Shown: piece by piece, positions 1 to 56,022 of the stretch | How the letters are laid out: every line of letters starts with the position of its first letter | How positions within the stretch are numbered: position 1 is the first letter of the stretch | Source of the DNA: a virus | IMG/VR virus record: IMGVR_UViG_3300018005_000018 | Span: 1-56,022 of that record | Length of the DNA stretch: 56,022 nucleotides | Strand: one strand, 5' to 3' | The notes under the pieces: model-generated | Told to the model about the DNA's origin: nothing | What the model saw: the letters and a program-made list of their open reading frames with translations, nothing else | The model's database searches: none | Translations under genes and position numbers: made by a program

Positions 1-640
1 ATTCGTTGTTATTGTTGTCACCCCCCCTGCACTATTGATCGTAATATCGGAAGTCAAAACAACTGTTGCACCCTGATTAGAAATTGTTATTTGCTTGAAA
101 TCATAGGCTCCCGACCCATCATGAGCATAAGCCCATACAGTTACCGTACCATTACCGGAAGCAGTCAGAAGTCCTGAACTACTTATGCTTGCTGTCCCTG
201 TCCCTGCCACGACACTCCAATTGACTGTCTGATCAGTAGCATTTGTAGGTACGACTGCCGTAACAAAGAACTGTAATGTCCCCCCATTCGTTACTATTGT
301 AGTTGCGCTACCAGCACTATTAATAGTAATATCCTGCGTTAATATTACTGTGCTCTGGTTCGATATTGTTATTACTCTATCTCCATAGACACCCGATCCA
401 TCTGTGGCACTTGCTCTTACCGTCACAGTACCATTGCCTGTTGCTTGTAATAGGCCAGAACTACTAATTGTACCTGTTCCTGTGCCATTTATTACTGACC
501 AGGTAACTACCTGTATTGTGGCATCTGAAGGGGTTATAAGAGCACTCATCTGAAGTGTTCCACCATTAGTTGTTATTGTTGTGGCATTACTAGCACCAGA
601 GACACTTATTCCTGTTACCAGCACAGCACCTTTTGGATTA
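1..640 (-). repeat. Tandem Ig-like (Big_2) coding repeats
   Basis: Translation shows recurring blocks such as GLLTASGNGTVTVWAYAHDG and DITINSAGSATTI at a spacing of about 92-93 codons, with clear similarity at DNA level between copies (for example around 53-180 and 330-450). The array continues past position 1. Such arrays are stalk modules in bacterial and phage surface proteins, and near-identical units can recombine and change length. Confidence 0.7.
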
Positions 641-3246
641 TACTCAAATGCACCTATTGATGGTGGGCTGTTCCATAACTGTTTATCACCATCAAGAGTC
701 TGACCAGTAATTGCCACTCCTGTCCCTATTAATCCAGAAGTTGAAGCAAGATGTAAAAATCCTATTACTGGCAAACTACCATCTGCCTGACGGGATGCAG
801 TTAATGACGAACTACTTATGCTTGTGAAATCATCCTTAGTAACTGTATGACCGTTCCAACTATTATGATCTGCTGTTTGAGTGGATGTTTGAAAAATATC
901 ATTTGAACCATTATTAAAACTGATATTGTTTTTTAAAATATCTGCACAAGCAAAATATTGAAACTCGTACCCCTGTATGCCATTCAAGTAAGACACATTA
1001 TGATATAAAATCATCTTTACATCTGCTGACTGTTGTGAAAATCCTACCATTCTGTTATTATAGGAAACACAATTTATTGCTGTTCTCTTTGTAACTCCCG
1101 TATAATTCTGAGGGTCTGCACCAAATTTAAAGCCATTGCCTCCTCCTCCTACCGGTGTTGTTTCATCCAACGCATATCCCTGATGCCATGCCCAACAGTT
1201 TGTTAAGATATATATGCCACTATAACCCTGCTCTTGAAACATATCAAAACCATCAGAACTATTGTTCCACGACCGACATCCTGTTAATCTGATGACATAA
1301 TCATTAGAACAAAATCCTACATCAAAACCATCTGCGGCATCACCTTGCGAACCATAAGGATTATAGTTATCATGCGAATCACAGTTAAGAAAATTACATT
1401 CATCACCCGAAGGAACCCTTACCCCCATTCCTGGACCACCATTATTATGAGAATTACATTGTTCAATATTAATATGATTTGAACTTTCAATATACACTCC
1501 CTGACCACCCCAATGCGATCCTGTAGAAAGTTGATTACAATTTTTAACTTCTATGCCTTTAATGTGCCAGTATGAAGAACCAAAGATTCCTATTCCTATC
1601 CGATTGTAAGAAGTTGACGTAAGATTTGTACAATCCATAATAGGTGTTTCACCCGGATAGGCATATACCTGATAATAGTTGACTGATGTTCCATTCTTAC
1701 CACTTACAGCTACCGCACATTGATTGCCGTTTGACACATAACCTGTAGGTGTATAAGTTCCACCTCTGACATAAAGAATGTTCCCGGCAGCTATATGATT
1801 AACACCATAGTCAATCGTTGCCCAAGGATTACTAATTGTCCCGGCATTGCTATCACTACCTCCTGTAGCAGCTACATAATAAGTAGGACTAGAACTTGAT
1901 GTGGTTGTAAAGGATGCCTCTGCTCCATACGCTGTACCTGCACTATTAGTTGCATAGGCACGAACATAATAAGTAACACCATTTGTTAATCCCGTTATTG
2001 AACTGGTGAATGATCCTGTTCCAGTACCATCAGTGGTATGACTATTCACATTAGTAGGTCCGGAACTTGTTTTCCAACATACTCCTCTATAGATAATAGC
2101 TGCACCACCATCCTGAGTAACCGTACCACCGCTCATTGCCGTTGTTGAGGTTATCGAAGTGATAGCAGTTGTAGTGACAGTTGGTGTTGTTACACCTATT
2201 GCTGCATAAACTCTTGCTCCGACCTGCCATGTGCCATTCTGTACTGATGTTGCTGGTGCAGAATTTACCGTCCATACAGCCGATGTTGAAAGTCCCGTGT
2301 TCCATGTAGAACCTAAATCAGTACCATAATTAATTGATTGACGATTAGATGGAACTAAATCAGTAGTATTATTAAAATTAGGATTAACAACAACTGAATG
2401 TGTATCGTATCCTAATGCCTGCCATTGAGAAAATGTTTTCTGAACACCCAAATATTCAAATAATGGAGTGCCTGCTTCGCAATAAAAGATATTGTAATCT
2501 GATTCAAAACCCGTTAAACATCCACTCGGAGATGCTCCATTATAATAATCACTACCGTTGACAACAATATTATAAATCTGATATTTTGTATAAAAGATAT
2601 TATTCTTAATTTTTATATTAGTTGCAGGATAACCTGGATTCATATTGTTTTGGCTATTATAATAGACATGGACTATTCCCCTCCATGTTCCTCTTACTAA
2701 ATTGTTAGTAAAAGTAGGACTTGTATTATAAAATGTATTATTATATATAGGAACATTATTAATGCCTAATAAATAGCAACACACTAAAGCATCTCCCTGA
2801 AAAACATTATATGCCCATCCATTTGATGTATACGTATTACCAAGTGATTTACAGATAATCCCAGATGGCATATTATCAAAATAATTATATTTAACAAGTG
2901 CATTAATATTATTATGCACCATGCAACCATGCACAAGTTGATTATCAACTACTGTGCCTACCCATGTAAATTTATTTCCAGTTATAACCTCTCCATCCAA
3001 CATGTCATAAGTACCATTGTCCACATCATTATCAGTACCGGCCTGCAACATATACATATTAATTGTAGCTGACTGCAAGCTATTGTTCATAAAAGTAAAA
3101 GTAGTAGGCACGGTCTGTTGAGCATTATATCCCTGGGTATCAGAAGAGCCGTATACAAAAGACTGGTTTTGAACAGTAACTACCTGTTGTGCTTTTATAG
3201 CAAACGAAAATATTAAAAGAAATAAAATAATAAGTAATTTTCTCAT
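1..3246 (-). CDS. Secreted beta-helix / Ig-like repeat tail spike-type protein (partial, runs off left edge)
   Basis: An open frame of 1,082 codons with no stop before the window edge, so the C-terminus is missing. It starts with MRKLLIILFLLIFSFAIKAQ, a Sec signal peptide with A-Q cleavage. Domains in order: a first Asn-rich parallel beta-helix region (about residues 30-280), an FN3-like domain (about 350-455, with the motif GLTNGVTYYVRAYATNSAG), a second right-handed beta-helix opening with YYVAATGGSDSNAGT, as in pectate-lyase-9/DUF1565 proteins (about 460-870), then at least three bacterial Ig-like (Big_2) units of about 92 residues. The ATG overlaps the stop of the gene before it (ATGA). 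Family knowledge: beta-helix proteins of this kind bind or cleave polysaccharides. As the last gene of a tail operon it is probably a receptor-binding or depolymerising spike. The signal peptide is odd for a virion protein; a secreted enzyme encoded by the phage is the alternative. Confidence 0.85.
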   Translation of the reverse strand, partial: MRKLLIILFLLIFSFAIKAQQVVTVQNQSFVYGSSDTQGYNAQQTVPTTFTFMNNSLQSATINMYMLQAGTDNDVDNGTYDMLDGEVITGNKFTWVGTVVDNQLVHGCMVHNNINALVKYNYFDNMPSGIICKSLGNTYTSNGWAYNVFQGDALVCCYLLGINNVPIYNNTFYNTSPTFTNNLVRGTWRGIVHVYYNSQNNMNPGYPATNIKIKNNIFYTKYQIYNIVVNGSDYYNGASPSGCLTGFESDYNIFYCEAGTPLFEYLGVQKTFSQWQALGYDTHSVVVNPNFNNTTDLVPSNRQSINYGTDLGSTWNTGLSTSAVWTVNSAPATSVQNGTWQVGARVYAAIGVTTPTVTTTAITSITSTTAMSGGTVTQDGGAAIIYRGVCWKTSSGPTNVNSHTTDGTGTGSFTSSITGLTNGVTYYVRAYATNSAGTAYGAEASFTTTSSSSPTYYVAATGGSDSNAGTISNPWATIDYGVNHIAAGNILYVRGGTYTPTGYVSNGNQCAVAVSGKNGTSVNYYQVYAYPGETPIMDCTNLTSTSYNRIGIGIFGSSYWHIKGIEVKNCNQLSTGSHWGGQGVYIESSNHINIEQCNSHNNGGPGMGVRVPSGDECNFLNCDSHDNYNPYGSQGDAADGFDVGFCSNDYVIRLTGCRSWNNSSDGFDMFQEQGYSGIYILTNCWAWHQGYALDETTPVGGGGNGFKFGADPQNYTGVTKRTAINCVSYNNRMVGFSQQSADVKMILYHNVSYLNGIQGYEFQYFACADILKNNISFNNGSNDIFQTSTQTADHNSWNGHTVTKDDFTSISSSSLTASRQADGSLPVIGFLHLASTSGLIGTGVAITGQTLDGDKQLWNSPPSIGAFEYNPKGAVLVTGISVSGASNATTITTNGGTLQMSALITPSDATIQVVTWSVINGTGTGTISSSGLLQATGNGTVTVRASATDGSGVYGDRVITISNQSTVILTQDITINSAGSATTIVTNGGTLQFFVTAVVPTNATDQTVNWSVVAGTGTASISSSGLLTASGNGTVTVWAYAHDGSGAYDFKQITISNQGATVVLTSDITINSAGGVTTITTN

Positions 3247-3845
3247 GGTGTAATAATTGAAGTTGTTGTTTGAATATAACATGAACCATTTGATTGTACT
3301 TGCATCCGGCCTATAAACACCGTGCCGGTAACTCCTGAATCATAAATAGGATATAAATGAGCTAATGTACAACCAGCAGGAGCAGTAAACTGTAACGAAA
3401 CACGATGAACTGTGGTTGATGTTTGAGAATAATAACTTGTTGGACTAATTATATTATTATCGTTGATTTGGTCATAAACTGACCATTTCAAATTAGTCAT
3501 TGTTCCCCTAGTACAATCAAAAGAAACATAATAAGTAACCCCAGGTACCACTGTGATATAATGACTTGCACCGGAATACCAGTCAACATATTCCAGATAA
3601 TAACCAGTCCCGCTTGTTGTTATTTGCTCAAGCGTTGTATTACCAGCAAGATCAACTGCCTGATTCTGAACAATGGCAATACCAGTCCCACTCCATGCAT
3701 CGTATGAAGCAGGGTCTATCACCTCTGACCATTTCAAAAGGTTTTGAGTACACCCGCCTGCAGAAGCAGCCAGTATACCTATTTTCTGACCAGATAAACT
3801 AATGGTCAGAAATAGTAGTAATAAATATATTAACAGTTTCTTCAT
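3243..3845 (-). CDS. Secreted tail-region protein with jelly-roll-like carbohydrate-binding look
   Basis: 200 aa from the ATG at 3845; a longer frame starts at 3872, but only the inner start gives a clean signal peptide (MKKLLIYLLLLFLTISLSGQ). The mature part is rich in beta-strand patterns (for example VPGVTYYVSFDCTRG and RVSLQFTAPAGCTLAHLYP), resembling carbohydrate-binding-module beta sandwiches found at the ends of phage fibres. I do not recognise a specific family. Its stop overlaps the ATG of the spike gene, so the two are translated together. It probably works at the tail tip or host surface. Confidence is high that it is a gene, low on role. Confidence 0.75.
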   Translation of the reverse strand: MKKLLIYLLLLFLTISLSGQKIGILAASAGGCTQNLLKWSEVIDPASYDAWSGTGIAIVQNQAVDLAGNTTLEQITTSGTGYYLEYVDWYSGASHYITVVPGVTYYVSFDCTRGTMTNLKWSVYDQINDNNIISPTSYYSQTSTTVHRVSLQFTAPAGCTLAHLYPIYDSGVTGTVFIGRMQVQSNGSCYIQTTTSIITP

Positions 3846-3855
3846 TGTTGTATTA

Positions 3856-3966
3856 TTAATAAAACCCATCAAATTCTGTATCTCTCTGCTGTTCTTCCAT
3901 GTCTATAAGAAGTTTTCTAAACCAAAAGAAAACTATTAAACCGATTATAATTACTACTATTTTCAT
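3856..3966 (-). CDS. 36-aa single-membrane-segment micro-protein
   Basis: A short frame, MKIVVIIIGLIVFFWFRKLL followed by a charged tail ending DGFY. One hydrophobic helix (residues 3-16) followed by positive residues suggests an inner-membrane protein with a cytoplasmic tail. Its ATG shares a base with the stop of the fibre gene before it (TAATG), and it ends 11 bases before the next gene's start, so it fits the operon exactly. That placement is the main reason to believe it. Role unknown; a small membrane helper for the secreted tail proteins on either side is one idea. Confidence 0.55.
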   Translation of the reverse strand: MKIVVIIIGLIVFFWFRKLLIDMEEQQRDTEFDGFY

Positions 3967-5309
3967 TATTCAAGACTTCCTATTAATTTCCATGTATTTG
4001 TACCTAACTTATGCAGGGAAGCGTCCCCAAGTACTGTTATCCCCAGATAACTCCCCTTACTAATTATTGTAACACCTCCTGTAGCAACTACGGTTGTTTT
4101 ACCTGCTCCTATACATTCTATATTTATCACTGTCCCAATAGGAAAAGCTACCGAGGAATTAAGAGGCACTGTTAATGTATTTGCACTAGCAACATTCATT
4201 GTTATAGTTGTGCCATCATCAGCAAGTTGAAGAACATAACTACTTGTTTCAGGTGTTATGGTTGCATGTTTCAATACTGCCACATCAGCAAGAGGAATAG
4301 TATCTTTTAATACAGCAACAATTGAATCAACCCTTGCAGAGATTGTTACACTTGCCGGGGCAGCACATGTCCAAAGTCCAGAAGCAACAGTCATTACATA
4401 CCCATCAACAGTGGCAGTAATGTTACTTGGTATAGTTACATCTGCTGAACCATCAACAGATATATTATTAACAAGTATTGGAGCGTACCATTTGGTTGCT
4501 GTTCCCGCATTACCCGTAATACTTGTCTGATCGCCTGTGTTTGTTCCAGTTAATCCCAATGCTGTTTTTACAGTAGCAAGAGATGTAACTTCTGGTGCAC
4601 CCGTTCCTGCTGTTGCACGATAAATAAAGGATGCTGTTGCCATATTAGCCATCTTAGCAAGTGTTACTGCTCCATTGGCTATTGTTAATGCTCCAGACCC
4701 CGTCACATCTCCTGTGTGTGTAGCATTTGTTACAAGCCCACTATAAAGGTTATTTATAGCATTATCTCCGGTGTTCGTTCCTGATACAGCCGTTGTTCCT
4801 GTTACTGTAAGCCTCGGTGTAGAACCTCCTGAGACAACAACACTGTTTACGCTTGCAGGAGTTATTGCACCAAGAATAAATGTAAGGTTTGCAGCACTTG
4901 TTGGATTAGCCACACTTGCCGAAACACCATTGGCAGTAGTCACGGCTACTGATGTAACTGTTCCTGCCCCTGATGTTGGTATGTCACCCGATCCTAATAG
5001 AGATATACCACCAACTGTTTTGATATTGGTTGCGCTTACCAATGTCGCTTGCTTAGCATTAAGTTGTGTCTGTATGGCACTCGTCACTCCATGAACATAT
5101 ATAAGTTCAGCATTTGTCGCTGTGAGACCATGCAATAAATTAAATTCTGCTGCCGTAGGAGTTAAAAGAGTGCCCATATATCTTATAGGCTTTGCATACT
5201 TAGTGCTGTCTGTAAAATAGGCTTTATATGAGACAGGATACCATTTCTGAGCAGTACATGATATTGCCAGAATAATCAGAAAAGAAATTAATAATGATAG
5301 TTTTTTCAT
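3966..5309 (-). CDS. Tail fibre-like protein with signal peptide / possible lipobox
   Basis: 447 aa from MKKLSLLISFLIILAISC; the upstream in-frame start at 5348 would hide the signal peptide. The sequence ILAISC-TAQ could be a weak lipobox (Cys at +1) or an ordinary A-Q cleavage site. The rest is low-complexity, Gly/Thr/Ala-rich beta sequence with fibre hallmarks such as GTNTGDQTSITGNAGTATKW and TPTAAEFNLLHGLTATNAEL, which are common in tail fibres of many phages. The C-terminal 100 residues look like a compact beta domain. Fibre motif plus export signal is unusual. Likely a receptor-binding fibre or a surface-anchored decoy of it. Confidence 0.75.
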   Translation of the reverse strand: MKKLSLLISFLIILAISCTAQKWYPVSYKAYFTDSTKYAKPIRYMGTLLTPTAAEFNLLHGLTATNAELIYVHGVTSAIQTQLNAKQATLVSATNIKTVGGISLLGSGDIPTSGAGTVTSVAVTTANGVSASVANPTSAANLTFILGAITPASVNSVVVSGGSTPRLTVTGTTAVSGTNTGDNAINNLYSGLVTNATHTGDVTGSGALTIANGAVTLAKMANMATASFIYRATAGTGAPEVTSLATVKTALGLTGTNTGDQTSITGNAGTATKWYAPILVNNISVDGSADVTIPSNITATVDGYVMTVASGLWTCAAPASVTISARVDSIVAVLKDTIPLADVAVLKHATITPETSSYVLQLADDGTTITMNVASANTLTVPLNSSVAFPIGTVINIECIGAGKTTVVATGGVTIISKGSYLGITVLGDASLHKLGTNTWKLIGSLE

Positions 5310-5310
5310 C

Positions 5311-7101
5311 TTAGTATATGATTTTAATTTTTGCTCCAAGATACTCATTAAGGGTGTCTATATGTAATACATACACACCTCCAAGAAGTTCAATGCTTAT
5401 TCCTATAAGTGAGGTTATGTCATTTCCGTCAGCATCAAGGACAAACACATTATATGGTTCTTGTCCTGTAGTTAATGTAGTAGTTACATCTGTGGTAACT
5501 CCTGCACTTAAATCTTTTGTCTGTAAATATTTCATGTCGTCATCTGTTACTATTGGAATTGAATTATCTGGAATATTGTCATACCAGCACATTGCATCAG
5601 TCGTTAACGCTGCCCATGCTGTGTTGTCGGTTATTATTGGTATAAGAGTACCATCATTATAATGTGTTACGTTGAGGTTTGCTGCCATACATACCTGATC
5701 ACCTATTTTGATTGTATTATAAAGATTCCCATCATAATCAACCATTGTCCCAGGATCAATAGAATCATCTTTGATGAGACGAATAGACCAACCTATCTTT
5801 AATAATGAAGCATTTGTTATAAAAATAGTAGAATCACTATTAAGTTCCCTATCAAGCGCATGAGAAACATCACTTAAATCAGATGCCCAAAATCCACCTA
5901 CATAGTTCAAATTTAAAAAATCACCAGATTGATCACGTAATCCTGCTCCTAAGGCAGTAAATCCACTTGAATTATCTGCTCCTGTATCTTGATCCCAATG
6001 AACCAAACCTGCTTCTTTTAAATCGTTACCAATCACTAAAGCAGACCCTAAATAGTTCTCCAAAGTAACCCACTCAGCATCACTTGGCACGTGCCATCCT
6101 GCAGGTGCAATACTAGCACCGCCAACATTATAGTTCACTGCAAACCAATTATATAAAGCACCATAACCAGCATAAGGAGTAGGCGAGATCCCTGTATTCG
6201 TTGTCTGTAAAGTAATTATATTGGAATTATCGCTTGCGCCAACCTCATTATATGCTCTTACCCGATAAAAATAGTTTGTGACCTTTGATAATCCCGTTAT
6301 TGGAAGTGTCAAAACATCTCCTACATCGAGATCATCATATCCACTTACCATTGAGCTAAACGCACTATCAGTAGCCACATCGAGTCTATAACCTGTTGCA
6401 CCATCTGTTATCTGCCAATTAGCACTGAATGAGAATGGCTGTATATTACTTGCATCCAGAGCCACAGGTGCTAGAGGTGCTCCATCATCAGCGAGCCACA
6501 GCAACCCCTTTAATCCCAAATATTCAAAAACATTATCAAACCCACCTGCCGGTAATGACCGAAATGATGCAATGTCCTGCGCTCCTGTATTTGGAGGAGT
6601 CCAATGTGAATCACCTACCTCTTTAAGATTACCACCTGCAAGCATCAGTCCACCAAGATATGTCAACAGAGTTTCAAACTCTGCTTCAGTAGGTACATGC
6701 CATCCGGGAGGACAGAAATCTGCTTCCATTATCATATCATGCGTGTACAGACCTCCATATATTGACCTATTAGCCTCATCATCATTATAGACCTTGCTCC
6801 CGGGATAATCGGCAGAATAGTTCCTTTTCATCCATGTCTGAGTACCAATCACCGCAATATCAAATCCTTGGTAAATAAATTCACCACCAATGGCAGCACC
6901 ATAATAGGTAATGAGTGTATCGGGATTGATTAATACGGAAATTTCGCTTTGTAACGTTTCTGCATTACCTGATTGATTTTCCTCATCTGAAGATAATGTG
7001 CGACTATTAAGTAAGTCTGTGTAATCTCCTTCGGGAATCAAGGCAGGTGTATCGTCTTTATTAAGACCTCCAGTAAATTTATGGAGAGACTTCAGTTGCA
7101 T
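5311..7101 (-). CDS. Tail protein with two FISUMP (Fib_succ_major) lectin-like domains
   Basis: 596 aa. The N-terminus (KFTGGLNKDDTPALIPEGDY) matches the opening of a tail/neck-associated protein family seen in short-tailed Bacteroidota phages. Two FISUMP-type domains follow (about residues 85-200 and 305-440), recognised by PPGWHVPTEAEFETLLTYLGG and its second copy PAGWHVPSDAEWVTLENYLG. An FN3-like linker lies between them (about 210-300), and there is a third, partial FISUMP-like start (DGNLYNTIKIGDQVCMAANL). These domains have a C-type-lectin-like fold and are common in adhesins and in targets of diversity-generating retroelements. No retroelement is visible here. Likely the adhesin joined to the virion by its N-terminus. 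Confidence 0.8.
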   Translation of the reverse strand: MQLKSLHKFTGGLNKDDTPALIPEGDYTDLLNSRTLSSDEENQSGNAETLQSEISVLINPDTLITYYGAAIGGEFIYQGFDIAVIGTQTWMKRNYSADYPGSKVYNDDEANRSIYGGLYTHDMIMEADFCPPGWHVPTEAEFETLLTYLGGLMLAGGNLKEVGDSHWTPPNTGAQDIASFRSLPAGGFDNVFEYLGLKGLLWLADDGAPLAPVALDASNIQPFSFSANWQITDGATGYRLDVATDSAFSSMVSGYDDLDVGDVLTLPITGLSKVTNYFYRVRAYNEVGASDNSNIITLQTTNTGISPTPYAGYGALYNWFAVNYNVGGASIAPAGWHVPSDAEWVTLENYLGSALVIGNDLKEAGLVHWDQDTGADNSSGFTALGAGLRDQSGDFLNLNYVGGFWASDLSDVSHALDRELNSDSTIFITNASLLKIGWSIRLIKDDSIDPGTMVDYDGNLYNTIKIGDQVCMAANLNVTHYNDGTLIPIITDNTAWAALTTDAMCWYDNIPDNSIPIVTDDDMKYLQTKDLSAGVTTDVTTTLTTGQEPYNVFVLDADGNDITSLIGISIELLGGVYVLHIDTLNEYLGAKIKIIY

Positions 7102-7391
7102 ATTGAAGCCTCCTGATTATCAATCTGTTTTTTTATCTTCTTCAATTCCCATATCCTTCTTGAAGCATCACCCAATAAATCTTCTTTTTCACATCCAAGC
7201 AAAACCGAAAATTGTAGATCAGATTCGCCATATTTATTATAATGGAGTTGTAATTTTCTTGAATGATGTCTATTAAGCCTTAATTCAGATAAATGTTTAG
7301 TCCATCTATTTGAAATATGTATAGCACTACCAATATAGCATCGCTCTGGTTTAATTTTAGATTGAATTTGATATATGCCTGATAATTTCAT
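7092..7391 (-). CDS. GIY-YIG endonuclease domain protein, possibly inactive
   Basis: 99 aa. The GIY-YIG core is clear: GIYQI, then CYIGSA, the Arg in ISNRW, and KLQLHYNKYGESDLQF. The usual C-terminal helix bearing the catalytic Glu (ExxWI...) is replaced by DLLGDASRRIWELKKIKKQI, where the expected Glu position appears to be Ala, so cleavage activity is doubtful. It sits in the structural operon with a 4-base overlap to the gene before and a 10-base overlap to the gene after, typical of a free-standing homing endonuclease that has settled without breaking its hosts. Confidence 0.75.
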   Translation of the reverse strand: MKLSGIYQIQSKIKPERCYIGSAIHISNRWTKHLSELRLNRHHSRKLQLHYNKYGESDLQFSVLLGCEKEDLLGDASRRIWELKKIKKQIDNQEASICN

Positions 7392-8197
7392 CTCTTGGGA
7401 CCTTGTTGATAAGTACTGTACAATGCGCGTTTTAATTCTTCGATTGTAAAACTATTCTGAAACGATCTGAGCATATTAACTGCTTCTTCATGTTCTTGCT
7501 TTCTTCTGGATATTTCTGCCATTATTGCTTTCTGCTGCGCTCTCCCTGTCATAAATCCTGTCATGTCCATGGAGATCATCTGCCATTCAACGTATGTCCT
7601 GAGTGCAGGAACGGCTTCTCTTGGTATAAGTGTCCCTCCCGATTCTTTTACACCAGAAGAAATATATTCCAGAACAATCTCCGACCGTGGTGTATTTTCT
7701 CCCCAAAATACTATTTGTCCCATTTCTCTGTCAATACGATAATATACTCCATCAATCCCTCCGGGCAATCCAAATAATCCACCCACAAATTGCCCATTAC
7801 GCCAATGATCACTAAAAAAAATCGCATTAGATATGCTACTATTAGCACTATTTACCATTATATTTCCTATTGGCACCTGCGTATCATCAAAAACTCTTGG
7901 TAAAATAATACTATCTTTCCTTGTCAGTATTCTAAGTTGTCCATTTATAGGAATCCCAATTTTAACGTAATCCACAAAATCTCTTGGTAATGAAACGGTC
8001 TTAGCAGTACTCATGTGAATATATACAACTTCAACAGAGTTTAAATGCCACAATGACAATTCAGTAAATCCCTCAATTGCGATTTGTACCAATCGTTTAT
8101 ACTGTTTCATGGAATAATCGCCAAGTCTGTTTAACACAGACATGACTATATATCTGATAGTTACTACTCCTGCTGTTTTCGGATTTGCTGTACTCAT
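7388..8197 (-). CDS. Head-tail ring/adaptor-type structural protein
   Basis: 269 aa. The segment KTVSLPRDFVDYVKIGIPIN followed by GQLRILTRKDSI resembles ring (head-tail connector) proteins of short-tailed Bacteroidota phages, which have a helical N-terminus, this beta region, and a C-terminal helical part (here AIMAEISRRKQEHEEAVNML). It is the second of two neighbouring adaptor candidates downstream of the capsid genes. Family call is from memory of sequence pattern, not a search. Confidence 0.55.
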   Translation of the reverse strand: MSTANPKTAGVVTIRYIVMSVLNRLGDYSMKQYKRLVQIAIEGFTELSLWHLNSVEVVYIHMSTAKTVSLPRDFVDYVKIGIPINGQLRILTRKDSIILPRVFDDTQVPIGNIMVNSANSSISNAIFFSDHWRNGQFVGGLFGLPGGIDGVYYRIDREMGQIVFWGENTPRSEIVLEYISSGVKESGGTLIPREAVPALRTYVEWQMISMDMTGFMTGRAQQKAIMAEISRRKQEHEEAVNMLRSFQNSFTIEELKRALYSTYQQGPKR

Positions 8198-8200
8198 GGT

Positions 8201-8863
8201 TTATAAAATGTTTGCTGAAGGTTCCATGTCATTTAATGTGTCTGCCTGTGGTGGTTTGTGGCTCATCACGTCAATCACCCTCTGTACAATCGTATCTTCC
8301 ATACCAGAAGGTAATGCCACATCATCATAGTCTCCGAGTTGCTCCATGTTGACAATCAATACCACATCCACCTGTGTTATTGCCGGTATAATAGGCAGTC
8401 TTTCCAATTTCAGAATATGACTAGGCTCGCCATCGCCAGTATTCATATTGCTCTGTTCCAGACGATATGTTGGCGTAGTGTCCATTATGTCCACTTCCAG
8501 TTCTGCAAATACTACATTTGCTCCGCTTTCTATCGGTGCAAAAACATTAGTATTGTCCGCACTATTCATAACACTTCTTATACCCATGCCATCAGGTAAC
8601 TGTACAGGAGTGAAAGGCAGAAAGCAATATGCTTTTGTCCCGGTCTGGCTTTGCACGTCAATGGTATAAGTTCGTGTCCATCCATCCAGTTGACTGAAAT
8701 CGCTTTCCCTCTTACCTTTTTCCCATGTTTCGTAGATGATCTGGTTGAATACATTCCGCAAATGACCAATAATGACATTCGGGGAATAAACAGCCTTCTG
8801 ATCACCAATGATGTCATTTGCAAAGTAGTCTTGCACCAGATCAACCAGTTCTATTACTTTCAT
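8201..8863 (-). CDS. Probable head-tail adaptor protein
   Basis: 220 aa, soluble, with an alpha-helical N-terminus (VIELVDLVQDYFANDIIG) then mixed alpha/beta sequence. It lies between a small basic protein and the ring-type protein, in the place where connector proteins lie. No catalytic motif seen. The start is the ATG just downstream of the preceding gene's stop. Confidence 0.45.
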   Translation of the reverse strand: MKVIELVDLVQDYFANDIIGDQKAVYSPNVIIGHLRNVFNQIIYETWEKGKRESDFSQLDGWTRTYTIDVQSQTGTKAYCFLPFTPVQLPDGMGIRSVMNSADNTNVFAPIESGANVVFAELEVDIMDTTPTYRLEQSNMNTGDGEPSHILKLERLPIIPAITQVDVVLIVNMEQLGDYDDVALPSGMEDTIVQRVIDVMSHKPPQADTLNDMEPSANIL

Positions 8864-8866
8864 GGT

Positions 8867-9016
8867 TTACTTTCTTTTCTTATGAACTCTCTCAGGACGA
8901 GACCGTCCTTTTGATTCCTTATCCCACTCCTTTACTTTCTTTTTTCCTCCAAGGGCTTTCATTCCTGCAGAAGTATGCCCCCATCTCCTTTGAGCCTCAG
9001 ATTTCCATGGTGCCAT
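8867..9016 (-). CDS. 49-aa basic protein of the head-tail region
   Basis: A short frame reading MAPWKSEAQRRWGHTSAGMK, then a Lys/Arg-rich tail ending HKKRK. This W...QRRWGHT...A-M-K-ALGG pattern is a widespread small phage protein next to structural genes. It starts by sharing one base with the stop of the upstream gene (TAATG) and ends just before the next ATG. The high positive charge suggests nucleic-acid contact in the virion or a head-filling role; function not established. Confidence 0.7.
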   Translation of the reverse strand: MAPWKSEAQRRWGHTSAGMKALGGKKKVKEWDKESKGRSRPERVHKKRK

Positions 9017-9741
9017 TATTGTCCGGTGTTAAGTTGTTGATTAGCGATCTGTACTATATCGGCTTCACGAAGATTGATACCGATATATTTTAGCATAAGA
9101 GCAATGAGCGTTATATGCTCATCTTGAGGCCATTCTACTTCGATTGAGTTCGCAGCATCGTATGTGATAAAACCATCTCCCTGAATATATGCAAACACAG
9201 GATCACGAGGCCAGCGGAAATACGCAAAGTCCACGCTTGAGATTGGGACAGGATTCAGTTCTGATACTTCCCATGGCCAGATATGAATACCATCCTGCCT
9301 TACTGCTCCTACTGGCATTCTTAGTGTTGGTCTTTTGGTGTAGTTTCCAAGCCTTGTAGCAAGTTGGCTTTCCCGAAGTATCTCCACACCTCTTGGAAGG
9401 ACTGTGAGTTTCTTATTGATGTTTATGGCGAAATTATAAATGATCTCGTCCCTGTGAGCATAATCTGAAGGATAGGGCAACACCCCATTAACCAATGATA
9501 CATTTGGAAGAAATTTCTTGAACACCTTTAAGTCATCTGTTACTTTTAAAGTGATCTCCACATATTCCCTCGGTATAGGTTTCCCTGGTTGATATTCCTC
9601 TGGCAGTCCGTACTTGTTCCGAAAAAGATCAATATTAACAACCTTTATGAGTTGCTGGAATCTTTCTGGTGTAATAACATTCCCGTCAAAATCTTTATTG
9701 ACTATGTAGTTCAATAAATTATACATTTCAAACAAAGTCAT
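9016..9741 (-). CDS. Structural protein of the head-tail region, unknown role
   Basis: 241 aa. Helical N-terminus (MTLFEMYNLLNYIVNKDFDG, PERFQQLIKVVNIDLFRNKY) then beta-rich middle and a C-terminal helix. The opening pattern is familiar from uncharacterised virion proteins of Bacteroidota phages. Its stop is coupled to the small basic gene. Probably part of the neck or stabilising ring. Confidence 0.5.
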   Translation of the reverse strand: MTLFEMYNLLNYIVNKDFDGNVITPERFQQLIKVVNIDLFRNKYGLPEEYQPGKPIPREYVEITLKVTDDLKVFKKFLPNVSLVNGVLPYPSDYAHRDEIIYNFAININKKLTVLPRGVEILRESQLATRLGNYTKRPTLRMPVGAVRQDGIHIWPWEVSELNPVPISSVDFAYFRWPRDPVFAYIQGDGFITYDAANSIEVEWPQDEHITLIALMLKYIGINLREADIVQIANQQLNTGQ

Positions 9742-10136
9742 AATATATAGAGTTTAAAAGTTGAAGGGAGGATGCCCAATAATCTATCCATTGCTTTTTT
9801 TGATTCTGCTACGTCAAGCACACCATCACCATTTATGTCCTCAAAATAGCTGCCGACCAAAATACATCCAAGAGTATTTTTTGTGAAGTTCCCTTTATGA
9901 ATCAATATACCTTCCCTGTTTGGTTCATTAAGTACGCTGAAACACCATCCTTTCTCTGGATGATTGATCTTTTCAACATCATAAATACCTTCTGGTATGC
10001 AGGATATGTTGTGCTGATTTCCCAAATCAGGTAATTCAAGTGTCACACATTTATAATCCATAACGCTGCCATCCATAACTAACCAACAACCCTTTGTCAT
10101 GTCTTTTTGATATGCTCTGCTAATAATTGATTTCAT
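9738..10136 (-). CDS. DUF5675 family protein
   Basis: 132 aa. The order of motifs fits DUF5675: VTLELPDL, IPEGIYDVEKINH, GILIHKGNFTKNTLGCILVG. The His...Gly-Cys pairing recalls the active-site layout of YkuD L,D-transpeptidases, but that link is inference. An insertion with DINGDGVLD looks like a calcium-binding/dockerin-type loop. It overlaps the coiled-coil membrane gene upstream by 4 bases; together they may act on the cell wall during entry or lysis. Confidence 0.7.
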   Translation of the reverse strand: MKSIISRAYQKDMTKGCWLVMDGSVMDYKCVTLELPDLGNQHNISCIPEGIYDVEKINHPEKGWCFSVLNEPNREGILIHKGNFTKNTLGCILVGSYFEDINGDGVLDVAESKKAMDRLLGILPSTFKLYIL

Positions 10137-10735
10137 TTCTTCACATTTGTTTTTTTCATTTTTGTCGTATCACCTGTAAAATCTTTGGGATACATCCTGA
10201 GTTGATCCCCATTAGGTAAAACCGTAGGCATACCCCGACTGTTAGTTATAACCGGCATCCCCAGATTATCTATCTTACGACTATTCTTAGTGGTATGTAA
10301 GTTATTGAGGAATATCCCTGTCAAACCTATCAGCGCCATCACAACCCAGATCACCCTTTGCCATCCATCTTGTTTTTTCTTTTCTTCAAGGTCTGCTGCA
10401 ATCTTATCCCTCTCATCACGTTTTTCAACCTCATTTACCTGCACTCCCACTCTTGTTATCTCAGCAAGAAGGACATTATGGTTCTCATTGATTCCTTTTA
10501 ATTCCTCATGCACTCCTTCAATCGTCTTTAGTACTCCTTGCTGCCGTTCATTGATTAATGCCACCTGTCTGCAAAGCCCTTTCTCTGGATCACCATTACC
10601 CGTTATGATAACAGACAACTGCTGATTGCTCTTTATAAGATGGTTGATGTCATCTTTCTCAGAGCATTTATGAATATATACTCTTTTTGTTTTTGCCCGA
10701 ATGGCGGGTTTGCGCTTTGTTGCCATATCATCCAT
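10133..10735 (-). CDS. Coiled-coil protein with one membrane segment (spanin- or holin-like)
   Basis: 200 aa (start could also be residue 4). Basic N-terminus, a long helical heptad-like stretch (about residues 60-120, VLKTIEGVHEELKGINENHN), one membrane helix (about 125-145, VIWVVMALIGLTGIFLNN), then a polar C-terminus ending in Lys-rich residues. It resembles accessory lysis or virion membrane proteins but no family is recognised. Coupled to the DUF5675 gene. Confidence 0.55.
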   Translation of the reverse strand: MDDMATKRKPAIRAKTKRVYIHKCSEKDDINHLIKSNQQLSVIITGNGDPEKGLCRQVALINERQQGVLKTIEGVHEELKGINENHNVLLAEITRVGVQVNEVEKRDERDKIAADLEEKKKQDGWQRVIWVVMALIGLTGIFLNNLHTTKNSRKIDNLGMPVITNSRGMPTVLPNGDQLRMYPKDFTGDTTKMKKTNVKK

Positions 10736-10823
10736 TCATTTCAGAGTAAGTTTTTGCTTTTTATGTAAGTAATGTTTTGCTTGTCAATTTTACGTTAGTT
10801 GCGATGCGTACCATAACCACTAT

Positions 10824-12353
10824 TTAGTCTAATCTTACTAACGAAACATTGCTTAAATCAAAAACATCACATCCTGATGAAGGCTCTGCCTCTATCTCAA
10901 ACCATCTATCAATATCATCATTACAAGTTAAATACACAATGTGTGTTCCATTTGTATATCTTCCATGTGTCCCCGCTGGAAATTCATCCCAATAACAACC
11001 TCCATTTGCTAAAAACGATAAAACTGCAATAGTTGGACAATTTGATATTGTAAATTCTAATTTATAATGTTTCCCAATTCTATATGGAATTTCCTGCCTT
11101 ATTACTGCTGATAATGGTCCTCTATGAGCAACACCTCCACTTATTGTCCAATCACCATAGACAAATAACCAAATATCTCCATTCTCCCATATTTCCGAAT
11201 TTATAAAATCTCCATTAAATAATAAATTACTTCCTATTGTATTTTTCCCAAACGGTTCTTTTCCATTAGAATACATATACTCTGTAATTGCATCTCCTAT
11301 CACTCCTTGCTCTCTATAATTAAATGCCCTTCCTACAAATATTAAAGATAATTGATCATCACTAAAATTTTGTTTAACCCCAAAATAATCATACGTTAGA
11401 ATCAATAATTCAACTTCAATATTTACTCCTGAAGAAATGTTTCCCCTAGCATCATCTCTATAATAATAAGGATGAATTGTGAATGAATTACTCGCTGTTC
11501 TTGAAACTATGGTTAAACCAGCATTTCCTAATTTGGGGATTGCAAAATTATAACTTGCATAATCGTTTATCGCCCCTTCTATGTGCTGATTCGTTGTATT
11601 AATCGTATTTAATTGCAAATTTGTATCAGAACTTACGCCATATCCCCCAAATTTGTATCTATGAGATATAGGATCATGTTTTCTTGAGTATACACCAAAA
11701 CTACAATTATTTGCAGCAAATCTTACTCCATGCGTTAACGGTATATAATTTGTTCTTGCATATTGACTTGTCCCATCTCCCTGTATACCTTCAAAAGCAG
11801 TCCACGTAGGGGCAACAACATCAGTTATATGATTAGCATTTTTAACCAAATTTCTATAACTACTTTCCTTTGTTTCTCCTGCCAATAGCCAAATACAATC
11901 AAAAGCATCAGATAAGTTTGTAATAGATAATCCTGTTTTAATTTTCCTAATTAAATCGTTTATTTTAATTTTGGTCAAATCACTTAATGGTGTTGCCAAA
12001 CCATTAATATATGTTGTTAATTCTGTTTCAGGAAAAACATTATTTATAACTGCATGAGACATTGTTCCTTTCCATACAACTGTTAATGAATTGCTATAAA
12101 CAACCGAAGTAGATAAAACCAATGTATAAACACTTCCCGCCCATGAACCACTTAAGACAGTAAACCCTGCAATAGTAAAATCACTTGCAACAAATTTATT
12201 ATTTGCTTTTGAACAAGTCAGAACAACATGAGTCGGTGCAGCATCTTCAACTTCTGCTGAAATTAGTGTATTCCAGTAACTTTGCCACGATTGACCGGAA
12301 CCGCCAAGACCAATATTAGTCTTAACTCCAATATTTGTACGAATACCGGGCAT
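10824..12353 (-). CDS. Tail fibre / receptor-binding-type protein
   Basis: 509 aa. The N-terminus GIRTNIGVKTNIGLGGSGQS is a known start of fibre proteins in Bacteroidota phages. Next come an Ig-like segment (VEDAAPTHVVLTCSKANNKF) and a LamG/concanavalin-like region (about residues 165-360). The C-terminal carbohydrate-binding-module look (LLFNGDFINSEIWENG, VIRQEIPYRIGKHYKLEFTI) is typical of sugar-binding sandwiches. Probably a virion fibre contacting surface glycans. Confidence 0.65.
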   Translation of the reverse strand: MPGIRTNIGVKTNIGLGGSGQSWQSYWNTLISAEVEDAAPTHVVLTCSKANNKFVASDFTIAGFTVLSGSWAGSVYTLVLSTSVVYSNSLTVVWKGTMSHAVINNVFPETELTTYINGLATPLSDLTKIKINDLIRKIKTGLSITNLSDAFDCIWLLAGETKESSYRNLVKNANHITDVVAPTWTAFEGIQGDGTSQYARTNYIPLTHGVRFAANNCSFGVYSRKHDPISHRYKFGGYGVSSDTNLQLNTINTTNQHIEGAINDYASYNFAIPKLGNAGLTIVSRTASNSFTIHPYYYRDDARGNISSGVNIEVELLILTYDYFGVKQNFSDDQLSLIFVGRAFNYREQGVIGDAITEYMYSNGKEPFGKNTIGSNLLFNGDFINSEIWENGDIWLFVYGDWTISGGVAHRGPLSAVIRQEIPYRIGKHYKLEFTISNCPTIAVLSFLANGGCYWDEFPAGTHGRYTNGTHIVYLTCNDDIDRWFEIEAEPSSGCDVFDLSNVSLVRLD

Positions 12354-12356
12354 GGC

Positions 12357-12644
12357 TTATGATCTTGCTTTTTTGAGCCAGAGCATAACGGAGTCCGTAG
12401 CACCATTGAGAGTGATTGATGTAATCGGTGTCTCAAATGAGATATATTCATTTACAATTAATGCAACATTTTCATACGTCTTGTTTGTCACGGCTACACC
12501 TTTCTGTGTGATGGAAAGGATTTGCGTGGCGTCTATCCTTACTGTGGCACCAAACGCCTCATATCCTGTAAGGACAGGTGTTGCTGACGCCCCAACAACA
12601 ATCTGACATCCTCTTGCGGCAATTAATTTATAATCCGGGTCCAT
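12357..12644 (-). CDS. Small beta-rich virion protein
   Basis: 95 aa with alternating beta-strand pattern (GCQIVVGASATPVLTGYEAF, VTNKTYENVALIVNEYISF) and no charged or helical segments. It sits 3 bases before the fibre gene and behind a terminator. Small proteins of this type beside capsid genes are often head-decoration or fibre-attachment proteins; inference only. Confidence 0.5.
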   Translation of the reverse strand: MDPDYKLIAARGCQIVVGASATPVLTGYEAFGATVRIDATQILSITQKGVAVTNKTYENVALIVNEYISFETPITSITLNGATDSVMLWLKKARS

Positions 12645-12689
12645 GGCTATATGTTATTAATTTGCGAGTAAAGTTATACTTTTAAAATG

Positions 12690-12725
12690 AAAAAATCCCG
12701 ATTCTAAATAAATAAAATCGGGATT
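12690..12725 (-). terminator. Intrinsic terminator after the 12757-13665 gene
   Basis: Perfect 10-bp stem (AATCCCGATT at 12694-12703, AATCGGGATT at 12716-12725), 12-base loop, and on the minus strand a run of about 6 T at 12695-12690. It separates the capsid genes from the fibre genes. Confidence 0.85.
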
Positions 12726-12756
12726 GATATTGGAAAGTATGAAAAGGTTAGGAAAA

Positions 12757-13665
12757 TTATTCTGCAACTTCCTCCTTAATTTTCTTGCCTGCTTTGGGGT
12801 TTTTGGTGAGCAAAACAGCTTGTATATCATCACGGAACGACTCATCTCCCATGTAAAGATCATAAAGACTCTCCATGGGTGTCTTGTTTGGTGATACCTT
12901 GCCTCCTGTGACCTTTTCTATCCCATCAGGTGTCTTCCATTGCCACAAGCGGTCTTTGTCATGGAATATGAGAACTCCCATGTCAATGACCTTCTTTAAT
13001 CTTACACGTGTTGCAATTTCTTCCGGTGCATTGATCATGTTAAAGAATCTGTCAAACCCATCTTTCATGCCATGTATCTTATCACTGATGGTATTTTTAA
13101 TCTGTGACATTGTCTTATCTTCCACAGTAATGTCGAGAGCCATAGCAATATCTTTCAACTTTTCTTCTTCCATGCCATATTCCTTGTTGTAAAGGATTAT
13201 GTCAAGCTGCGATTCTCTTGCTTTCTTTTCTGCCCTCTTTTCTGCTTCTGTCACAAGGTCTTCAAACATAAATTTTGGTTTGGACCCCTTATAGTTATCA
13301 CCACCAAAACAATGTTCACATTTCCTTAGAAGAAAATAGATCAGTTCAATATCATTCCTTTTAAGATACATTGAACCCATGAACTGAAGATGTGTTGGGG
13401 TGTAATTTTTTGCTCCCCTTTCATTGACAACCATGCTTTCTGCATACCTCCATACCTGAGTGCCTTTGTCTGTCTTGACAATAGCTTTTAATTTGAATGT
13501 GATGGAATTTGGTTTGTCTGGGAGTCTGTTGTGTGGTAATCTGCTTTTCTGAATACGCTCTGGCGGGTAAACAATCCTTACCGGAAACTTATGATGGAAA
13601 AAAGTCTCTATTGCATCAATGTCCGGTTTTGCGAGTGTGTAAGGTTCTTCATTTTTGTATAACAT
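12757..13665 (-). CDS. Uncharacterised virion-block protein downstream of capsid
   Basis: 302 aa, highly charged, with helical C-terminal half (FEDLVTEAEKRAEKKARES, EEEKLKDIAMALDITVEDKT). A C-x2-C pair (KCEHC) lies near residue 115. The start of the protein (ALAKPDI-like, EAIETFFHHKF) is not a motif I can assign. Position between the major capsid protein and the fibre genes is conserved in similar phages as far as I recall; a head-completion or internal protein is possible. Confidence 0.5.
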   Translation of the reverse strand: MLYKNEEPYTLAKPDIDAIETFFHHKFPVRIVYPPERIQKSRLPHNRLPDKPNSITFKLKAIVKTDKGTQVWRYAESMVVNERGAKNYTPTHLQFMGSMYLKRNDIELIYFLLRKCEHCFGGDNYKGSKPKFMFEDLVTEAEKRAEKKARESQLDIILYNKEYGMEEEKLKDIAMALDITVEDKTMSQIKNTISDKIHGMKDGFDRFFNMINAPEEIATRVRLKKVIDMGVLIFHDKDRLWQWKTPDGIEKVTGGKVSPNKTPMESLYDLYMGDESFRDDIQAVLLTKNPKAGKKIKEEVAE

Positions 13666-13688
13666 GATATTTAATTTTTAAGGAAAGA

Positions 13689-13711
13689 GGATGCCCTGTT
13701 TGAGAGCACCC
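13689..13711 (-). terminator. Hairpin after the major capsid gene (weak terminator)
   Basis: On the minus strand GGGTGCTC and GGGCATCC form an 8-bp stem (two G-U pairs) with a 7-base loop, followed by TCTTTCC. The T tract is broken, so it may only lower, not stop, transcription into the next gene, which would fit the need for more capsid than downstream protein. Confidence 0.35.
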
Positions 13712-13738
13712 TTATCCTGTGATTACTTTATTTTATTA

Positions 13739-15112
13739 TTAGCTTGCTTCAAGAAGGACAAACTGGTTGCCTCCACGGAAGTGAGCTCCTACATGACATC
13801 TCTGATAGGTGTTCTCTTTATCAAACTCGGTTACTTTAAACCGTCCTACACCTCCAACCTTCCATACTTCCATCCTTCTGGAATAGTCACCGAGAGCACG
13901 ATACCTTGTGCCTACGGAATCAACCATATTTCCAGAAACAGGATCTTTTTTCTTGTTGATAGGCATAAAGAGCCCTAACTGATTTGCGGTGTATCCTGGT
14001 GCTCCTTCAACCTCCGGGTTGTTAAACACTCCCATCCTCTTGAACAAGAATGTCCTTTCTGATAGTGTCAGATAGGTGAAGTTGACGGAAAGACTGAGGG
14101 CTTCGTTCCTATGAAACAGAACATCATTGACAGCTTCTTTCGCATACATGATGTTAGTGTTCTTAAAATAATCAAGCAACTTGTTCTCAATGTCCTGATG
14201 GAGTTTTAATCCAAGCAGTCCAAGGATATAGCTACCTGCGAAGTTCTGGTCAAGGGTGTTGTCCATCGTGTCAAACTCGTCAATGTCGAAGGCACCTGCG
14301 GTATATGATTGCTCATTACCTACCCTACGTACATAAGGTATTGCACCTTCTGTGAATTTGACTACCCTTCCGGTCACAGGGTCAGTTATCGAACCATCCC
14401 CACGTCTTCCCCACAGAAGGGCACCATCAATCTTCAATGACATACGATAATCAATGTCGATCTGCCCTTTGTAGTAAAATGCGGGAATCTTCTGTCCTTT
14501 GCTTGTGACATCGAACCAGTCCTGGTTGACCATCTCTGTCCCGGTATAGCCAATCGTTTCCTTTATTATCTGGGCATCATTGTCATATTCCCATGTTCCA
14601 GAGAGAGCAGCATCCGGCTGTCCACCACCTTCTGAGAAGGCTGCGGTACGAATGATGATTGTCTCCCCTGCTGTTACTGCGGGTATGTTGTCTGCCTGAT
14701 TGACCGGCTGAACAGATAGCACAGGTGCCGTCTTATCAGTCGTTTTGTCAATAGAGATTACCTGACCCATGACTTCGTTCGGGAACATCAGCACGTCCCA
14801 TCTGCGGACATAGAAGTTCCAGTTTGCGTCAAGGTCTTGCGGGGCAAGTGTTATTAACGCTACCGCCCCTGCTGCAGAAACAGCAACGGCATTATTAGCG
14901 TGTATAGTTGTGTGGATATGATTTTCCTCATAGTGTCCATAAGTGTCAAGTGCCACCGGTTCTTCAAATCCCATTGATCGAAGTAACTGGAAGAATGACG
15001 CTCCCTGATCTCCGTACCTGCTAAAAAGTACATTGAGTTTTTCAGGCTTGTATATGTCGAAGCCCGAAACTATGTCAGAGGCATATATCGCTGCAATAGC
15101 ATCTGGTCCCAT
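13739..15112 (-). CDS. Major capsid protein
   Basis: 457 aa, the best candidate for the HK97-fold shell protein by size, composition and position directly after the scaffold-type gene in a terminase-portal-scaffold-capsid order. Features: mixed alpha/beta sequence, a beta-tongue-like centre (GQKIPAFYYKGQIDIDYRMS), and a long helix (QNFAGSYILGLLGLKLHQDI). No protease is visible beside it. Call rests on gene order and general resemblance to Bacteroidota phage capsid proteins. Confidence 0.7.
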   Translation of the reverse strand: MGPDAIAAIYASDIVSGFDIYKPEKLNVLFSRYGDQGASFFQLLRSMGFEEPVALDTYGHYEENHIHTTIHANNAVAVSAAGAVALITLAPQDLDANWNFYVRRWDVLMFPNEVMGQVISIDKTTDKTAPVLSVQPVNQADNIPAVTAGETIIIRTAAFSEGGGQPDAALSGTWEYDNDAQIIKETIGYTGTEMVNQDWFDVTSKGQKIPAFYYKGQIDIDYRMSLKIDGALLWGRRGDGSITDPVTGRVVKFTEGAIPYVRRVGNEQSYTAGAFDIDEFDTMDNTLDQNFAGSYILGLLGLKLHQDIENKLLDYFKNTNIMYAKEAVNDVLFHRNEALSLSVNFTYLTLSERTFLFKRMGVFNNPEVEGAPGYTANQLGLFMPINKKKDPVSGNMVDSVGTRYRALGDYSRRMEVWKVGGVGRFKVTEFDKENTYQRCHVGAHFRGGNQFVLLEAS

Positions 15113-15176
15113 TTTTTATGGTTTTAAATGATGATTACTAAAAATATATTGCCTCTTGTGATTACTGTGTTTAAAA

Positions 15177-16355
15177 TTACCTTTTCATCTCAGCTTCAAA
15201 CGCTTTATCGGCTTTGGCTTCATCTGATAATGGCTGATCAACCAAATCTGGATGATCTCTGTTTTTATCAGACGGGTTACTGTAAGTTTTTAGCAGTTCC
15301 TCTTCTGTCATAGATCGTGCACGGTCAAATATGACCTTCACAATCTTATCAAAGTTTGGAAGTACCGCATCGGAGTACATCTGCATAGCAACGCTTCTGA
15401 CATTTGCTTCATTAACTTCCATCTGGTTGTTAATAACATAGTCAAGAGCATTTTTGTTAATAACCTTCTTCACATCCTCTGGTAATACAAAGTTTGCAAT
15501 CGGTTCTTTTGCCCCTTCCATAAGGATAGGTATTATTGCAAATGTCTCTCCCATCTTCTCACTTACTTTTTGCCAGTTAGCCTTTTGCGTGGCTTCAACT
15601 TCAGGTGTCCATTTCTTCTTACCCTGCGGTTCTTCCGCAACAGGCTCAGGCATTTTGATTTTCGCTTTCAGATCAAGAAGTTTCTCTTTGGCTTTTCTTC
15701 CATCGGAAGATACTTCAAGGAGATTGTCATCAAGGTCTTCCTGCGTCATATCGCCTGCTTCAACTTTTTTAGAGTCCACATTGTATCTCTTCTCGAGCAT
15801 CCTGCGTACCTGTGGCTCCTTGCCTGCCAATGAGGGGTCATCTATTATCCTCTGAAGGATAAGCGCATCCATGGCATCCATGTTTGCAACTTCAGTAGAA
15901 TGTAATTTCCCGAAGACCCCTACATCTTTTATCCCCGTCTCACGTGTAAACTCGTTCAACATTGCAAGCTCGTCAGTTGCAAATGCGTGTTTAGGTTTTG
16001 CCTTAACTTGAGTCTCAAGTTCTGGGATCCTCCGTCTCAGAGTCTCCAATTCCTGAAGTGCTGCGGGTATATTTGCTTTTTTAAAATCCTCCACTGTCGG
16101 GAACTGCTCTCCAAACATCTCGTTCAGCATGGCTTTCCTTATAGTTTCCGGATCTGGTACTTCTGTTTTATGTTCGTCCGGCTTCTTTTCATCCGGTTTT
16201 TTCTCATCAGGCTTTTTCTCGTCTGGTTTCTTTTCATCAGGTGGCTTTCCTCCACCTCTTTTAACTAAAATTTGTTCTGCGATGGCTGCCGGGTCACCGC
16301 CAATGGCGTCTGTTAAAGCGTTTATTTCATCATCTCTGCCGTCATTCTTGCTCAT
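15177..16355 (-). CDS. Scaffold / capsid assembly protein
   Basis: 392 aa, acidic and strongly helical, with a PDEKK repeat (five near copies, residues about 38-62, encoded by a 15-base DNA repeat near 16178-16250) and a coiled segment LQELETLRRRIPELETQVKA. Lies between portal and capsid genes, the usual place of a scaffold. The C-terminus (DEAKADKAFEAEMKR) is a basic helix of the kind that contacts capsid subunits. It has its own promoter upstream. No protease motif is evident. Confidence 0.65.
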   Translation of the reverse strand: MSKNDGRDDEINALTDAIGGDPAAIAEQILVKRGGGKPPDEKKPDEKKPDEKKPDEKKPDEHKTEVPDPETIRKAMLNEMFGEQFPTVEDFKKANIPAALQELETLRRRIPELETQVKAKPKHAFATDELAMLNEFTRETGIKDVGVFGKLHSTEVANMDAMDALILQRIIDDPSLAGKEPQVRRMLEKRYNVDSKKVEAGDMTQEDLDDNLLEVSSDGRKAKEKLLDLKAKIKMPEPVAEEPQGKKKWTPEVEATQKANWQKVSEKMGETFAIIPILMEGAKEPIANFVLPEDVKKVINKNALDYVINNQMEVNEANVRSVAMQMYSDAVLPNFDKIVKVIFDRARSMTEEELLKTYSNPSDKNRDHPDLVDQPLSDEAKADKAFEAEMKR

Positions 16356-16376
16356 AGTTTGCTTTTTTTAAGTGTA

Positions 16377-16406
16377 CAAATATATAAATAATTTATTGTT
16401 GTTCAA
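16377..16406 (-). promoter_or_regulatory. Bacteroidota-type promoter for scaffold and capsid
   Basis: Minus strand TTG (16406-16404), 19-base gap, TATATTTG (16384-16377); about 20 bases before the scaffold ATG. Both boxes match the -33/-7 consensus. It overlaps the end of the portal gene and would raise scaffold and capsid transcription over portal. Confidence 0.7.
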
Positions 16407-18687
16407 CAGGCATCTGCGATTTTGCCCCATGTTTGAGAATATCAACACCTCCCTCAAGCTGAAGGAGTTCTTTCTTTCGTTCATGTTCGCTTTGTTTCGC
16501 CTTTTCGTCAATCAAAACTTTCGCTTGATAAAGTCTTATTGCTTCATCTGTCTTAATCTTTTCTGTTGCTTGAGCGAGTTCTTCCTTAATCTTAACAGCA
16601 TTTTGTTCTCTCTGACCATCGAGTTGCATATTTTCTCTCTGGAGTTTAAGTTGTTTATCTTTGTTCTGTTTGCTCTTATAATTGAGATATGCTTCTGCAT
16701 ATTTCAGATTTCCCGATTCAAGAAGCCTGTCTATCATCAAAAAGTCAGCCATCTGGATCATTGTCGTACCATCCTTATCAGGTGTCAGGGCTCTCATGGC
16801 TGCCTGTTTGATGTCATTACTCCGTTCATCAGTCGGCTTGGCTTCATATTTGATGTAATAATCAGCATCCACGGTATCTGCTCCTGCACTTATTATCTGC
16901 ACTCCCATTGTTCCGAGTACTGGCAAATATCCTTCATAGGCTTCTTTGTTATGCTTTATGAGCAGTTGTATCCTCAGCGACATGTTCTTTGCCGTGTTCT
17001 CTTTGATGTTCAGATATGCGTTATAAAGAGGTCTGAGCGCATTGTTTGTTGCTGCCATCGCCATCTTATTATTCCCAACGGGTGTATTCGGGTCTGGTTG
17101 AGATGCGTCTGATGCCTGTGTTATGCCGGTTGCTTCACGGATAGCATTTAAGTTAAGTTCAAAAATCTGAATAAACTCACCAAGTTGCGCTCCGATCCCT
17201 CCTGCAAGTTCCTGAATAGGCTTAAATCCTCCCGGTACATTTGGAATGCCTTTATGGGTAGTTGCTTTATATAGCAAAGTACCTGTCTGGTTTCTTAGCT
17301 TAATAAGATCGAGTTCGCTAATCTTTTTACCACCAAGTTTCATGTTCTGTAGTGAAGTCATTTCAATAGACAACCCTGATGGTGCTGCCATCGCAATAGT
17401 GTTTTGCAAACGGAAAAATGCCAAACAGAACTGATGGACATACTGTTCAGAAAGACTCACAAGTGACCTGTAAGGCAGTTTATAGAGATGATAAGAAAGA
17501 CCCACTTCTTTTTTACCTGGACGGGGAACATCATATTGCAGACCAAAATCCCAAACAAAATCTGTTCCTATGAGCCATTTACATTTATAAACAACTTTTA
17601 TGTCAAATTTTTCCGTTTTTCTCTTTTCATCATTATAGAACTTTCCCCATTTTTCATCCCCAAGGACTATTGTGCCAAATTTTGTCTTGCGCTTTGTTTT
17701 GTACTTGCTGTCAATAGACATCCATTCCGCATCAAACACCTCAATAGAGAAATTATCGTAGTTTGAAGCCCTGGTGTTTTTATCATAGACAAAATCACTG
17801 AGCGATACGTTACCTCCTATGCCACTATATGAATTGGCTAATTCCCTCAAAATATCTTCATCAATATCGGGATTGAGTTTGCGTACATCGGAGATAAGCA
17901 TCTGTGTCACCTCTCCTGCCCATTCCATGTTACGGTGGTCAGGATAACGAGAATATTGTGCAATGAAATATTTTGGGTCAACATATCGTGCTTTTACTTT
18001 ATTTGTGTACTGATCGGTATAGTCTTTCGTTGCTATTTTATTGATCGCACAAGCATCTCGTATAAGTTGTTTCTTGATTTCCTGCCATGAGGATATATAA
18101 AACGAATAATCAAGTGCCTGTTCAATCTCTATCTCTTTTGACAACTTAAACCCTCCAGCACCTTCATACAGGTTTAGTTCTTCCATGGTGTCGGGAACAT
18201 ACTCATTCGAGTTATCAATGCCCATGGATTTTTCGATATATGACAATGCCTCTTTGAACTTCATCCGATATTGCATATCCAATTTTGCAGATTCCCTGTC
18301 ATCTGTGCTTGTCGGATCAACGGCTGTGGCTACCACCTGATGATCAGTCTGCATAAGCATTCCTTCCACTACACGAAGGAACTTTGGCATTATTGCAGGT
18401 ATGTCCCAGTTGATATTCATATACCCTGTCATTTCGCCACTATCATCACTCTCATCAAGGAGTATCTTTTGATATTGGCGCACGTTCTGTCTTCCATTTG
18501 CCAATAATCTCAGGGAGTTGATCTCATCAATCTCGCTGAAGGGTATAGCTGTACGTCCTTGTCTCCATGAAGCATACATAGCCTGTAAGTATTGTCTTCC
18601 CCAATCTTCATTTTTTTCTTTCGGGTCTATTTCATCCTTTGGGAAAGGATAAGCTCCGGTACCATATTTTTCTAAGGAAAGTCCCAT
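16393..18687 (-). CDS. Portal protein
   Basis: 764 aa from the ATG at 18687 (MGLSLEKYGTGAYPFPKDE); a TTG start at 18708 lies inside a promoter box and is less likely. Size, position after terminase, the helical crown, and a long C-terminal coiled coil (about residues 660-750, KQLKLQRENMQLDGQREQ) fit portal proteins of large Bacteroidota phages. The motif region around TSLQNMKLGGKKISELDLI and GGFKPIQELAGGIGAQLGEF is typical of these portals. It forms the dodecameric DNA gate in the capsid. Confidence 0.8.
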   Translation of the reverse strand: MGLSLEKYGTGAYPFPKDEIDPKEKNEDWGRQYLQAMYASWRQGRTAIPFSEIDEINSLRLLANGRQNVRQYQKILLDESDDSGEMTGYMNINWDIPAIMPKFLRVVEGMLMQTDHQVVATAVDPTSTDDRESAKLDMQYRMKFKEALSYIEKSMGIDNSNEYVPDTMEELNLYEGAGGFKLSKEIEIEQALDYSFYISSWQEIKKQLIRDACAINKIATKDYTDQYTNKVKARYVDPKYFIAQYSRYPDHRNMEWAGEVTQMLISDVRKLNPDIDEDILRELANSYSGIGGNVSLSDFVYDKNTRASNYDNFSIEVFDAEWMSIDSKYKTKRKTKFGTIVLGDEKWGKFYNDEKRKTEKFDIKVVYKCKWLIGTDFVWDFGLQYDVPRPGKKEVGLSYHLYKLPYRSLVSLSEQYVHQFCLAFFRLQNTIAMAAPSGLSIEMTSLQNMKLGGKKISELDLIKLRNQTGTLLYKATTHKGIPNVPGGFKPIQELAGGIGAQLGEFIQIFELNLNAIREATGITQASDASQPDPNTPVGNNKMAMAATNNALRPLYNAYLNIKENTAKNMSLRIQLLIKHNKEAYEGYLPVLGTMGVQIISAGADTVDADYYIKYEAKPTDERSNDIKQAAMRALTPDKDGTTMIQMADFLMIDRLLESGNLKYAEAYLNYKSKQNKDKQLKLQRENMQLDGQREQNAVKIKEELAQATEKIKTDEAIRLYQAKVLIDEKAKQSEHERKKELLQLEGGVDILKHGAKSQMPVEQQ

Positions 18688-18705
18688 TTTTGAGTTAATT
18701 TGCAC

Positions 18706-18713
18706 CAAAGTTA
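18706..18713 (-). promoter_or_regulatory. Possible -7 box before portal
   Basis: TAACTTTG on the minus strand, ending 18 bases before the portal ATG at 18687. No clear TTG lies 17-20 bases upstream, so strength is uncertain. It overlaps the terminase stop region and argues against the TTG start at 18708. Confidence 0.4.
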
Positions 18714-20957
18714 ATTAATTCTTACAGAACTATAAGTCTTTTTTCTTAGATAATTATCGAGAGTATATTCCTGCTCATCAATCTCCTCTATATCCTCATA
18801 AGCACTTATTGTGCCAAGTAGTGCGTATCCTGCTGCTGTAAATAGGTCATAATTGGTCATGTCTTCCGGGCCGTCAATATCTCTACATTCCTCCAATATC
18901 TCTATATGGTTTTCCTCATCAGCCTCATTCTCGATGAAGGATTGCCACTCTGAAAAAATTTGCTGTTTGATCTTTTCTCCGGTCTGTTCTCCCGGTGTTT
19001 TGCTAAGAGTAAATGTCTTTGGATCGTACTTATAAAGCAAGTAATGTGTATAACCTCTTTTTTCAAAATGATCCCATAACAATGATACGTTTATTTCGGG
19101 GAATATTTTTACTCCATAATAAACGCACATCATAAGCATATCTTCAGCATAAGTGTCTTTGTCGGGAGGGCGAAAATTATATGTGCAGGCAAACTTACGC
19201 TTCATCGAAAAATTACCATCTTTGATCTTACCTTTCTTCACAACTGCACCACCACCATTCGATATCCTGTTCCCTTTTGTTTTATTAAACTTAAATGGAT
19301 CGCCTCCGGCACTTCCCCATTGCGTATTCCCTGGCTCCCAAAGATTATCGTCTTCATTGCGAAATTTCCTGTTATCCTCACCAGCATCAAGTTGATGACT
19401 GACCAAAAATTTACCATGCGTATTAGCCACAAAGATCACTCGCCCATCCCTGACATTATCAAACCACCGGAAGTCTCCGCGTACTATTGGTAGTTTTTTT
19501 ATAGCCAGTTCATCAATATATATTTCGAGTTTTGTTAAGTTGAATCCCGAATCTTTTGATGCGGTGCGAAAACACTCTGCAAACCTTATAGGATAAAGTC
19601 TTATTCTTGTAGATAGTTTTTCTGGGTTATTAAGAAGACTTTTTCGTTCATTCATTATGTATTCGTATGCGCCAATCTTGCTACCAATGAACTGTGCCTG
19701 TGCTTTAGTTGGTGTGTTAATAATACTCATACCATAGGGATCAATAAAACCAGCCAGTCCATCATAGGCAGGTATAAATAAATTCACAAGCCCTGTTTCC
19801 GTCTGTCCATTAAGATTTCTGTGGTAATAATTACTCATTAAACATTGACTCTTAAATGCCTTGCCTCCTCCCTTCTCCATCTCGCCTACCGTGGATGTTT
19901 TTATTGTAAATCCAATAATCTTTCTACCATCCATAAGACATTCTCTCACGACTGCGTGCCTAGCCTCACAGTTCAACCCTTTTTTGAGACGACCTACCTC
20001 ATCATCATGGTGAAAATAAAGTTTTGTCCCTTCATAAGCCGTTTCTTCGGATGTGCCAAAATCTATCCCTGATTCGAGTCCCAACTCCGACATTGCCCTT
20101 GAACCTCCTGAAGAAAGTCTTTTTGCTGGAGGAGAAAAGGATAACTCAGTCTTTGGTGATGTTGAGCCTTCATAGTTTGGTTTAAAAAAGAACGGCAGTT
20201 TTTTCCATGGGCTAACAACATGGCGCAAAAAACAAATTTTTGCCTTATCATCAGTCATGGATTGTATGCCACCTCTGGCGTTTATTGTCCGACTTATGAT
20301 CTCATAGTTGATACATGATGCTTTATATGTTGCACCTTCTCGTCTGTGCTTAGCATAGTTGAATCCTATCAAAACCCTTTCTCCTGTTTCTATCCATTCG
20401 TAATCTCCGATTTTGCTTTTTATTGCATAACTGGTTTCTGGGTCACACTTGGGATATTTTTTTTCGGTATAAGCTATTCTGGCAAAGAGGAAAAACCTTC
20501 TGTCCCTGTCTCTGTATTCCGGCAGTCCCGTATCAATGTGCCACCATCCACAATAGAAATAATGCCACCCGTCAATGTATGTAGGTACTCCATTATTCCA
20601 AAACCAATAGCCATTAAGCCTCCTGTCCCATTGCAAACGTATAAACTCAATCTCCTCGGCATAGATGTCCTTGTGTTCTTCCAGTTCATCCCATATCTCA
20701 TCCAGAGTCTCAAATTTGACCTGTAGTTCTTTTAAGCGTTTCGGTAGTTTTGGAGGATGCCACATCTGCTCCCGTGCAGGTAGTCCCCAATTATCAATCT
20801 TATGTGGCTCCGGTGGTAATGGCAGTATTATCTCTATTGGAATAAGGTCTTTATCATCCGTGTTTACCCAAACACTCTTTGGCGATTCCTCATACTGTGA
20901 AAGTATCTGGGCATCGACCTCTTTGTAATAGCGTTTAAGTAATTCGTAAGGTTTCAT
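18711..20957 (-). CDS. terL: Terminase large subunit
   Basis: 748 aa. ATPase part: a deviant Walker A (KHRREGATYKAS, about 203-214), Walker B (KLYFHHDDEVG, about 312-322, acidic pair DE), and a coupling motif (IKTSTVGEMEKGGG, about 352-365). Nuclease part: VIFVANTHGKFLVSH, then WGSAGGDPF (Asp about 553) and YAEDMLMMCVYYGVKIFPE in the RNase H-like fold. It cuts and pumps DNA into the procapsid through the portal, encoded next. Unusually, it is preceded by a PP-loop enzyme and a sugar cluster rather than directly by a small terminase. Confidence 0.9.
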   Translation of the reverse strand: MKPYELLKRYYKEVDAQILSQYEESPKSVWVNTDDKDLIPIEIILPLPPEPHKIDNWGLPAREQMWHPPKLPKRLKELQVKFETLDEIWDELEEHKDIYAEEIEFIRLQWDRRLNGYWFWNNGVPTYIDGWHYFYCGWWHIDTGLPEYRDRDRRFFLFARIAYTEKKYPKCDPETSYAIKSKIGDYEWIETGERVLIGFNYAKHRREGATYKASCINYEIISRTINARGGIQSMTDDKAKICFLRHVVSPWKKLPFFFKPNYEGSTSPKTELSFSPPAKRLSSGGSRAMSELGLESGIDFGTSEETAYEGTKLYFHHDDEVGRLKKGLNCEARHAVVRECLMDGRKIIGFTIKTSTVGEMEKGGGKAFKSQCLMSNYYHRNLNGQTETGLVNLFIPAYDGLAGFIDPYGMSIINTPTKAQAQFIGSKIGAYEYIMNERKSLLNNPEKLSTRIRLYPIRFAECFRTASKDSGFNLTKLEIYIDELAIKKLPIVRGDFRWFDNVRDGRVIFVANTHGKFLVSHQLDAGEDNRKFRNEDDNLWEPGNTQWGSAGGDPFKFNKTKGNRISNGGGAVVKKGKIKDGNFSMKRKFACTYNFRPPDKDTYAEDMLMMCVYYGVKIFPEINVSLLWDHFEKRGYTHYLLYKYDPKTFTLSKTPGEQTGEKIKQQIFSEWQSFIENEADEENHIEILEECRDIDGPEDMTNYDLFTAAGYALLGTISAYEDIEEIDEQEYTLDNYLRKKTYSSVRIN

Positions 20958-20959
20958 AT

Positions 20960-21790
20960 TTAAACATCACAATAATCCGTGCAGTTTCCCCAAAGTGTTC
21001 CTTGATTTTCATTAAAATTCACCTCATCAAGAGGTAATAATGAATCATGTAAATATATCTTCGATGTGATTCCTTTCATACTTGAATCCCTAATTGCCTT
21101 ATCAACCTCAACGGCTTTCTCAAAATCAGAAGAAACAGTTGTTTTCAAACGAATCCAATTCTGATCTGACTGAAATGGACAAAAGACACATGAAGATTTC
21201 TCTGGGATTGGCAAATTATGTTCTTTATACCAATTTAAAACGTCATTTCGAGACATTATTTCTGAGTCAATCTTAATACATTTTCCATCAGGATAAACCT
21301 TATATCCACAAAACGGATAAACATTAATCTTCCATCCCTCTTGCGGTATGTTCATTCTGGTTGCTTCATCAACTGTTATGCCTTGATAAATTTCTATTTT
21401 AGGAAAGCGCGATTTTCCTTTTAAATCAAGTGTCTCGCGGATTTTTTTATTAACCTGCATAATCTTATATTCAGGTGTGCATTGCCTCCGTAACATACCT
21501 TTCTTGTTATCGTTTATTGTAAAGGCTGGAATGGGTGCAAATCTATTGCCTGATGAATTAGATTGATTCAATAAATCATTTTGAAGATTTTTATAACTGG
21601 CTTTATGTAAAGTAATACCATTATTTTCGGTCATCCATTCAATTAAATAATTATAATATTCAATGGTTTTTGTTTTCTCTCCACCTGTATCTGCAAATAT
21701 AGCATGATCGCATCTTTCTATTTCTCCCATTGAACTCATGTAATATAATGCAGAACTCTGCACCCCTACTCCTAAACTGATTATTTTCAT
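20960..21790 (-). CDS. PP-loop ATPase, PAPS-reductase-like
   Basis: 276 aa from MKIISLGVGVQSSALYYMSS, where the SxGxxSSAL stretch is the PP-loop (adenylating) site; the upstream in-frame start at 21805 is less likely. HAIFADTGGEKTKT matches the second strand of phosphoadenosine-phosphosulfate reductase-type enzymes. Cysteines occur in RRQC, YPFCGY, SSCVFCPF and WGNCTDYC, so metal or Fe-S binding is possible. Phage members of this family have no settled role; DndC-type DNA sulfur transfer or base modification are analogies only, since no DndB/D/E-like partners are visible. It starts just after the glycosyltransferase gene and ends 3 bases from terminase. Confidence 0.75.
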   Translation of the reverse strand: MKIISLGVGVQSSALYYMSSMGEIERCDHAIFADTGGEKTKTIEYYNYLIEWMTENNGITLHKASYKNLQNDLLNQSNSSGNRFAPIPAFTINDNKKGMLRRQCTPEYKIMQVNKKIRETLDLKGKSRFPKIEIYQGITVDEATRMNIPQEGWKINVYPFCGYKVYPDGKCIKIDSEIMSRNDVLNWYKEHNLPIPEKSSCVFCPFQSDQNWIRLKTTVSSDFEKAVEVDKAIRDSSMKGITSKIYLHDSLLPLDEVNFNENQGTLWGNCTDYCDV

Positions 21791-21791
21791 A

Positions 21792-23084
21792 TCAATTATG
21801 CACAAAGAGTGCCTTGTTTATCCCAACAACTCTTAATCCTCTCCTACTACATTCCGCAGCACATTCCTCGGCAAAGGCTCCATCTGCCTGTTCATGTTCG
21901 TGGTTGAATCCCACTGCCTTTGCCACATCCATCCTTGTGATGAATGAACCCATGTCAATGTAGCATACCTGTACTCTTGTCTGAAGTATATCATATCCCA
22001 TGTAGGAATGAATGGTATTACAATAGACCATACCTACATCTGGCTGACAGCTATTTATAAAAAACTCCACAAATGGTTGTATATACTCGTTATCGTCATT
22101 TGTAATCAATATAAAATCAGTTGGCTCTCCCTGTACCTCCTGTACCATCATCTTACGGTTTGGGAATCCCCATTTGCCATTTACTTGCGGAGTTGATCTG
22201 AAGTTTAGTCGTGCATCATTGAATGACTTTGCAAGAAAGGCTGTAAGTTCTATTGGTGCCGGACCATCGTGAACAATGTTCATAGTCCAGTTTGGGTTTG
22301 TCTGACAAAGAAAATCCCAGATAAGCCTTGCGAGTTGTTGTGATCTTTGATACACTGTTACAATAACATGAATCTTCATATTGCGGTTTCTTTCGTAGTT
22401 ACTTCGTGGATAGGTTACATCGAAATGCCCTTTTCCTTCGGTCAATAGCTTTCTAATGTTCAATCCCGAGTTATGAAACTCGAATGCCCTGACGTTTGTA
22501 TTAGAGCCAACCCAGAACTCCCTGTGATACCTCCAATCTGACTCCAGATAACCATGATTAAGTGTTTGCAGGTATCTTGTCTTTGCCCACCAGAAGTTGC
22601 CAGAGAAGTGAGGAAAATAGCCTATTGGCGTGTCTTGGTTCCAGAGGATGCCACAACAGTCATATCCGAGATCGAGTTTAGTCACACAATCTCTCCAGTT
22701 CTCAATATTAAAATATTCCATGTACCTGCGCCAGTCTTCGGTAGCCGGTGTACATTTAGTCACGCTTTTTGTATGGAAGTAGAACACATAATCATCGGGA
22801 TTAACCATGGAATAGTCTCTTACCCATTTCAGGGTGTTAGCCTCTTCGTTATTGTTTGGATGAACAACAATCTCAACCTTGTCTGAATCTTTCCATATAC
22901 CCTTTACCCATTCAATACCGTTCTCCGGTGATTTGCCCGGGTGATCGGTGATACCAATGTACAACTTACTGCAAGCATTAAATAATCCGAATTTGATAAG
23001 ACTGTCAAACTGACTAAGCATCATGGTCTGGTAATATGGTCCCGCCATAAATACATGATATGCTATGATAATTTTTTTTGTCAT
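21792..23084 (-). CDS. Two-domain glycosyltransferase
   Basis: 430 aa from the ATG at 23084 (ATGA overlap with the methyltransferase). N-terminal domain (about 1-225) with DDYVFYFHTKSVTK, WRRYMEYFNIENWRDCV and FPHFSGNFWWAKTRYL closely resembles the separate 209-aa protein encoded at 26551-27180. C-terminal domain (about 235-430) is a GT-A family 2-type transferase: KIHVIVTVYQRSQQL, NIVHDGPAP, and the DxD-like FILITNDDNEYI. It should transfer sugar from a nucleotide donor; target unknown (virion protein, DNA base, or host envelope). Confidence 0.8.
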   Translation of the reverse strand: MTKKIIIAYHVFMAGPYYQTMMLSQFDSLIKFGLFNACSKLYIGITDHPGKSPENGIEWVKGIWKDSDKVEIVVHPNNNEEANTLKWVRDYSMVNPDDYVFYFHTKSVTKCTPATEDWRRYMEYFNIENWRDCVTKLDLGYDCCGILWNQDTPIGYFPHFSGNFWWAKTRYLQTLNHGYLESDWRYHREFWVGSNTNVRAFEFHNSGLNIRKLLTEGKGHFDVTYPRSNYERNRNMKIHVIVTVYQRSQQLARLIWDFLCQTNPNWTMNIVHDGPAPIELTAFLAKSFNDARLNFRSTPQVNGKWGFPNRKMMVQEVQGEPTDFILITNDDNEYIQPFVEFFINSCQPDVGMVYCNTIHSYMGYDILQTRVQVCYIDMGSFITRMDVAKAVGFNHEHEQADGAFAEECAAECSRRGLRVVGINKALFVHN

Positions 23085-23818
23085 TTCTTTGCTACGAATA
23101 ATAGACAATCTCCGTGTGGTGTAGGCTCAACCATTTTTGTCATTATGCTTTTAAACCCGGCATCGAGAAAGCATCGCATCATCTCCTGTGGATACATCCA
23201 AAATGCTGTTTCGTTTAGACTTGCGCAATATTCTTCGAGGGTGTTTCTCAAATTTCCCCAGAACATCACCTTGCCTAAATATGTCTGTCCCATTGCCTCT
23301 ATATGACTTTCCTCCTTACATGGGTATTCAGCACTAGCTACCTGCGACCATACAAATACCATGTCTGTAATTTTTGCCATGTCGTAGATTAGTTGTGCGG
23401 GGTTTGTCTGATGATACAAAACTCCAAGTGCAGTCACCACATCAAATTTATCTCCCTTGTAGTTTGCTACATAGTTACAGAAGTCTCCAAATACAAACTT
23501 AGCTTTCATTAGTTGAAATGCCTCTTTGACTATCAGACATCGCATAAAACAATCGGAAAGTCCCTCTATACTTATGACCTCCTTTGCACCACGATCTACC
23601 ATCATTTTAGTATGTGCTCCCTCTAATGGCCCTAATTCAAGTATGTATTTCCCTTTTACATCGCCAACTGTCTCTATAAGCCATGTCAGATATGGACTCG
23701 TCTGCCACATCGCTGTGCCTCCGACCAACTTACCATTTATCTCAAACTGAGTAGTCCATCCTTTCATAATGGCAAACATAGATTCAGGAGAACAGTCTGT
23801 GCCAATTATTGTATTCAT
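23081..23818 (-). CDS. Class I SAM-dependent methyltransferase
   Basis: 245 aa. Motif I YILELGPLEGAHTKMMVDRG, the acidic end of strand 2 (VISIEGLSD), a motif near FVFGDFCNYV, and FDVVTALGVLYHQTNP (motif IV/V region) show a Rossmann methyltransferase of the small-molecule or sugar type rather than a DNA methylase (no NPPY or PC motif). Overlaps both neighbours by 4 bases, so it is co-translated with the glycosyltransferase. Confidence 0.8.
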   Translation of the reverse strand: MNTIIGTDCSPESMFAIMKGWTTQFEINGKLVGGTAMWQTSPYLTWLIETVGDVKGKYILELGPLEGAHTKMMVDRGAKEVISIEGLSDCFMRCLIVKEAFQLMKAKFVFGDFCNYVANYKGDKFDVVTALGVLYHQTNPAQLIYDMAKITDMVFVWSQVASAEYPCKEESHIEAMGQTYLGKVMFWGNLRNTLEEYCASLNETAFWMYPQEMMRCFLDAGFKSIMTKMVEPTPHGDCLLFVAKK

Positions 23819-24330
23819 AGTATTCTACTTATAACATTGAGGTTTGCAAACTCCCCAAATAATTCTTTTGCTGCGTTATTATAAGCAATTGCAGCAAGTT
23901 CTTCAGTTGCAAATGAACCCAATCCTTTGCGTTTTTTATCTATATTTATATAAGCAGTTATTGTCTTATATTTCTTTTGCTTATCATTCTTGCCTCTTAC
24001 AAAACTGACGCAAACTCCCTTAAATCTTGACTTACCCCAAGAAGTTTTATTTTGTTGATTTTGAGAATTTGTGCATAATCTTATATTATATTTTTGATTA
24101 TTCAACCCATTATGATCTTCATGATCAACCTGTACTCCTTGTGTAGCATTAAGTATTTCCCTGTGCATTTGAATATTTGGTCTCTGTTTGCCATTTAAAC
24201 GCCCATTATATCTTGTTGCATAATAAGTATTTCTATGTTTTCTGGCGAACCATTTCCATTGCATGAGGAAATCATAATTATCATCATCTACTAATGCGAT
24301 CTTACCTTGTGTTAAATGAATTTCTTTCAT
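23815..24330 (-). CDS. HNH/AP2 homing endonuclease
   Basis: 171 aa from MKEIHLTQGKIALVDDDNYD; an upstream in-frame start at 24447 would translate a structured leader and is rejected. HNH core: IQMHREILNATQGVQVDHED, then NNQKYNIRLCTNSQNQQNK; C-terminal AP2-like DNA-binding part: SRFKGVCVSF, LGSFATEELAAIAYNNAAKE, FGEFANLN. It sits between two sugar-pathway genes and has its own promoter and leader; its stop is coupled to the next methyltransferase, so insertion kept the operon running. Confidence 0.85.
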   Translation of the reverse strand: MKEIHLTQGKIALVDDDNYDFLMQWKWFARKHRNTYYATRYNGRLNGKQRPNIQMHREILNATQGVQVDHEDHNGLNNQKYNIRLCTNSQNQQNKTSWGKSRFKGVCVSFVRGKNDKQKKYKTITAYINIDKKRKGLGSFATEELAAIAYNNAAKELFGEFANLNVISRIL

Positions 24331-24356
24331 TGTACCAATATTTAAAAGAATGTACC

Positions 24357-24422
24357 AAAAAATGTAGTGAGAAAGAGTTGGTACTTCTCCTTTCATCGGG
24401 CAATTACCCCCGACTATCTCAC
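24357..24422 (-). ncRNA. Structured leader or small RNA (three-way junction plus U tract)
   Basis: On the minus strand, closing stem GTGAG/CTCAC (24422-24418 with 24371-24367), hairpin TCGGG/CCCGA (24413-24396, 8-base loop), hairpin AAAGGAG/CTCTTT (24393-24372, 9-base loop), then six T at 24362-24357. The second loop contains GTACCAA (24384-24378), which can pair with TTGGTAC at 24358-24352 and again at 24338-24332, the latter directly before the endonuclease ATG. It begins about where a transcript from the TATCTTTG box would start. Fits either a short terminated RNA or a leader that hides the start codon. No known RNA family recognised. Confidence 0.5.
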
Positions 24423-24424
24423 CA

Positions 24425-24432
24425 CAAAGATA
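24425..24432 (-). promoter_or_regulatory. -7 box TATCTTTG before the HNH gene leader
   Basis: Perfect TAnnTTTG on the minus strand, just after the stop of the C-methyltransferase gene. No good TTG box upstream. Predicted start lies at the 5' base of the structured RNA. Confidence 0.5.
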
Positions 24433-24443
24433 TAAATTATTTT

Positions 24444-25655
24444 TCATTTACCTATAACGGATATATTCGGAAACATCACAATAAACTTACCAGAATACTG
24501 CCCTTTTAAAGAATCAATAATGTAGTCTTTGAAATTATGTGCGAGAATAAGTATATAATCGGGCTGAAAGGCTTTTAATGATTCCCGACTGATAACTTCA
24601 ATACCTGTTCCTGGCACGAACTTGCCCTGTTTGAACGGAGTGTCATCAATGATGAAGGGGATCATATCATCATTTATCCCACAGCTATTAAGAAACACAC
24701 ATCCTTTCGCTGCAGCACCAAAACAAACAATCGTCTTATTTATTGCCAAAAGATCATAAATGAATTTACGAAATGTCTCTATTTTCTCGTGTGTTCTCTT
24801 TCCCCATTTGACACAATATTCCTCGGTAATAGTTTTTTCCAGATTAAGGAATGACAATATTGTGCTATCAGGATATCTGTATGATGATTCTTTTACACTA
24901 AGCACACGTAATGTCCCTGCGTGCATATCGTGATATGATACATTAACAACCCTTAATCCTTCCTGTGCCAATAGATCAACAATATTTTTCAAGCAATAAT
25001 AATACACATGTTCATGATAAATCTGGTCATAGTTATCATTTGCAAGCGTTGTGAGGATATATGGAAATTCCAGACACCATACACCCTCATTTGATAAATT
25101 CCTCTCTACACCTCTCACAAATGAACGAATATCGACAGTATGCTGAAACACGTTTGTTGATGTTATTAGTTTTGCTTTATATGGTAATCTTGTTTGCGAA
25201 TCAAAATAAATATTCAGATATTCGATGCCATTCTCTTTGTTAATATCAATAAAACTTTTGCTACAATCCACGTTCACATAATGCAGATTACAGTTCTCTT
25301 TGCGGAACTCCATAAGGAGACTACCGTCATTGCCTCCTATGTCCACCACCAAATCTTTATCTTTGAAGTTCACATGACGGGATAAGTAGTCATACATTTT
25401 TGCACAATGATCAAGATAGGGTTTGTTAACTCCCGACTTATAGAGATAGTTTAGAAACATATCATCTTTATTGACAACATCAGTCAAACATATTAACCGG
25501 CTCTCATGGAAGAATTGTATTGCCAATGGGAATCTCTGACAAGCCAATGATTCTTTTTTTGTATCACAGAAATTATTCACCAATGGTACAGTCCCAAGAT
25601 TAAGAAATTCTACTCGTTTTATACTACCGGATATGGGACATGAATCAATCTTCAT
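24444..25655 (-). CDS. Sugar C-methyltransferase (NovU/TylCIII type)
   Basis: 403 aa with the three-part layout of this family: a short N-terminal region (FLNLGTVPLVNNFC), a SAM-binding core (LVVDIGGNDGSLLMEFR), the hallmark QIYHEHVYYYCLKNIVDLL, and a C-terminal Rossmann-like domain (IVCFGAAAKGCVFLN, PDYILILAHNFKDYI). Family members methylate a ring carbon of nucleotide-bound deoxysugars. The N-terminal zinc-ribbon cysteines seem partly missing. Overlaps the RmlD-like gene by 4 bases; together they suggest making of an unusual branched deoxysugar. Confidence 0.8.
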   Translation of the reverse strand: MKIDSCPISGSIKRVEFLNLGTVPLVNNFCDTKKESLACQRFPLAIQFFHESRLICLTDVVNKDDMFLNYLYKSGVNKPYLDHCAKMYDYLSRHVNFKDKDLVVDIGGNDGSLLMEFRKENCNLHYVNVDCSKSFIDINKENGIEYLNIYFDSQTRLPYKAKLITSTNVFQHTVDIRSFVRGVERNLSNEGVWCLEFPYILTTLANDNYDQIYHEHVYYYCLKNIVDLLAQEGLRVVNVSYHDMHAGTLRVLSVKESSYRYPDSTILSFLNLEKTITEEYCVKWGKRTHEKIETFRKFIYDLLAINKTIVCFGAAAKGCVFLNSCGINDDMIPFIIDDTPFKQGKFVPGTGIEVISRESLKAFQPDYILILAHNFKDYIIDSLKGQYSGKFIVMFPNISVIGK

Positions 25656-26554
25656 TTCAAATAATCTTTATAATCAGTTTCAATATAATCCCTAAGTGCG
25701 TCTTTCCATGGTCGCATAATATTAAGTCCACGCAAATCGAGTTTTTTATTAACAAGATTTTCAAATACCGGACGGATAGATGTGTATTGCTCTGCAAAAT
25801 ATTCCGAGTCCACAATGTTTATCTTGACACTTTTTTCCAGATGTAATATCTTCAATATTTCCCATGTTATGTCGAGTCTTGATGTCACACCCTTGCAAAC
25901 CATGTTGTAAAGACCATACATACCCGTTTCAATAAGGAGACTCACATTCATGGCAAAATCTTTTGTGTATGTCATAGTGCCTCCCCTGTCATTCACAATA
26001 GTCAGTTCTTTTGCTCCGTTTTTTAGTTGTGACATGATCTTCTGTACAAACTTTTTATCTTTTGTCGGGCCACCCCCAACCATCCATCCGGCCCGACAAA
26101 CATAATATTTTCTAGCATATTCAATGACAAACCTCTCTCCTGCCCATTTTGACCTTGCATAGACATCAAGAGGATTAGGTATGTCCCAATCATCACAAAG
26201 TTCTTTTGTCCCATCAAAAATGCCTGCTGTACTGATATACAGGATTGGTATATTGAGTGCATTGGCAATACGAACAGCATCTTCCACAGCGAGTGTGTTT
26301 ACTAGATATGCCTCATCAGGATTGGCTTTACAGAACTCCAGATCGGTATATGCTCCGAGATGGAAAAGATAATCTGGTTCAAAATTAAAAACATCATTTC
26401 TATAAGCCTGCAGTCGGCGAAAATCCAAAAATCTTAACCATGGTTCATTAACATTCTTATCAGTGCATCGCAGATCATAATCGTTATTAAACCAATGATA
26501 GAATGCATCTCCAAGCATACCGCCACATCCACTAATGTAAATTTTTTTCTTCAT
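25652..26554 (-). CDS. RmlD-like NAD(P)-dependent sugar reductase/epimerase
   Basis: 300 aa short-chain dehydrogenase. Nucleotide-binding ISGCGGMLGDAFYHW (GxxGxxG), FEPDYLFHLGAYTDLEFCKA, ILYISTAGIFDG and the catalytic YARSK (Tyr/Lys) match dTDP-4-dehydrorhamnose reductase and relatives. Makes or modifies a nucleotide sugar for the neighbouring transferases. ATGA overlaps on both sides show it belongs to the cluster. Confidence 0.85.
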   Translation of the reverse strand: MKKKIYISGCGGMLGDAFYHWFNNDYDLRCTDKNVNEPWLRFLDFRRLQAYRNDVFNFEPDYLFHLGAYTDLEFCKANPDEAYLVNTLAVEDAVRIANALNIPILYISTAGIFDGTKELCDDWDIPNPLDVYARSKWAGERFVIEYARKYYVCRAGWMVGGGPTKDKKFVQKIMSQLKNGAKELTIVNDRGGTMTYTKDFAMNVSLLIETGMYGLYNMVCKGVTSRLDITWEILKILHLEKSVKINIVDSEYFAEQYTSIRPVFENLVNKKLDLRGLNIMRPWKDALRDYIETDYKDYLK

Positions 26555-27180
26555 ACTTTCTTATATTTCATTATAAAAACATCCTGCCCAGGTTCGACAA
26601 ATTCTTCAGCATAAAAATTTCCTCTTGCTTTACAGATATACTGTTCTGCCTGAAATCTATCATGTAGTTCAAGCGTATCAATCTTCGGCAGTTTGTTAAT
26701 AAACTGTCTATTAAACCACCAAAAGTTACCGGAAAAATGATCCGGACTATACATACGGTTCACAGATGACACATCATAGCCACATGTACATACCCTGTCA
26801 CAATGTTCTACCCATCTGTTTAAAATTGCCTCATTGAGCCATTCACGCCAATTACTTATATTTGTTTCAAATGGTCGAGTAATTCCTTTTGTGTGAAAAT
26901 AAAAGCCAACATATTCCGAAGTGTCCTGTTCGATAAGTCTGAGTGTTAAGAACTCATATTCACCCGGATTACCCGATATAATACGAATCTTTAGTTTTGG
27001 GTAGAGATTAGAAAATAATCTTTTAAATTGTGCTATTTCTTCCGGCAGTCCTATGAGCCCGATGTTTATTTCCTCACAAGCATCATATAGTCCTGATGTT
27101 AGTAATATGCGCATCTGGTTGGCACATATTGAATGCCAGATAGTGTGTAGCCAGATGTGCCAGAATCCTTTAATATTCAT
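26551..27180 (-). CDS. Glycosyltransferase-related protein (stand-alone copy of the N-terminal domain at 21792-23084)
   Basis: 209 aa. Shares with the larger transferase the ordered motifs YVGFYFHTKGITRP, ISNWREWLNEAI and PDHFSGNFWWFNRQFINKLP. The FHTKG and HFSGNFWW signatures occur in uncharacterised glycosyltransferase families of capsule and phage loci. It lacks the GT-A half, so it is either a full small transferase or a partner of the larger one. Starts with an ATGA overlap to the gene before. Confidence 0.65.
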   Translation of the reverse strand: MNIKGFWHIWLHTIWHSICANQMRILLTSGLYDACEEINIGLIGLPEEIAQFKRLFSNLYPKLKIRIISGNPGEYEFLTLRLIEQDTSEYVGFYFHTKGITRPFETNISNWREWLNEAILNRWVEHCDRVCTCGYDVSSVNRMYSPDHFSGNFWWFNRQFINKLPKIDTLELHDRFQAEQYICKARGNFYAEEFVEPGQDVFIMKYKKV

Positions 27181-27482
27181 TTTACTAATTTAAATATATT
27201 ACCATGATAACCAATTTCTTTGCCATCAACATATACGAACCACCCTCCGGCAGCAATCGTTCCGGGTTCTACTTTGGTTATGATATGTTCTCCCCATCCT
27301 AAATATTCATCTGCAAGATATTTGATTGCCTCTCTGTTTTTGTCTTCACTTAATGCACAATTTGGATATTCTTTATTATATAAAAGTCTATTTTCTTCAG
27401 AATATTCCATCAGCCGAACTTTATCATTAATATTAAATATAGGTAATACTTCTTTTTTATGAAAAAATTGTAAAATATTCAT
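27177..27482 (-). CDS. Hypothetical 101-aa protein
   Basis: Small charged protein with a beta-rich C-terminus (GGWFVYVDGKEIGYHGNIFK). No family recognised. It overlaps both neighbours by 4 bases and so is a true member of the operon, linking the terminase-side genes to the sugar cluster. Confidence 0.55.
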   Translation of the reverse strand: MNILQFFHKKEVLPIFNINDKVRLMEYSEENRLLYNKEYPNCALSEDKNREAIKYLADEYLGWGEHIITKVEPGTIAAGGWFVYVDGKEIGYHGNIFKLVK

Positions 27483-28120
27483 CTTGTTTTTTTTATTGAT
27501 ATTGGTGATTTACCTTCTTGCATTGCCTTTGCTATGTCCTCGGGTCGTAATGCTAACCTCTCGTTTTCCATATACCTCAAAAGTTCATCTCTCAGATAGG
27601 GGTTGTTATCTTCATTGAGTATTTCCAGAAGCGTTTCTTCTAGTTCTGTCTGTGCGTTTCTTGCATCAGGAATTTTTCTTGTCTCCCCCCCAATTATCTG
27701 AAGCATCAAAGTATAATAACTCTCATCCATTGCCACAAGATATGCGTATTTATAGTTACGGTGCATTCTCACATAAGTACAAATCTTTTTATTTACCTTT
27801 TCATTTTTACCCCTTAGAAAATCCTCAATTGGCGGTGCAAAGTTTCCTCCCTCTGCCGTCTCAAAACCACAATCATGAGCTACCTCTATTTTCCTTTTCA
27901 GAACATCATTGTATTTTTTCCTATATGGAGATCCTTTGTCGTACATACAGAGGACATAAAGCATAACCTTATTATCGTCAATGTCTTCCCCTGCAGTTGC
28001 TTTAAACTCCCTTATCTTACCCAAATCTTTGTAAAATGACAATACCGATGTACCTTCCGGTATCTTATCAACATTGTACATCATTGACTGAAACTCCTTA
28101 CCGTGAAATTGGCTTTTCAT
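27479..28120 (-). CDS. Hypothetical protein; small-terminase candidate
   Basis: 213 aa, mostly helical and charged (DVLKRKIEVAHDCGFETAEG, NAQTELEETLLEILNEDNNP, LRPEDIAKAMQEGKSPISIK). No clear helix-turn-helix is visible. Size and place a few genes before terminase make it a candidate for the small packaging subunit, but this is only positional inference. Coupled by overlaps on both sides. Confidence 0.45.
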   Translation of the reverse strand: MKSQFHGKEFQSMMYNVDKIPEGTSVLSFYKDLGKIREFKATAGEDIDDNKVMLYVLCMYDKGSPYRKKYNDVLKRKIEVAHDCGFETAEGGNFAPPIEDFLRGKNEKVNKKICTYVRMHRNYKYAYLVAMDESYYTLMLQIIGGETRKIPDARNAQTELEETLLEILNEDNNPYLRDELLRYMENERLALRPEDIAKAMQEGKSPISIKKTR

Positions 28121-28806
28121 TATATTCTGGCGAATACGTTCCTGCGTTGAATCCTAAATAACTTCACTCCATCATTAACCTTCATATGCAACTCATATTG
28201 CATCGGTATATCCGATACTTTCTTTGAGATGATAATATCACCAACCGCAATATCCACTCCCTCATCTGTATGGTCATCCTCAGTGTATCTTCTATTTGGA
28301 TTGCCGAGATATTTGACACGGCTATACACAACATTTGTGATACTGTTTTTTCTAAGCATGACAAACTTCATCCCGATCTTTTCCATACGTGCTTTTTCTG
28401 CTGTTATTGCAGGATCTTCTACAGACTCAGTAAGTACATATCCGTTTATCGGAATTAACCGTCCCTCTCTCACAACAGCATATATCCGGTCATAGGGAAT
28501 AAGAACAAACCGATCTTCACCCTCATACACACACCTGGGGTCTTTTTTATTGAGCGCATTGACTACGCTTAGATAGTAGATGATCACCTTATCACCATAT
28601 CTTAACTCCATATCGCAAAGCCATGGCATCCCGAGATTAGCTTTTCCCGTATATTGCAGATGACTTGGAACGCCATAAACTTCACCTTCCACGGTACAAT
28701 GCATCTCTGGGTTGTAGCTCGTGTCTATGAACAATCCCCTGACCATTGTGTTTTCAGGATCGAGTTTTATCAAGACGAGATTGTTAAGAGTTTTTTTCCT
28801 GTCCAT
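28120..28806 (-). CDS. Protein with GroES-like beta-barrel features
   Basis: 228 aa from MDRKKTLNNLVLIKLDPENT (the ATG shares a base with the stop before it; the frame is open further upstream). NLVLIKLDPEN...VEGEVYGVP...LRYGDKVIIYYL follows the GroES/Cpn10 pattern of a strand, mobile region, G-V-G-D-like turn, and the second half (IPINGYVLTE...DIAVGDIIISKK) repeats the pattern, suggesting two barrels. Phage co-chaperonins help the host GroEL fold the capsid protein. Similarity is weak, so this is moderate at best. Confidence 0.45.
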   Translation of the reverse strand: MDRKKTLNNLVLIKLDPENTMVRGLFIDTSYNPEMHCTVEGEVYGVPSHLQYTGKANLGMPWLCDMELRYGDKVIIYYLSVVNALNKKDPRCVYEGEDRFVLIPYDRIYAVVREGRLIPINGYVLTESVEDPAITAEKARMEKIGMKFVMLRKNSITNVVYSRVKYLGNPNRRYTEDDHTDEGVDIAVGDIIISKKVSDIPMQYELHMKVNDGVKLFRIQRRNVFARI

Positions 28807-28982
28807 TAGTCTAACTCTCCTTTCTTCCATCCAATATACCAACAGAACTTAATCCAATGAATAAAAAAAAGCTTAAACCCTTTTTCAATTCTTATATCAA
28901 AATAAGGATATTTCTTCTTTTCATTCATGTCTGTGCAGATATGCATAAACCCGTGCCGTCCTATAAACTTATGCTTTTCCAT
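28806..28982 (-). CDS. 58-aa hypothetical protein
   Basis: Starts at MEKHKFIGRHGFMHICTDMN and ends with an aromatic, possibly membrane-touching stretch (KLFFIHWIKFCWYIGWKKGE). An earlier in-frame start at 29015 exists. Coupled to the GroES-like gene by TAATG. Confidence 0.45.
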   Translation of the reverse strand: MEKHKFIGRHGFMHICTDMNEKKKYPYFDIRIEKGFKLFFIHWIKFCWYIGWKKGELD

Positions 28983-29286
28983 AATCTTTATTTTTAATAC
29001 ATATCCACTTTCCATCTATCATCTCAAACCTGATCAGTCCTTTTTTCTCCTGAATCTCAAAACGTTTTGCCATGCCTCTCTTATCTTTTCTATTCATGGC
29101 GTTCCATAATTGTAGCTGATTAATACGTAAATTAATCTTCTGACCATTATACTCGATCACAACATAGTCATTAAACATCTGTTCTCCCATAACTCGTATT
29201 GGCTTTTCTTTTGGTGGTTTAGAAACTGGTCGTTCCCAAAATAAGTACTTCACCCATTTAAAAAATTTTATTATCTGCTTATTCAT
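28969..29286 (-). CDS. 105-aa hypothetical protein
   Basis: Basic protein with MNRKDKRGMAKRFEIQEKKG and a C-terminal beta segment (LIRFEMIDGKWICIKNKDYG). No family recognised. Overlaps the next small gene by 14 bases. Confidence 0.5.
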   Translation of the reverse strand: MNKQIIKFFKWVKYLFWERPVSKPPKEKPIRVMGEQMFNDYVVIEYNGQKINLRINQLQLWNAMNRKDKRGMAKRFEIQEKKGLIRFEMIDGKWICIKNKDYGKA

Positions 29287-29311
29287 AGTGCAATAAATTT
29301 ATAAAAAATTA

Positions 29312-29512
29312 TCAATCTGGAAATTTCTTTTTATTTTCTCTTCTTGTTGCTGCAGTTGCTCTATTGTCTCGAAAAACCCTAAATGCCACTCTCCCTTTTT
29401 CTATTTTAAAATCCATCTTATGAACAAGGCCACAATCACAACAACATATTTTATATCCTTCCATTATTGGGAATATCCATTCTCCGGCTTCTGGTTCATT
29501 ATATTTTGCCAT
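29312..29512 (-). CDS. 66-aa phage protein with CCCDCGLVH zinc-ribbon-like motif
   Basis: MAKYNEPEAGEWIFPIMEGY, then KICCCDCGLVHKMDFKIEKG. The W-I-x-P...G-Y-x-x-x-C-C-D-C-G-L-V-H pattern is a very common small phage protein of unknown role. The longer frame (from 29557) would run through a terminator stem, so the start at 29512 is chosen. Confidence 0.7.
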   Translation of the reverse strand: MAKYNEPEAGEWIFPIMEGYKICCCDCGLVHKMDFKIEKGRVAFRVFRDNRATAATRRENKKKFPD

Positions 29513-29535
29513 AATTATTTTATCAGTTGAGGTAC

Positions 29536-29562
29536 AAAAACCCCATGTACTCGACATGGGGT
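29536..29562 (-). terminator. Intrinsic terminator in the leader of the 29312-29512 gene
   Basis: Perfect 9-bp stem ACCCCATGT/ACATGGGGT (29540-29548 with 29554-29562), 5-base loop, then TTTTT on the minus strand. It ends transcription from 29648-30163 and also lies downstream of a TATCTTTG box at 29613-29620. Confidence 0.85.
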
Positions 29563-29590
29563 CGCACTACTATGAAAAACAAGAAAGCAG

Positions 29591-29620
29591 ACCTGTTGGC
29601 AAACAGGCGATTCAAAGATA
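29591..29620 (-). promoter_or_regulatory. -7 box TATCTTTG followed by a small hairpin
   Basis: TATCTTTG at 29620-29613 on the minus strand, then a CCTGTT/AACAGG hairpin (29606-29591), then the terminator 29 bases further on. A transcript would be about 70-75 bases with two hairpins before the U tract. No clear TTG box upstream. Confidence 0.45.
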
Positions 29621-29647
29621 ATCTATTTTTGCTTCTTGTTTCCATTT

Positions 29648-30163
29648 TTATTCTTCAGGTAAGTTGTCTAAAAAAATTTGTCTTTCTTTTTCGTATTGGA
29701 TTTCTGATTCAGAAAGAGAAATTTCTTTTTCTTCTTCTTTTTCTTTATTTATTTCTTTATCTTCTTCTATTCTTATACTTCCTGCCGTCTGCTTGCCGTC
29801 TGCTTGTGCTTCTGCCTGTACGTCTGCTTGTGAAATTGGATTATAAATATCATATTTACAAAGTGTTAGTATTGTCGTTTTCCATGCCGTTGTGGTTGCC
29901 ACTTGTTGTTCACTTTTTAGTAAGTTAATGAATATCCGCACTTTATGAATTGACCAATTCCATCTCTTTGACAAAAATGAATAACTTACAGGATATTGAC
30001 CTCTTCCCCATTTTATTATTACTCCATCTATTAATTTTTTATTATCTATTGTAAATGATACTAACTGAATTAAATCTATCCATGCTTCTGCTCTACTATA
30101 TTCCCTATTCTCTTTCCAGAAGTTATGATCAAAGAGTTTTCTATTAATGCGAATGAAGGCCAT
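29648..30163 (-). CDS. Replication-initiation / DnaD-like helix-turn-helix protein
   Basis: 171 aa. The pattern RAEAWIDLIQLVSFT, KWGRGQYPVSYSFLSKRWNW, SIHKVRIFINLLKSEQQV matches the N-terminal winged helix of phage replisome-organiser proteins. The C-terminal third is a charged low-complexity tail (EEDKEINKEKEEEKEI), with no helicase-loader domain. It follows a small repressor-like gene and ends at a strong terminator. Confidence 0.7.
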   Translation of the reverse strand: MAFIRINRKLFDHNFWKENREYSRAEAWIDLIQLVSFTIDNKKLIDGVIIKWGRGQYPVSYSFLSKRWNWSIHKVRIFINLLKSEQQVATTTAWKTTILTLCKYDIYNPISQADVQAEAQADGKQTAGSIRIEEDKEINKEKEEEKEISLSESEIQYEKERQIFLDNLPEE

Positions 30164-30194
30164 TTAACATTTGTAATTTCAATTATAAAAAAAA

Positions 30195-30377
30195 TTACTC
30201 TATTCCCAATCTTTTAAGTTTAGTCAGTTCTTCAACTGTGAAGAAGTTATCCTTTAATCTTTGAGCAAAAGTCTGCCGAGTAATGCCGAGCTCTGCAGCC
30301 ATCTCTATTTGAGTCTTGCTGTTTCGATTCATCCAGATAAGTACCTTCTCTGATGTTTTTATTATTCTGGTTTCCAT
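30195..30377 (-). CDS. Small XRE-type helix-turn-helix protein
   Basis: 60 aa. TQIEMAAELGITRQTFAQRL is a standard Cro/CI-like helix-turn-helix; the rest is a short C-terminal helix (TVEELTKLKRLGIE). It has a good promoter upstream and lies with the DnaD-like gene in one short transcript. Probably regulates phage genes. Confidence 0.75.
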   Translation of the reverse strand: METRIIKTSEKVLIWMNRNSKTQIEMAAELGITRQTFAQRLKDNFFTVEELTKLKRLGIE

Positions 30378-30437
30378 TCGTCAAACTTTACATTTGTTAT
30401 TTCATAGTTCAAAAAATATCCCATTACTGAGATAATG

Positions 30438-30467
30438 CAAATATAAACTAATTTTTAAATTTCCAAA
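30438..30467 (-). promoter_or_regulatory. Bacteroidota-type promoter for the HTH/DnaD-like genes
   Basis: Minus strand TTTG (30467-30464), 18-base gap, TATATTTG (30445-30438), 60 bases before the ATG. It follows directly after the terminator of the preceding unit. Confidence 0.65.
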
Positions 30468-30468
30468 T

Positions 30469-30577
30469 AAAAATGATCCCCAGCATAGGAAAATTGTTAA
30501 TCAATATAAAATTCTACAAATAGTTGAAAACACTGATAAAAACCTAACCTGTAAATGAAAGAACGCACCGGGGATCA
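30469..30577 (-). terminator. Terminator-like long-range hairpin with structured insert
   Basis: TGATCCCC (30577-30570) can pair with GGGGATCA (30481-30474) on the minus strand, and TTTTT follows the second arm. About 88 bases lie in between. Lies after the stop of the 45-aa gene and before a promoter, the right place for a terminator. Confidence 0.45.
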
Positions 30578-30585
30578 ATTGTCAA

Positions 30586-30723
30586 TCAGTAAATATCAGT
30601 TGCCCTTTTTGTTTTTACCGTGGGCTTTCGTCTTCTCTTGTGATGATGGCTATGATGTTCATCATGCCTGATCACCAATGTAATTACGACAATCGTAATC
30701 GCTACAATTAAAAATATTTCCAT
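30586..30723 (-). CDS. 45-aa membrane micro-protein with His-rich basic tail
   Basis: MEIFLIVAITIVVITLVIRH, one membrane helix, then DEHHSHHHKRRRKP and a basic end. The ATG shares a base with the stop of the FN3 protein gene (TAATG). Seven histidines after the helix may bind metal. Role unknown; belief rests on coupling and on clean membrane-protein layout. Confidence 0.55.
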   Translation of the reverse strand: MEIFLIVAITIVVITLVIRHDEHHSHHHKRRRKPTVKTKRATDIY

Positions 30724-31049
30724 TACACGATGTCTGTAGCCGGAAGGGTTTCAACGATTGGAGGCCCCGTAACTACGTCAGCAGGTGTAATAAGATCAAG
30801 AGTAGCACCTTCAGTTGTTCCTTCACTGTTTGTTGCACTTACCTTGAAAAAATAAGTTGTGTCTGCATCCAAATCAGTGATTGGTGCTTGTGCGGGAATT
30901 GCATCATGTCCTGCAGGCACCACTGCCGGAAGATCCACCTCGATTGGATTTGCCAATAATGGGTCTGTCCCGTATAAGAATTTTACTGTTGTATTCAACC
31001 CATTAGGGTTTACGGATGCGTTTAATGTTGCTCCATGAATTGTTGCCAT
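30723..31049 (-). CDS. FN3-like decoration protein
   Basis: 108 aa from MATIHGATLNASVNPNG. A single fibronectin-III-like domain: VNPNGLNTTVKFLYGTDP, ITDLDADTTYFFKVSATNSE. Such short Ig/FN3 proteins commonly stud phage heads or fibres and bind surface sugars weakly. An in-frame extension up to 31124 is basic and repeated (MKKTRK twice) and contains a promoter-like box, so it is probably not translated. Confidence 0.65.
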   Translation of the reverse strand: MATIHGATLNASVNPNGLNTTVKFLYGTDPLLANPIEVDLPAVVPAGHDAIPAQAPITDLDADTTYFFKVSATNSEGTTEGATLDLITPADVVTGPPIVETLPATDIV

Positions 31050-31076
31050 GACTTTATTTATTTTAAGTTTACTATG

Positions 31077-31084
31077 CAAAGATA
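31077..31084 (-). promoter_or_regulatory. -7 box TATCTTTG before the FN3 gene
   Basis: Exact TAnnTTTG match, 28 bases before the ATG at 31049. No clear TTG at the right distance; upstream DNA has a direct repeat (ATGAAAAA-rGACTAGAAAA type, twice). Confidence 0.4.
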
Positions 31085-31120
31085 TAGATTTTCTAGTCTT
31101 TTTCATTTTTCTAGTTTTTT

Positions 31121-31987
31121 TCATATCTTATTTTTTACACAAAATTGATCAACTCTGTCAAATAGTTCCCTGTCTTCATCACGAAGTCTTAACCACACCC
31201 TGGCCATATAGCCTTTGTCTTTTTTAAGTGTTCCCCATAGATGGGTGTATTTTCGTTTCTCATTATTACCAACTTCCATAGCATCAGGATTGATGACCTT
31301 AACCTGATCGCGCCATCCATGCTTCTTGATGAGACAGGCAAGGAAATACTGTTCATGGAAGAGATTCTGGTGCATGAGCATATCTTTTTCTTTCTCAAAG
31401 AATACTTCCTGATTAGCTGGTGCGAAGATATATTCCGCACTTGTCTTTCGCCATTCTTCGAAGATGCTCAAATCATTGCCACCACATATTCCACAGTTAT
31501 AGGCAAAGTCATCCACAGGGTTGTCGCATATGTCCTGTGGCTTCACCGGAGCCCTGCCCCAACACTTTTTAAGCATGTTATAATACTGATAACCATCGGC
31601 ATCGAAAGGCTCGTGTGACTGAAAGCATAGTTTGGCATTAAGAATACGTGGTGCCAGGGCATCCCAGAGAAACACGTCATTGTCGATATGAACAAACGGC
31701 TTGGTCTGTTCACAGTAAGCAAGTAGTTTGCCGTATGCCCAGAAATGACGATCAACGCTTTTCATCTCATTGAGCTTATCGGAATAGCTTGTGATGGGAA
31801 GTTTTAGTTGAGTGATAACATCGACACCCCAATTGGAAGAAATAAACTGCACCTCCTTAAAATGACGGGAGGCGCAGAGTACTGAGAGTGCTGTGGTAAA
31901 GAGAAAATCGCTATACCTGGTGAATCCACATTTATTGCCGAAGGATTCATCGGGGTTAAAATAGCTGAATACTGCTTTCCTGATCAT
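31121..31987 (-). CDS. Glycosyltransferase-like protein (DUF6734-type)
   Basis: 288 aa. TKPFVHIDNDVFLWDAL contains the DxD motif of GT-A enzymes; CGFTRYSDFLFTTALSVLCA and FAYNCGICGGNDLSIFEEW are seen in uncharacterised transferases that act on short sugar chains. It stands between a decoration-type protein (32000-32233) and an FN3 protein (30723-31049), so glycosylation of these virion proteins is a reasonable guess. Unlike the 20.9-27.2 kb cluster, it carries no sugar-making enzymes. Confidence 0.65.
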   Translation of the reverse strand: MIRKAVFSYFNPDESFGNKCGFTRYSDFLFTTALSVLCASRHFKEVQFISSNWGVDVITQLKLPITSYSDKLNEMKSVDRHFWAYGKLLAYCEQTKPFVHIDNDVFLWDALAPRILNAKLCFQSHEPFDADGYQYYNMLKKCWGRAPVKPQDICDNPVDDFAYNCGICGGNDLSIFEEWRKTSAEYIFAPANQEVFFEKEKDMLMHQNLFHEQYFLACLIKKHGWRDQVKVINPDAMEVGNNEKRKYTHLWGTLKKDKGYMARVWLRLRDEDRELFDRVDQFCVKNKI

Positions 31988-31999
31988 AGTTACGGAGTG

Positions 32000-32233
32000 T
32001 TACAGCCAGTAAACTCCGATTGCACCTACATAACTTGTCCCATAGGGGGCAGAGCCTCCACAGAGTACTGTTTTGGCGGTAGCGAATCTCCACTTCCACT
32101 CATTGAGGTCAATGACTTTTGTTACACAGTTTGCTATACTGTGCCATTGTGCGCCTTCTTTTGGTCCACTGGTCGCATTGATGACCGAGACTCGGGCTTT
32201 AAGGACGATACGTGCTCTTACGTTTGTTGCCAT
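32000..32233 (-). CDS. 77-aa small virion-type protein
   Basis: MATNVRARIVLKARVSVINA then a beta-rich middle and a Gly-rich hydrophobic end (SAPYGTSYVGAIGVYW). It lies between a FN3 structural gene and the glycosyltransferase. Beta pattern and place suggest a decoration protein. An opposite-strand frame covers the same DNA, but the minus frame fits the operon. Confidence 0.5.
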   Translation of the reverse strand: MATNVRARIVLKARVSVINATSGPKEGAQWHSIANCVTKVIDLNEWKWRFATAKTVLCGGSAPYGTSYVGAIGVYWL

Positions 32234-32276
32234 TTCGTTTAAGAATTAAATTAAAAAACTATGATTAAGAAAAAAA

Positions 32277-32816
32277 TTACAATGTTGTGAAGGATCTTAT
32301 TATCCCGTATTGAGTATTTCCCGTTGCTGATGTCTGCCCAAACACCCGGAAATAATATTTTGTTTTGGTAGTGAGTCCTGCAGCAGCATAAGTAAGTGAC
32401 TTAATAGTTGTCTGTACTCCTGTGGGACTTCCTGTGGCTACAACGGTACTGCCCAGTTCTCTTGTGAGCCCATATTTAAATCCTGCAGTACATAGAGCTC
32501 CTGTGATACGTCCATTAAGGGTCGCAGTAGTCGCAGCAACAGAACTTGCATCATCTGTCTCTATTTTTGGAGGATCGGCTATCTGGAGAGGATCAGCACG
32601 ATAGCCATATAAATAACATTTCATCATATCAGCAAGACGTGTGATCAATTCATCTGCAGGCACCTGGATGAAAGGCAGTCTGACGGCATCGTCAATTACA
32701 TATTTTTTCTGCCCCGATTCTCTTTTGGGGGGTTTTGAAGAATCTTCCGGATCAAGAAGTTCCGTTTCAGTGATGACTGCTTTAAGTTTTACTTTTAAGT
32801 CGTGAATGATTGCCAT
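32277..32816 (-). CDS. Structural protein with C-terminal FN3 domain
   Basis: 179 aa. N-terminal half is helical (HDLKVKLKAVITETELLD, IQVPADELITRLADMMKCYL); the C-terminal half is FN3-like (IETDDASSVAATTATLNGRI, YAAAGLTTKTKYYFRVFGQT). Virion head-fibre or decoration protein by pattern. It has the best promoter in the window just upstream. Confidence 0.6.
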   Translation of the reverse strand: MAIIHDLKVKLKAVITETELLDPEDSSKPPKRESGQKKYVIDDAVRLPFIQVPADELITRLADMMKCYLYGYRADPLQIADPPKIETDDASSVAATTATLNGRITGALCTAGFKYGLTRELGSTVVATGSPTGVQTTIKSLTYAAAGLTTKTKYYFRVFGQTSATGNTQYGIIRSFTTL

Positions 32817-32848
32817 GGCATTTAATTTTTAGTTTGATATATCAGCAC

Positions 32849-32879
32849 CAAAGTTATTCTTTACTTTCTAATAAACAAA
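32849..32879 (-). promoter_or_regulatory. Strong Bacteroidota-type promoter
   Basis: Minus strand TTTG (32879-32876), 19-base gap, TAACTTTG (32856-32849), 33 bases before the ATG at 32816. Both boxes and spacing match the consensus. Confidence 0.75.
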
Positions 32880-32899
32880 ATTAACACTGAAAGATAAAA

Positions 32900-33163
32900 T
32901 TAATAACTGTCCCCAAACTTTTTCCCCGGTACTTGAATTTTTTGTCTACCCCTTAATATAAACTTTTCATATATTCTTATAACTACACATTCATTAGTTT
33001 CATAATAATGCCTTCCTTTTCTTGTAAACACAGTAACAAGATTCTCATAACCTAATCCACTCTTCTCAGATAATATCCTCCTATTACTACAAGATATCGG
33101 CTCAGATTCTAACCTCCTACCCTCGCTATCTTTTCTGCAATATATATATACCATCCTAGCCAT
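32900..33163 (-). CDS. 87-aa hypothetical protein
   Basis: Basic, beta-rich (LVTVFTRKGRHYYETNECVV) with no family recognised. Preceded by a TATCTTTG box. First minus-strand gene next to the divergent control region, so probably expressed early or separately from the virion genes. Confidence 0.45.
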   Translation of the reverse strand: MARMVYIYCRKDSEGRRLESEPISCSNRRILSEKSGLGYENLVTVFTRKGRHYYETNECVVIRIYEKFILRGRQKIQVPGKKFGDSY

Positions 33164-33191
33164 TACAAAAATACATTATGTTAATTAAAAA

Positions 33192-33199
33192 CAAAGATA
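33192..33199 (-). promoter_or_regulatory. -7 box TATCTTTG before 32900-33163
   Basis: Exact TAnnTTTG match 29 bases before the ATG; no clear TTG box at -33. Confidence 0.4.
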
Positions 33200-33263
33200 A
33201 CCATTACAGCTCAGGGAATAGGCTTTCTGTAAAATTATTATAAACAAATTACTAACAGGATAT

Positions 33264-33482
33264 GTGTGTCAGTATCTGCAGCGACTAATCATCTTGCCAG
33301 GCATCGAACCGAAAAGGAAAACGGTTTTAGCGAATCCACCCCCCTGCCATTGCGGTCATGCGCACAATCAGAAGCCCAAAAAAGCACCTTTACAAGCGAT
33401 CAGAACTATTAAAAAGTGGTTCAGAACTCCTAATAAGGGTGGTAAACCGATTCTCAGGAAGAAAAAACCCTCCTTAAATTAG
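33264..33482 (+). CDS. Possible 72-aa basic protein (uncertain)
   Basis: Frame rich in Lys, Arg and Pro with a Cys/His cluster (PPPCHCGHAH) and a basic end (GGKPILRKKKPSLN). Base composition is less AT-rich than the DNA on either side, which hints at coding. No promoter box, no coupling to a neighbour and no family support, so it may be chance. Confidence 0.3.
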   Translation: MCQYLQRLIILPGIEPKRKTVLANPPPCHCGHAHNQKPKKAPLQAIRTIKKWFRTPNKGGKPILRKKKPSLN

Positions 33483-33559
33483 CAAGATATTACCAAAAGC
33501 CTGAAATTCTGCAAAAATGAAAATTATAACATACTGATATTGACTATATTAATTTTCTA

Positions 33560-33678
33560 TTTTACATAATAATAGTTATGGGCTTTTTATTCAACGAGTT
33601 TTTTAGTTTCAAAATGTAATCAATACCATAATATTATGTAAAATTACCAAATAACTATGTTAAAATAGTTTAATTTTG
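33560..33678 (+). promoter_or_regulatory. Divergent control region with operator-like palindromes
   Basis: Apart from the doubtful frame at 33264-33482, 33164-33725 holds no gene. An inverted repeat pairs TTTTACATAATA (33560-33571) plus TTATGG with CCATAA plus TATTATGTAAAA (33632-33643), with four extra bases in one arm. AACTAT-N6-ATAGTT (33653-33670) directly abuts a plus-strand -7 box TAATTTTG (33671-33678), covering where the -33 box would be. ATAGTTAT/ATAACTAT half-sites recur at 33572 and 33651. A repressor-operator layout, probably for the MarR-like gene that follows. Confidence 0.55.
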
Positions 33679-33725
33679 TGGAGTTAAGTCATTTAGGTTT
33701 GAATATTTGATTAAATTACGTATCA

Positions 33726-34307
33726 ATGACAGAAGAATTAGACACAAATGAAGCCAAAAGCCCTTTTTTACCTTCCTCTCCTTCTCTTACTCCTTATTTA
33801 ACTAATCTATATAACTCTTTAGATAGCTTTAATAAGGGTGTGTTTATACAGGTGTTCCGGTTTATCTGGTCATATTTGTTTGGGTGTAATACTTTGATGA
33901 GGCGTTCCGGTGTTCTTTATAACTTCTGGCTTGTTGATTCTATTCGTCTGCGCTTTTCTCTTACCACTTCCGAGCTTTCCGCTCTTTCTTTTCTTTATAA
34001 GGTGTCAAATAAAGGTGTTAATCTGGTGCGTTCTGAATTGTTTTATAATGGTCCGGTTCTTCCGGATTTTCTTGTTGTGTCAAAAATCAATCTTTTGCAC
34101 GATCTTAAACGGGCCGGATATATTACCAGGCATACAAAAGACCCCGGACAACCTTACAGTCAGCACGCACAACATAACAAACAACCGGTATTTATCTGCC
34201 TTACTTCTTCTGGTGTGCGTGTTATCGAAAGCATTGAAAAAGACTTGTACAAGATTCTTTTAAATACTTCTCTTGATGATCTTACTGGTTTAAATAAAAA
34301 AACCTGA
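33726..34307 (+). CDS. MarR-like winged-helix regulator
   Basis: 193 aa. A winged-helix core is visible: LTTSELSALSFLYKVSNKG, NLVRSELFYNGPVLPDF, NLLHDLKRAGYITRHTKD (recognition helix and wing), VFICLTSSGVRVIESIEKDL. The N-terminal 80 residues are unrelated to MarR and partly hydrophobic. Behind a palindrome-covered promoter, so autoregulation is likely. May control the split between the minus- and plus-strand genes. Confidence 0.6.
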   Translation: MTEELDTNEAKSPFLPSSPSLTPYLTNLYNSLDSFNKGVFIQVFRFIWSYLFGCNTLMRRSGVLYNFWLVDSIRLRFSLTTSELSALSFLYKVSNKGVNLVRSELFYNGPVLPDFLVVSKINLLHDLKRAGYITRHTKDPGQPYSQHAQHNKQPVFICLTSSGVRVIESIEKDLYKILLNTSLDDLTGLNKKT

Positions 34308-34330
34308 ACTATTTCATTAGGTCAGGTTTT
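34299..34330 (+). terminator. Terminator after the MarR-like gene
   Basis: Stem AAAACCTGA (34299-34307) with TCAGGTTTT (34322-34330), 14-base loop, ending in T4; the stem's 5' arm contains the gene's stop codon. Symmetry lets it also end minus-strand transcription from 34357-35040. Confidence 0.75.
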
Positions 34331-34356
34331 AAATATTGCATATTTAGCTGCGTTAA

Positions 34357-34536
34357 CTATCTCATAAACGCGTCAAATCCTGCATTAAATGCAATAGGAT
34401 TATTCCTTCTTAACCATGTCCCATATTTACAATGATCTGGGATTCTTCCCCCGTTGCTTCTCTTGTCATCTTCGGGAATGTCTAATTCATTCAGATATTC
34501 CTCGTATTCTTTTTTATAATTTGTTTTTGCTTTCAT
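34357..34536 (-). CDS. 59-aa small phage protein
   Basis: MKAKTNYKKEYEEYLNELDI, then DDKRSNGGRIPDHCKYGTWL and RRNNPIAFNAGFDAFMR. This GR(I/V)PD...KYG(T/S)WLRR(N)PIAFN pattern is a recurrent small protein in Bacteroidota phages. Unknown role. The end abuts the shared terminator. Confidence 0.65.
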   Translation of the reverse strand: MKAKTNYKKEYEEYLNELDIPEDDKRSNGGRIPDHCKYGTWLRRNNPIAFNAGFDAFMR

Positions 34537-34565
34537 TGTCTTGTGTTTTATTGGTTAATATTCAA

Positions 34566-34799
34566 TTAAATTTCAATGTAGTTTAGATATCCTGCGCTCA
34601 TGCGCTCGACTTGACTCCAGTTTATTTCTGCCTCAATATCTGGCTTGTTTATTGCCCTAATATGCGGAAAGTCTAATAATCTTCCGCATATTTTAGCGGG
34701 GTGCACCTGATTTTTCTTGCCTCTGATAAGAATATATATATCTTTTTCATTAGCTTTTTCAAAGATCAGATCTTTTGCGTCTTGTGTTAAGTCTTGCAT
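34566..34799 (-). CDS. 77-aa hypothetical protein
   Basis: MQDLTQDAKDLIFEKANEKD, then YILIRGKKNQVHPAKICGRL. The in-frame upstream start at 34862 overlaps the zinc-ribbon gene and is less likely. No family recognised; the INWSQVERMSAGYL end may be a small helix. Confidence 0.45.
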   Translation of the reverse strand: MQDLTQDAKDLIFEKANEKDIYILIRGKKNQVHPAKICGRLLDFPHIRAINKPDIEAEINWSQVERMSAGYLNYIEI

Positions 34800-34803
34800 G
34801 ATC

Positions 34804-35040
34804 TTACAGATTAATAATGATACATTCCAATTCTGCCTCAAATATTGCCTGCTCTTCTGCATCTTCAGCGCATAGCGGGCACAAATTAACGTCTAAAGGA
34901 TGTATTATCCCTTCTTCAATTAGCATCTCCAATTCTTTCGAGATCGTGAACCAGGTTCCGCAATTTGCGCACTTGGCTTGCTGTCCTTTGAATAATTTAA
35001 TTAATTCGCTGGTCTTTAGTGGTTTTCGTGTGTTTTTCAT
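34804..35040 (-). CDS. 78-aa zinc-ribbon protein
   Basis: KCANCGTWFTI and NLCPLCAEDA supply a C-x2-C ... C-x2-C zinc site. The rest is acidic. Such short proteins often act as transcription or translation modulators. It has a strong promoter directly upstream and heads a three-gene minus-strand unit inside the plus-strand region. Confidence 0.6.
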   Translation of the reverse strand: MKNTRKPLKTSELIKLFKGQQAKCANCGTWFTISKELEMLIEEGIIHPLDVNLCPLCAEDAEEQAIFEAELECIIINL

Positions 35041-35063
35041 ATCGTTTATATTAATTAACAGAT

Positions 35064-35095
35064 CAAAGTTAAAATTTAGTTTTCATATTAGCAAA
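35064..35095 (-). promoter_or_regulatory. Bacteroidota-type promoter for the 34.4-35.0 kb unit
   Basis: Minus strand TTTG (35095-35092), 20-base gap, TAACTTTG (35071-35064), 24 bases before the ATG. Confidence 0.7.
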
Positions 35096-35146
35096 TCTTT
35101 TTACATATTTATTTTGCATTATTATATTATTATTTTTGCTTTTTGC

Positions 35147-35177
35147 TTGTTTATTATATATATAAGGTATAAATTTG
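35147..35177 (+). promoter_or_regulatory. Bacteroidota-type promoter for the plus-strand unit
   Basis: TTG (35147-35149), 20-base gap, TAAATTTG (35170-35177), 28 bases before the ATG at 35206. Divergent from the promoter at 35064-35095. Confidence 0.7.
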
Positions 35178-35205
35178 TACTGTTAACCAATTAAAAACAC
35201 ACACA

Positions 35206-35496
35206 ATGAAGACAACAAAAGCAACAGTTAAGAGCTTCATTCGAAGGAATGAAGGTAACCTGTTTATTAACGTTAAATCATCCTTTGATGGTATGACAGA
35301 TTGCTGTGAGCCTTTGCATGATGGATTTGTAAAGGCAAATAAGACTGAAGAATTTTCAGAACGTACTCTTGGAATAGCCGGAGCCTGGTTTGTCGGTCAA
35401 AGTCGTGATTACTTCACGCCTTATAATGTAAATGGTTATAACGGTTATGAGGTGAGTAATAGCTGCGGTCATTTTATTATAGCAGTTAAAAATTAA
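35206..35496 (+). CDS. 96-aa conserved phage/mobile-element protein
   Basis: MKTTKATVKSFIRRNEGNLF then SSFDGMTDCCEPLHDGFVKA and WFVGQSRDYFTPYNVNGYNG. This layout occurs in small Bacteroidota mobile-element proteins found near RadC and antirestriction genes; function unknown. First gene after a good promoter. Confidence 0.6.
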   Translation: MKTTKATVKSFIRRNEGNLFINVKSSFDGMTDCCEPLHDGFVKANKTEEFSERTLGIAGAWFVGQSRDYFTPYNVNGYNGYEVSNSCGHFIIAVKN

Positions 35497-35519
35497 TTAA
35501 GCCTTTTAAAAAATACACA

Positions 35520-35975
35520 ATGGAAACTTACAAGAGCAAAATGCCGGAAATAAAACTAATCCTCAAAAAAGGAGAGGTCTTGAAATGCAAGATCAAAGAA
35601 AGCAAGGACGCTGCCGATTTATTTCGGCAGATATGGGATAAAGACAGTTTAGAATTATACGAAAGTTTTATTTGTATTTATCTTAATCGAGCAAACAACA
35701 CAATAGGATGGTTAAAAATAAGTCAAGGGGGACTATCGGGGACAGTCACAGATGTAAGGCTAATTTTAGCAACTGCCTTGGGCTGTGCTGCATCTGGTAT
35801 GATTATGGCACACAATCACCCTTCAGGCAATATTAATCCTTCTGATTCTGATTCTAAAATAACACAAAAGATTAAAGAAGGTGGTAATATTATGGACATT
35901 CAGGTTTTAGATCATATAATATTGTCAGGCGAAAATGAAGACTATTACAGTTTTGCGGATAATGGATTTATTTAA
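35520..35975 (+). CDS. RadC-like JAB/MPN domain protein
   Basis: 151 aa. MIMAHNHPSGNINPSDSD carries the JAMM metal site H-x-H-x10-D (His98, His100, Asp111) with the RadC signature. The N-terminal helix-hairpin-helix part of long RadC proteins is missing, which is usual in mobile elements. Role is unresolved in the family; a metalloprotease or nuclease activity is assumed. Confidence 0.85.
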   Translation: METYKSKMPEIKLILKKGEVLKCKIKESKDAADLFRQIWDKDSLELYESFICIYLNRANNTIGWLKISQGGLSGTVTDVRLILATALGCAASGMIMAHNHPSGNINPSDSDSKITQKIKEGGNIMDIQVLDHIILSGENEDYYSFADNGFI

Positions 35976-35983
35976 TGTTTTTG

Positions 35984-36032
35984 CCCGTTGCAAGTCGGGA
36001 CAATACAGAGCACTCCGGCAAATAACCGGAGT
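35984..36032 (+). promoter_or_regulatory. Two adjacent hairpins in the gap after the RadC-like gene
   Basis: CCCG/CGGG (35984-35999) and a perfect ACTCCGG/CCGGAGT stem (36012-36018 with 36026-36032, 7-base loop). No T tract follows, so these look like RNA stability or translation-control elements rather than a terminator. Confidence 0.35.
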
Positions 36033-36057
36033 AATGTAAACCAAAAACACACGCATT

Positions 36058-36159
36058 ATGAACTACATTTATTTAATTCCGGTTTTATTCGTGGCCTTGT
36101 GCCTCATTATGATTGTTCTTCCCCAAGTTAAACCCTTTTCGTCTGTTAAAAAACTTTAA
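36058..36159 (+). CDS. 33-aa membrane micro-protein
   Basis: MNYIYLIPVLFVALCLIMIV followed by LPQVKPFSSVKKL. One membrane helix with a basic end. Lies 4 bases before the next gene, after a CA-rich leader like those of neighbouring plus-strand genes (AAACACAC). Role unknown. Confidence 0.45.
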   Translation: MNYIYLIPVLFVALCLIMIVLPQVKPFSSVKKL

Positions 36160-36163
36160 AGTT

Positions 36164-36364
36164 ATGGCACGCAAAAAATGCACTCTGGAAAGTATTGGAA
36201 TTACCACGTTAAAACCTGGTCAATTCTTTTATTCACACAAAGCCGACAAAGATATTACGGCAATTTCTCATTATTATCGGGTGAGAGTAGGAACCGAAAG
36301 ACTAATTTTAATCAATCCGCAAACCTGCAAAGCTCAAAAAATTACCAAAGTGACAATTTTATGA
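36164..36364 (+). CDS. 66-aa hypothetical protein
   Basis: MARKKCTLESIGITTLKPGQ, then YYRVRVGTERLILINPQTCK. Small beta-rich, SH3-like length; no family recognised. The frame is open upstream to 36113, but that would overlap the membrane micro-gene. Its stop overlaps the next ATG (ATGA). Confidence 0.5.
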   Translation: MARKKCTLESIGITTLKPGQFFYSHKADKDITAISHYYRVRVGTERLILINPQTCKAQKITKVTIL

Positions 36365-36576
36365 TTGATATAATGACCGTTAAAAAACCACAAGCAATCG
36401 GGAAGAACTTTATAGTTAAGCGGTGCGCTAGGTGTCGCCAGTTAGTCCTGGATGATCCTGCGCACCCTGTTAATGGTCTGCTGCGTGAAGCCTGTAACCC
36501 TAAGACAGCCGGAGAATATTGGACCACGAAGCAATTACGAAGCACCAAAGCACAAAGGACCTTTAATTTTGGCTAA
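36361..36576 (+). CDS. 71-aa Cys-containing protein
   Basis: MIDIMTVKKPQAIGKNFIVK then RCARCRQLVLDDPAHPVNGL. C-x2-C (CARC) plus a later Cys (REACNPKTAGEYW) may bind zinc. Coupled by ATGA to the gene before; an upstream extension of the frame to 36178 is a shadow of that gene. Confidence 0.5.
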   Translation: MIDIMTVKKPQAIGKNFIVKRCARCRQLVLDDPAHPVNGLLREACNPKTAGEYWTTKQLRSTKAQRTFNFG

Positions 36577-36664
36577 ACGGGAGGCACTAAGAAACGGGAG
36601 ATGCTAATTTCCTTAACGGGAGAGAGACAAAATAATGCGATCAGTATATTGATCAAAACGGGAG
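36575..36664 (+). repeat. Four AACGGGAG repeats with an internal palindrome
   Basis: (A/T)AACGGGAG occurs at 36575-36583, 36592-36600, 36614-36622 and 36656-36664 (steps 17, 22, 42). Between copies three and four lies GATCA-N6-TGATC. This fills most of the 134-base gap before the alanine-repeat gene. Could be regulator sites, iterons or repeated RNA motifs in the leader. Confidence 0.55.
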
Positions 36665-36710
36665 ACACTATAATATTTGAAAGTTCTTTAACCTAAAAAA
36701 GCAATAAAAA

Positions 36711-37334
36711 ATGAACACACAAAAACTTAAAAATTTAAATGCCTGCAGAGAAGCTGTTGAGTATGTAAAAACTCAAAAATCTACTACTCTTGCTTGGCAA
36801 AACTGCCCTCGCGGTGATTGGATGCTTTGGCTTGCATCAAAACTTGGTGTCAATAAGAGATTATTAATTCTTGCAAAAGGCAAATGTGCACAGACTGTGC
36901 TTCATCTTATGAAAGATCAACGAAGTAAGGACGCTGTAAAAGCCGCTATTGATTATGGAGAAGGTAATATTAATGATCAACAACTAGCTGCTTATGCTGC
37001 TGATGCTGCTGCTTATGATTATGCTGCTGATGCTGCTGCTTATGCTGCTGATGCTGCTGCTTATGCTGCTAATGCTGCTAATGCTGCTAATGCTGCTTAT
37101 GCTGCTGCTTATGCTGCTAATGCTGCTTATGCTGCTGATGCTGATGCTTATGCTGCTAATGCTGCTAATGCTGCTAATGCTGCTAATGCTGCTTATGCTG
37201 CTGCTTATGCTGCTAATGCTGCTGATGCTGCTGCTTATGATGCTGCTAGAAAGAACAATCAACTACTAACTGCCAATATTTGCAGAGAGATTCTTACAAA
37301 AGAAGTTTTAACAAAATACAGAAAATTGAAATGA
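36711..37334 (+). CDS. Alanine-repeat protein, Imm-5-like
   Basis: 207 aa. N-terminal NACREAVEYVKTQKSTTLAW, then NCPRGDWMLWLASKLGVNKR matches the start of the family annotated as putative immunity protein (Imm-5). The C-terminal half is an A-A-Y/A-A-N/A-A-D repeat tract of about 90 residues (AADAAAYAANAANAANAAYA), followed by NICREILTKEVL. The repeat should be a long amphipathic alpha-helical solenoid. Immunity is only the database label of the family; its phage role is unknown. Leader carries the AACGGGAG repeats. Confidence 0.7.
   Translation: MNTQKLKNLNACREAVEYVKTQKSTTLAWQNCPRGDWMLWLASKLGVNKRLLILAKGKCAQTVLHLMKDQRSKDAVKAAIDYGEGNINDQQLAAYAADAAAYDYAADAAAYAADAAAYAANAANAANAAYAAAYAANAAYAADADAYAANAANAANAANAAYAAAYAANAADAAAYDAARKNNQLLTANICREILTKEVLTKYRKLK
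36988..37248 (+). repeat. GCT-rich trinucleotide repeat tract
   Basis: Near-perfect runs of GCTGCT followed by TAT, AAT or GAT make up about 260 bases. It leaves other frames open (poly-Leu/Met forward, poly-Ser/Ile reverse), so those frames are artefacts. The tract is prone to slippage. Confidence 0.85.
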
Positions 37335-37474
37335 GCAGCAAAAAACGAGATAATGCTATCTCTAAAATCCTTAAGGATTACGAAAAACGCAAAAGTAAAA
37401 AGCGGGTAAAACTCGGTATATTATTGAAAGAGAATGCTTCTATAAGACGCAAGTGGTACTATTTCTGGAAATAA
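37331..37474 (+). CDS. 47-aa basic protein
   Basis: MSSKKRDNAISKILKDYEKR then KRVKLGILLKENASIRRKWY. Helical and strongly basic. Its ATG overlaps the stop of the alanine-repeat gene (ATGA), so the two are made together. Possibly a nucleic-acid-binding or partner protein. Confidence 0.55.
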   Translation: MSSKKRDNAISKILKDYEKRKSKKRVKLGILLKENASIRRKWYYFWK

Positions 37475-37476
37475 GT

Positions 37477-37484
37477 TATCTTTG
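37477..37484 (+). promoter_or_regulatory. -7 box TATCTTTG before the lysis cassette
   Basis: Exact TAnnTTTG match starting 2 bases after the upstream stop. Predicted RNA start (about 37488) is at the foot of a terminator hairpin. No clear TTG box. Confidence 0.45.
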
Positions 37485-37490
37485 CGTTAA

Positions 37491-37530
37491 GAAGGAGCTC
37501 CGGTTGTGTGTGTTCCGTCTCCTTCTTTTT
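37491..37530 (+). terminator. Terminator/attenuator hairpin upstream of the lysis genes
   Basis: GAAGGAG (37491-37497) pairs with CTCCTTC (37519-37525); CGG/CCG pairs inside extend it; TTTTT follows. It ends the upstream unit and, because a promoter box lies just before it, may attenuate lysis gene expression. Confidence 0.75.
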
Positions 37531-37559
37531 AAAAACACACTTAACCAAATCTAAGCAAT

Positions 37560-38108
37560 ATGAAAAACTTACTTTTGATTATCCTTCTCTGCGGTGCTTC
37601 CCTTGCTTCCGGCAATTCTGACTATCATACATTGTACATTATTCAAGTTCATGGTATAATAAAACCAATTGATAAAGTGGATGTTCAGTTTAAACTATTT
37701 GCGAGCCATTTAAGCCTCATTGAGTCCTCAAATGATTGGAAGGTCGTCAATAGCCTTGGAATGATAGGAAAATACCAGTTTAGCCCTGCTACGCTTGAAA
37801 TTCTCGGATACCACAACATAACTCCCGAAAGATTTAAAGCCGATCCGTCTATTTTTTCGGAAGCAATGCAAGAACAGGCTTTGCAGGATCTCATAAAAAA
37901 TAATCAGAACTCACTTAAAAAATTTGCTTCCTATATTGGTCAGGTGATCAATGGAACACTTATCACAAAAGCCGGGCTTCTCGGAGCTGCTCACTTAGCT
38001 GGTGTCGGGGGTGTTCAGAAGTTTCTCACAAGTGCTCACAATGCCACAGACTGCAATGGTGCATCTGTACAACGATATTTAACAGAATTTCAAAATTTTA
38101 ACGTATGA
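37560..38108 (+). CDS. Exported lytic transglycosylase-like endolysin
   Basis: 182 aa. N-terminal signal peptide (MKNLLLIILLCGASLASG). LSLIESSNDWKVVNSLGMIG then KYQFSPATLEILGY follows the ES...N...G(M/Y)IGKYQF pattern of lytic transglycosylases, with Glu of ESSND as likely catalytic acid. ASYIGQVINGTLITKAGLLG then AAHLAGVGGVQKFL fits the second half of the fold. Cleaves peptidoglycan in the periplasm. First gene of a four-gene coupled lysis set. Confidence 0.75.
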   Translation: MKNLLLIILLCGASLASGNSDYHTLYIIQVHGIIKPIDKVDVQFKLFASHLSLIESSNDWKVVNSLGMIGKYQFSPATLEILGYHNITPERFKADPSIFSEAMQEQALQDLIKNNQNSLKKFASYIGQVINGTLITKAGLLGAAHLAGVGGVQKFLTSAHNATDCNGASVQRYLTEFQNFNV

Positions 38109-38251
38109 AGACAAAACAGAAAGAGTTTAAAGACGGTCTTGGTCACGAATTTGCCGAAGCGCCTCATGTCTTTGGCTGCCTCATTGTCGGGGTTATCCTG
38201 ATGATTGCTGTATATGAATTATTTCGTTATCTTATTCATTTAAAACCATGA
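38105..38251 (+). CDS. 48-aa single-pass membrane protein of the lysis cassette
   Basis: Polar N-terminus (MKTKQKEFKDGLGHEFAEAP) then a membrane helix (GCLIVGVILMIAVYELFRYL). Overlaps the lysin by ATGA and the next gene by ATGA. Layout fits a small holin partner or antiholin. Confidence 0.65.
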   Translation: MKTKQKEFKDGLGHEFAEAPHVFGCLIVGVILMIAVYELFRYLIHLKP

Positions 38252-38412
38252 AAAAATTTACAACATTAATCTTTTTGGTTGTCTGCTTTTTCTTTCTCAT
38301 GCTGGCAGTAGGTGGCGATAAATCCGTTGCAGCAAGGCTTGTATTTCTACTTTTATCTTTTGGTGCTGTATTTTCTGCGCTTTACATTCACTTCGAAATG
38401 GAGAAAAAATGA
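38248..38412 (+). CDS. 54-aa two-pass membrane protein, holin candidate
   Basis: MKKFTTLIFLVVCFFFLMLA, short loop GGDKSVAAR, then LVFLLLSFGAVFSALYIHFE and a charged end. Two membrane helices, tiny size and position right after the lysin are the marks of a class II-type holin. ATGA overlaps on both sides. Confidence 0.65.
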   Translation: MKKFTTLIFLVVCFFFLMLAVGGDKSVAARLVFLLLSFGAVFSALYIHFEMEKK

Positions 38413-38675
38413 GAACATACACACCAAAACAGAAGAAACCCGTTAAGCTCGCTATACAGACAAAGAAGGTTCGTATTGATTACAAAACGGAGATTGAAGT
38501 ATCTGTAGCCATTTCAGATGAAGATGCCAGAAAACACTTCTGGTTAAGAAACAAGAGCTATCCGCATCCAAAGCCTATTATACCAACTATTCCAGAAGCA
38601 GATATAGCAGAAGGAGTGTCTCAGGAAGAACTTGTAGGGATTATTGACGATGAAAATTTACCGGAAATAGAATAA
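38409..38675 (+). CDS. 88-aa hypothetical protein ending the lysis cassette
   Basis: Basic N-terminus (YTPKQKKPVKLAIQTKKVRI), middle beta segment (TEIEVSVAISDEDARKHFWL) and acidic C-terminus (EELVGIIDDENLPEIE). No family recognised. Coupled to the holin-like gene and followed by a terminator. Confidence 0.5.
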   Translation: MRTYTPKQKKPVKLAIQTKKVRIDYKTEIEVSVAISDEDARKHFWLRNKSYPHPKPIIPTIPEADIAEGVSQEELVGIIDDENLPEIE

Positions 38676-38697
38676 GAGGGATGAGATATGGAGTAGT

Positions 38698-38728
38698 CCC
38701 CGCCTCACAGAAATGTGGGGCTTTTTTT
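38698..38728 (+). terminator. Terminator of the lysis unit
   Basis: CCCCGC (38698-38703) with GTGGGG (38715-38720), then seven T. Lies in the gap between convergent units; the gap also has two copies of ATTCTTGGATTC (38733, 38812). Confidence 0.8.
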
Positions 38729-38835
38729 ATTGATTCTTGGATTCTCTATCATATCAACTGAATAACAGACAATTAGTTTTAAAAAACACCCAAAAACAGG
38801 TCAAAAATAGCATTCTTGGATTCCGGTGTAAATAT

Positions 38836-39483
38836 CTACTTCTTTAAACTATCAAAAAACACTTTATTGAGATGCCCAACAACTTCCATAACTTCCTGCA
38901 GCCCATATTTAACACCAATAATTAATCCTTTTGTTGTCGGGAAATATAACTTGTATTCTTTTCGCAACTCCTCTGCCAAGTCTTTTAATTTCTGCCAATT
39001 TGCGGTGTTTTTGCCTTCGGACTGCTCCTCAACCTCTAATGCGTAAGTTATTCGCTGTTCTTCTGTACCATTGTCCCATAGATTGTGTTCATCAAGTGTT
39101 CCGAGAACAATATTTCTGGCATAATACTTAAAATTTGGGTATTTATTCTGTCCTTTTGGTAACACGTGCATAAAACAACTTATCCATAGGGGGGTATTTA
39201 AGTAGTCCCTGAGCCACACACCTGTGATAAATGACTTTTTATCGCTATACTGCCATATTAAGCGAAATAATGCCATTTCTGTGAACTGAGAAGGTTTTAT
39301 TGGCTGTACACTATTTGGTGTTGTTTCAAAATTTCTCACAGTTGTTATGTTTAATTTAAGTTTATTGCGTACATTCTTTCCATCTGTCCGTTTCCATTGA
39401 TGCCTTTCACAATAACCTAAACCAGTATTTTTGTCGGTACCCCAAACTCCAAAATTGCAATTTTCAACAGAACAGGTTCTCAT
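38836..39483 (-). CDS. NinG/HNH-like zinc protein
   Basis: 215 aa. N-terminal zinc-like site (TCSVENCNFGVWGTDKNTGL, GYCERH) and a degenerate HNH-like middle (SCFMHVLPKGQNKYPNFKYY, ARNIVLGTLDEHNLWDNGTE) that resembles phage NinG recombination proteins and related phage nucleases. C-terminal half is helical. It stands alone after a convergent terminator region. Confidence 0.6.
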   Translation of the reverse strand: MRTCSVENCNFGVWGTDKNTGLGYCERHQWKRTDGKNVRNKLKLNITTVRNFETTPNSVQPIKPSQFTEMALFRLIWQYSDKKSFITGVWLRDYLNTPLWISCFMHVLPKGQNKYPNFKYYARNIVLGTLDEHNLWDNGTEEQRITYALEVEEQSEGKNTANWQKLKDLAEELRKEYKLYFPTTKGLIIGVKYGLQEVMEVVGHLNKVFFDSLKK

Positions 39484-39513
39484 AATAATTCTTTTGTTTT
39501 CATAATATTTGAA

Positions 39514-39987
39514 TTATCTAAACATATTGAAATTCACAATAAACTCAATGGCAAGTGCCGTACAATGTGTTGACATATTAACACCAGTCCCAACATCAAA
39601 AGAGATTCTATTTGTAAATTCAGGTATATCTCTGTGAGGAAAATACCTCAACCCAATCAATGCCATAACAGACGGTTCAGGTTCATAGTTATATTTCGGC
39701 CTATCATAGTAAACCATTCCTGCCGATGCTGCGGCTGTGGTAAAGTATAAAGATTCCCTTCCAGGATCGGGATTAGTAAACAATGTCAATGCACCTGAAA
39801 AGCTATGGAACCATCTATCCGGATAAAGTAGTTTCATAGGTCTCCATCCTGCAGAAAGTGAAACATTCCCATATTTCAGTTCCATTCCGGCACATCCCTT
39901 TGCTTGGGAATCCCCGATACGTAGATTAATAGTCTGTGCGTTTGAAATTGCCGGAATCATCAAGAAAAATAAAATCAGTTTTTTCAT
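39514..39987 (-). CDS. Predicted outer-membrane/exported protein
   Basis: 157 aa from MKKLILFFLMIPAISNAQ, a clean signal peptide with A-Q cleavage (an ATG two codons earlier is possible). Mature part is beta-rich with alternating hydrophobics (MELKYGNVSLSAGWRPMKLL, ISFDVGTGVNMSTHCTALAI) ending in Phe-Met-Phe-Arg. Looks like a small outer-membrane or periplasmic protein made in the infected cell. Could block further infection or serve virion anchoring; role inferred. Confidence 0.6.
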   Translation of the reverse strand: MKKLILFFLMIPAISNAQTINLRIGDSQAKGCAGMELKYGNVSLSAGWRPMKLLYPDRWFHSFSGALTLFTNPDPGRESLYFTTAAASAGMVYYDRPKYNYEPEPSVMALIGLRYFPHRDIPEFTNRISFDVGTGVNMSTHCTALAIEFIVNFNMFR

Positions 39988-40001
39988 AGCCATGGGATTA
40001 A

Positions 40002-40211
40002 TTATTTATTATATAAATTCAATAAATTATCTACTAAAAGGAATGCTTCTACTGTATAATTTCTTGTAATATTATCATTTAGAATTTGATCATGCAATTT
40101 CTCTTTTGCACATTTTAGTTCAAATATCAATTTTTTTGACGGTTTAGACATGGGTTTGTGGAGTAAATAATATGCCTTTATTAACCATATAAATTTTTTC
40201 AGCTTTTTCAT
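40002..40211 (-). CDS. 69-aa basic, helical protein
   Basis: MKKLKKFIWLIKAYYLLHKP then ELKCAKEKLHDQILNDNITR. The N-terminus is amphipathic-basic and could touch the membrane; no family recognised. First gene after a promoter-terminator pair, coupled in a unit with the exported protein. Confidence 0.45.
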   Translation of the reverse strand: MKKLKKFIWLIKAYYLLHKPMSKPSKKLIFELKCAKEKLHDQILNDNITRNYTVEAFLLVDNLLNLYNK

Positions 40212-40228
40212 AGTATAGTTTTTAAATT

Positions 40229-40265
40229 AAAAAAGAGGCATTCATCTATCTCAGATTTGTGCCTC
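40229..40265 (-). terminator. Terminator hairpin in the leader of 40002-40211
   Basis: GAGGCA (40265-40260) pairs with TGCCTC (40240-40235) on the minus strand, 19-base loop, then T6. It closes the recombination operon and lies downstream of a promoter at 40300-40330. Confidence 0.7.
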
Positions 40266-40299
40266 CTTTGTTTTGTCAGTAACTACAAGAAGTCTGGCA

Positions 40300-40330
40300 C
40301 AAATATAATATTAATTTTAATTTGTGTCAA
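40300..40330 (-). promoter_or_regulatory. Bacteroidota-type promoter overlapping the recT-like 3' end
   Basis: Minus strand TTG (40330-40328), 20-base gap, TATATTTG (40307-40300). Both boxes match. Transcripts would run into the terminator hairpin about 35-60 bases on. Confidence 0.65.
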
Positions 40331-41819
40331 GTAATTCGTTGATCATTTTTACAGTTGCATTCTTGCAAAATGTCTCTTTATCCGGGAATGCCATTACTAT
40401 GCCCTTTTTCCCTGCCAGTTCCAGATAACGGGTTGCATCTATTTTTGGTGATATGCTCAGAAATAGATTGAATAAAGTTTTTGTTGTGGCAAAATCCCTA
40501 CCCTCACCTTTATCAAAAGGAGGTATCACTAATCCATATTTATTCGTGCTAGTTTCTTCTTTTGACTTTGATGGACCATTGAGAAAGTCGTCTGCAGCCT
40601 TTTCTGCTTTTACCTTGTCAAACTCTTTATTTGGCAAAACTTCTCCTGTCTGTGTATCTGCATCTGGTAGAGTTGGTAATAATTTCCCAAGTTTCCCTTC
40701 CTGATGAGCAAAAATAATCTCCCTGCATTTCTTATTTGTATTTTTCCCCGGGAGTATCTGTAATGCTTCCATCATATCCATATCGTTATTGATGATTTTA
40801 AGAAGTTCAGATGTCTCCATCTTCTCCATGACTGCAAGAGTCAAGTCACCTTCTTTGGGTTCTCTGTGTATCACTTTCCCATCAAGAACCTCAATAGAAC
40901 CCTTGTCACCCACAAATGGAGATTCGTCTTCTGGATTAGCAATATCATCCACTCTTTTCTCAGGTGGCTCAGGCACATTCACAGTCTCAGTCTCATTACT
41001 GACATTATTAACCGTTGGCTGCATGATAGTCTGTTTAATTTCGCTAAAATCTGGTCCTTTGATCTTATCCGCAACACGCTCTGTCATTTTTTCGCTTCTT
41101 TTCTGCGCGTGTTCCTTGTCTGGAATAGTGATCTTATTTCCATCAGCGGTTTCAATTACCTCTGCTACATCTTTTGGAAGGTCCATCGCTTCCTCTGTGG
41201 TATAGATGCCTGCCATGACATCCGGGAACATATCTCTGGCTAAGAATCCTAATGCTCTGTAATTAATCATTCTTGCCGGGTATTTCCACCACGCAGAGGC
41301 TTTATATTTCCATCCATCCTGTCCATTGACTTGTTGTTCTGTGATCCATAACCCCGCTCTTTTTGCCTGTGCAACCGAGAATGACCTTGATAACGTCTGA
41401 CCATTATCTGACCGTGTGGCTGTAATCTTAACAACCAAATCACCATTTTCTATTGATCCTGTTTCTTCCTCAACCCATGAACTCGGCTTCAATTTCCCTG
41501 AATTAAAGATCATACTTTTTGCCAAATCACCTTTTATCGAAAGCAAACCATTAACAGGAATGATATGTTGTAATGCGGTCAACGGAGGTAATTGTAATTG
41601 ATAACCCTGAATCAATACAGCCACGACTGCCGGAGTCTTTCCCTTTGTGAAGTCAGGCTTCCCATCAGGTAGCTTCTCATAGAAGTGATTTGGAACGAGC
41701 TTGCTATCCAGAAGGATTTTTGCAAACCGTTCCATTTTTTCCACGCTATCATAGGCATCTTCCACGAATTTTGGAAGTCGCGTCTCTGCCGATTTTACTA
41801 ATGCTTTTTCTGTTTCCAT
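40317..41819 (-). CDS. RecT-like single-strand annealing protein
   Basis: 500 aa from METEKALVKSAETRLPKFVE (an upstream in-frame start at 41864 overlaps the previous gene). Core pattern: AVVAVLIQGYQLQLPPLTAL, QHIIPVNGLLSIKGDLAKSM, SFSVAQAKRAGLW, ASAWWKYPARMINYRALGFL, ARDMFPDVMAGIYTTEEA. This is the RecT/Rad52-like phage recombinase layout. The C-terminal third is a charged, perhaps flexible region with a last helical domain. Works with the YqaJ exonuclease encoded upstream: the nuclease resects ends, this protein anneals strands. Confidence 0.75.
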   Translation of the reverse strand: METEKALVKSAETRLPKFVEDAYDSVEKMERFAKILLDSKLVPNHFYEKLPDGKPDFTKGKTPAVVAVLIQGYQLQLPPLTALQHIIPVNGLLSIKGDLAKSMIFNSGKLKPSSWVEEETGSIENGDLVVKITATRSDNGQTLSRSFSVAQAKRAGLWITEQQVNGQDGWKYKASAWWKYPARMINYRALGFLARDMFPDVMAGIYTTEEAMDLPKDVAEVIETADGNKITIPDKEHAQKRSEKMTERVADKIKGPDFSEIKQTIMQPTVNNVSNETETVNVPEPPEKRVDDIANPEDESPFVGDKGSIEVLDGKVIHREPKEGDLTLAVMEKMETSELLKIINNDMDMMEALQILPGKNTNKKCREIIFAHQEGKLGKLLPTLPDADTQTGEVLPNKEFDKVKAEKAADDFLNGPSKSKEETSTNKYGLVIPPFDKGEGRDFATTKTLFNLFLSISPKIDATRYLELAGKKGIVMAFPDKETFCKNATVKMINELLDTN

Positions 41820-41824
41820 ATTAT

Positions 41825-42292
41825 TTAATTTATTGGTTTTATATAGTCTTTGTTGTACTTCCATGTCCTGTTATCAATCCCATGGATTCCCATTTCTCTT
41901 TCACTCCATTGGCATTTAATGAGTTTGCCTTCTTTTGTCAGGTTGGTTATTGTTCTCCGTGCAGAAGTTAGTAATATACCAGTAAATTCCTCAACTTCGG
42001 GAGGGGTGAATCTAGTTTCAGGATGTCGTGCAAAGAAATCCAAAATACGTTCTTTCTGGCTCTTTGCCCTGATCCGTGCCTTTTCAAGTCGATTATCGCT
42101 CAATGGCACGGTGTCATGAAAAATAAGTTCTCTCTGTTCTGTCATAGTATCTGATTCTATATTTTCAATAATATACAGTGTTGATAAAACCAATAATACG
42201 ACAATGATAGCCATTATTGCTGCCACGGTATCGACCATTGCCATAATACCGACGACAACTATTATTGGTACGGATTTTTTAAGTGTTTTCAT
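41825..42292 (-). CDS. Winged-helix protein with N-terminal membrane segments
   Basis: 155 aa. ATG overlaps the stop of the SSB-like gene (ATGA), so the long start is favoured. Residues 8-45 are two adjacent hydrophobic stretches (VPIIVVVGIMAMVDTVAAIM, AIIVVLLVLSTLYI). Residues 50-155 form a winged-helix look (RIRAKSQKERILDFFARHPE, RRTITNLTKEGKLIK). An internal ATG at residue 50 (MTEQREL) would give a soluble form. A membrane-anchored DNA-binding protein in a recombination operon is unusual. Confidence 0.55.
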   Translation of the reverse strand: MKTLKKSVPIIVVVGIMAMVDTVAAIMAIIVVLLVLSTLYIIENIESDTMTEQRELIFHDTVPLSDNRLEKARIRAKSQKERILDFFARHPETRFTPPEVEEFTGILLTSARRTITNLTKEGKLIKCQWSEREMGIHGIDNRTWKYNKDYIKPIN

Positions 42293-42612
42293 TTTTTTAG
42301 AATACTTAACCCAATGTTTTTATTATAATATCTAGTTATACCATCTTTTGTTGTGGAGAATCCGCTAAGTGCAAAATTAAGATCAACCCATTCGCCGTCT
42401 TTGACATCTGCTAATTGTCCCATTGTACTCATATTAAATTCAAAACTTACAGGATATGAATAAGTCCCTATAAATGCCTGTAAAACCAGTATTCTGAATG
42501 TTATTGTATTCCCCATCTTTGTAGGATGACTCTCGGGTTGACCTATAAAAAGCACCTTCCCCGAAAAAGGGAACTCATTAACTTGCCTATTTCTGCCTTC
42601 GTGGTATGCCAT
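42289..42612 (-). CDS. DUF3127-like single-strand DNA-binding protein
   Basis: 107 aa. GKVLFIGQPESHPTKMGNTI, ITFRILVLQAF, DVKDGEWVDLNFALSGFST fits the OB-fold pattern of DUF3127/SSB-like phage proteins. Encoded directly before the winged-helix and RecT-like genes; probably covers single-stranded DNA made during recombination. Confidence 0.65.
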   Translation of the reverse strand: MAYHEGRNRQVNEFPFSGKVLFIGQPESHPTKMGNTITFRILVLQAFIGTYSYPVSFEFNMSTMGQLADVKDGEWVDLNFALSGFSTTKDGITRYYNKNIGLSILKK

Positions 42613-42614
42613 AA

Positions 42615-43253
42615 TTATACTTTATTTAAAGGATGGTTTGTCTTATTATCAATAACAAAATTATTGTATGCTTCTGCTGCTTGATGCGATGTAGAATACC
42701 AACCTAATTTATATTCAATATTATTCCATTGGATTCTTGCCAGCCATGGCTTTTTAAGATTTTTCTTTTTACGAAAAATTACACCTCTATATCCAGATGT
42801 GTTGCTCGATCTGAGAAGACTATTGTTTTGACAACTAATATTAAATGTTACCCATCGACAATTATCGGGTTCGTAATTGCCATCATTATTCTCTCTGTCT
42901 AAAAGAAGTCCTGTTTCATAACCGTTCAATAAAGACCATTCATAAAACATTAAAACAGATTTCCTCCATCCCGTACAGACGGAAATGCCTCTGCCTCCAT
43001 AATTTTTATATTCTACTACACTTGGGTTATAGCACCTTTGTATCATATTCCTCCATGCTCCATAAATAGGATGTCTTGCAAGTCCATGAATAATTCTCTT
43101 TTCTGATCTCAGTTCTAATTGTTTACAACCACATGATCTTGTATGACCTGAATTGACATGTGAAACGCTTGCCTTAAAAGCTTTACCGCTTAGTTTTCTA
43201 ACAAGCTTTCTGCTCGTCAATTTGCTTTTGCAGTTCGGCGCAAAAATTAACAT
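42615..43253 (-). CDS. HNH/AP2 homing endonuclease, N-terminus replaced
   Basis: About 212 aa from the ATG at 43253 (frame open to a TTG at 43310). Intact HNH part: HPIYGAWRNMIQRCYNPSVV, LLDRENNDGNYEPDNCRWVT; C-terminal AP2-like part: TSGYRGVIFRKKKN, LGWYSTSHQAAEAYNNFVID. The usual N-terminal zinc-ribbon is cut: only its last bit SGHTRSCGCK remains, and the preceding 25-40 codons are an out-of-frame copy of the end of the repeat-protein gene. Suggests that the cassette at 43.2-45.6 kb inserted into or replaced the 5' part. Confidence 0.75.
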   Translation of the reverse strand: MLIFAPNCKSKLTSRKLVRKLSGKAFKASVSHVNSGHTRSCGCKQLELRSEKRIIHGLARHPIYGAWRNMIQRCYNPSVVEYKNYGGRGISVCTGWRKSVLMFYEWSLLNGYETGLLLDRENNDGNYEPDNCRWVTFNISCQNNSLLRSSNTSGYRGVIFRKKKNLKKPWLARIQWNNIEYKLGWYSTSHQAAEAYNNFVIDNKTNHPLNKV

Positions 43254-44076
43254 ATCCGCGGTATTCATTAACCTGCTCATCAGTATAATTTCCGCGTCTT
43301 GCAATTTCAAGGCCGCTCTTAAGCCATTCGCTTATTGTGTATTTGTGGCAACCTATGTTAATATCACCAGTTCCATACCAAATAACTGTATGTTTTGTGC
43401 CGGTGATGCAAATAGTTTTTTGTATTACAACCCCATCGCCAATCGAAGCCCTTGAGCCAATAAAAGCCCAATCGCCAATCGAAGCCCCATCGCTAATCGA
43501 AGCCCCATCGCCAATCGAAGCCCTTGAGCCAATCAAAGCCCCATCGCCAATCGAAGCCCCATCGCCAATCGAAGCCCTTGAGCCAATCAAAGCCCCATAG
43601 CCAATCGAAGCCCCATCGCCAATCGAAGCCCTTGAGCCAATCGAAGCCCCATAGCCAATCGAAGCCCCATCGCCAATCGAAGCCCCTTCGCCAATCAAAG
43701 CCCCATCGCCAATCGAAGCCCCATAGCCAATCGAAGCCCTTGAGCCAATCGAAGCCCCATAGCCAATCAAAGCCCCATCGCCAATCGAAGCCCCATCGCC
43801 AATCGAAGCCCCTGAGCCAATCGAAGCCCTTGAGCCAATCGAAGCCCCATCGCCAATCGAAGCCCCATCGCCAATCGAAGCCCTTGAGCCAATCAAAGCC
43901 CCATCGCCAATCGAAGCCCTTGAGCCAATCGAAGCCCAATCGCCAATCGAAGCCCCATCGCCAATCGAAGCCCAATCTTTAATAATAATTTTTCGCTCTG
44001 CGAGCGCTTCTTTTGCTGTTTCAAAATCAAACGATTGCCAGCCTTTGCCGTCAACCCATAAGTTTATAGTTTTCAT
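43198..44076 (-). CDS. Hexapeptide-repeat (left-handed beta-helix) protein
   Basis: 292 aa from MKTINLWVDGKGWQSFDFET. Thirty six-residue units of the type ASIGDG (residues about 34-213) give the [LIV]-G-x-x-A-x pattern of a left-handed parallel beta-helix of about 10 turns. A conserved C-terminal domain follows (ICITGTKHTVIWYGTGDINI, YTISEWLKSGLEIARRGNYT). This repeat-plus-tail layout occurs in several phages, with no function known; no acyltransferase His is evident. The frame continues upstream into an HNH remnant. Base composition is clearly more GC-rich than the operon on either side. Confidence 0.75.
   Translation of the reverse strand: MKTINLWVDGKGWQSFDFETAKEALAERKIIIKDWASIGDGASIGDWASIGSRASIGDGALIGSRASIGDGASIGDGASIGSRASIGSGASIGDGASIGDGALIGYGASIGSRASIGYGASIGDGALIGEGASIGDGASIGYGASIGSRASIGDGASIGYGALIGSRASIGDGASIGDGALIGSRASIGDGASISDGASIGDWAFIGSRASIGDGVVIQKTICITGTKHTVIWYGTGDINIGCHKYTISEWLKSGLEIARRGNYTDEQVNEYRGYVNFCAELQKQIDEQKAC
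43436..43975 (-). repeat. 30-unit 18-base tandem repeat
   Basis: Head-to-tail copies of an 18-base unit (GCCAATCGAAGCCCC plus ATC, TTGA or ATA variants on the plus strand) with no spacers. Codes the hexapeptide array; differences sit mostly at the two variable residues (DG, SR, YG, DW). Likely expands or shrinks by slippage or recombination. Confidence 0.95.
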
Positions 44077-44082
44077 CCTTTT

Positions 44083-44340
44083 TCCGTTTTGTTTAATGTT
44101 GTAATCTATTCCAAAGTGTGAGGGTTGCGCGGTGCATGCGTTCAAATTTTGCATACTCTTTGCAGTCAATCGCACACTCGCCTTTAATGTAGTCGCCAGG
44201 TCGCAGCCGGTTTTCGTGCGCCGGCAGCGGGCCATAAATCCTTCAATGTACTTGAGCCATTCAAGGGGCGTGAGGTCAGCCTTTTCGCGGTTGCAGGGCA
44301 CGCAGCTGCGCACCTTCAAAACGCCGCCAACATGGGCCGA
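44083..44340 (-). pseudogene. HNH endonuclease remnant with frameshift
   Basis: Directly after the stop at 44341 the same frame reads HVGGVLKVRSCVPCNREKAD, then LTPLEWLKYIEGF, the latter half of an HNH motif (x-x-C-x2-C-N-R-x-K). No start and no first His half are present. Further on, another frame reads protein-like sequence (YIKGECAIDCKEYAKFERMH, ending TLWNRLQH), so a frameshift seems to split it. Treated as decay. Confidence 0.45.
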
Positions 44341-45039
44341 CTAATTAAAATACCGTTTGACGTCTGCCTCAAGGTCTTCAAGCTTACGCTGGGCTTCCTT
44401 GATGTTTTTTTCAGCCTCAAGCCGCTGCTGGCCAGAGTAGCGTTCAATGGCTTCGGCTTTGAGCACTTCAAGCGGCTTGGCAACGTCACCCCAGCGGGCA
44501 AGCAGATAATGCTTGACGTCGTTTTCACAGCTGCAAGTGCTTTCACTGTATGGCTTCAAGTTATGTTCTTTTAGCCATTGGCCGCATTCAGCCACGCTTT
44601 TAAGCTTGGCGTCCCAGTGACACTTCCAAACTTCGCTCACAAGTATGAAGTCGTAGCTTATGCCAATAGCGACGGGGTCTTGCTTTTGGTCATCGTGCCA
44701 AATTTCAATCTTCTGAAAATAGCCCTCTTTAATACTCAGGGCCACAAGGTCAAGCACCTCAAGCGGTATGGGCGCACGGTTGTACTTGGCAACAAGGTCA
44801 ACCACGGGACAAAGCACCTTAAACACCCGTGTTAAGCCTTCGTTCATATAAAGGAACGGCACGGGGCTTTTTGCGGTTTCAACATTCAGCTTCTGCTGGC
44901 CTTCAAGGCCAAGCGTAGCGCAAATTTCATTCCATTTTGCGAGCGCATCGGCATCGTAAATGAGTTCGGCGGTTTCCGTGACAATGTACTTTTCAACCAC
45001 GGTCGGCCGGTTGCTGTTCATGCTGTTCAATTGTGTCAT
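44341..45039 (-). CDS. Hypothetical 232-aa protein of the GC-rich cassette
   Basis: From MTQLNSMNSNRPTVVEKYIV (an open frame upstream to 45354 is a shadow of the DnaA-like gene). Mixed alpha/beta with YDFILVSEVWKCHWDAKLKS, a Cys cluster (TCSCENDVKHYLL) and a C-terminal coiled coil (QRLEAEKNIKEAQRKLEDLE). No family recognised. Overlaps the DnaA-like gene by 47 bases. Confidence 0.5.
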   Translation of the reverse strand: MTQLNSMNSNRPTVVEKYIVTETAELIYDADALAKWNEICATLGLEGQQKLNVETAKSPVPFLYMNEGLTRVFKVLCPVVDLVAKYNRAPIPLEVLDLVALSIKEGYFQKIEIWHDDQKQDPVAIGISYDFILVSEVWKCHWDAKLKSVAECGQWLKEHNLKPYSESTCSCENDVKHYLLARWGDVAKPLEVLKAEAIERYSGQQRLEAEKNIKEAQRKLEDLEADVKRYFN

Positions 45040-45538
45040 CTTCGTTTTTGTTATTGGTTTCGTTTTCAAATTGTTTTTTCTCAATGGCCGCCAGCGGTTC
45101 ACATAGGCGGGCCTCAATGTCGGCAACCTCTTTGCGCAGCAGTGGTTCGCTTTGCATGAGTATGCGGCACTTGGTTTTTGAAAAGTGTATGTTATCCCGC
45201 TTTGGGCCAAGCGTTTTGGCAACTTCATGCTCACTGCCGAACTGTACGGCAAGGTGTGCAATAACTTGGCGGGCACGCACAAATTCCTTATACCGGCGTT
45301 TGCCCCGCACGTCTTGTAGGGGCAATTTGTAGTAATCAGCCACGGCACTTTCAATGAGTAGCAACTGATGGGCCTGCATAGTTTCGGCCTTGGCGTTAGG
45401 CTTCCATTTAAGAAATTCCGTTAGCAACTGTTCAGGGCTGTTTTCGTTGCGGTGTTCATGGTAAAACTGCGCCCAAACCACCATTTCATAGAAAGTGTAT
45501 TGGCGGCCGCGCAGGGCTTGTCGTTTGTTTTCTGTCAT
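44993..45538 (-). CDS. DnaA domain IV-like DNA-binding protein
   Basis: 181 aa. Residues about 60-140 follow the C-terminal DnaA domain: ESAVADYYKLPLQDVRGKRR, KEFVRARQVIAHLAVQFGSE, VAKTLGPKRDNIHFSKTKCR (the RDN..H segment stands for the RDHTTV-H signature). No AAA+ part. Such proteins may bind DnaA boxes and steer replication origins. Starts with ATGA overlap to a 15-codon frame (MRCYNELVRLKIMQP) that looks like a frame-shifted end of the gene upstream. Confidence 0.65.
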   Translation of the reverse strand: MTENKRQALRGRQYTFYEMVVWAQFYHEHRNENSPEQLLTEFLKWKPNAKAETMQAHQLLLIESAVADYYKLPLQDVRGKRRYKEFVRARQVIAHLAVQFGSEHEVAKTLGPKRDNIHFSKTKCRILMQSEPLLRKEVADIEARLCEPLAAIEKKQFENETNNKNEDDTIEQHEQQPADRG

Positions 45539-45565
45539 GGCTGCATAATTTTAAGTCGCACAAGT

Positions 45566-45733
45566 TCATTGTAACACCGCATTGTCGCGGGTTTCGGGCA
45601 GGCGGGTGAGTATTTCCTTCACCTGTGCCATGGTATTAAAATTAAAAGTCCCGCAAACAGAAGGCTCATCAACTACACCCGGAGGGATAATTGCATCTGC
45701 TTTTGGGACTAATATAATTTCTTTTGATTCCAT
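45566..45733 (-). CDS. 55-aa protein, possibly frame-shifted
   Basis: MESKEIILVPKADAIIPPGV, then FNTMAQVKEILTRLPETRDN. Just past its stop another frame continues CYNELVRLKIMQP and ends in coupling with the DnaA-like gene, so a one-base change may have cut the protein short. The switch from AT-rich to GC-rich DNA occurs within it (about 45640), making it a junction candidate. Confidence 0.4.
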   Translation of the reverse strand: MESKEIILVPKADAIIPPGVVDEPSVCGTFNFNTMAQVKEILTRLPETRDNAVLQ

Positions 45734-45753
45734 GATGTAGTTAATGAGCACTA

Positions 45754-45761
45754 CAAATATA
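45754..45761 (-). promoter_or_regulatory. -7 box TATATTTG before the GC-rich cassette
   Basis: Exact TAnnTTTG match on the minus strand, 21 bases before the ATG at 45733. No clear TTG box upstream. Confidence 0.4.
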
Positions 45762-45779
45762 TGTAAAATAATCCACATC

Positions 45780-46196
45780 TCATAAAGTTTTTAAAGTAAT
45801 TTCCGTGCGTGGTCTCTCTGAATAAAGTTTATATGCAGTTAATTGACAGATAAGTGCATCATCTTTGTAATAGATTTTATTGAGTGCATCCTGGACAAAT
45901 TTTGTCAAATTATCTAAGTCTGGTCTTCCTGAATGATGTTCCGGTGCGGAATCTTTTAACATATCACTGTTTTTACCGCTTCTGTAATGAGATCGGGGTC
46001 TGGACATGTAGAACACCAACTCCAAGGCAATAGGCTCGGAAATCGGTTCTTTTGGGGCTTCCTGTTGAATTATTGAGGCAAATGTTTCTTTTGACTTTGC
46101 AGACGGATCATAACTGCCAGAAAAAGTCCCTCTGGTAAAATGCCTGTGCCTTGCTTGTGCCTTTGGCTCACCCAATATTGTGCGTTTTATTTCCAT
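45780..46196 (-). CDS. rusA: RusA-family Holliday junction resolvase
   Basis: 138 aa from MEIKRTILGEPKAQARHRHF; the ATG shares a base with the stop before it. GRPDLDNLTKFVQDALNKIY then YKDDALICQLTAYKLYSERP bears the RusA acidic residues (two Asp in PDLDN, Asp-Asp of KDD) and the basic K-x-Y segment. Resolves branched DNA left by recombination and replication before packaging. Confidence 0.9.
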   Translation of the reverse strand: MEIKRTILGEPKAQARHRHFTRGTFSGSYDPSAKSKETFASIIQQEAPKEPISEPIALELVFYMSRPRSHYRSGKNSDMLKDSAPEHHSGRPDLDNLTKFVQDALNKIYYKDDALICQLTAYKLYSERPRTEITLKTL

Positions 46197-46426
46197 TACT
46201 TCTTCACCTCCGTTCCTATTATTTTCAATTGTTCTGGCAGAAAACACATCACCTCTCCTGTCTTGACATGCTGGCAAATTGCAACTGTAAAACTCACTCC
46301 TGTCTCATTGATAATGTCCATTTTCAATCCCCAATGTAACAAAAAATACAAGTCTTTCTCAATTGGCGATTCATCTTCTTTCAGTTCACCCTCTTTCTCA
46401 TATGTTACCTCTGCCAATGTTCTCAT
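46196..46426 (-). CDS. 76-aa hypothetical phage protein
   Basis: MRTLAEVTYEKEGELKEDES, then LHWGLKMDIINETGVSFTVA and CQHVKTGEVMCFLPEQLKII. Beta-rich, probably a small regulatory or accessory protein of the recombination set. Coupled to RusA. Confidence 0.5.
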   Translation of the reverse strand: MRTLAEVTYEKEGELKEDESPIEKDLYFLLHWGLKMDIINETGVSFTVAICQHVKTGEVMCFLPEQLKIIGTEVKK

Positions 46427-46550
46427 CTTTTATGTATTTCCAAATCCATCCTTGTTTTGTCGGTGTGCCTCGAAGCATTGCTTTGTATATCCCATCAGCC
46501 GTAAATCCTGTCTTTCTTGCTGCCTCTTTTTGGCTTCCAAAAGTGTTCAA
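46398..46550 (-). pseudogene. HTH fragment, probable frame-shifted tail of 46547-46741
   Basis: Frame reads NTFGSQKEAARKTGFTADGI then YKAMLRGTPTKQGWIWKYIK, a NUMOD1-like or HTH segment, from a TTG at most. It lacks an ATG. Upstream, the A7 run in the 46547-46741 gene (about 46586-46580) would, with one base added, join the two frames into one protein ending here. Either an indel in the genome or slippage at A7. Confidence 0.4.
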
Positions 46551-46741
46551 TAAATTATCTTGTGCATCATCTGACCGATTTTTTTACTTCCATGTCCAAA
46601 TTCAATATGTCTGCCTCTCTCATATCCTGCCACCCATGCCAGATCAACATATTTCCTCACTTCTCCTATGCAGTCCTCACAGACTATCCCTCCCATCCTC
46701 ATGTCCCTCACAATACGATTAACAGCAATATCTTTCTCCAT
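46547..46741 (-). CDS. 64-aa Cys-pair protein, possibly truncated by frameshift
   Basis: RMGGIVCEDCIGEVRKYVDL then AWVAGYERGRHIEFGHGSKK. One C-x2-C pair. The last 10 residues after the A7 run look non-native; see the HTH fragment. Starts 4 bases after the exonuclease stop. Confidence 0.5.
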   Translation of the reverse strand: MEKDIAVNRIVRDMRMGGIVCEDCIGEVRKYVDLAWVAGYERGRHIEFGHGSKKIGQMMHKIIY

Positions 46742-46744
46742 AGG

Positions 46745-47848
46745 TTAATAACATTCCTGATTGATCTTGACAAACTCTTTCATAAGTTGTTCTTCTGTAG
46801 GTTTCTCCTTTATGCGATTATTGAATGTACGTGATTTTGCGCCTTTGCGTTCGCTCCAATCAACTGTTCCCAGTCTGCCAAAATCAATCTGCTCAGCACC
46901 AGCTAATGTCAAGTCTTTTACTAGAATGTTCTTAATACTGTCCCTTTCATCATCAATAATACCTTTGATGCCATTAAGGACTTTATCACGCTTACACAGA
47001 TCATAAGTACGCATTGTCCCTTCGATAGAATCTCTTTCCCTGAGAAATTTCTCATTCATAAAAGATGTATATGCCTCCGTGTGATCCGGCTCAGGTTCGT
47101 ATTTCTGAATGATAGCATCGTATTTCTCCACTTCTGCTATGTTACCTGCCTTCTCTGCCTCCTGCTTCTTGGAAAACGCTTCTTTCGCGGGTAAAACACG
47201 ATTTTCCCAAAACTGCTTGCTTATGTCAATGATGCGTGTGCAAAGACCATCATCCCTTTGAACTTTCTCAACCATGAACTCATTGCCGTCTTTTAATATA
47301 GCTATCTCTGCATAATCGGTTTCTAGAATAATCATATAGACATGAACCTGTATCAGATAACTTATGGGGATTCCGTCGATCCACATTTGGCTTGACCAAT
47401 AACTAAGTGTCTTAATTTCGAGTACTGCCTCCGTTGTTAATTTCTCGCCTGTAAGAAGATTAATCCCCCCCTTAATATTCTGTATCCTGTCAAATGAACC
47501 AAATAACCACGGATAAGTCGGATTGACCACAAGTCTATTAACATTTCTGCATTGGCGAATAATCTTATTATTTTTGAAGTTTTCAATCCATCCATCATTT
47601 GTACCATCGTAAAACTCCCATAACTTGGCGATATTATCCTCCATATATCTTCCAAAGAACATCTTTGCATTGTCAATCTGTCGTGGTTCTGCCATGCCGA
47701 TTTTTTCATAGAAGGTGCGTGTCACAGTATCGTATTTATTTAATCCGAGTACCGTACTCATCTCACTTCCTCCTATTCCTGATTGACGGTATTTGAACCA
47801 TTCAGAGGTTTGCTGCGGTATATATGTTATTATAAGATCACTTTTCAT
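46745..47848 (-). CDS. YqaJ-type viral recombinase/exonuclease
   Basis: 367 aa. PQQTSEWFKYRQSGIGGSEM, FFGRYMEDNIAKLWEFYDG, WLFGSFDRIQN, LEIKTLSYWSSQMW and YLIQVHVYMIILETDYA are the ordered motifs of lambda-exonuclease-like YqaJ proteins (Glu, Asp, E-x-K site in LEIKT, Q-x-x-x-Y). C-terminal third is helical, and the family is usually shorter. Resects duplex ends for the RecT-like partner. Confidence 0.85.
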   Translation of the reverse strand: MKSDLIITYIPQQTSEWFKYRQSGIGGSEMSTVLGLNKYDTVTRTFYEKIGMAEPRQIDNAKMFFGRYMEDNIAKLWEFYDGTNDGWIENFKNNKIIRQCRNVNRLVVNPTYPWLFGSFDRIQNIKGGINLLTGEKLTTEAVLEIKTLSYWSSQMWIDGIPISYLIQVHVYMIILETDYAEIAILKDGNEFMVEKVQRDDGLCTRIIDISKQFWENRVLPAKEAFSKKQEAEKAGNIAEVEKYDAIIQKYEPEPDHTEAYTSFMNEKFLRERDSIEGTMRTYDLCKRDKVLNGIKGIIDDERDSIKNILVKDLTLAGAEQIDFGRLGTVDWSERKGAKSRTFNNRIKEKPTEEQLMKEFVKINQECY

Positions 47849-48098
47849 AACAATCTTTTTTTGGTAATATCATTATCAATTTTGGTGGCACAATTGTTAC
47901 ATATTCCTTCTGTAATATAATGGCATCCTTAAGGTCTTGTGGTAAATGATCATAATTTAATTCTTCATAAATACCTTCTTCTTTCGTTTTTTTATACCAA
48001 TAAGGCATGTGGTAATATTTATCACCTGAAGCAGTAATTACAATAGTTGAAACCATATTCAGGATTTCTTCGCGTTCTTTTGAGAATTTTATTTTCAT
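47838..48098 (-). CDS. 86-aa hypothetical protein
   Basis: KIKFSKEREEILNMVSTIVI, YYHMPYWYKKTKEEGIYEEL, PPKLIMILPKKDCYEK. No family recognised. Overlaps both neighbours and thus belongs to the replication-recombination operon. Confidence 0.5.
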   Translation of the reverse strand: MKIKFSKEREEILNMVSTIVITASGDKYYHMPYWYKKTKEEGIYEELNYDHLPQDLKDAIILQKEYVTIVPPKLIMILPKKDCYEK

Positions 48099-48520
48099 AT
48101 ATTCAATGCTTTAGGTGGCTTAATATCCAATTTTAATGGCAGTAACTCTTTGTATATATCGCCAAAGATTGCTGCAAGCATATCGGCCTGCGCATTCATC
48201 ATTTCAGCCTCCTGTTTACCATCATTACTAATGTTCGCATACCAAATGTCATACCATTTTGATAAGTTATTCACAAGTGTTTCATGCTGCTCCACAAGTT
48301 TTAATGCCTCGAAATAGAAGTCCTGATAGAATTGAAGCCATTGTGACATTATAATCAACTTGGCATTGGCTACCTTTCTCTGTTCATCATCACGCCATGG
48401 GTAGCTCTTATCCTCCATGATGACCTTTGCTTCTTTTACTTTTGTCTCTTGTGGATCGAGTACTTTTTGTTTCCACTGTTCTAGCTTATTGGCAAAAGCA
48501 TAATTGTTAACATTGCTCAT
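48095..48520 (-). CDS. 141-aa helical hypothetical protein
   Basis: From MSNVNNYAFANKLEQWKQKV; helical throughout (IIMSQWLQFYQDFYFEALKL, WYANISNDGKQEAEMMNAQA). An upstream in-frame start lies inside the GroES-like gene. No family recognised. Confidence 0.5.
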   Translation of the reverse strand: MSNVNNYAFANKLEQWKQKVLDPQETKVKEAKVIMEDKSYPWRDDEQRKVANAKLIIMSQWLQFYQDFYFEALKLVEQHETLVNNLSKWYDIWYANISNDGKQEAEMMNAQADMLAAIFGDIYKELLPLKLDIKPPKALNI

Positions 48521-48770
48521 AGTAAAATATTTTATATTCATTAGTAAAATAATGATCAACATCGTCAATGACAATAACACTGCAACTTTTTCGAGGAAAC
48601 TTAACCTTATCTCCTATTTTGATGTTCTTACAAGCCTTTCCTGCCTGTATTACAATACCTGTCTCTGCTAACATCTCTTTCGATGTTCCGGGTATTATTA
48701 ACTTTCCTGTCTTTGTTCTTTCAGGTAAGTTGTCTGGCTTAATTAAAACTGCGTTTCCTAATATTTGCAC
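48507..48770 (-). CDS. GroES-like co-chaperonin
   Basis: 87 aa. NAVLIKPDNLPERTKTGKLI then IPGTSKEMLAETGIVIQAGK and NIKIGDKVKFPRKSCSVIVI matches GroES: first strand with P, mobile loop (TKTGKLI), G-x-V turn, GDKV strand. The C-terminus (YEYKIFYYEQC-like) is family-like. Likely pairs with host GroEL for capsid folding. Confidence 0.8.
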   Translation of the reverse strand: MQILGNAVLIKPDNLPERTKTGKLIIPGTSKEMLAETGIVIQAGKACKNIKIGDKVKFPRKSCSVIVIDDVDHYFTNEYKIFYYEQC

Positions 48771-49261
48771 TACTTCTTTCCTTTCTCTTCTTTTGGTGTA
48801 TAGTTTTTATCAATGAACTCCTCAAATAGTTTAATGAAAGTCTTGCCGGCATGAACAGCCTTTTCTTCTGATTCAAAGCATAGGTGCGAACTGACATTCG
48901 TATTCGTGTTATCGTAGTTGTAATCCGCATACGAAAAACCGAACCCGGAAGAAAAATTAAAATATGGCCACCATTTTTTTTCATCGCTATTATTCCAGTC
49001 CGGGATCCATCCCTGGTTGATTGCCCTTATTACTGCTTTCAATTTCATATAGGCAATTTCATCAGAAGTATCAGAACAACTGAAAACTTCACTTGGATCA
49101 AGTTCAAGTTCTTTGCAGGCATCTTCGAAGGTTTTGATATCCCTGAAGTCTTTCTTCCGGAAGCAATCTTTACCAAATGCTTCCTCCAGCTCCGCCTTAA
49201 ACCAGTCTTCTGATTTAGGATAGAGTTTCTTTGCTTTTTCTTTGTTGATTTCCACTTTCAT
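48770..49261 (-). CDS. Conserved Bacteroidota phage protein (GW-PDW-N family)
   Basis: 163 aa. Helical N-terminus, then AVIRAINQGWIPDWNNSDEK and FSSGFGFSYADY, then SSHLCFESEEKAVHAGKTFI. The NQGW-PDW...KW-P-F...GFGFS...S.LCF.SEE.A pattern is very frequent in Bacteroidota phages and their hosts; function unknown. Stop coupled to the GroES-like ATG. Confidence 0.75.
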   Translation of the reverse strand: MKVEINKEKAKKLYPKSEDWFKAELEEAFGKDCFRKKDFRDIKTFEDACKELELDPSEVFSCSDTSDEIAYMKLKAVIRAINQGWIPDWNNSDEKKWWPYFNFSSGFGFSYADYNYDNTNTNVSSHLCFESEEKAVHAGKTFIKLFEEFIDKNYTPKEEKGKK

Positions 49262-49265
49262 GAAA

Positions 49266-49814
49266 TTAGTATTTAGCTGTTATGAACTCCTCGTTCCCGG
49301 ACATAGCATTATATAAGTCCTGCCTTTCTGGTTCGGGGATAGGTCTGATCAAACATAACTTTAAGTTCTTATCAAGCCATGTATAAAAATAGTACGATCC
49401 TCTGTACGCAATTCTAAAAGTATATTTTTCATCAAGATCCATCTCTACAATACCTCGCTTCACCATGCGTGCCAAATCTTTTGTCTGAGTGATCTCGGCA
49501 TTATAATTCTCTTCAGCATCCTTCAATGCTTTTTTTGCATCAGTCATGGCGTGTTCTGCATCAGACCATTTTTTTTCAAATACTGGAACAATGTTTTCAA
49601 GTAGGTCAGAATATTCCTCACGAATATCTACTTTTTCTTTGTTGTCCATGTGACGACTTGCTGTCAATGGTTGGTTAACAGCTGTAAGTTTTCCTCCGAT
49701 AAACTTAGCCATATCTTCTGCTGTATCAAATACTCCAAATGATTCTGGCATATTACTGCCATCATGTGCCACTTGAAATTCAATGTGTGTTGGTCTGTAA
49801 AATTCGTTCTTCAT
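49266..49814 (-). CDS. 182-aa hypothetical protein with coiled coil
   Basis: N-terminal beta part (PTHIEFQVAHDGSNMPESFG), coiled coil (AMTDAKKALKDAEENYNAEI), C-terminal DEKYTFRIAYRGSYYFYTWL. No family recognised. Confidence 0.5.
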   Translation of the reverse strand: MKNEFYRPTHIEFQVAHDGSNMPESFGVFDTAEDMAKFIGGKLTAVNQPLTASRHMDNKEKVDIREEYSDLLENIVPVFEKKWSDAEHAMTDAKKALKDAEENYNAEITQTKDLARMVKRGIVEMDLDEKYTFRIAYRGSYYFYTWLDKNLKLCLIRPIPEPERQDLYNAMSGNEEFITAKY

Positions 49815-49833
49815 AGCAATTTATATTAAGTTA

Positions 49834-51780
49834 TTAAAATGGTAATTCCTCTGATTCATCACTCTCAAATACTTCTTCTTTTTCAGGATTAAGTTTCCCT
49901 TCAATGGATTTGACTTCTTTCTTCTCATCAATAATAAAAAATCTCCCTCCCTTGCTGTAATCCATGCGCATCCTGATCTTACCCATCCTGCCAATCTCCT
50001 CAAATCTTATCTTCTCAACATTTACAACAGTTGGTGCATTGCTGTCATAAATTATCTTATCATCCTCAGTAGCATCATCCGGTATTTCTATTGCAGGACG
50101 TTTCCTGTTTGTATATCGATGCAATATTATTCCAATATCCGGTTTTTCCTTCCATGCCGAACTACCTTTGATGTCATAAAGACAAGGCATCCTATAATTA
50201 ATACCTACTTTCTCAATCTTAGTAGGGTGCGCAATAAGAATACAATGAACATCATAAACATCACAGAAATTGACAATATAATCAAGCTGTTTGCTTATGA
50301 ATGTTGTTTCGGTCTGGTTCTTTGGTTGCTCATGCTCGATCTTATTCCACGCATCAATAACGAATCCAAAGATATTCTCCGTCTTTTTGAGGTAAATAAG
50401 ATACTGTAAGAGACTTTCCATACTGTTAACATGATCACTATCCACCTTTCCGTTCCATGTCTCAAAATTGAGCTTATTAGGCGATATAAAGAAGAAATGT
50501 TTCTGGATATATCTCATGGTCTTTGCACGGAGTTCTTCCGTCATGGAGTTCTTAAAACCCCTTCTGAATGATTGCCCTGTTATTACCTCTGCCACTTTTG
50601 CCTGTTCTCTTGATACGGGACGGTTTTCAGGAGTGAATAATGCCCATTTGATAACTTCTTCGTTATTGTGGCGCACAAATTCCGAAAGATACCATCTTGC
50701 CCAAACTGATTTTCCAGCAGAAGGTAATCCTGTAAGTACAGTAAACTGTTTTCTTTTCAGAGTAAATAATTTGTCTAATTCTTCGATGCCAATTCCATAT
50801 CCCGGAGTAAAACCATCGGCAGCAATCATCTCCAATTCCTCTTTTACATCCTGCGGCCTGATAATGCCCCTTATCGGGAATGATGACAGATTATTGTAAC
50901 ATTCATCCACACCTTCCTTGCCCAATGCCGGAAGGAGAACATCAGACTTATTATTGCCCTTGAACACATCGTTGATGTCTTTATAGCCAATCGGATAGTT
51001 TATGTACTTACACCTTTCCTTTCCAAATATAAAAGCTAATTTGTCCCTCAGAACACGACCTGGCGCATCATTATCAGTTGAGAAGATTATCCTTTCAACA
51101 TCTTCAAAAACACTTTTCATATATTTATCATTGGCATAATCGAACTCATGGTCAAACTCTTTTGCATCAGGATTAGGTGCTCCCTGTGGTACGCTGACCA
51201 CATTCTTATAGCCACACTGTTTCCATGTCAGCCAATCCCATTCACCTTCAGTTATTATGACCTCTTTTTTATCTCCCTCATCAAATGATAATGATTGCAT
51301 ACCAAGAAAGATAGACCTTGTACCAAGATTCTTAGGCATCTGCCACCATTTTGGCGCATCCTGATCAGGTTTCCATCTTACATTAAAATATTTTACATTA
51401 ACAAGTGTCTCATTGATATAAAATGGGAATCCCATGATCGGTTTGCCAGACATAGAATATTCATAAATCTTTTCTTTCTGTGCAACCTTCATGTCTATAC
51501 CACGCTTTTCCAGATATTCCCTGACCTCTTTGGAATATGTCTCAGCAATTTGTTTTGGCATCTGCGATTTCTCCAAGACCTGATTATATTTGTCCATCAA
51601 ATCCAGATTACCACTCCAATAGCAATGATGACATTTAAAGTACCTGTTATCCGGTTCATTATTCACGGTAAGACAATGAACATTCTTATGATGCTGACGT
51701 GTCTCATTGCACTTCGGGCAAATGGCAGTCCACCGTGTACGTCCTTCTAATACTTTTATGCCAAGATCGCTAAATTCCAT
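49834..51780 (-). CDS. Primase-helicase (T7 gp4-like fusion)
   Basis: 648 aa. Zinc site: CPKC (21-24) and CHHC (50-53). TOPRIM part: VIITEGEWDWLTWKQCG (Glu about 178), IIFSTDNDAPGRVL (D-x-D about 236-238). RecA-like helicase: LTGLPSAGKSVWARWYLSEF (Walker A about 350-358), FGFVIDAWNKIEHEQ (Walker B). Unwinds and primes at the fork, so the phage directs its own replication even though no polymerase is seen here. Confidence 0.9.
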   Translation of the reverse strand: MEFSDLGIKVLEGRTRWTAICPKCNETRQHHKNVHCLTVNNEPDNRYFKCHHCYWSGNLDLMDKYNQVLEKSQMPKQIAETYSKEVREYLEKRGIDMKVAQKEKIYEYSMSGKPIMGFPFYINETLVNVKYFNVRWKPDQDAPKWWQMPKNLGTRSIFLGMQSLSFDEGDKKEVIITEGEWDWLTWKQCGYKNVVSVPQGAPNPDAKEFDHEFDYANDKYMKSVFEDVERIIFSTDNDAPGRVLRDKLAFIFGKERCKYINYPIGYKDINDVFKGNNKSDVLLPALGKEGVDECYNNLSSFPIRGIIRPQDVKEELEMIAADGFTPGYGIGIEELDKLFTLKRKQFTVLTGLPSAGKSVWARWYLSEFVRHNNEEVIKWALFTPENRPVSREQAKVAEVITGQSFRRGFKNSMTEELRAKTMRYIQKHFFFISPNKLNFETWNGKVDSDHVNSMESLLQYLIYLKKTENIFGFVIDAWNKIEHEQPKNQTETTFISKQLDYIVNFCDVYDVHCILIAHPTKIEKVGINYRMPCLYDIKGSSAWKEKPDIGIILHRYTNRKRPAIEIPDDATEDDKIIYDSNAPTVVNVEKIRFEEIGRMGKIRMRMDYSKGGRFFIIDEKKEVKSIEGKLNPEKEEVFESDESEELPF

Positions 51781-52106
51781 TATATCTTTAGGTATTTTTC
51801 ACTCTTGCTGTTTCTTATGACAAACTTCGGACCTTCGTTCTCCTCGTCAGAAAACGGGAAGCAATAATCTAACTCAGTTGTTAAAACAGAATCCCTATAA
51901 GAAGGACGCATCTTATTTGTTATCGTAGACACAGCCATCTTTGTTAATTGCGAAAACTGATTTACGGTAAACATATTGTACCTTAAATATGTCCTTACCA
52001 TCTCAATAGGGATGCCTGTTCTTTCCGATATTGCATCGTTGAGTGCCTGATCTATTTTTACAAATTGGCATTCGATTCCGCTTATTAAACCAAATTTTTC
52101 TTCCAT
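51780..52106 (-). CDS. 108-aa DNA-binding (winged-helix-like) protein
   Basis: TYLRYNMFTVNQFSQLTKMA then VSTITNKMRPSYRDSVLTTE is a helix-turn-helix-like stretch, and GPKFVIRNSKSEKYLK a terminal tail. Proteins of this type precede primase genes in many Bacteroidota phages. First gene after a strong promoter; probably a replication or transcription regulator. Confidence 0.55.
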   Translation of the reverse strand: MEEKFGLISGIECQFVKIDQALNDAISERTGIPIEMVRTYLRYNMFTVNQFSQLTKMAVSTITNKMRPSYRDSVLTTELDYCFPFSDEENEGPKFVIRNSKSEKYLKI

Positions 52107-52132
52107 GGATAATTATGATTAAATATTCGCAA

Positions 52133-52163
52133 CAAATATAATAAATATATAATACAATACAAA
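52133..52163 (-). promoter_or_regulatory. Bacteroidota-type promoter of the replication operon
   Basis: Minus strand TTTG (52163-52160), 19-base gap, TATATTTG (52140-52133), 27 bases before the ATG at 52106. Confidence 0.75.
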
Positions 52164-52198
52164 TAAAATAAACAAATTATTTTTAATAACCACAAAAC

Positions 52199-52225
52199 AA
52201 AAAGAGGCTATCCGTAGATAACCTC
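52199..52225 (-). terminator. Terminator after the holin-like fusion gene
   Basis: GAGGTTATC with GATAGCCTC (9 bp, one G-U), TACG tetraloop on the minus strand, then T5. Precedes the replication promoter. Confidence 0.85.
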
Positions 52226-52251
52226 CATTTTATGAGTCTGTGCGTGCGTTG

Positions 52252-52998
52252 TTAAAATGTAACAGTCGCACCAAGCAAAAGTCCGATTTTACTATTACCT
52301 ATATTATAGTCAACACCAACGTTTAGAAAATCAAATGCACTGACTGTTAATGCAGGCTTTATGGATGCTATGGAGATATTCTCCATGTTTGTACCCAATA
52401 ATAGCAAGAAATTAAAGCCAAATGTGTTTATAAGCGTACCATCAGCATTTGTAGTGTAATAACGATACCCTACTCCCGGACCGACTGCATCCAGTGCAGA
52501 TGACTGCCATTGCTTTGATAACTTATCATAAGTTAGCTCTGTTGCTACAATAGCTGCTTGAAATCTCCATAGCCACATACCCGGTGTTGCTAGTTGTGCT
52601 GTGGTCTTAATAATTGTACTCTTTACTTGGAATAGATTCTTAGGTACAGGCTTCCAAATACTTACTCCATCCTGTGCATGTGCAGTAATTCCTATTCCTG
52701 ACATGATAACCGCCAAAATAAGAATCTTTGAGGCATTTTGAATTGGTGCAACCTTCATAGGCGTTGCATTTTTCTCTGTTGTCAACATCTGTCCCTGTGA
52801 ATTTGTTCCAAGATTTTTAAGAACATAAGCAAGACCAGCACTTAAAGCTATCATTCCAACAGATTTAAATAATGCTAGGTCTAAAGGTTTTCCGGCTGCG
52901 ATGGCTTCATACAAAAAGGTTATGACGGCTGTAATAAGTGCAACCACTAATCCTTTAAAAAAGTCACGAGCATTTAATGTAAAAAAGTTTGATTTCAT
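52252..52998 (-). CDS. Holin-like N-terminus fused to a secreted/outer-membrane-type domain
   Basis: 248 aa from MKSNFFTLNARDFFKGLVVA; longer starts to 53052 lie before or at the promoter start. Residues 12-60 hold two membrane helices in the layout of small phage holins (DFFKGLVVALITAVITFLYE, LAYVLKNLGTNSQG). A second hydrophobic segment with A-x-A-Q end (ILILAVIMSGIGITAHAQDG, about 93-108) looks like an internal signal sequence, and the rest is beta-barrel-like (GVGYRYYTTNADG, LNVGVDYNIGNSKIGLLLGA, ending in F). Two genes fused, or a missed stop, seem equally possible. Confidence 0.55.
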   Translation of the reverse strand: MKSNFFTLNARDFFKGLVVALITAVITFLYEAIAAGKPLDLALFKSVGMIALSAGLAYVLKNLGTNSQGQMLTTEKNATPMKVAPIQNASKILILAVIMSGIGITAHAQDGVSIWKPVPKNLFQVKSTIIKTTAQLATPGMWLWRFQAAIVATELTYDKLSKQWQSSALDAVGPGVGYRYYTTNADGTLINTFGFNFLLLLGTNMENISIASIKPALTVSAFDFLNVGVDYNIGNSKIGLLLGATVTF

Positions 52999-53049
52999 TT
53001 TAGATGATTTTAATATTATGTAAATCCTATACATTGTAGAAACTTTCAT

Positions 53050-53078
53050 CAAATATACAATTATTTCTGAACTTCAAA
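53050..53078 (-). promoter_or_regulatory. Promoter for the holin-like fusion gene
   Basis: Minus strand TTTG (53078-53075), 17-base gap, TATATTTG (53057-53050). Predicted RNA start near 53043 excludes the ATG at 53052 and supports the start at 52998. Confidence 0.55.
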
Positions 53079-53083
53079 TAAAT

Positions 53084-56020
53084 CTATTTTTTAGTTGGCT
53101 TAAAATCAGCTTTAGTCTGAGCAACGGCCTGGTTCCATTCATCCCTTAATCGTACTTGTAATTCCGTTAATTCTGGATTTCTATTATCTGGTTTTTGCTG
53201 ACTTGACTTCCACTGCGATTCTTTCAGGCCAATATGATTCTTTACATTTTGTCCAAACCGGTTAACTGTTATCTCATTGAATGCCTTCACATCTTCTTCC
53301 GACAGTTCAATTTTCTTTCCTCCCCTGTTTATGCTGGTTACACGATTTATGTTCTTAAATGCCCCATATTCCATTAATTTATCATAGACCTCTTTATTTT
53401 GCTCTTTTAAGTGTTCTGTGAAATATACGCTCTTAGGTGTAGGATAGACTTTCTTCTCAGCTTCAGACATCTTGTTATAAAGATCAACTTTGTCATCCTC
53501 TGGCAAACGGTTATACATTTCAATATTGATGTCTTTATTTTCTCCTCCGATATTGTCCAATAAATCCTGTCCTTGGAAAATAGTTATCTTGCCATCCTTG
53601 ACATTTTGATTTATAATATCAGTCATCTTACTAAGATTTTCTTTAGACAATGGCTTGCCGGCTTCTCCTGCTTCGACAATCTTATGTATGTCTTCTCTGA
53701 CCTTCAGCTTATTTTTTTGATTTTCTGATTGCTTTCCTCTGGGATATCTGTCATAATAAGTGTTCCTGATATTCTTTTCTAATGGAGTGAAATAATGCCT
53801 TTCCCTTACACCTATGGTGTTAATAAAATTATCCCATAGCCTGTTATCACTTTGATTCTTTCCCCACCCTTCAGGGAACATCTTCGTTATCTGTGTCGGC
53901 ATTGGTGATGTAACAATAGATTTTAACCAATCCGTTGTGCTCTCAGGGATGCCTTGATAATCACGTCTTGTCAACCCTTCCACCCCTACGCTTCGGAATA
54001 ATGGAGATAACCTATTATATGTAAACCTTCGTGGGTCATTAAATAACTCCCACATATCTTCCGGCACACTTCTCATGGTATATTCATTTTTCTTATAAAC
54101 AAAAGAAAAAGGTTTATCGAAGTGATAATCATCATCAAATAACTTATTCAAAAGCCTTGATGCAACAAACAATGTTCCGCCTAAGATTATTAATGCTCGC
54201 CTCTGCTCTGCACCTTTTGGAGTCAATGCCTGCCCAACAAACTTAGTACGTGCTTCCAGAAAATCCGGTGCTAGTGCCATTGTTCTGAATATATGCTGCA
54301 TGGTAGGGTTTCTACCTATCAAATCATAGTTGAGATTCCCATAAGCAGCATTGGATTGATTGGCTGATAACGCATAAATCTGATCTTGTGAATATTTTTT
54401 TTGGTATCTTTTTAAATTACGGTCCAGCATGTGCTCAGCAGTCGTTAATTTTAATTTTGGTATGTATTCATTAAACAGATATTCCTGTAGTGGCAATATG
54501 GTGTCTTTTATAATAGGAATCTTACTTGCTATGTTTAAAGAAGCGAGCCCTTCTGCGAAATTTGACTTTGCCTGAAAATCATATAACTGCAAGCCACCTT
54601 TTATTAATTTTTGATGCGTAACATCTTCCGGATTAAATTCTTTCAAGCCCCATATAGGATTCACGGTGTGCCCTATGGCATGAAACCCTTCCTGTATATA
54701 ATGGAAGAAAGGTGATAACATAAAGATCGTCTGCTTTGTCACATTAACCCCTTTTGATATTGCCCTCAAAGGAACGGATTTCATCAGATCGGACTTACCG
54801 AGTATGTTTGATAACCTGGTAGCATAATCTGGATGTACAACTAATTCTCCTTTTGCGAATACATTTGTTCCATCTGGTGTTTTTGTTGCCCAGTACCAAT
54901 CCCGGAAAGCCGGATGGTTCACATATTTGTAATCAGATACCTCTTCAGGTTTTGTATAAGGATTCACCAGTGCTGCTTTTGCAATATTCTCATCTTTTGT
55001 CAGGCTTCCCATCCCTGCATTGGCAATAACAGGTCTGCCATCGGCTGCTTTGCCTTCTGTGAGATTTTTTATGAAAGCACGCGAGTAAAGAGTTCTGGCA
55101 AATCCTTTTGAGTAAGCAGGGATGATGTCTTTGAAATCCTTATCTGCTCTGAACCCTGCCTGTTCCAGATCAAAGAAAGTCTTAAAAATTCTTCCTCTGG
55201 CATATTTGAAATTGGTGTTTAATTTGCCATTATCAAAACCACCTATTACTTTTGTCACCTTTGGGTCATCCGGTCTGACTCCAAAGTGTGTGACATAATT
55301 TTCAACCTGTGATTTTAATATTCCCGCATCATATCCCATTTTAAGCATATCATCAAAATATTCTTTTATGGAGTTTGCTATCTTTATCTCATCAGGAGTA
55401 AGGGTTTGCGCATCTTTATATCCCTGTTTGAAAGCTACCTTTGAATCATTCTCTCTCTTTTTAAGTGTCTCAACATCTCCATCTGCTTCAATATAATTCA
55501 CAATGGCATTCCTGCGTGATCTTAAAGGGATTTTCTTCTCTGCAAGTTTTGTAAAATCCATTAATGCCTTATCATTTATCTGCTTTGCCAGACTCCAATC
55601 ACCAAGTGCTTGCTTATAATCTGTCCAGTCAGGCATACTCGAATATGCTTTCCATACAGCTTTGGCATTTTCTTTTAAATTGGTCAAGTTGTTCCTGATC
55701 TTATCATCAATATTCTTAGGTGCAAATTTTGAGATTTTGTTTTTTATACTCTGCAACCATTCTTTCATCGAGACTTTCTGTGTAGGAACAGATTTTAAAT
55801 CTTCAATCAATTTAGCTTCCCGTTCTGATTTTATTTTTCCAAACTCAGTTTCTTCAAAAGGAATAGGTTTCTCTGCTTTAGCCATTTCTGCAAGTTCGGG
55901 GACATTATATATTTTCTCTCTCAAATCCTGTTCTTCTTTCTTTGTTATTTCACCTGCCTTCAAAGCATCCTGTACATCACCAATGGATCTATATGTCTTG
56001 CCCTTAAACTCTATTCCTTT
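53084..56020 (-). CDS. Large polyvalent / ejection-type virion protein (partial, start outside window)
   Basis: At least 978 aa; the frame is open to the right edge (the 5' end reads KGIEFKGKTYRSIGDVQDAL). Long charged helical stretches (TNLKENAKAVWKAYSS, QVENYVTHFGVRPDDPKVTK), a central hydrophobic/amphipathic zone (VNVTKQTIFMLSPFFHYIQE, ILGGTLFVASRLLNKLFDDD) and a helical C-terminus (NREVYDKLMEYGAF-like). This resembles the very large virion proteins injected with DNA by short-tailed phages. A TTG at 55963 is not a real start. A link to a tail or portal vertex is expected. Confidence 0.7.
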   Translation of the reverse strand, partial: KGIEFKGKTYRSIGDVQDALKAGEITKKEEQDLREKIYNVPELAEMAKAEKPIPFEETEFGKIKSEREAKLIEDLKSVPTQKVSMKEWLQSIKNKISKFAPKNIDDKIRNNLTNLKENAKAVWKAYSSMPDWTDYKQALGDWSLAKQINDKALMDFTKLAEKKIPLRSRRNAIVNYIEADGDVETLKKRENDSKVAFKQGYKDAQTLTPDEIKIANSIKEYFDDMLKMGYDAGILKSQVENYVTHFGVRPDDPKVTKVIGGFDNGKLNTNFKYARGRIFKTFFDLEQAGFRADKDFKDIIPAYSKGFARTLYSRAFIKNLTEGKAADGRPVIANAGMGSLTKDENIAKAALVNPYTKPEEVSDYKYVNHPAFRDWYWATKTPDGTNVFAKGELVVHPDYATRLSNILGKSDLMKSVPLRAISKGVNVTKQTIFMLSPFFHYIQEGFHAIGHTVNPIWGLKEFNPEDVTHQKLIKGGLQLYDFQAKSNFAEGLASLNIASKIPIIKDTILPLQEYLFNEYIPKLKLTTAEHMLDRNLKRYQKKYSQDQIYALSANQSNAAYGNLNYDLIGRNPTMQHIFRTMALAPDFLEARTKFVGQALTPKGAEQRRALIILGGTLFVASRLLNKLFDDDYHFDKPFSFVYKKNEYTMRSVPEDMWELFNDPRRFTYNRLSPLFRSVGVEGLTRRDYQGIPESTTDWLKSIVTSPMPTQITKMFPEGWGKNQSDNRLWDNFINTIGVRERHYFTPLEKNIRNTYYDRYPRGKQSENQKNKLKVREDIHKIVEAGEAGKPLSKENLSKMTDIINQNVKDGKITIFQGQDLLDNIGGENKDINIEMYNRLPEDDKVDLYNKMSEAEKKVYPTPKSVYFTEHLKEQNKEVYDKLMEYGAFKNINRVTSINRGGKKIELSEEDVKAFNEITVNRFGQNVKNHIGLKESQWKSSQQKPDNRNPELTELQVRLRDEWNQAVAQTKADFKPTKK

Positions 56021-56022
56021 TG

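Follow-up and report, generated by a model that had tools for sequence, protein, structure and literature searches.

Between a candidate gene for the small terminase subunit (TerS) and the gene for the large subunit (TerL), a clade of phages carries sets of sugar-synthesis and sugar-transfer genes which are exchanged as blocks between close relatives. The phages bearing these sets are at the moment known from metagenomes only, mostly from incomplete contigs, and probably infect Bacteroidota; MAG binning gives a hint of Prolixibacteraceae or another group of Bacteroidota. The locus described here lies in a 56,022-nucleotide stretch of viral DNA (IMG/VR record IMGVR_UViG_3300018005_000018), hereafter the window. 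It is probably a switchable cytoplasmic glycosylation cassette, expressed together with the head genes, with a virion protein as its presumed acceptor.

Gene order and flanks of the locus

All cassette genes of the window, as well as the TerS candidate, the PP-loop gene and TerL, are on the minus strand (Table 1). Read 5' to 3', the order is TerS candidate, 101-aa ORF, 209-aa transferase, RmlD-like reductase, C-methyltransferase, HNH endonuclease, SAM methyltransferase, 430-aa transferase, PP-loop enzyme and TerL, and the preliminary description was correct in placing enzyme genes and an HNH gene between the two terminase genes. It had also described nearly all of these genes as joined by ATGA overlaps. 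Seven junctions indeed have 4-base overlaps, but the transferase and PP-loop genes are separated by a gap of +1 and the PP-loop gene and TerL by one of +2. The overlap between the C-methyltransferase and HNH genes exists only with the long HNH ORF; the extent of homology and the typical start MKEIHLTQG point to ATG 24330 as the likelier HNH start, which would leave a gap. Downstream of TerL the window encodes the portal and then virion proteins.

Table 1. Features of the terminase locus and associated genes in the window.
Feature	Position	Strand	Remarks
Portal protein (context)	16393..18708	-	phrog_6547 E=4e-68
Large terminase (TerL)	18711..20957	-	constant right flank of the cassette
PP-loop, PAPS-reductase/SspD-like enzyme, 276 aa	20960..21790	-	phrog_424 E=1.6e-27
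Two-domain glycosyltransferase (HTKS + GT2 domains), 430 aa	21792..23084	-	PF00535 E=9e-6, C half
SAM methyltransferase, 245 aa	23081..23818	-	PF08003 E=1e-6
HNH endonuclease	23815..24330 (ORF reaches 24447)	-	phrog_99 E=2.7e-27, match in the long ORF starting at residue 76
NDP-sugar C-methyltransferase, 403 aa	24444..25655	-	PF08484 E=7.5e-31, with PF08421 and PF13489
RmlD-like NDP-4-keto-sugar reductase, 300 aa	25652..26554	-	PF04321 E=4e-45
HTKG-type glycosyltransferase, 209 aa	26551..27180	-	mostly the first cassette gene
ORF, function unassigned, 101 aa	27177..27482	-	between the TerS candidate and the 209-aa transferase
TerS candidate, 213 aa	27479..28120	-	constant left flank of the cassette
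DUF6734 protein, candidate companion glycosyltransferase	31121..31987	-	HIDND motif; PF20508 E=2e-41
ORF upstream of DUF6734, 77 aa	32000..32233	-	cluster C19, conserved WR..TA...LC.G motif

The TerS candidate (cluster C3) is found in 25 contigs and in every case adjoins TerL or a cassette; it is next to TerL even where the TerL identity of relatives is only 37-47%. Its position and conservation fit the small-terminase label given to it earlier, but sequence, profile and fold searches of Pfam, PHROGs, PDB and BFVD gave no match, to a known TerS or otherwise, and by position and conservation it is kept as a candidate. TerL itself matches annotated terminase large subunits in tblastn (best match 34%). 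Searches of Pfam, PHROGs and PADLOC with the 101-aa ORF gave nothing, and it has no relative among the contig set.

Predicted enzymes of the cassette

The enzyme families were said in the preliminary description to make and transfer branched deoxysugars, and Pfam and PDB matches bear this out, methylation included. The putative reductase matches the dTDP-4-dehydrorhamnose reductase 5u9c (E=3e-33) and appears RmlD-like, with a score (163.7 bits) below the NCBIfam rmlD equivalog cut-off (TIGR01214, 224.05) that does not fix the exact substrate. The C-methyltransferase has the domains PF08421 (30.7 vs 31.3 bits), PF13489 and PF08484, and matches over nearly its full length the D-mycarose 3-C-methyltransferase 4rv9 (E=9e-47) and TcaB9 (E=4e-34). 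Its IYHEH aligns to 4rv9, and the active-site YHEH is present. It resembles the TylC3/TcaB9 sugar 3-C-methyltransferases throughout, but is a phage gene product with a predicted substrate; copies 73-77% identical occur in L022, L040 and L050. The SAM methyltransferase, with EvdMO1 as the best PDB match (E=2e-5) and a CmoB profile score far below the cut-off, is a probable sugar O-methyltransferase.

Two related transferases had been noted at the outset. They are indeed linked through the HTKG/HTKS domain, but the second is two enzymes in one, its halves being separate adjoining genes in L040 and L050. The predicted fold of the 209-aa HTKG enzyme (pLDDT 80) weakly resembles GT-A and nucleotidyltransferase folds (E about 1e-4, TM 0.3-0.5), and a profile search of PDB gave no credible match. 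In most cassettes its relatives (45-69% identical) follow TerS directly or nearly directly. A near-universal position of HTKG genes beside head genes was considered and rejected, since larger phages, in which the relatives are 10-50 kb away from TerL, do not fit.

Two further genes are set apart from the sugar pathway. The HNH gene, which has no relative at the corresponding place in the contig set, is probably a mobile homing gene, and a role as a modification enzyme was rejected. The PP-loop protein matches the PADLOC SspD profile distantly (E=1.4e-10) and nothing in a PDB sequence search; its family is found in many unrelated phages. The clade has one other copy, 78% identical, which in G011 is located between g105 and g240. 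A place in the sugar pathway was rejected because of this separate position and the absence of the gene from other cassettes, and it is judged to be a separate SspD-like gene outside the cassette. Pfam scans covering some 40 proteins of the window showed no Ssp/Dnd partners (SspA-C, or DndD/E); the PADLOC scan covered four window proteins.

Variation of the slot among related phages

In 15 loci with both flanks, the TerS-TerL slot holds 4-19 genes, and in 13 clade relatives it is empty, the flanking genes being adjacent. A search for the same order in other phages, as suggested earlier, found clustered sugar genes in this slot in 14 other two-flank loci, and because of these the arrangement is beyond chance. 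The cultured Flavobacterium phage elemo and Maribacter phage Panino and the metagenomic MW202828 have no annotated sugar genes near TerL.

The cassette contents turn over block by block and faster than core genes. G006 and G019 are 95% identical in TerL and 96% in TerS and have 2/10 cassette genes in common, nucleotide similarity of G019 to G006 ending at the TerS stop codon; G011 and G009 share no cassette gene at 87% TerL identity. G006 and G004, at 74% TerL identity, have 10/10 in common (some over 90% and up to 96% identical). Similarly, the window is 86% identical to its closest relative, L001, over 8.7 kb downstream, and the similarity ends at the TerL start codon. Base composition (0.366 for the cassette of the window vs 0.383 for the contig) does not differ notably in the cassettes, which are therefore without signal of recent foreign origin.

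Across cassettes the enzymes include sugar C-methyltransferase, RmlD, GT2, GT10, GT11, GT92, TOD1-type, FkbM, DegT, FdtA and WecB-like epimerase, together with a weak GT25 match. The L065 cassette has SDR/KR, KAS III, ACP, methyltransferase, GNAT and DegT genes. Only 3/143 ORFs counted have a hydrophobic segment (one each), and none is multi-spanning. Flippases, polymerases, lipid-carrier enzymes and oligosaccharyltransferases were not seen in the cassettes.

Other phages have related clusters at different points: L156 and L234 between g240 and TerS, L148 between TerL and portal, L152 between portal and head genes, and L020 and L205 near DUF6734 upstream of g105. The constant of these clusters is the head block, not the terminase. 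DUF6734 is present in 9/9 long cassette-bearing contigs and 0/8 long contigs of the other class, and the 77-aa ORF in 8/9 and 0/8, respectively, a co-occurrence with the cassette that is confounded with phylogeny.

Possible functions of the cassette

A host NDP-4-keto-6-deoxy-sugar would be converted by the C-methyltransferase, the RmlD-like reductase and the SAM methyltransferase into a C-methylated, 4-reduced and probably O-methylated deoxysugar, and soluble transferases in the cytoplasm would then assemble a short glycan. The 209-aa HTKG enzyme, perhaps also DUF6734, may use a constant acceptor, with chain extension by the two-domain transferase. The acceptor would most likely be a concurrently synthesised virion protein, because the genes sit in the head and packaging block, a position that is consistent with late expression and is no proof of a virion target; speculatively, the 77-aa ORF is one candidate, and others are the virion structural protein at 13739-15112, the portal and the tail proteins. 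The preliminary description had the product loaded late, together with packaging. Operon layout agrees with late co-expression with head and packaging genes, but a link to packaging itself is not supported, since clusters occur elsewhere in the head block. Phages would swap the block by recombining within TerS and TerL on either side of it, resulting in near-identical phages with different surface glycans. On an evenly balanced judgement, such phages may represent glycotypes: a conserved virion protein would bear a switchable coat of several sugars, and the genes for this coat, in the fixed TerS-TerL slot, would be block-exchanged between lineages under diversifying selection, like O-antigen or capsule switching but on the virus particle.

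The cassette families are also those of LPS and capsule synthesis, and the target could instead be a glycan of the host surface, such as LPS core, O-chain or capsule, which would be modified during infection, blocking superinfection or progeny readsorption. Pelagimyophages have variable islands of glycosyltransferases in their structural region that have been interpreted so (PMC7029224), and LPS-core transferases are cytoplasmic and work without a flippase. Nevertheless, this seems rather unlikely: membrane transferases, flippases, polymerases and lipid-carrier enzymes are absent from the 143 ORFs, genes placed in the head block would act late for controlling superinfection, and a temperate lifestyle is not indicated (none of the window proteins scanned was an integrase). 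That the genes make a small glycoconjugate for secretion or injection, or that a non-virion phage protein or RNA is modified, is improbable. The 77-aa ORF beside DUF6734 could be a small modified peptide, but no export or protease gene was recognised, and different phages repeatedly have such clusters in the head block.

Since glycosylated phage DNA exists and the slot adjoins the terminase, a hydroxylated base glycosylated before or during packaging was also weighed and is held to be quite improbable. A thymidylate-synthase-family hydroxymethylase (PF00303) is absent from 16 records, several of them incomplete (control positive in 9/14 genomes), while the search for a Tet/JBP oxygenase (PF12851) had no match there or in any control genome. 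Pfam scans of the window transferases and 20 cassette representatives gave no DNA-glucosyltransferase family, and the acyl-aminosugar sets with ACP and KAS III resemble flagellin glycosylation. With neither that hydroxymethylase family nor a DNA-glucosyltransferase family seen in these scans, DNA modification is unlikely and the new DNA base considered at the outset is not supported; the PP-loop gene that had prompted this option is judged to lie outside the cassette. Very improbable, finally, is that the slot merely collects insertions of selfish or neutral genes without any coherent role in glycan synthesis. HNH and GIY-YIG-like ORFs do occur in or near the slot, and the g240-TerS gap gathers unrelated genes such as DNA methyltransferases; the cargo, however, is almost all sugar-related and forms coherent pathway sets, its order is conserved between different samples (G011 vs L199, 77-96% identical), and 4-base overlaps are frequent among the cassette ORFs.

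Significance and comparison with known systems

That the cassettes turn over far faster than their flanks implies strong selection on the cassette product and raises the question of what senses the coat of environmental phages: host surface sugars, depolymerases, grazers or immune systems. Near-twins with different cassettes, such as G006 and G019, are natural experiments on coat recognition. A few actinobacteriophages are known to have glycosylated virions, and a study by Freeman in 2023, cited in PMC12619734, reportedly dealt with this in mycobacteriophages; apparently new is the fixed, block-exchanged TerS-TerL slot. In the metaviromic islands of marine phages, terminase genes are more frequent than expected (PMC3909814), and, as a speculation, the cassette slot may bear on this frequency.

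In mycobacteriophage Corndog an O-methyltransferase and transferases are encoded between portal and capsid protease, and capsid modification has been proposed (PMC4351075). Like the window, such Cluster O phages have genes for soluble methyltransferases and glycosyltransferases inside the head block, and in mycobacteriophages capsid or tail proteins are the proposed or shown targets; the window, in contrast, has a presumed acceptor, NDP-sugar synthesis genes, a fixed TerS-TerL slot, block-exchanged content and probably Bacteroidota hosts. The hypervariable islands of pelagimyophages also place glycosyltransferases inside the structural region, but lie between VrlC and gp14, include tail fibres and are read as host O-chain modification (PMC7029224); the TerS-TerL slot is without tail fibres. 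Bacterial O-antigen and capsule loci share with the slot a variable centre, constant flanks and block exchange between close relatives, but no Wzx, Wzy, initiating transferase or ligase was seen in the cassettes. Flagellin glycosylation islands, similarly to the cassettes, are variable and multi-gene and combine unusual (acyl)amino- or deoxysugars with soluble transferases, and the enzyme set of the P. syringae flagellin viosamine island (PMC3927599) is nearly that of L065. In contrast to these islands, the cassettes are phage-borne, terminase-flanked and without flagellin, and the window carries a C-methyl deoxysugar set instead.

Occupation and exchange of the slot

The novelty lies in a cassette of sugar genes that is exchanged as a block within a fixed slot between the small-terminase candidate (TerS) and the large terminase (TerL). 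Scanning for relatives of TerL yielded 59 viral loci, and a profile scan gave further loci, five of them in MAGs, mostly labelled Bacteroidota. Between 4 and 19 genes separate TerS from TerL in 15 loci spanning both flanks (window counted), and additional partial loci show one side of the slot. The flanking genes are adjacent, leaving the slot empty, in 13 same-clade relatives and also in most of the more distant ones (TerL identity 37-47%). On the TerL tree, the bootstrap of which is not settled, cassette presence takes 4 changes vs 9.2 with shuffled labels, and the cassette is thus phylogenetically clustered, yet gained or lost several times.

Cassette content is not congruent with the core across the compared phages. 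Genomes G006 and G019 have 95% identical TerL and 96% identical TerS and share 2/10 cassette genes, G011 and G009 share none at 87% TerL identity, and G006 and G004 share 10/10, five of them at 72-96%, at 74% TerL identity. DNA similarity of G019 to G006 stops at the TerS stop codon, returns shortly inside the first transferase gene and restarts inside the last one. The window is 86% identical to its nearest relative, L001, over 8.7 kb downstream from the TerL start codon, with no nucleotide match to it upstream of that codon. In the opposite case, G011 and MAG contig L199 have kept one cassette along with the sequence flanking it (81% across 11.8 kb). Directly upstream, the gap between TerS and gene g240 is a second variable slot, holding differing DNA methyltransferase-like genes in several relatives.

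Enzymes and cargo

The linear 56-kb window record also encodes portal and virion proteins, a RecT-like protein, YqaJ nuclease, RusA and a primase-helicase-like protein. With small corrections, the enzyme genes listed in the preliminary description are confirmed, and its sugar reading of their families was right. The genes lie on the minus strand, with TerL on one side and the gene for a conserved 213-aa protein, the TerS candidate, on the other. The C-methyltransferase is homologous over its full length to TylC3 (PDB 4rv9, E=9e-47) and TcaB9, its IYHEH motif being in register in the TylC3-type alignment. The reductase is RmlD-like by PDB match and scores under the RmlD equivalog cut-off, and EvdMO1 is the top PDB match of the SAM methyltransferase. 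In the last transferase an HTKS and a GT2 domain are naturally fused; relatives encode the two in neighbouring genes. Relatives of the first transferase (68-69%) occur with different sugar genes on other phage backbones (L125, L127), away from any recognised TerL.

The PP-loop gene resembles SspD/PAPS-reductase and phrog_424, found in 33 diverse phage records. Since its single clade relative sits at a different position (in G011), it was set aside as a cassette member and is treated as an unrelated passenger. It would be a phosphorothioation-type enzyme standing alone in phages.

Cassette representatives include glycosyltransferases (GT2, GT92, GT10, GT11, TOD1-type and a weak GT25 match), CapD-like dehydratase, DegT aminotransferase, hexapeptide acyltransferase, FkbM methyltransferase, WecB-like epimerase and a B12-type radical SAM protein. 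The L065 (G003) cassette, which additionally encodes SDR/KR reductase, KAS III, MaoC, ACP, GNAT and FdtA, is apparently an acyl-aminosugar pathway in a phage. The window's hexapeptide-repeat protein gene is located in a GC-richer stretch and has distant matches near HTKG-type transferase genes in L143, L184 and L204.

DUF6734, likely a transferase judging from its HIDND motif, occurs in 9/9 long cassette-bearing contigs vs 0/8 other long contigs, and a 77-97-aa protein encoded upstream has a nearly identical distribution. The two may form a constant core, but their distribution is confounded with phylogeny; G022 has both and an empty slot. L205 has a GT92-like gene plus a 198-aa ORF between them.

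Features of the window and related loci
Feature	Position	Strand	Remarks
PP-loop gene	window 20960-21790	(-)	
DUF6734 + 77-aa ORF pair	window 31121-32233	(-)	occurs in cassette-bearing relatives
Hexapeptide-repeat protein	window 43198-44319	(-)	repeats GASIGDGASIGSRASIG... nearly throughout; PF00132 E=5e-34
DNA methyltransferase-like genes	L081:11938-13221; L050:2-667; L010:1409-2593		g240-TerS gap
B12-binding radical SAM protein	L081:8957-10165	(-)	within G011 cassette; 86% identical in MAG contig L199
L065 cassette	L065:5036-17387		KAS III, ketoacyl reductase, ACP, MaoC, HAD/FkbH-like gene

The acceptor

Enzyme activity, sugar structure and acceptor are what we infer. By hydrophobicity, none of the 143 slot ORFs scanned encodes a multi-spanning membrane protein and therefore none a flippase, polymerase or lipid-carrier enzyme, so that the glycan is probably assembled on a soluble acceptor. 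It is also possible that the cassette modifies host LPS, since core-LPS transferases are soluble enzymes; such modification was proposed for pelagimyophages (PMC7029224). Addition of sugars to DNA is unlikely, as is the modified base suggested in the preliminary description, because a thymidylate-synthase-type hydroxymethylase was not found in 16 records and the Pfam matches of the window's transferases and 20 cassette representatives include no known DNA transferase family. A Tet/JBP search gave no match in the records, and none in control genomes.

Two observations suggest a virion protein as acceptor. In other phages, related HTKG-transferase clusters lie at different points within the head block: between g240 and TerS (L156, L234), TerL and portal (L148), or portal and head morphogenesis genes (L152), with neighbours confirmed by PHROG matches in L148, L152 and L156. 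L020 and L205 instead carry the sugar genes upstream, near DUF6734. In mycobacteriophage Corndog, an O-methyltransferase and transferases lie between portal and protease, and capsid modification was proposed (PMC4351075). Against the generality of this placement, several large phages have their HTKG relative at a distance of 10-50 kb from TerL. The link to packaging proposed earlier is not specific.

The L065 genes form a set closely similar to that of the P. syringae viosamine flagellin island, which comprises aminotransferase, methyltransferase, KAS III, acyltransferase, ketoacyl reductase and ACP (PMC3927599). Cassette exchange in these phages follows the same pattern as O-antigen and capsule switching in bacteria.
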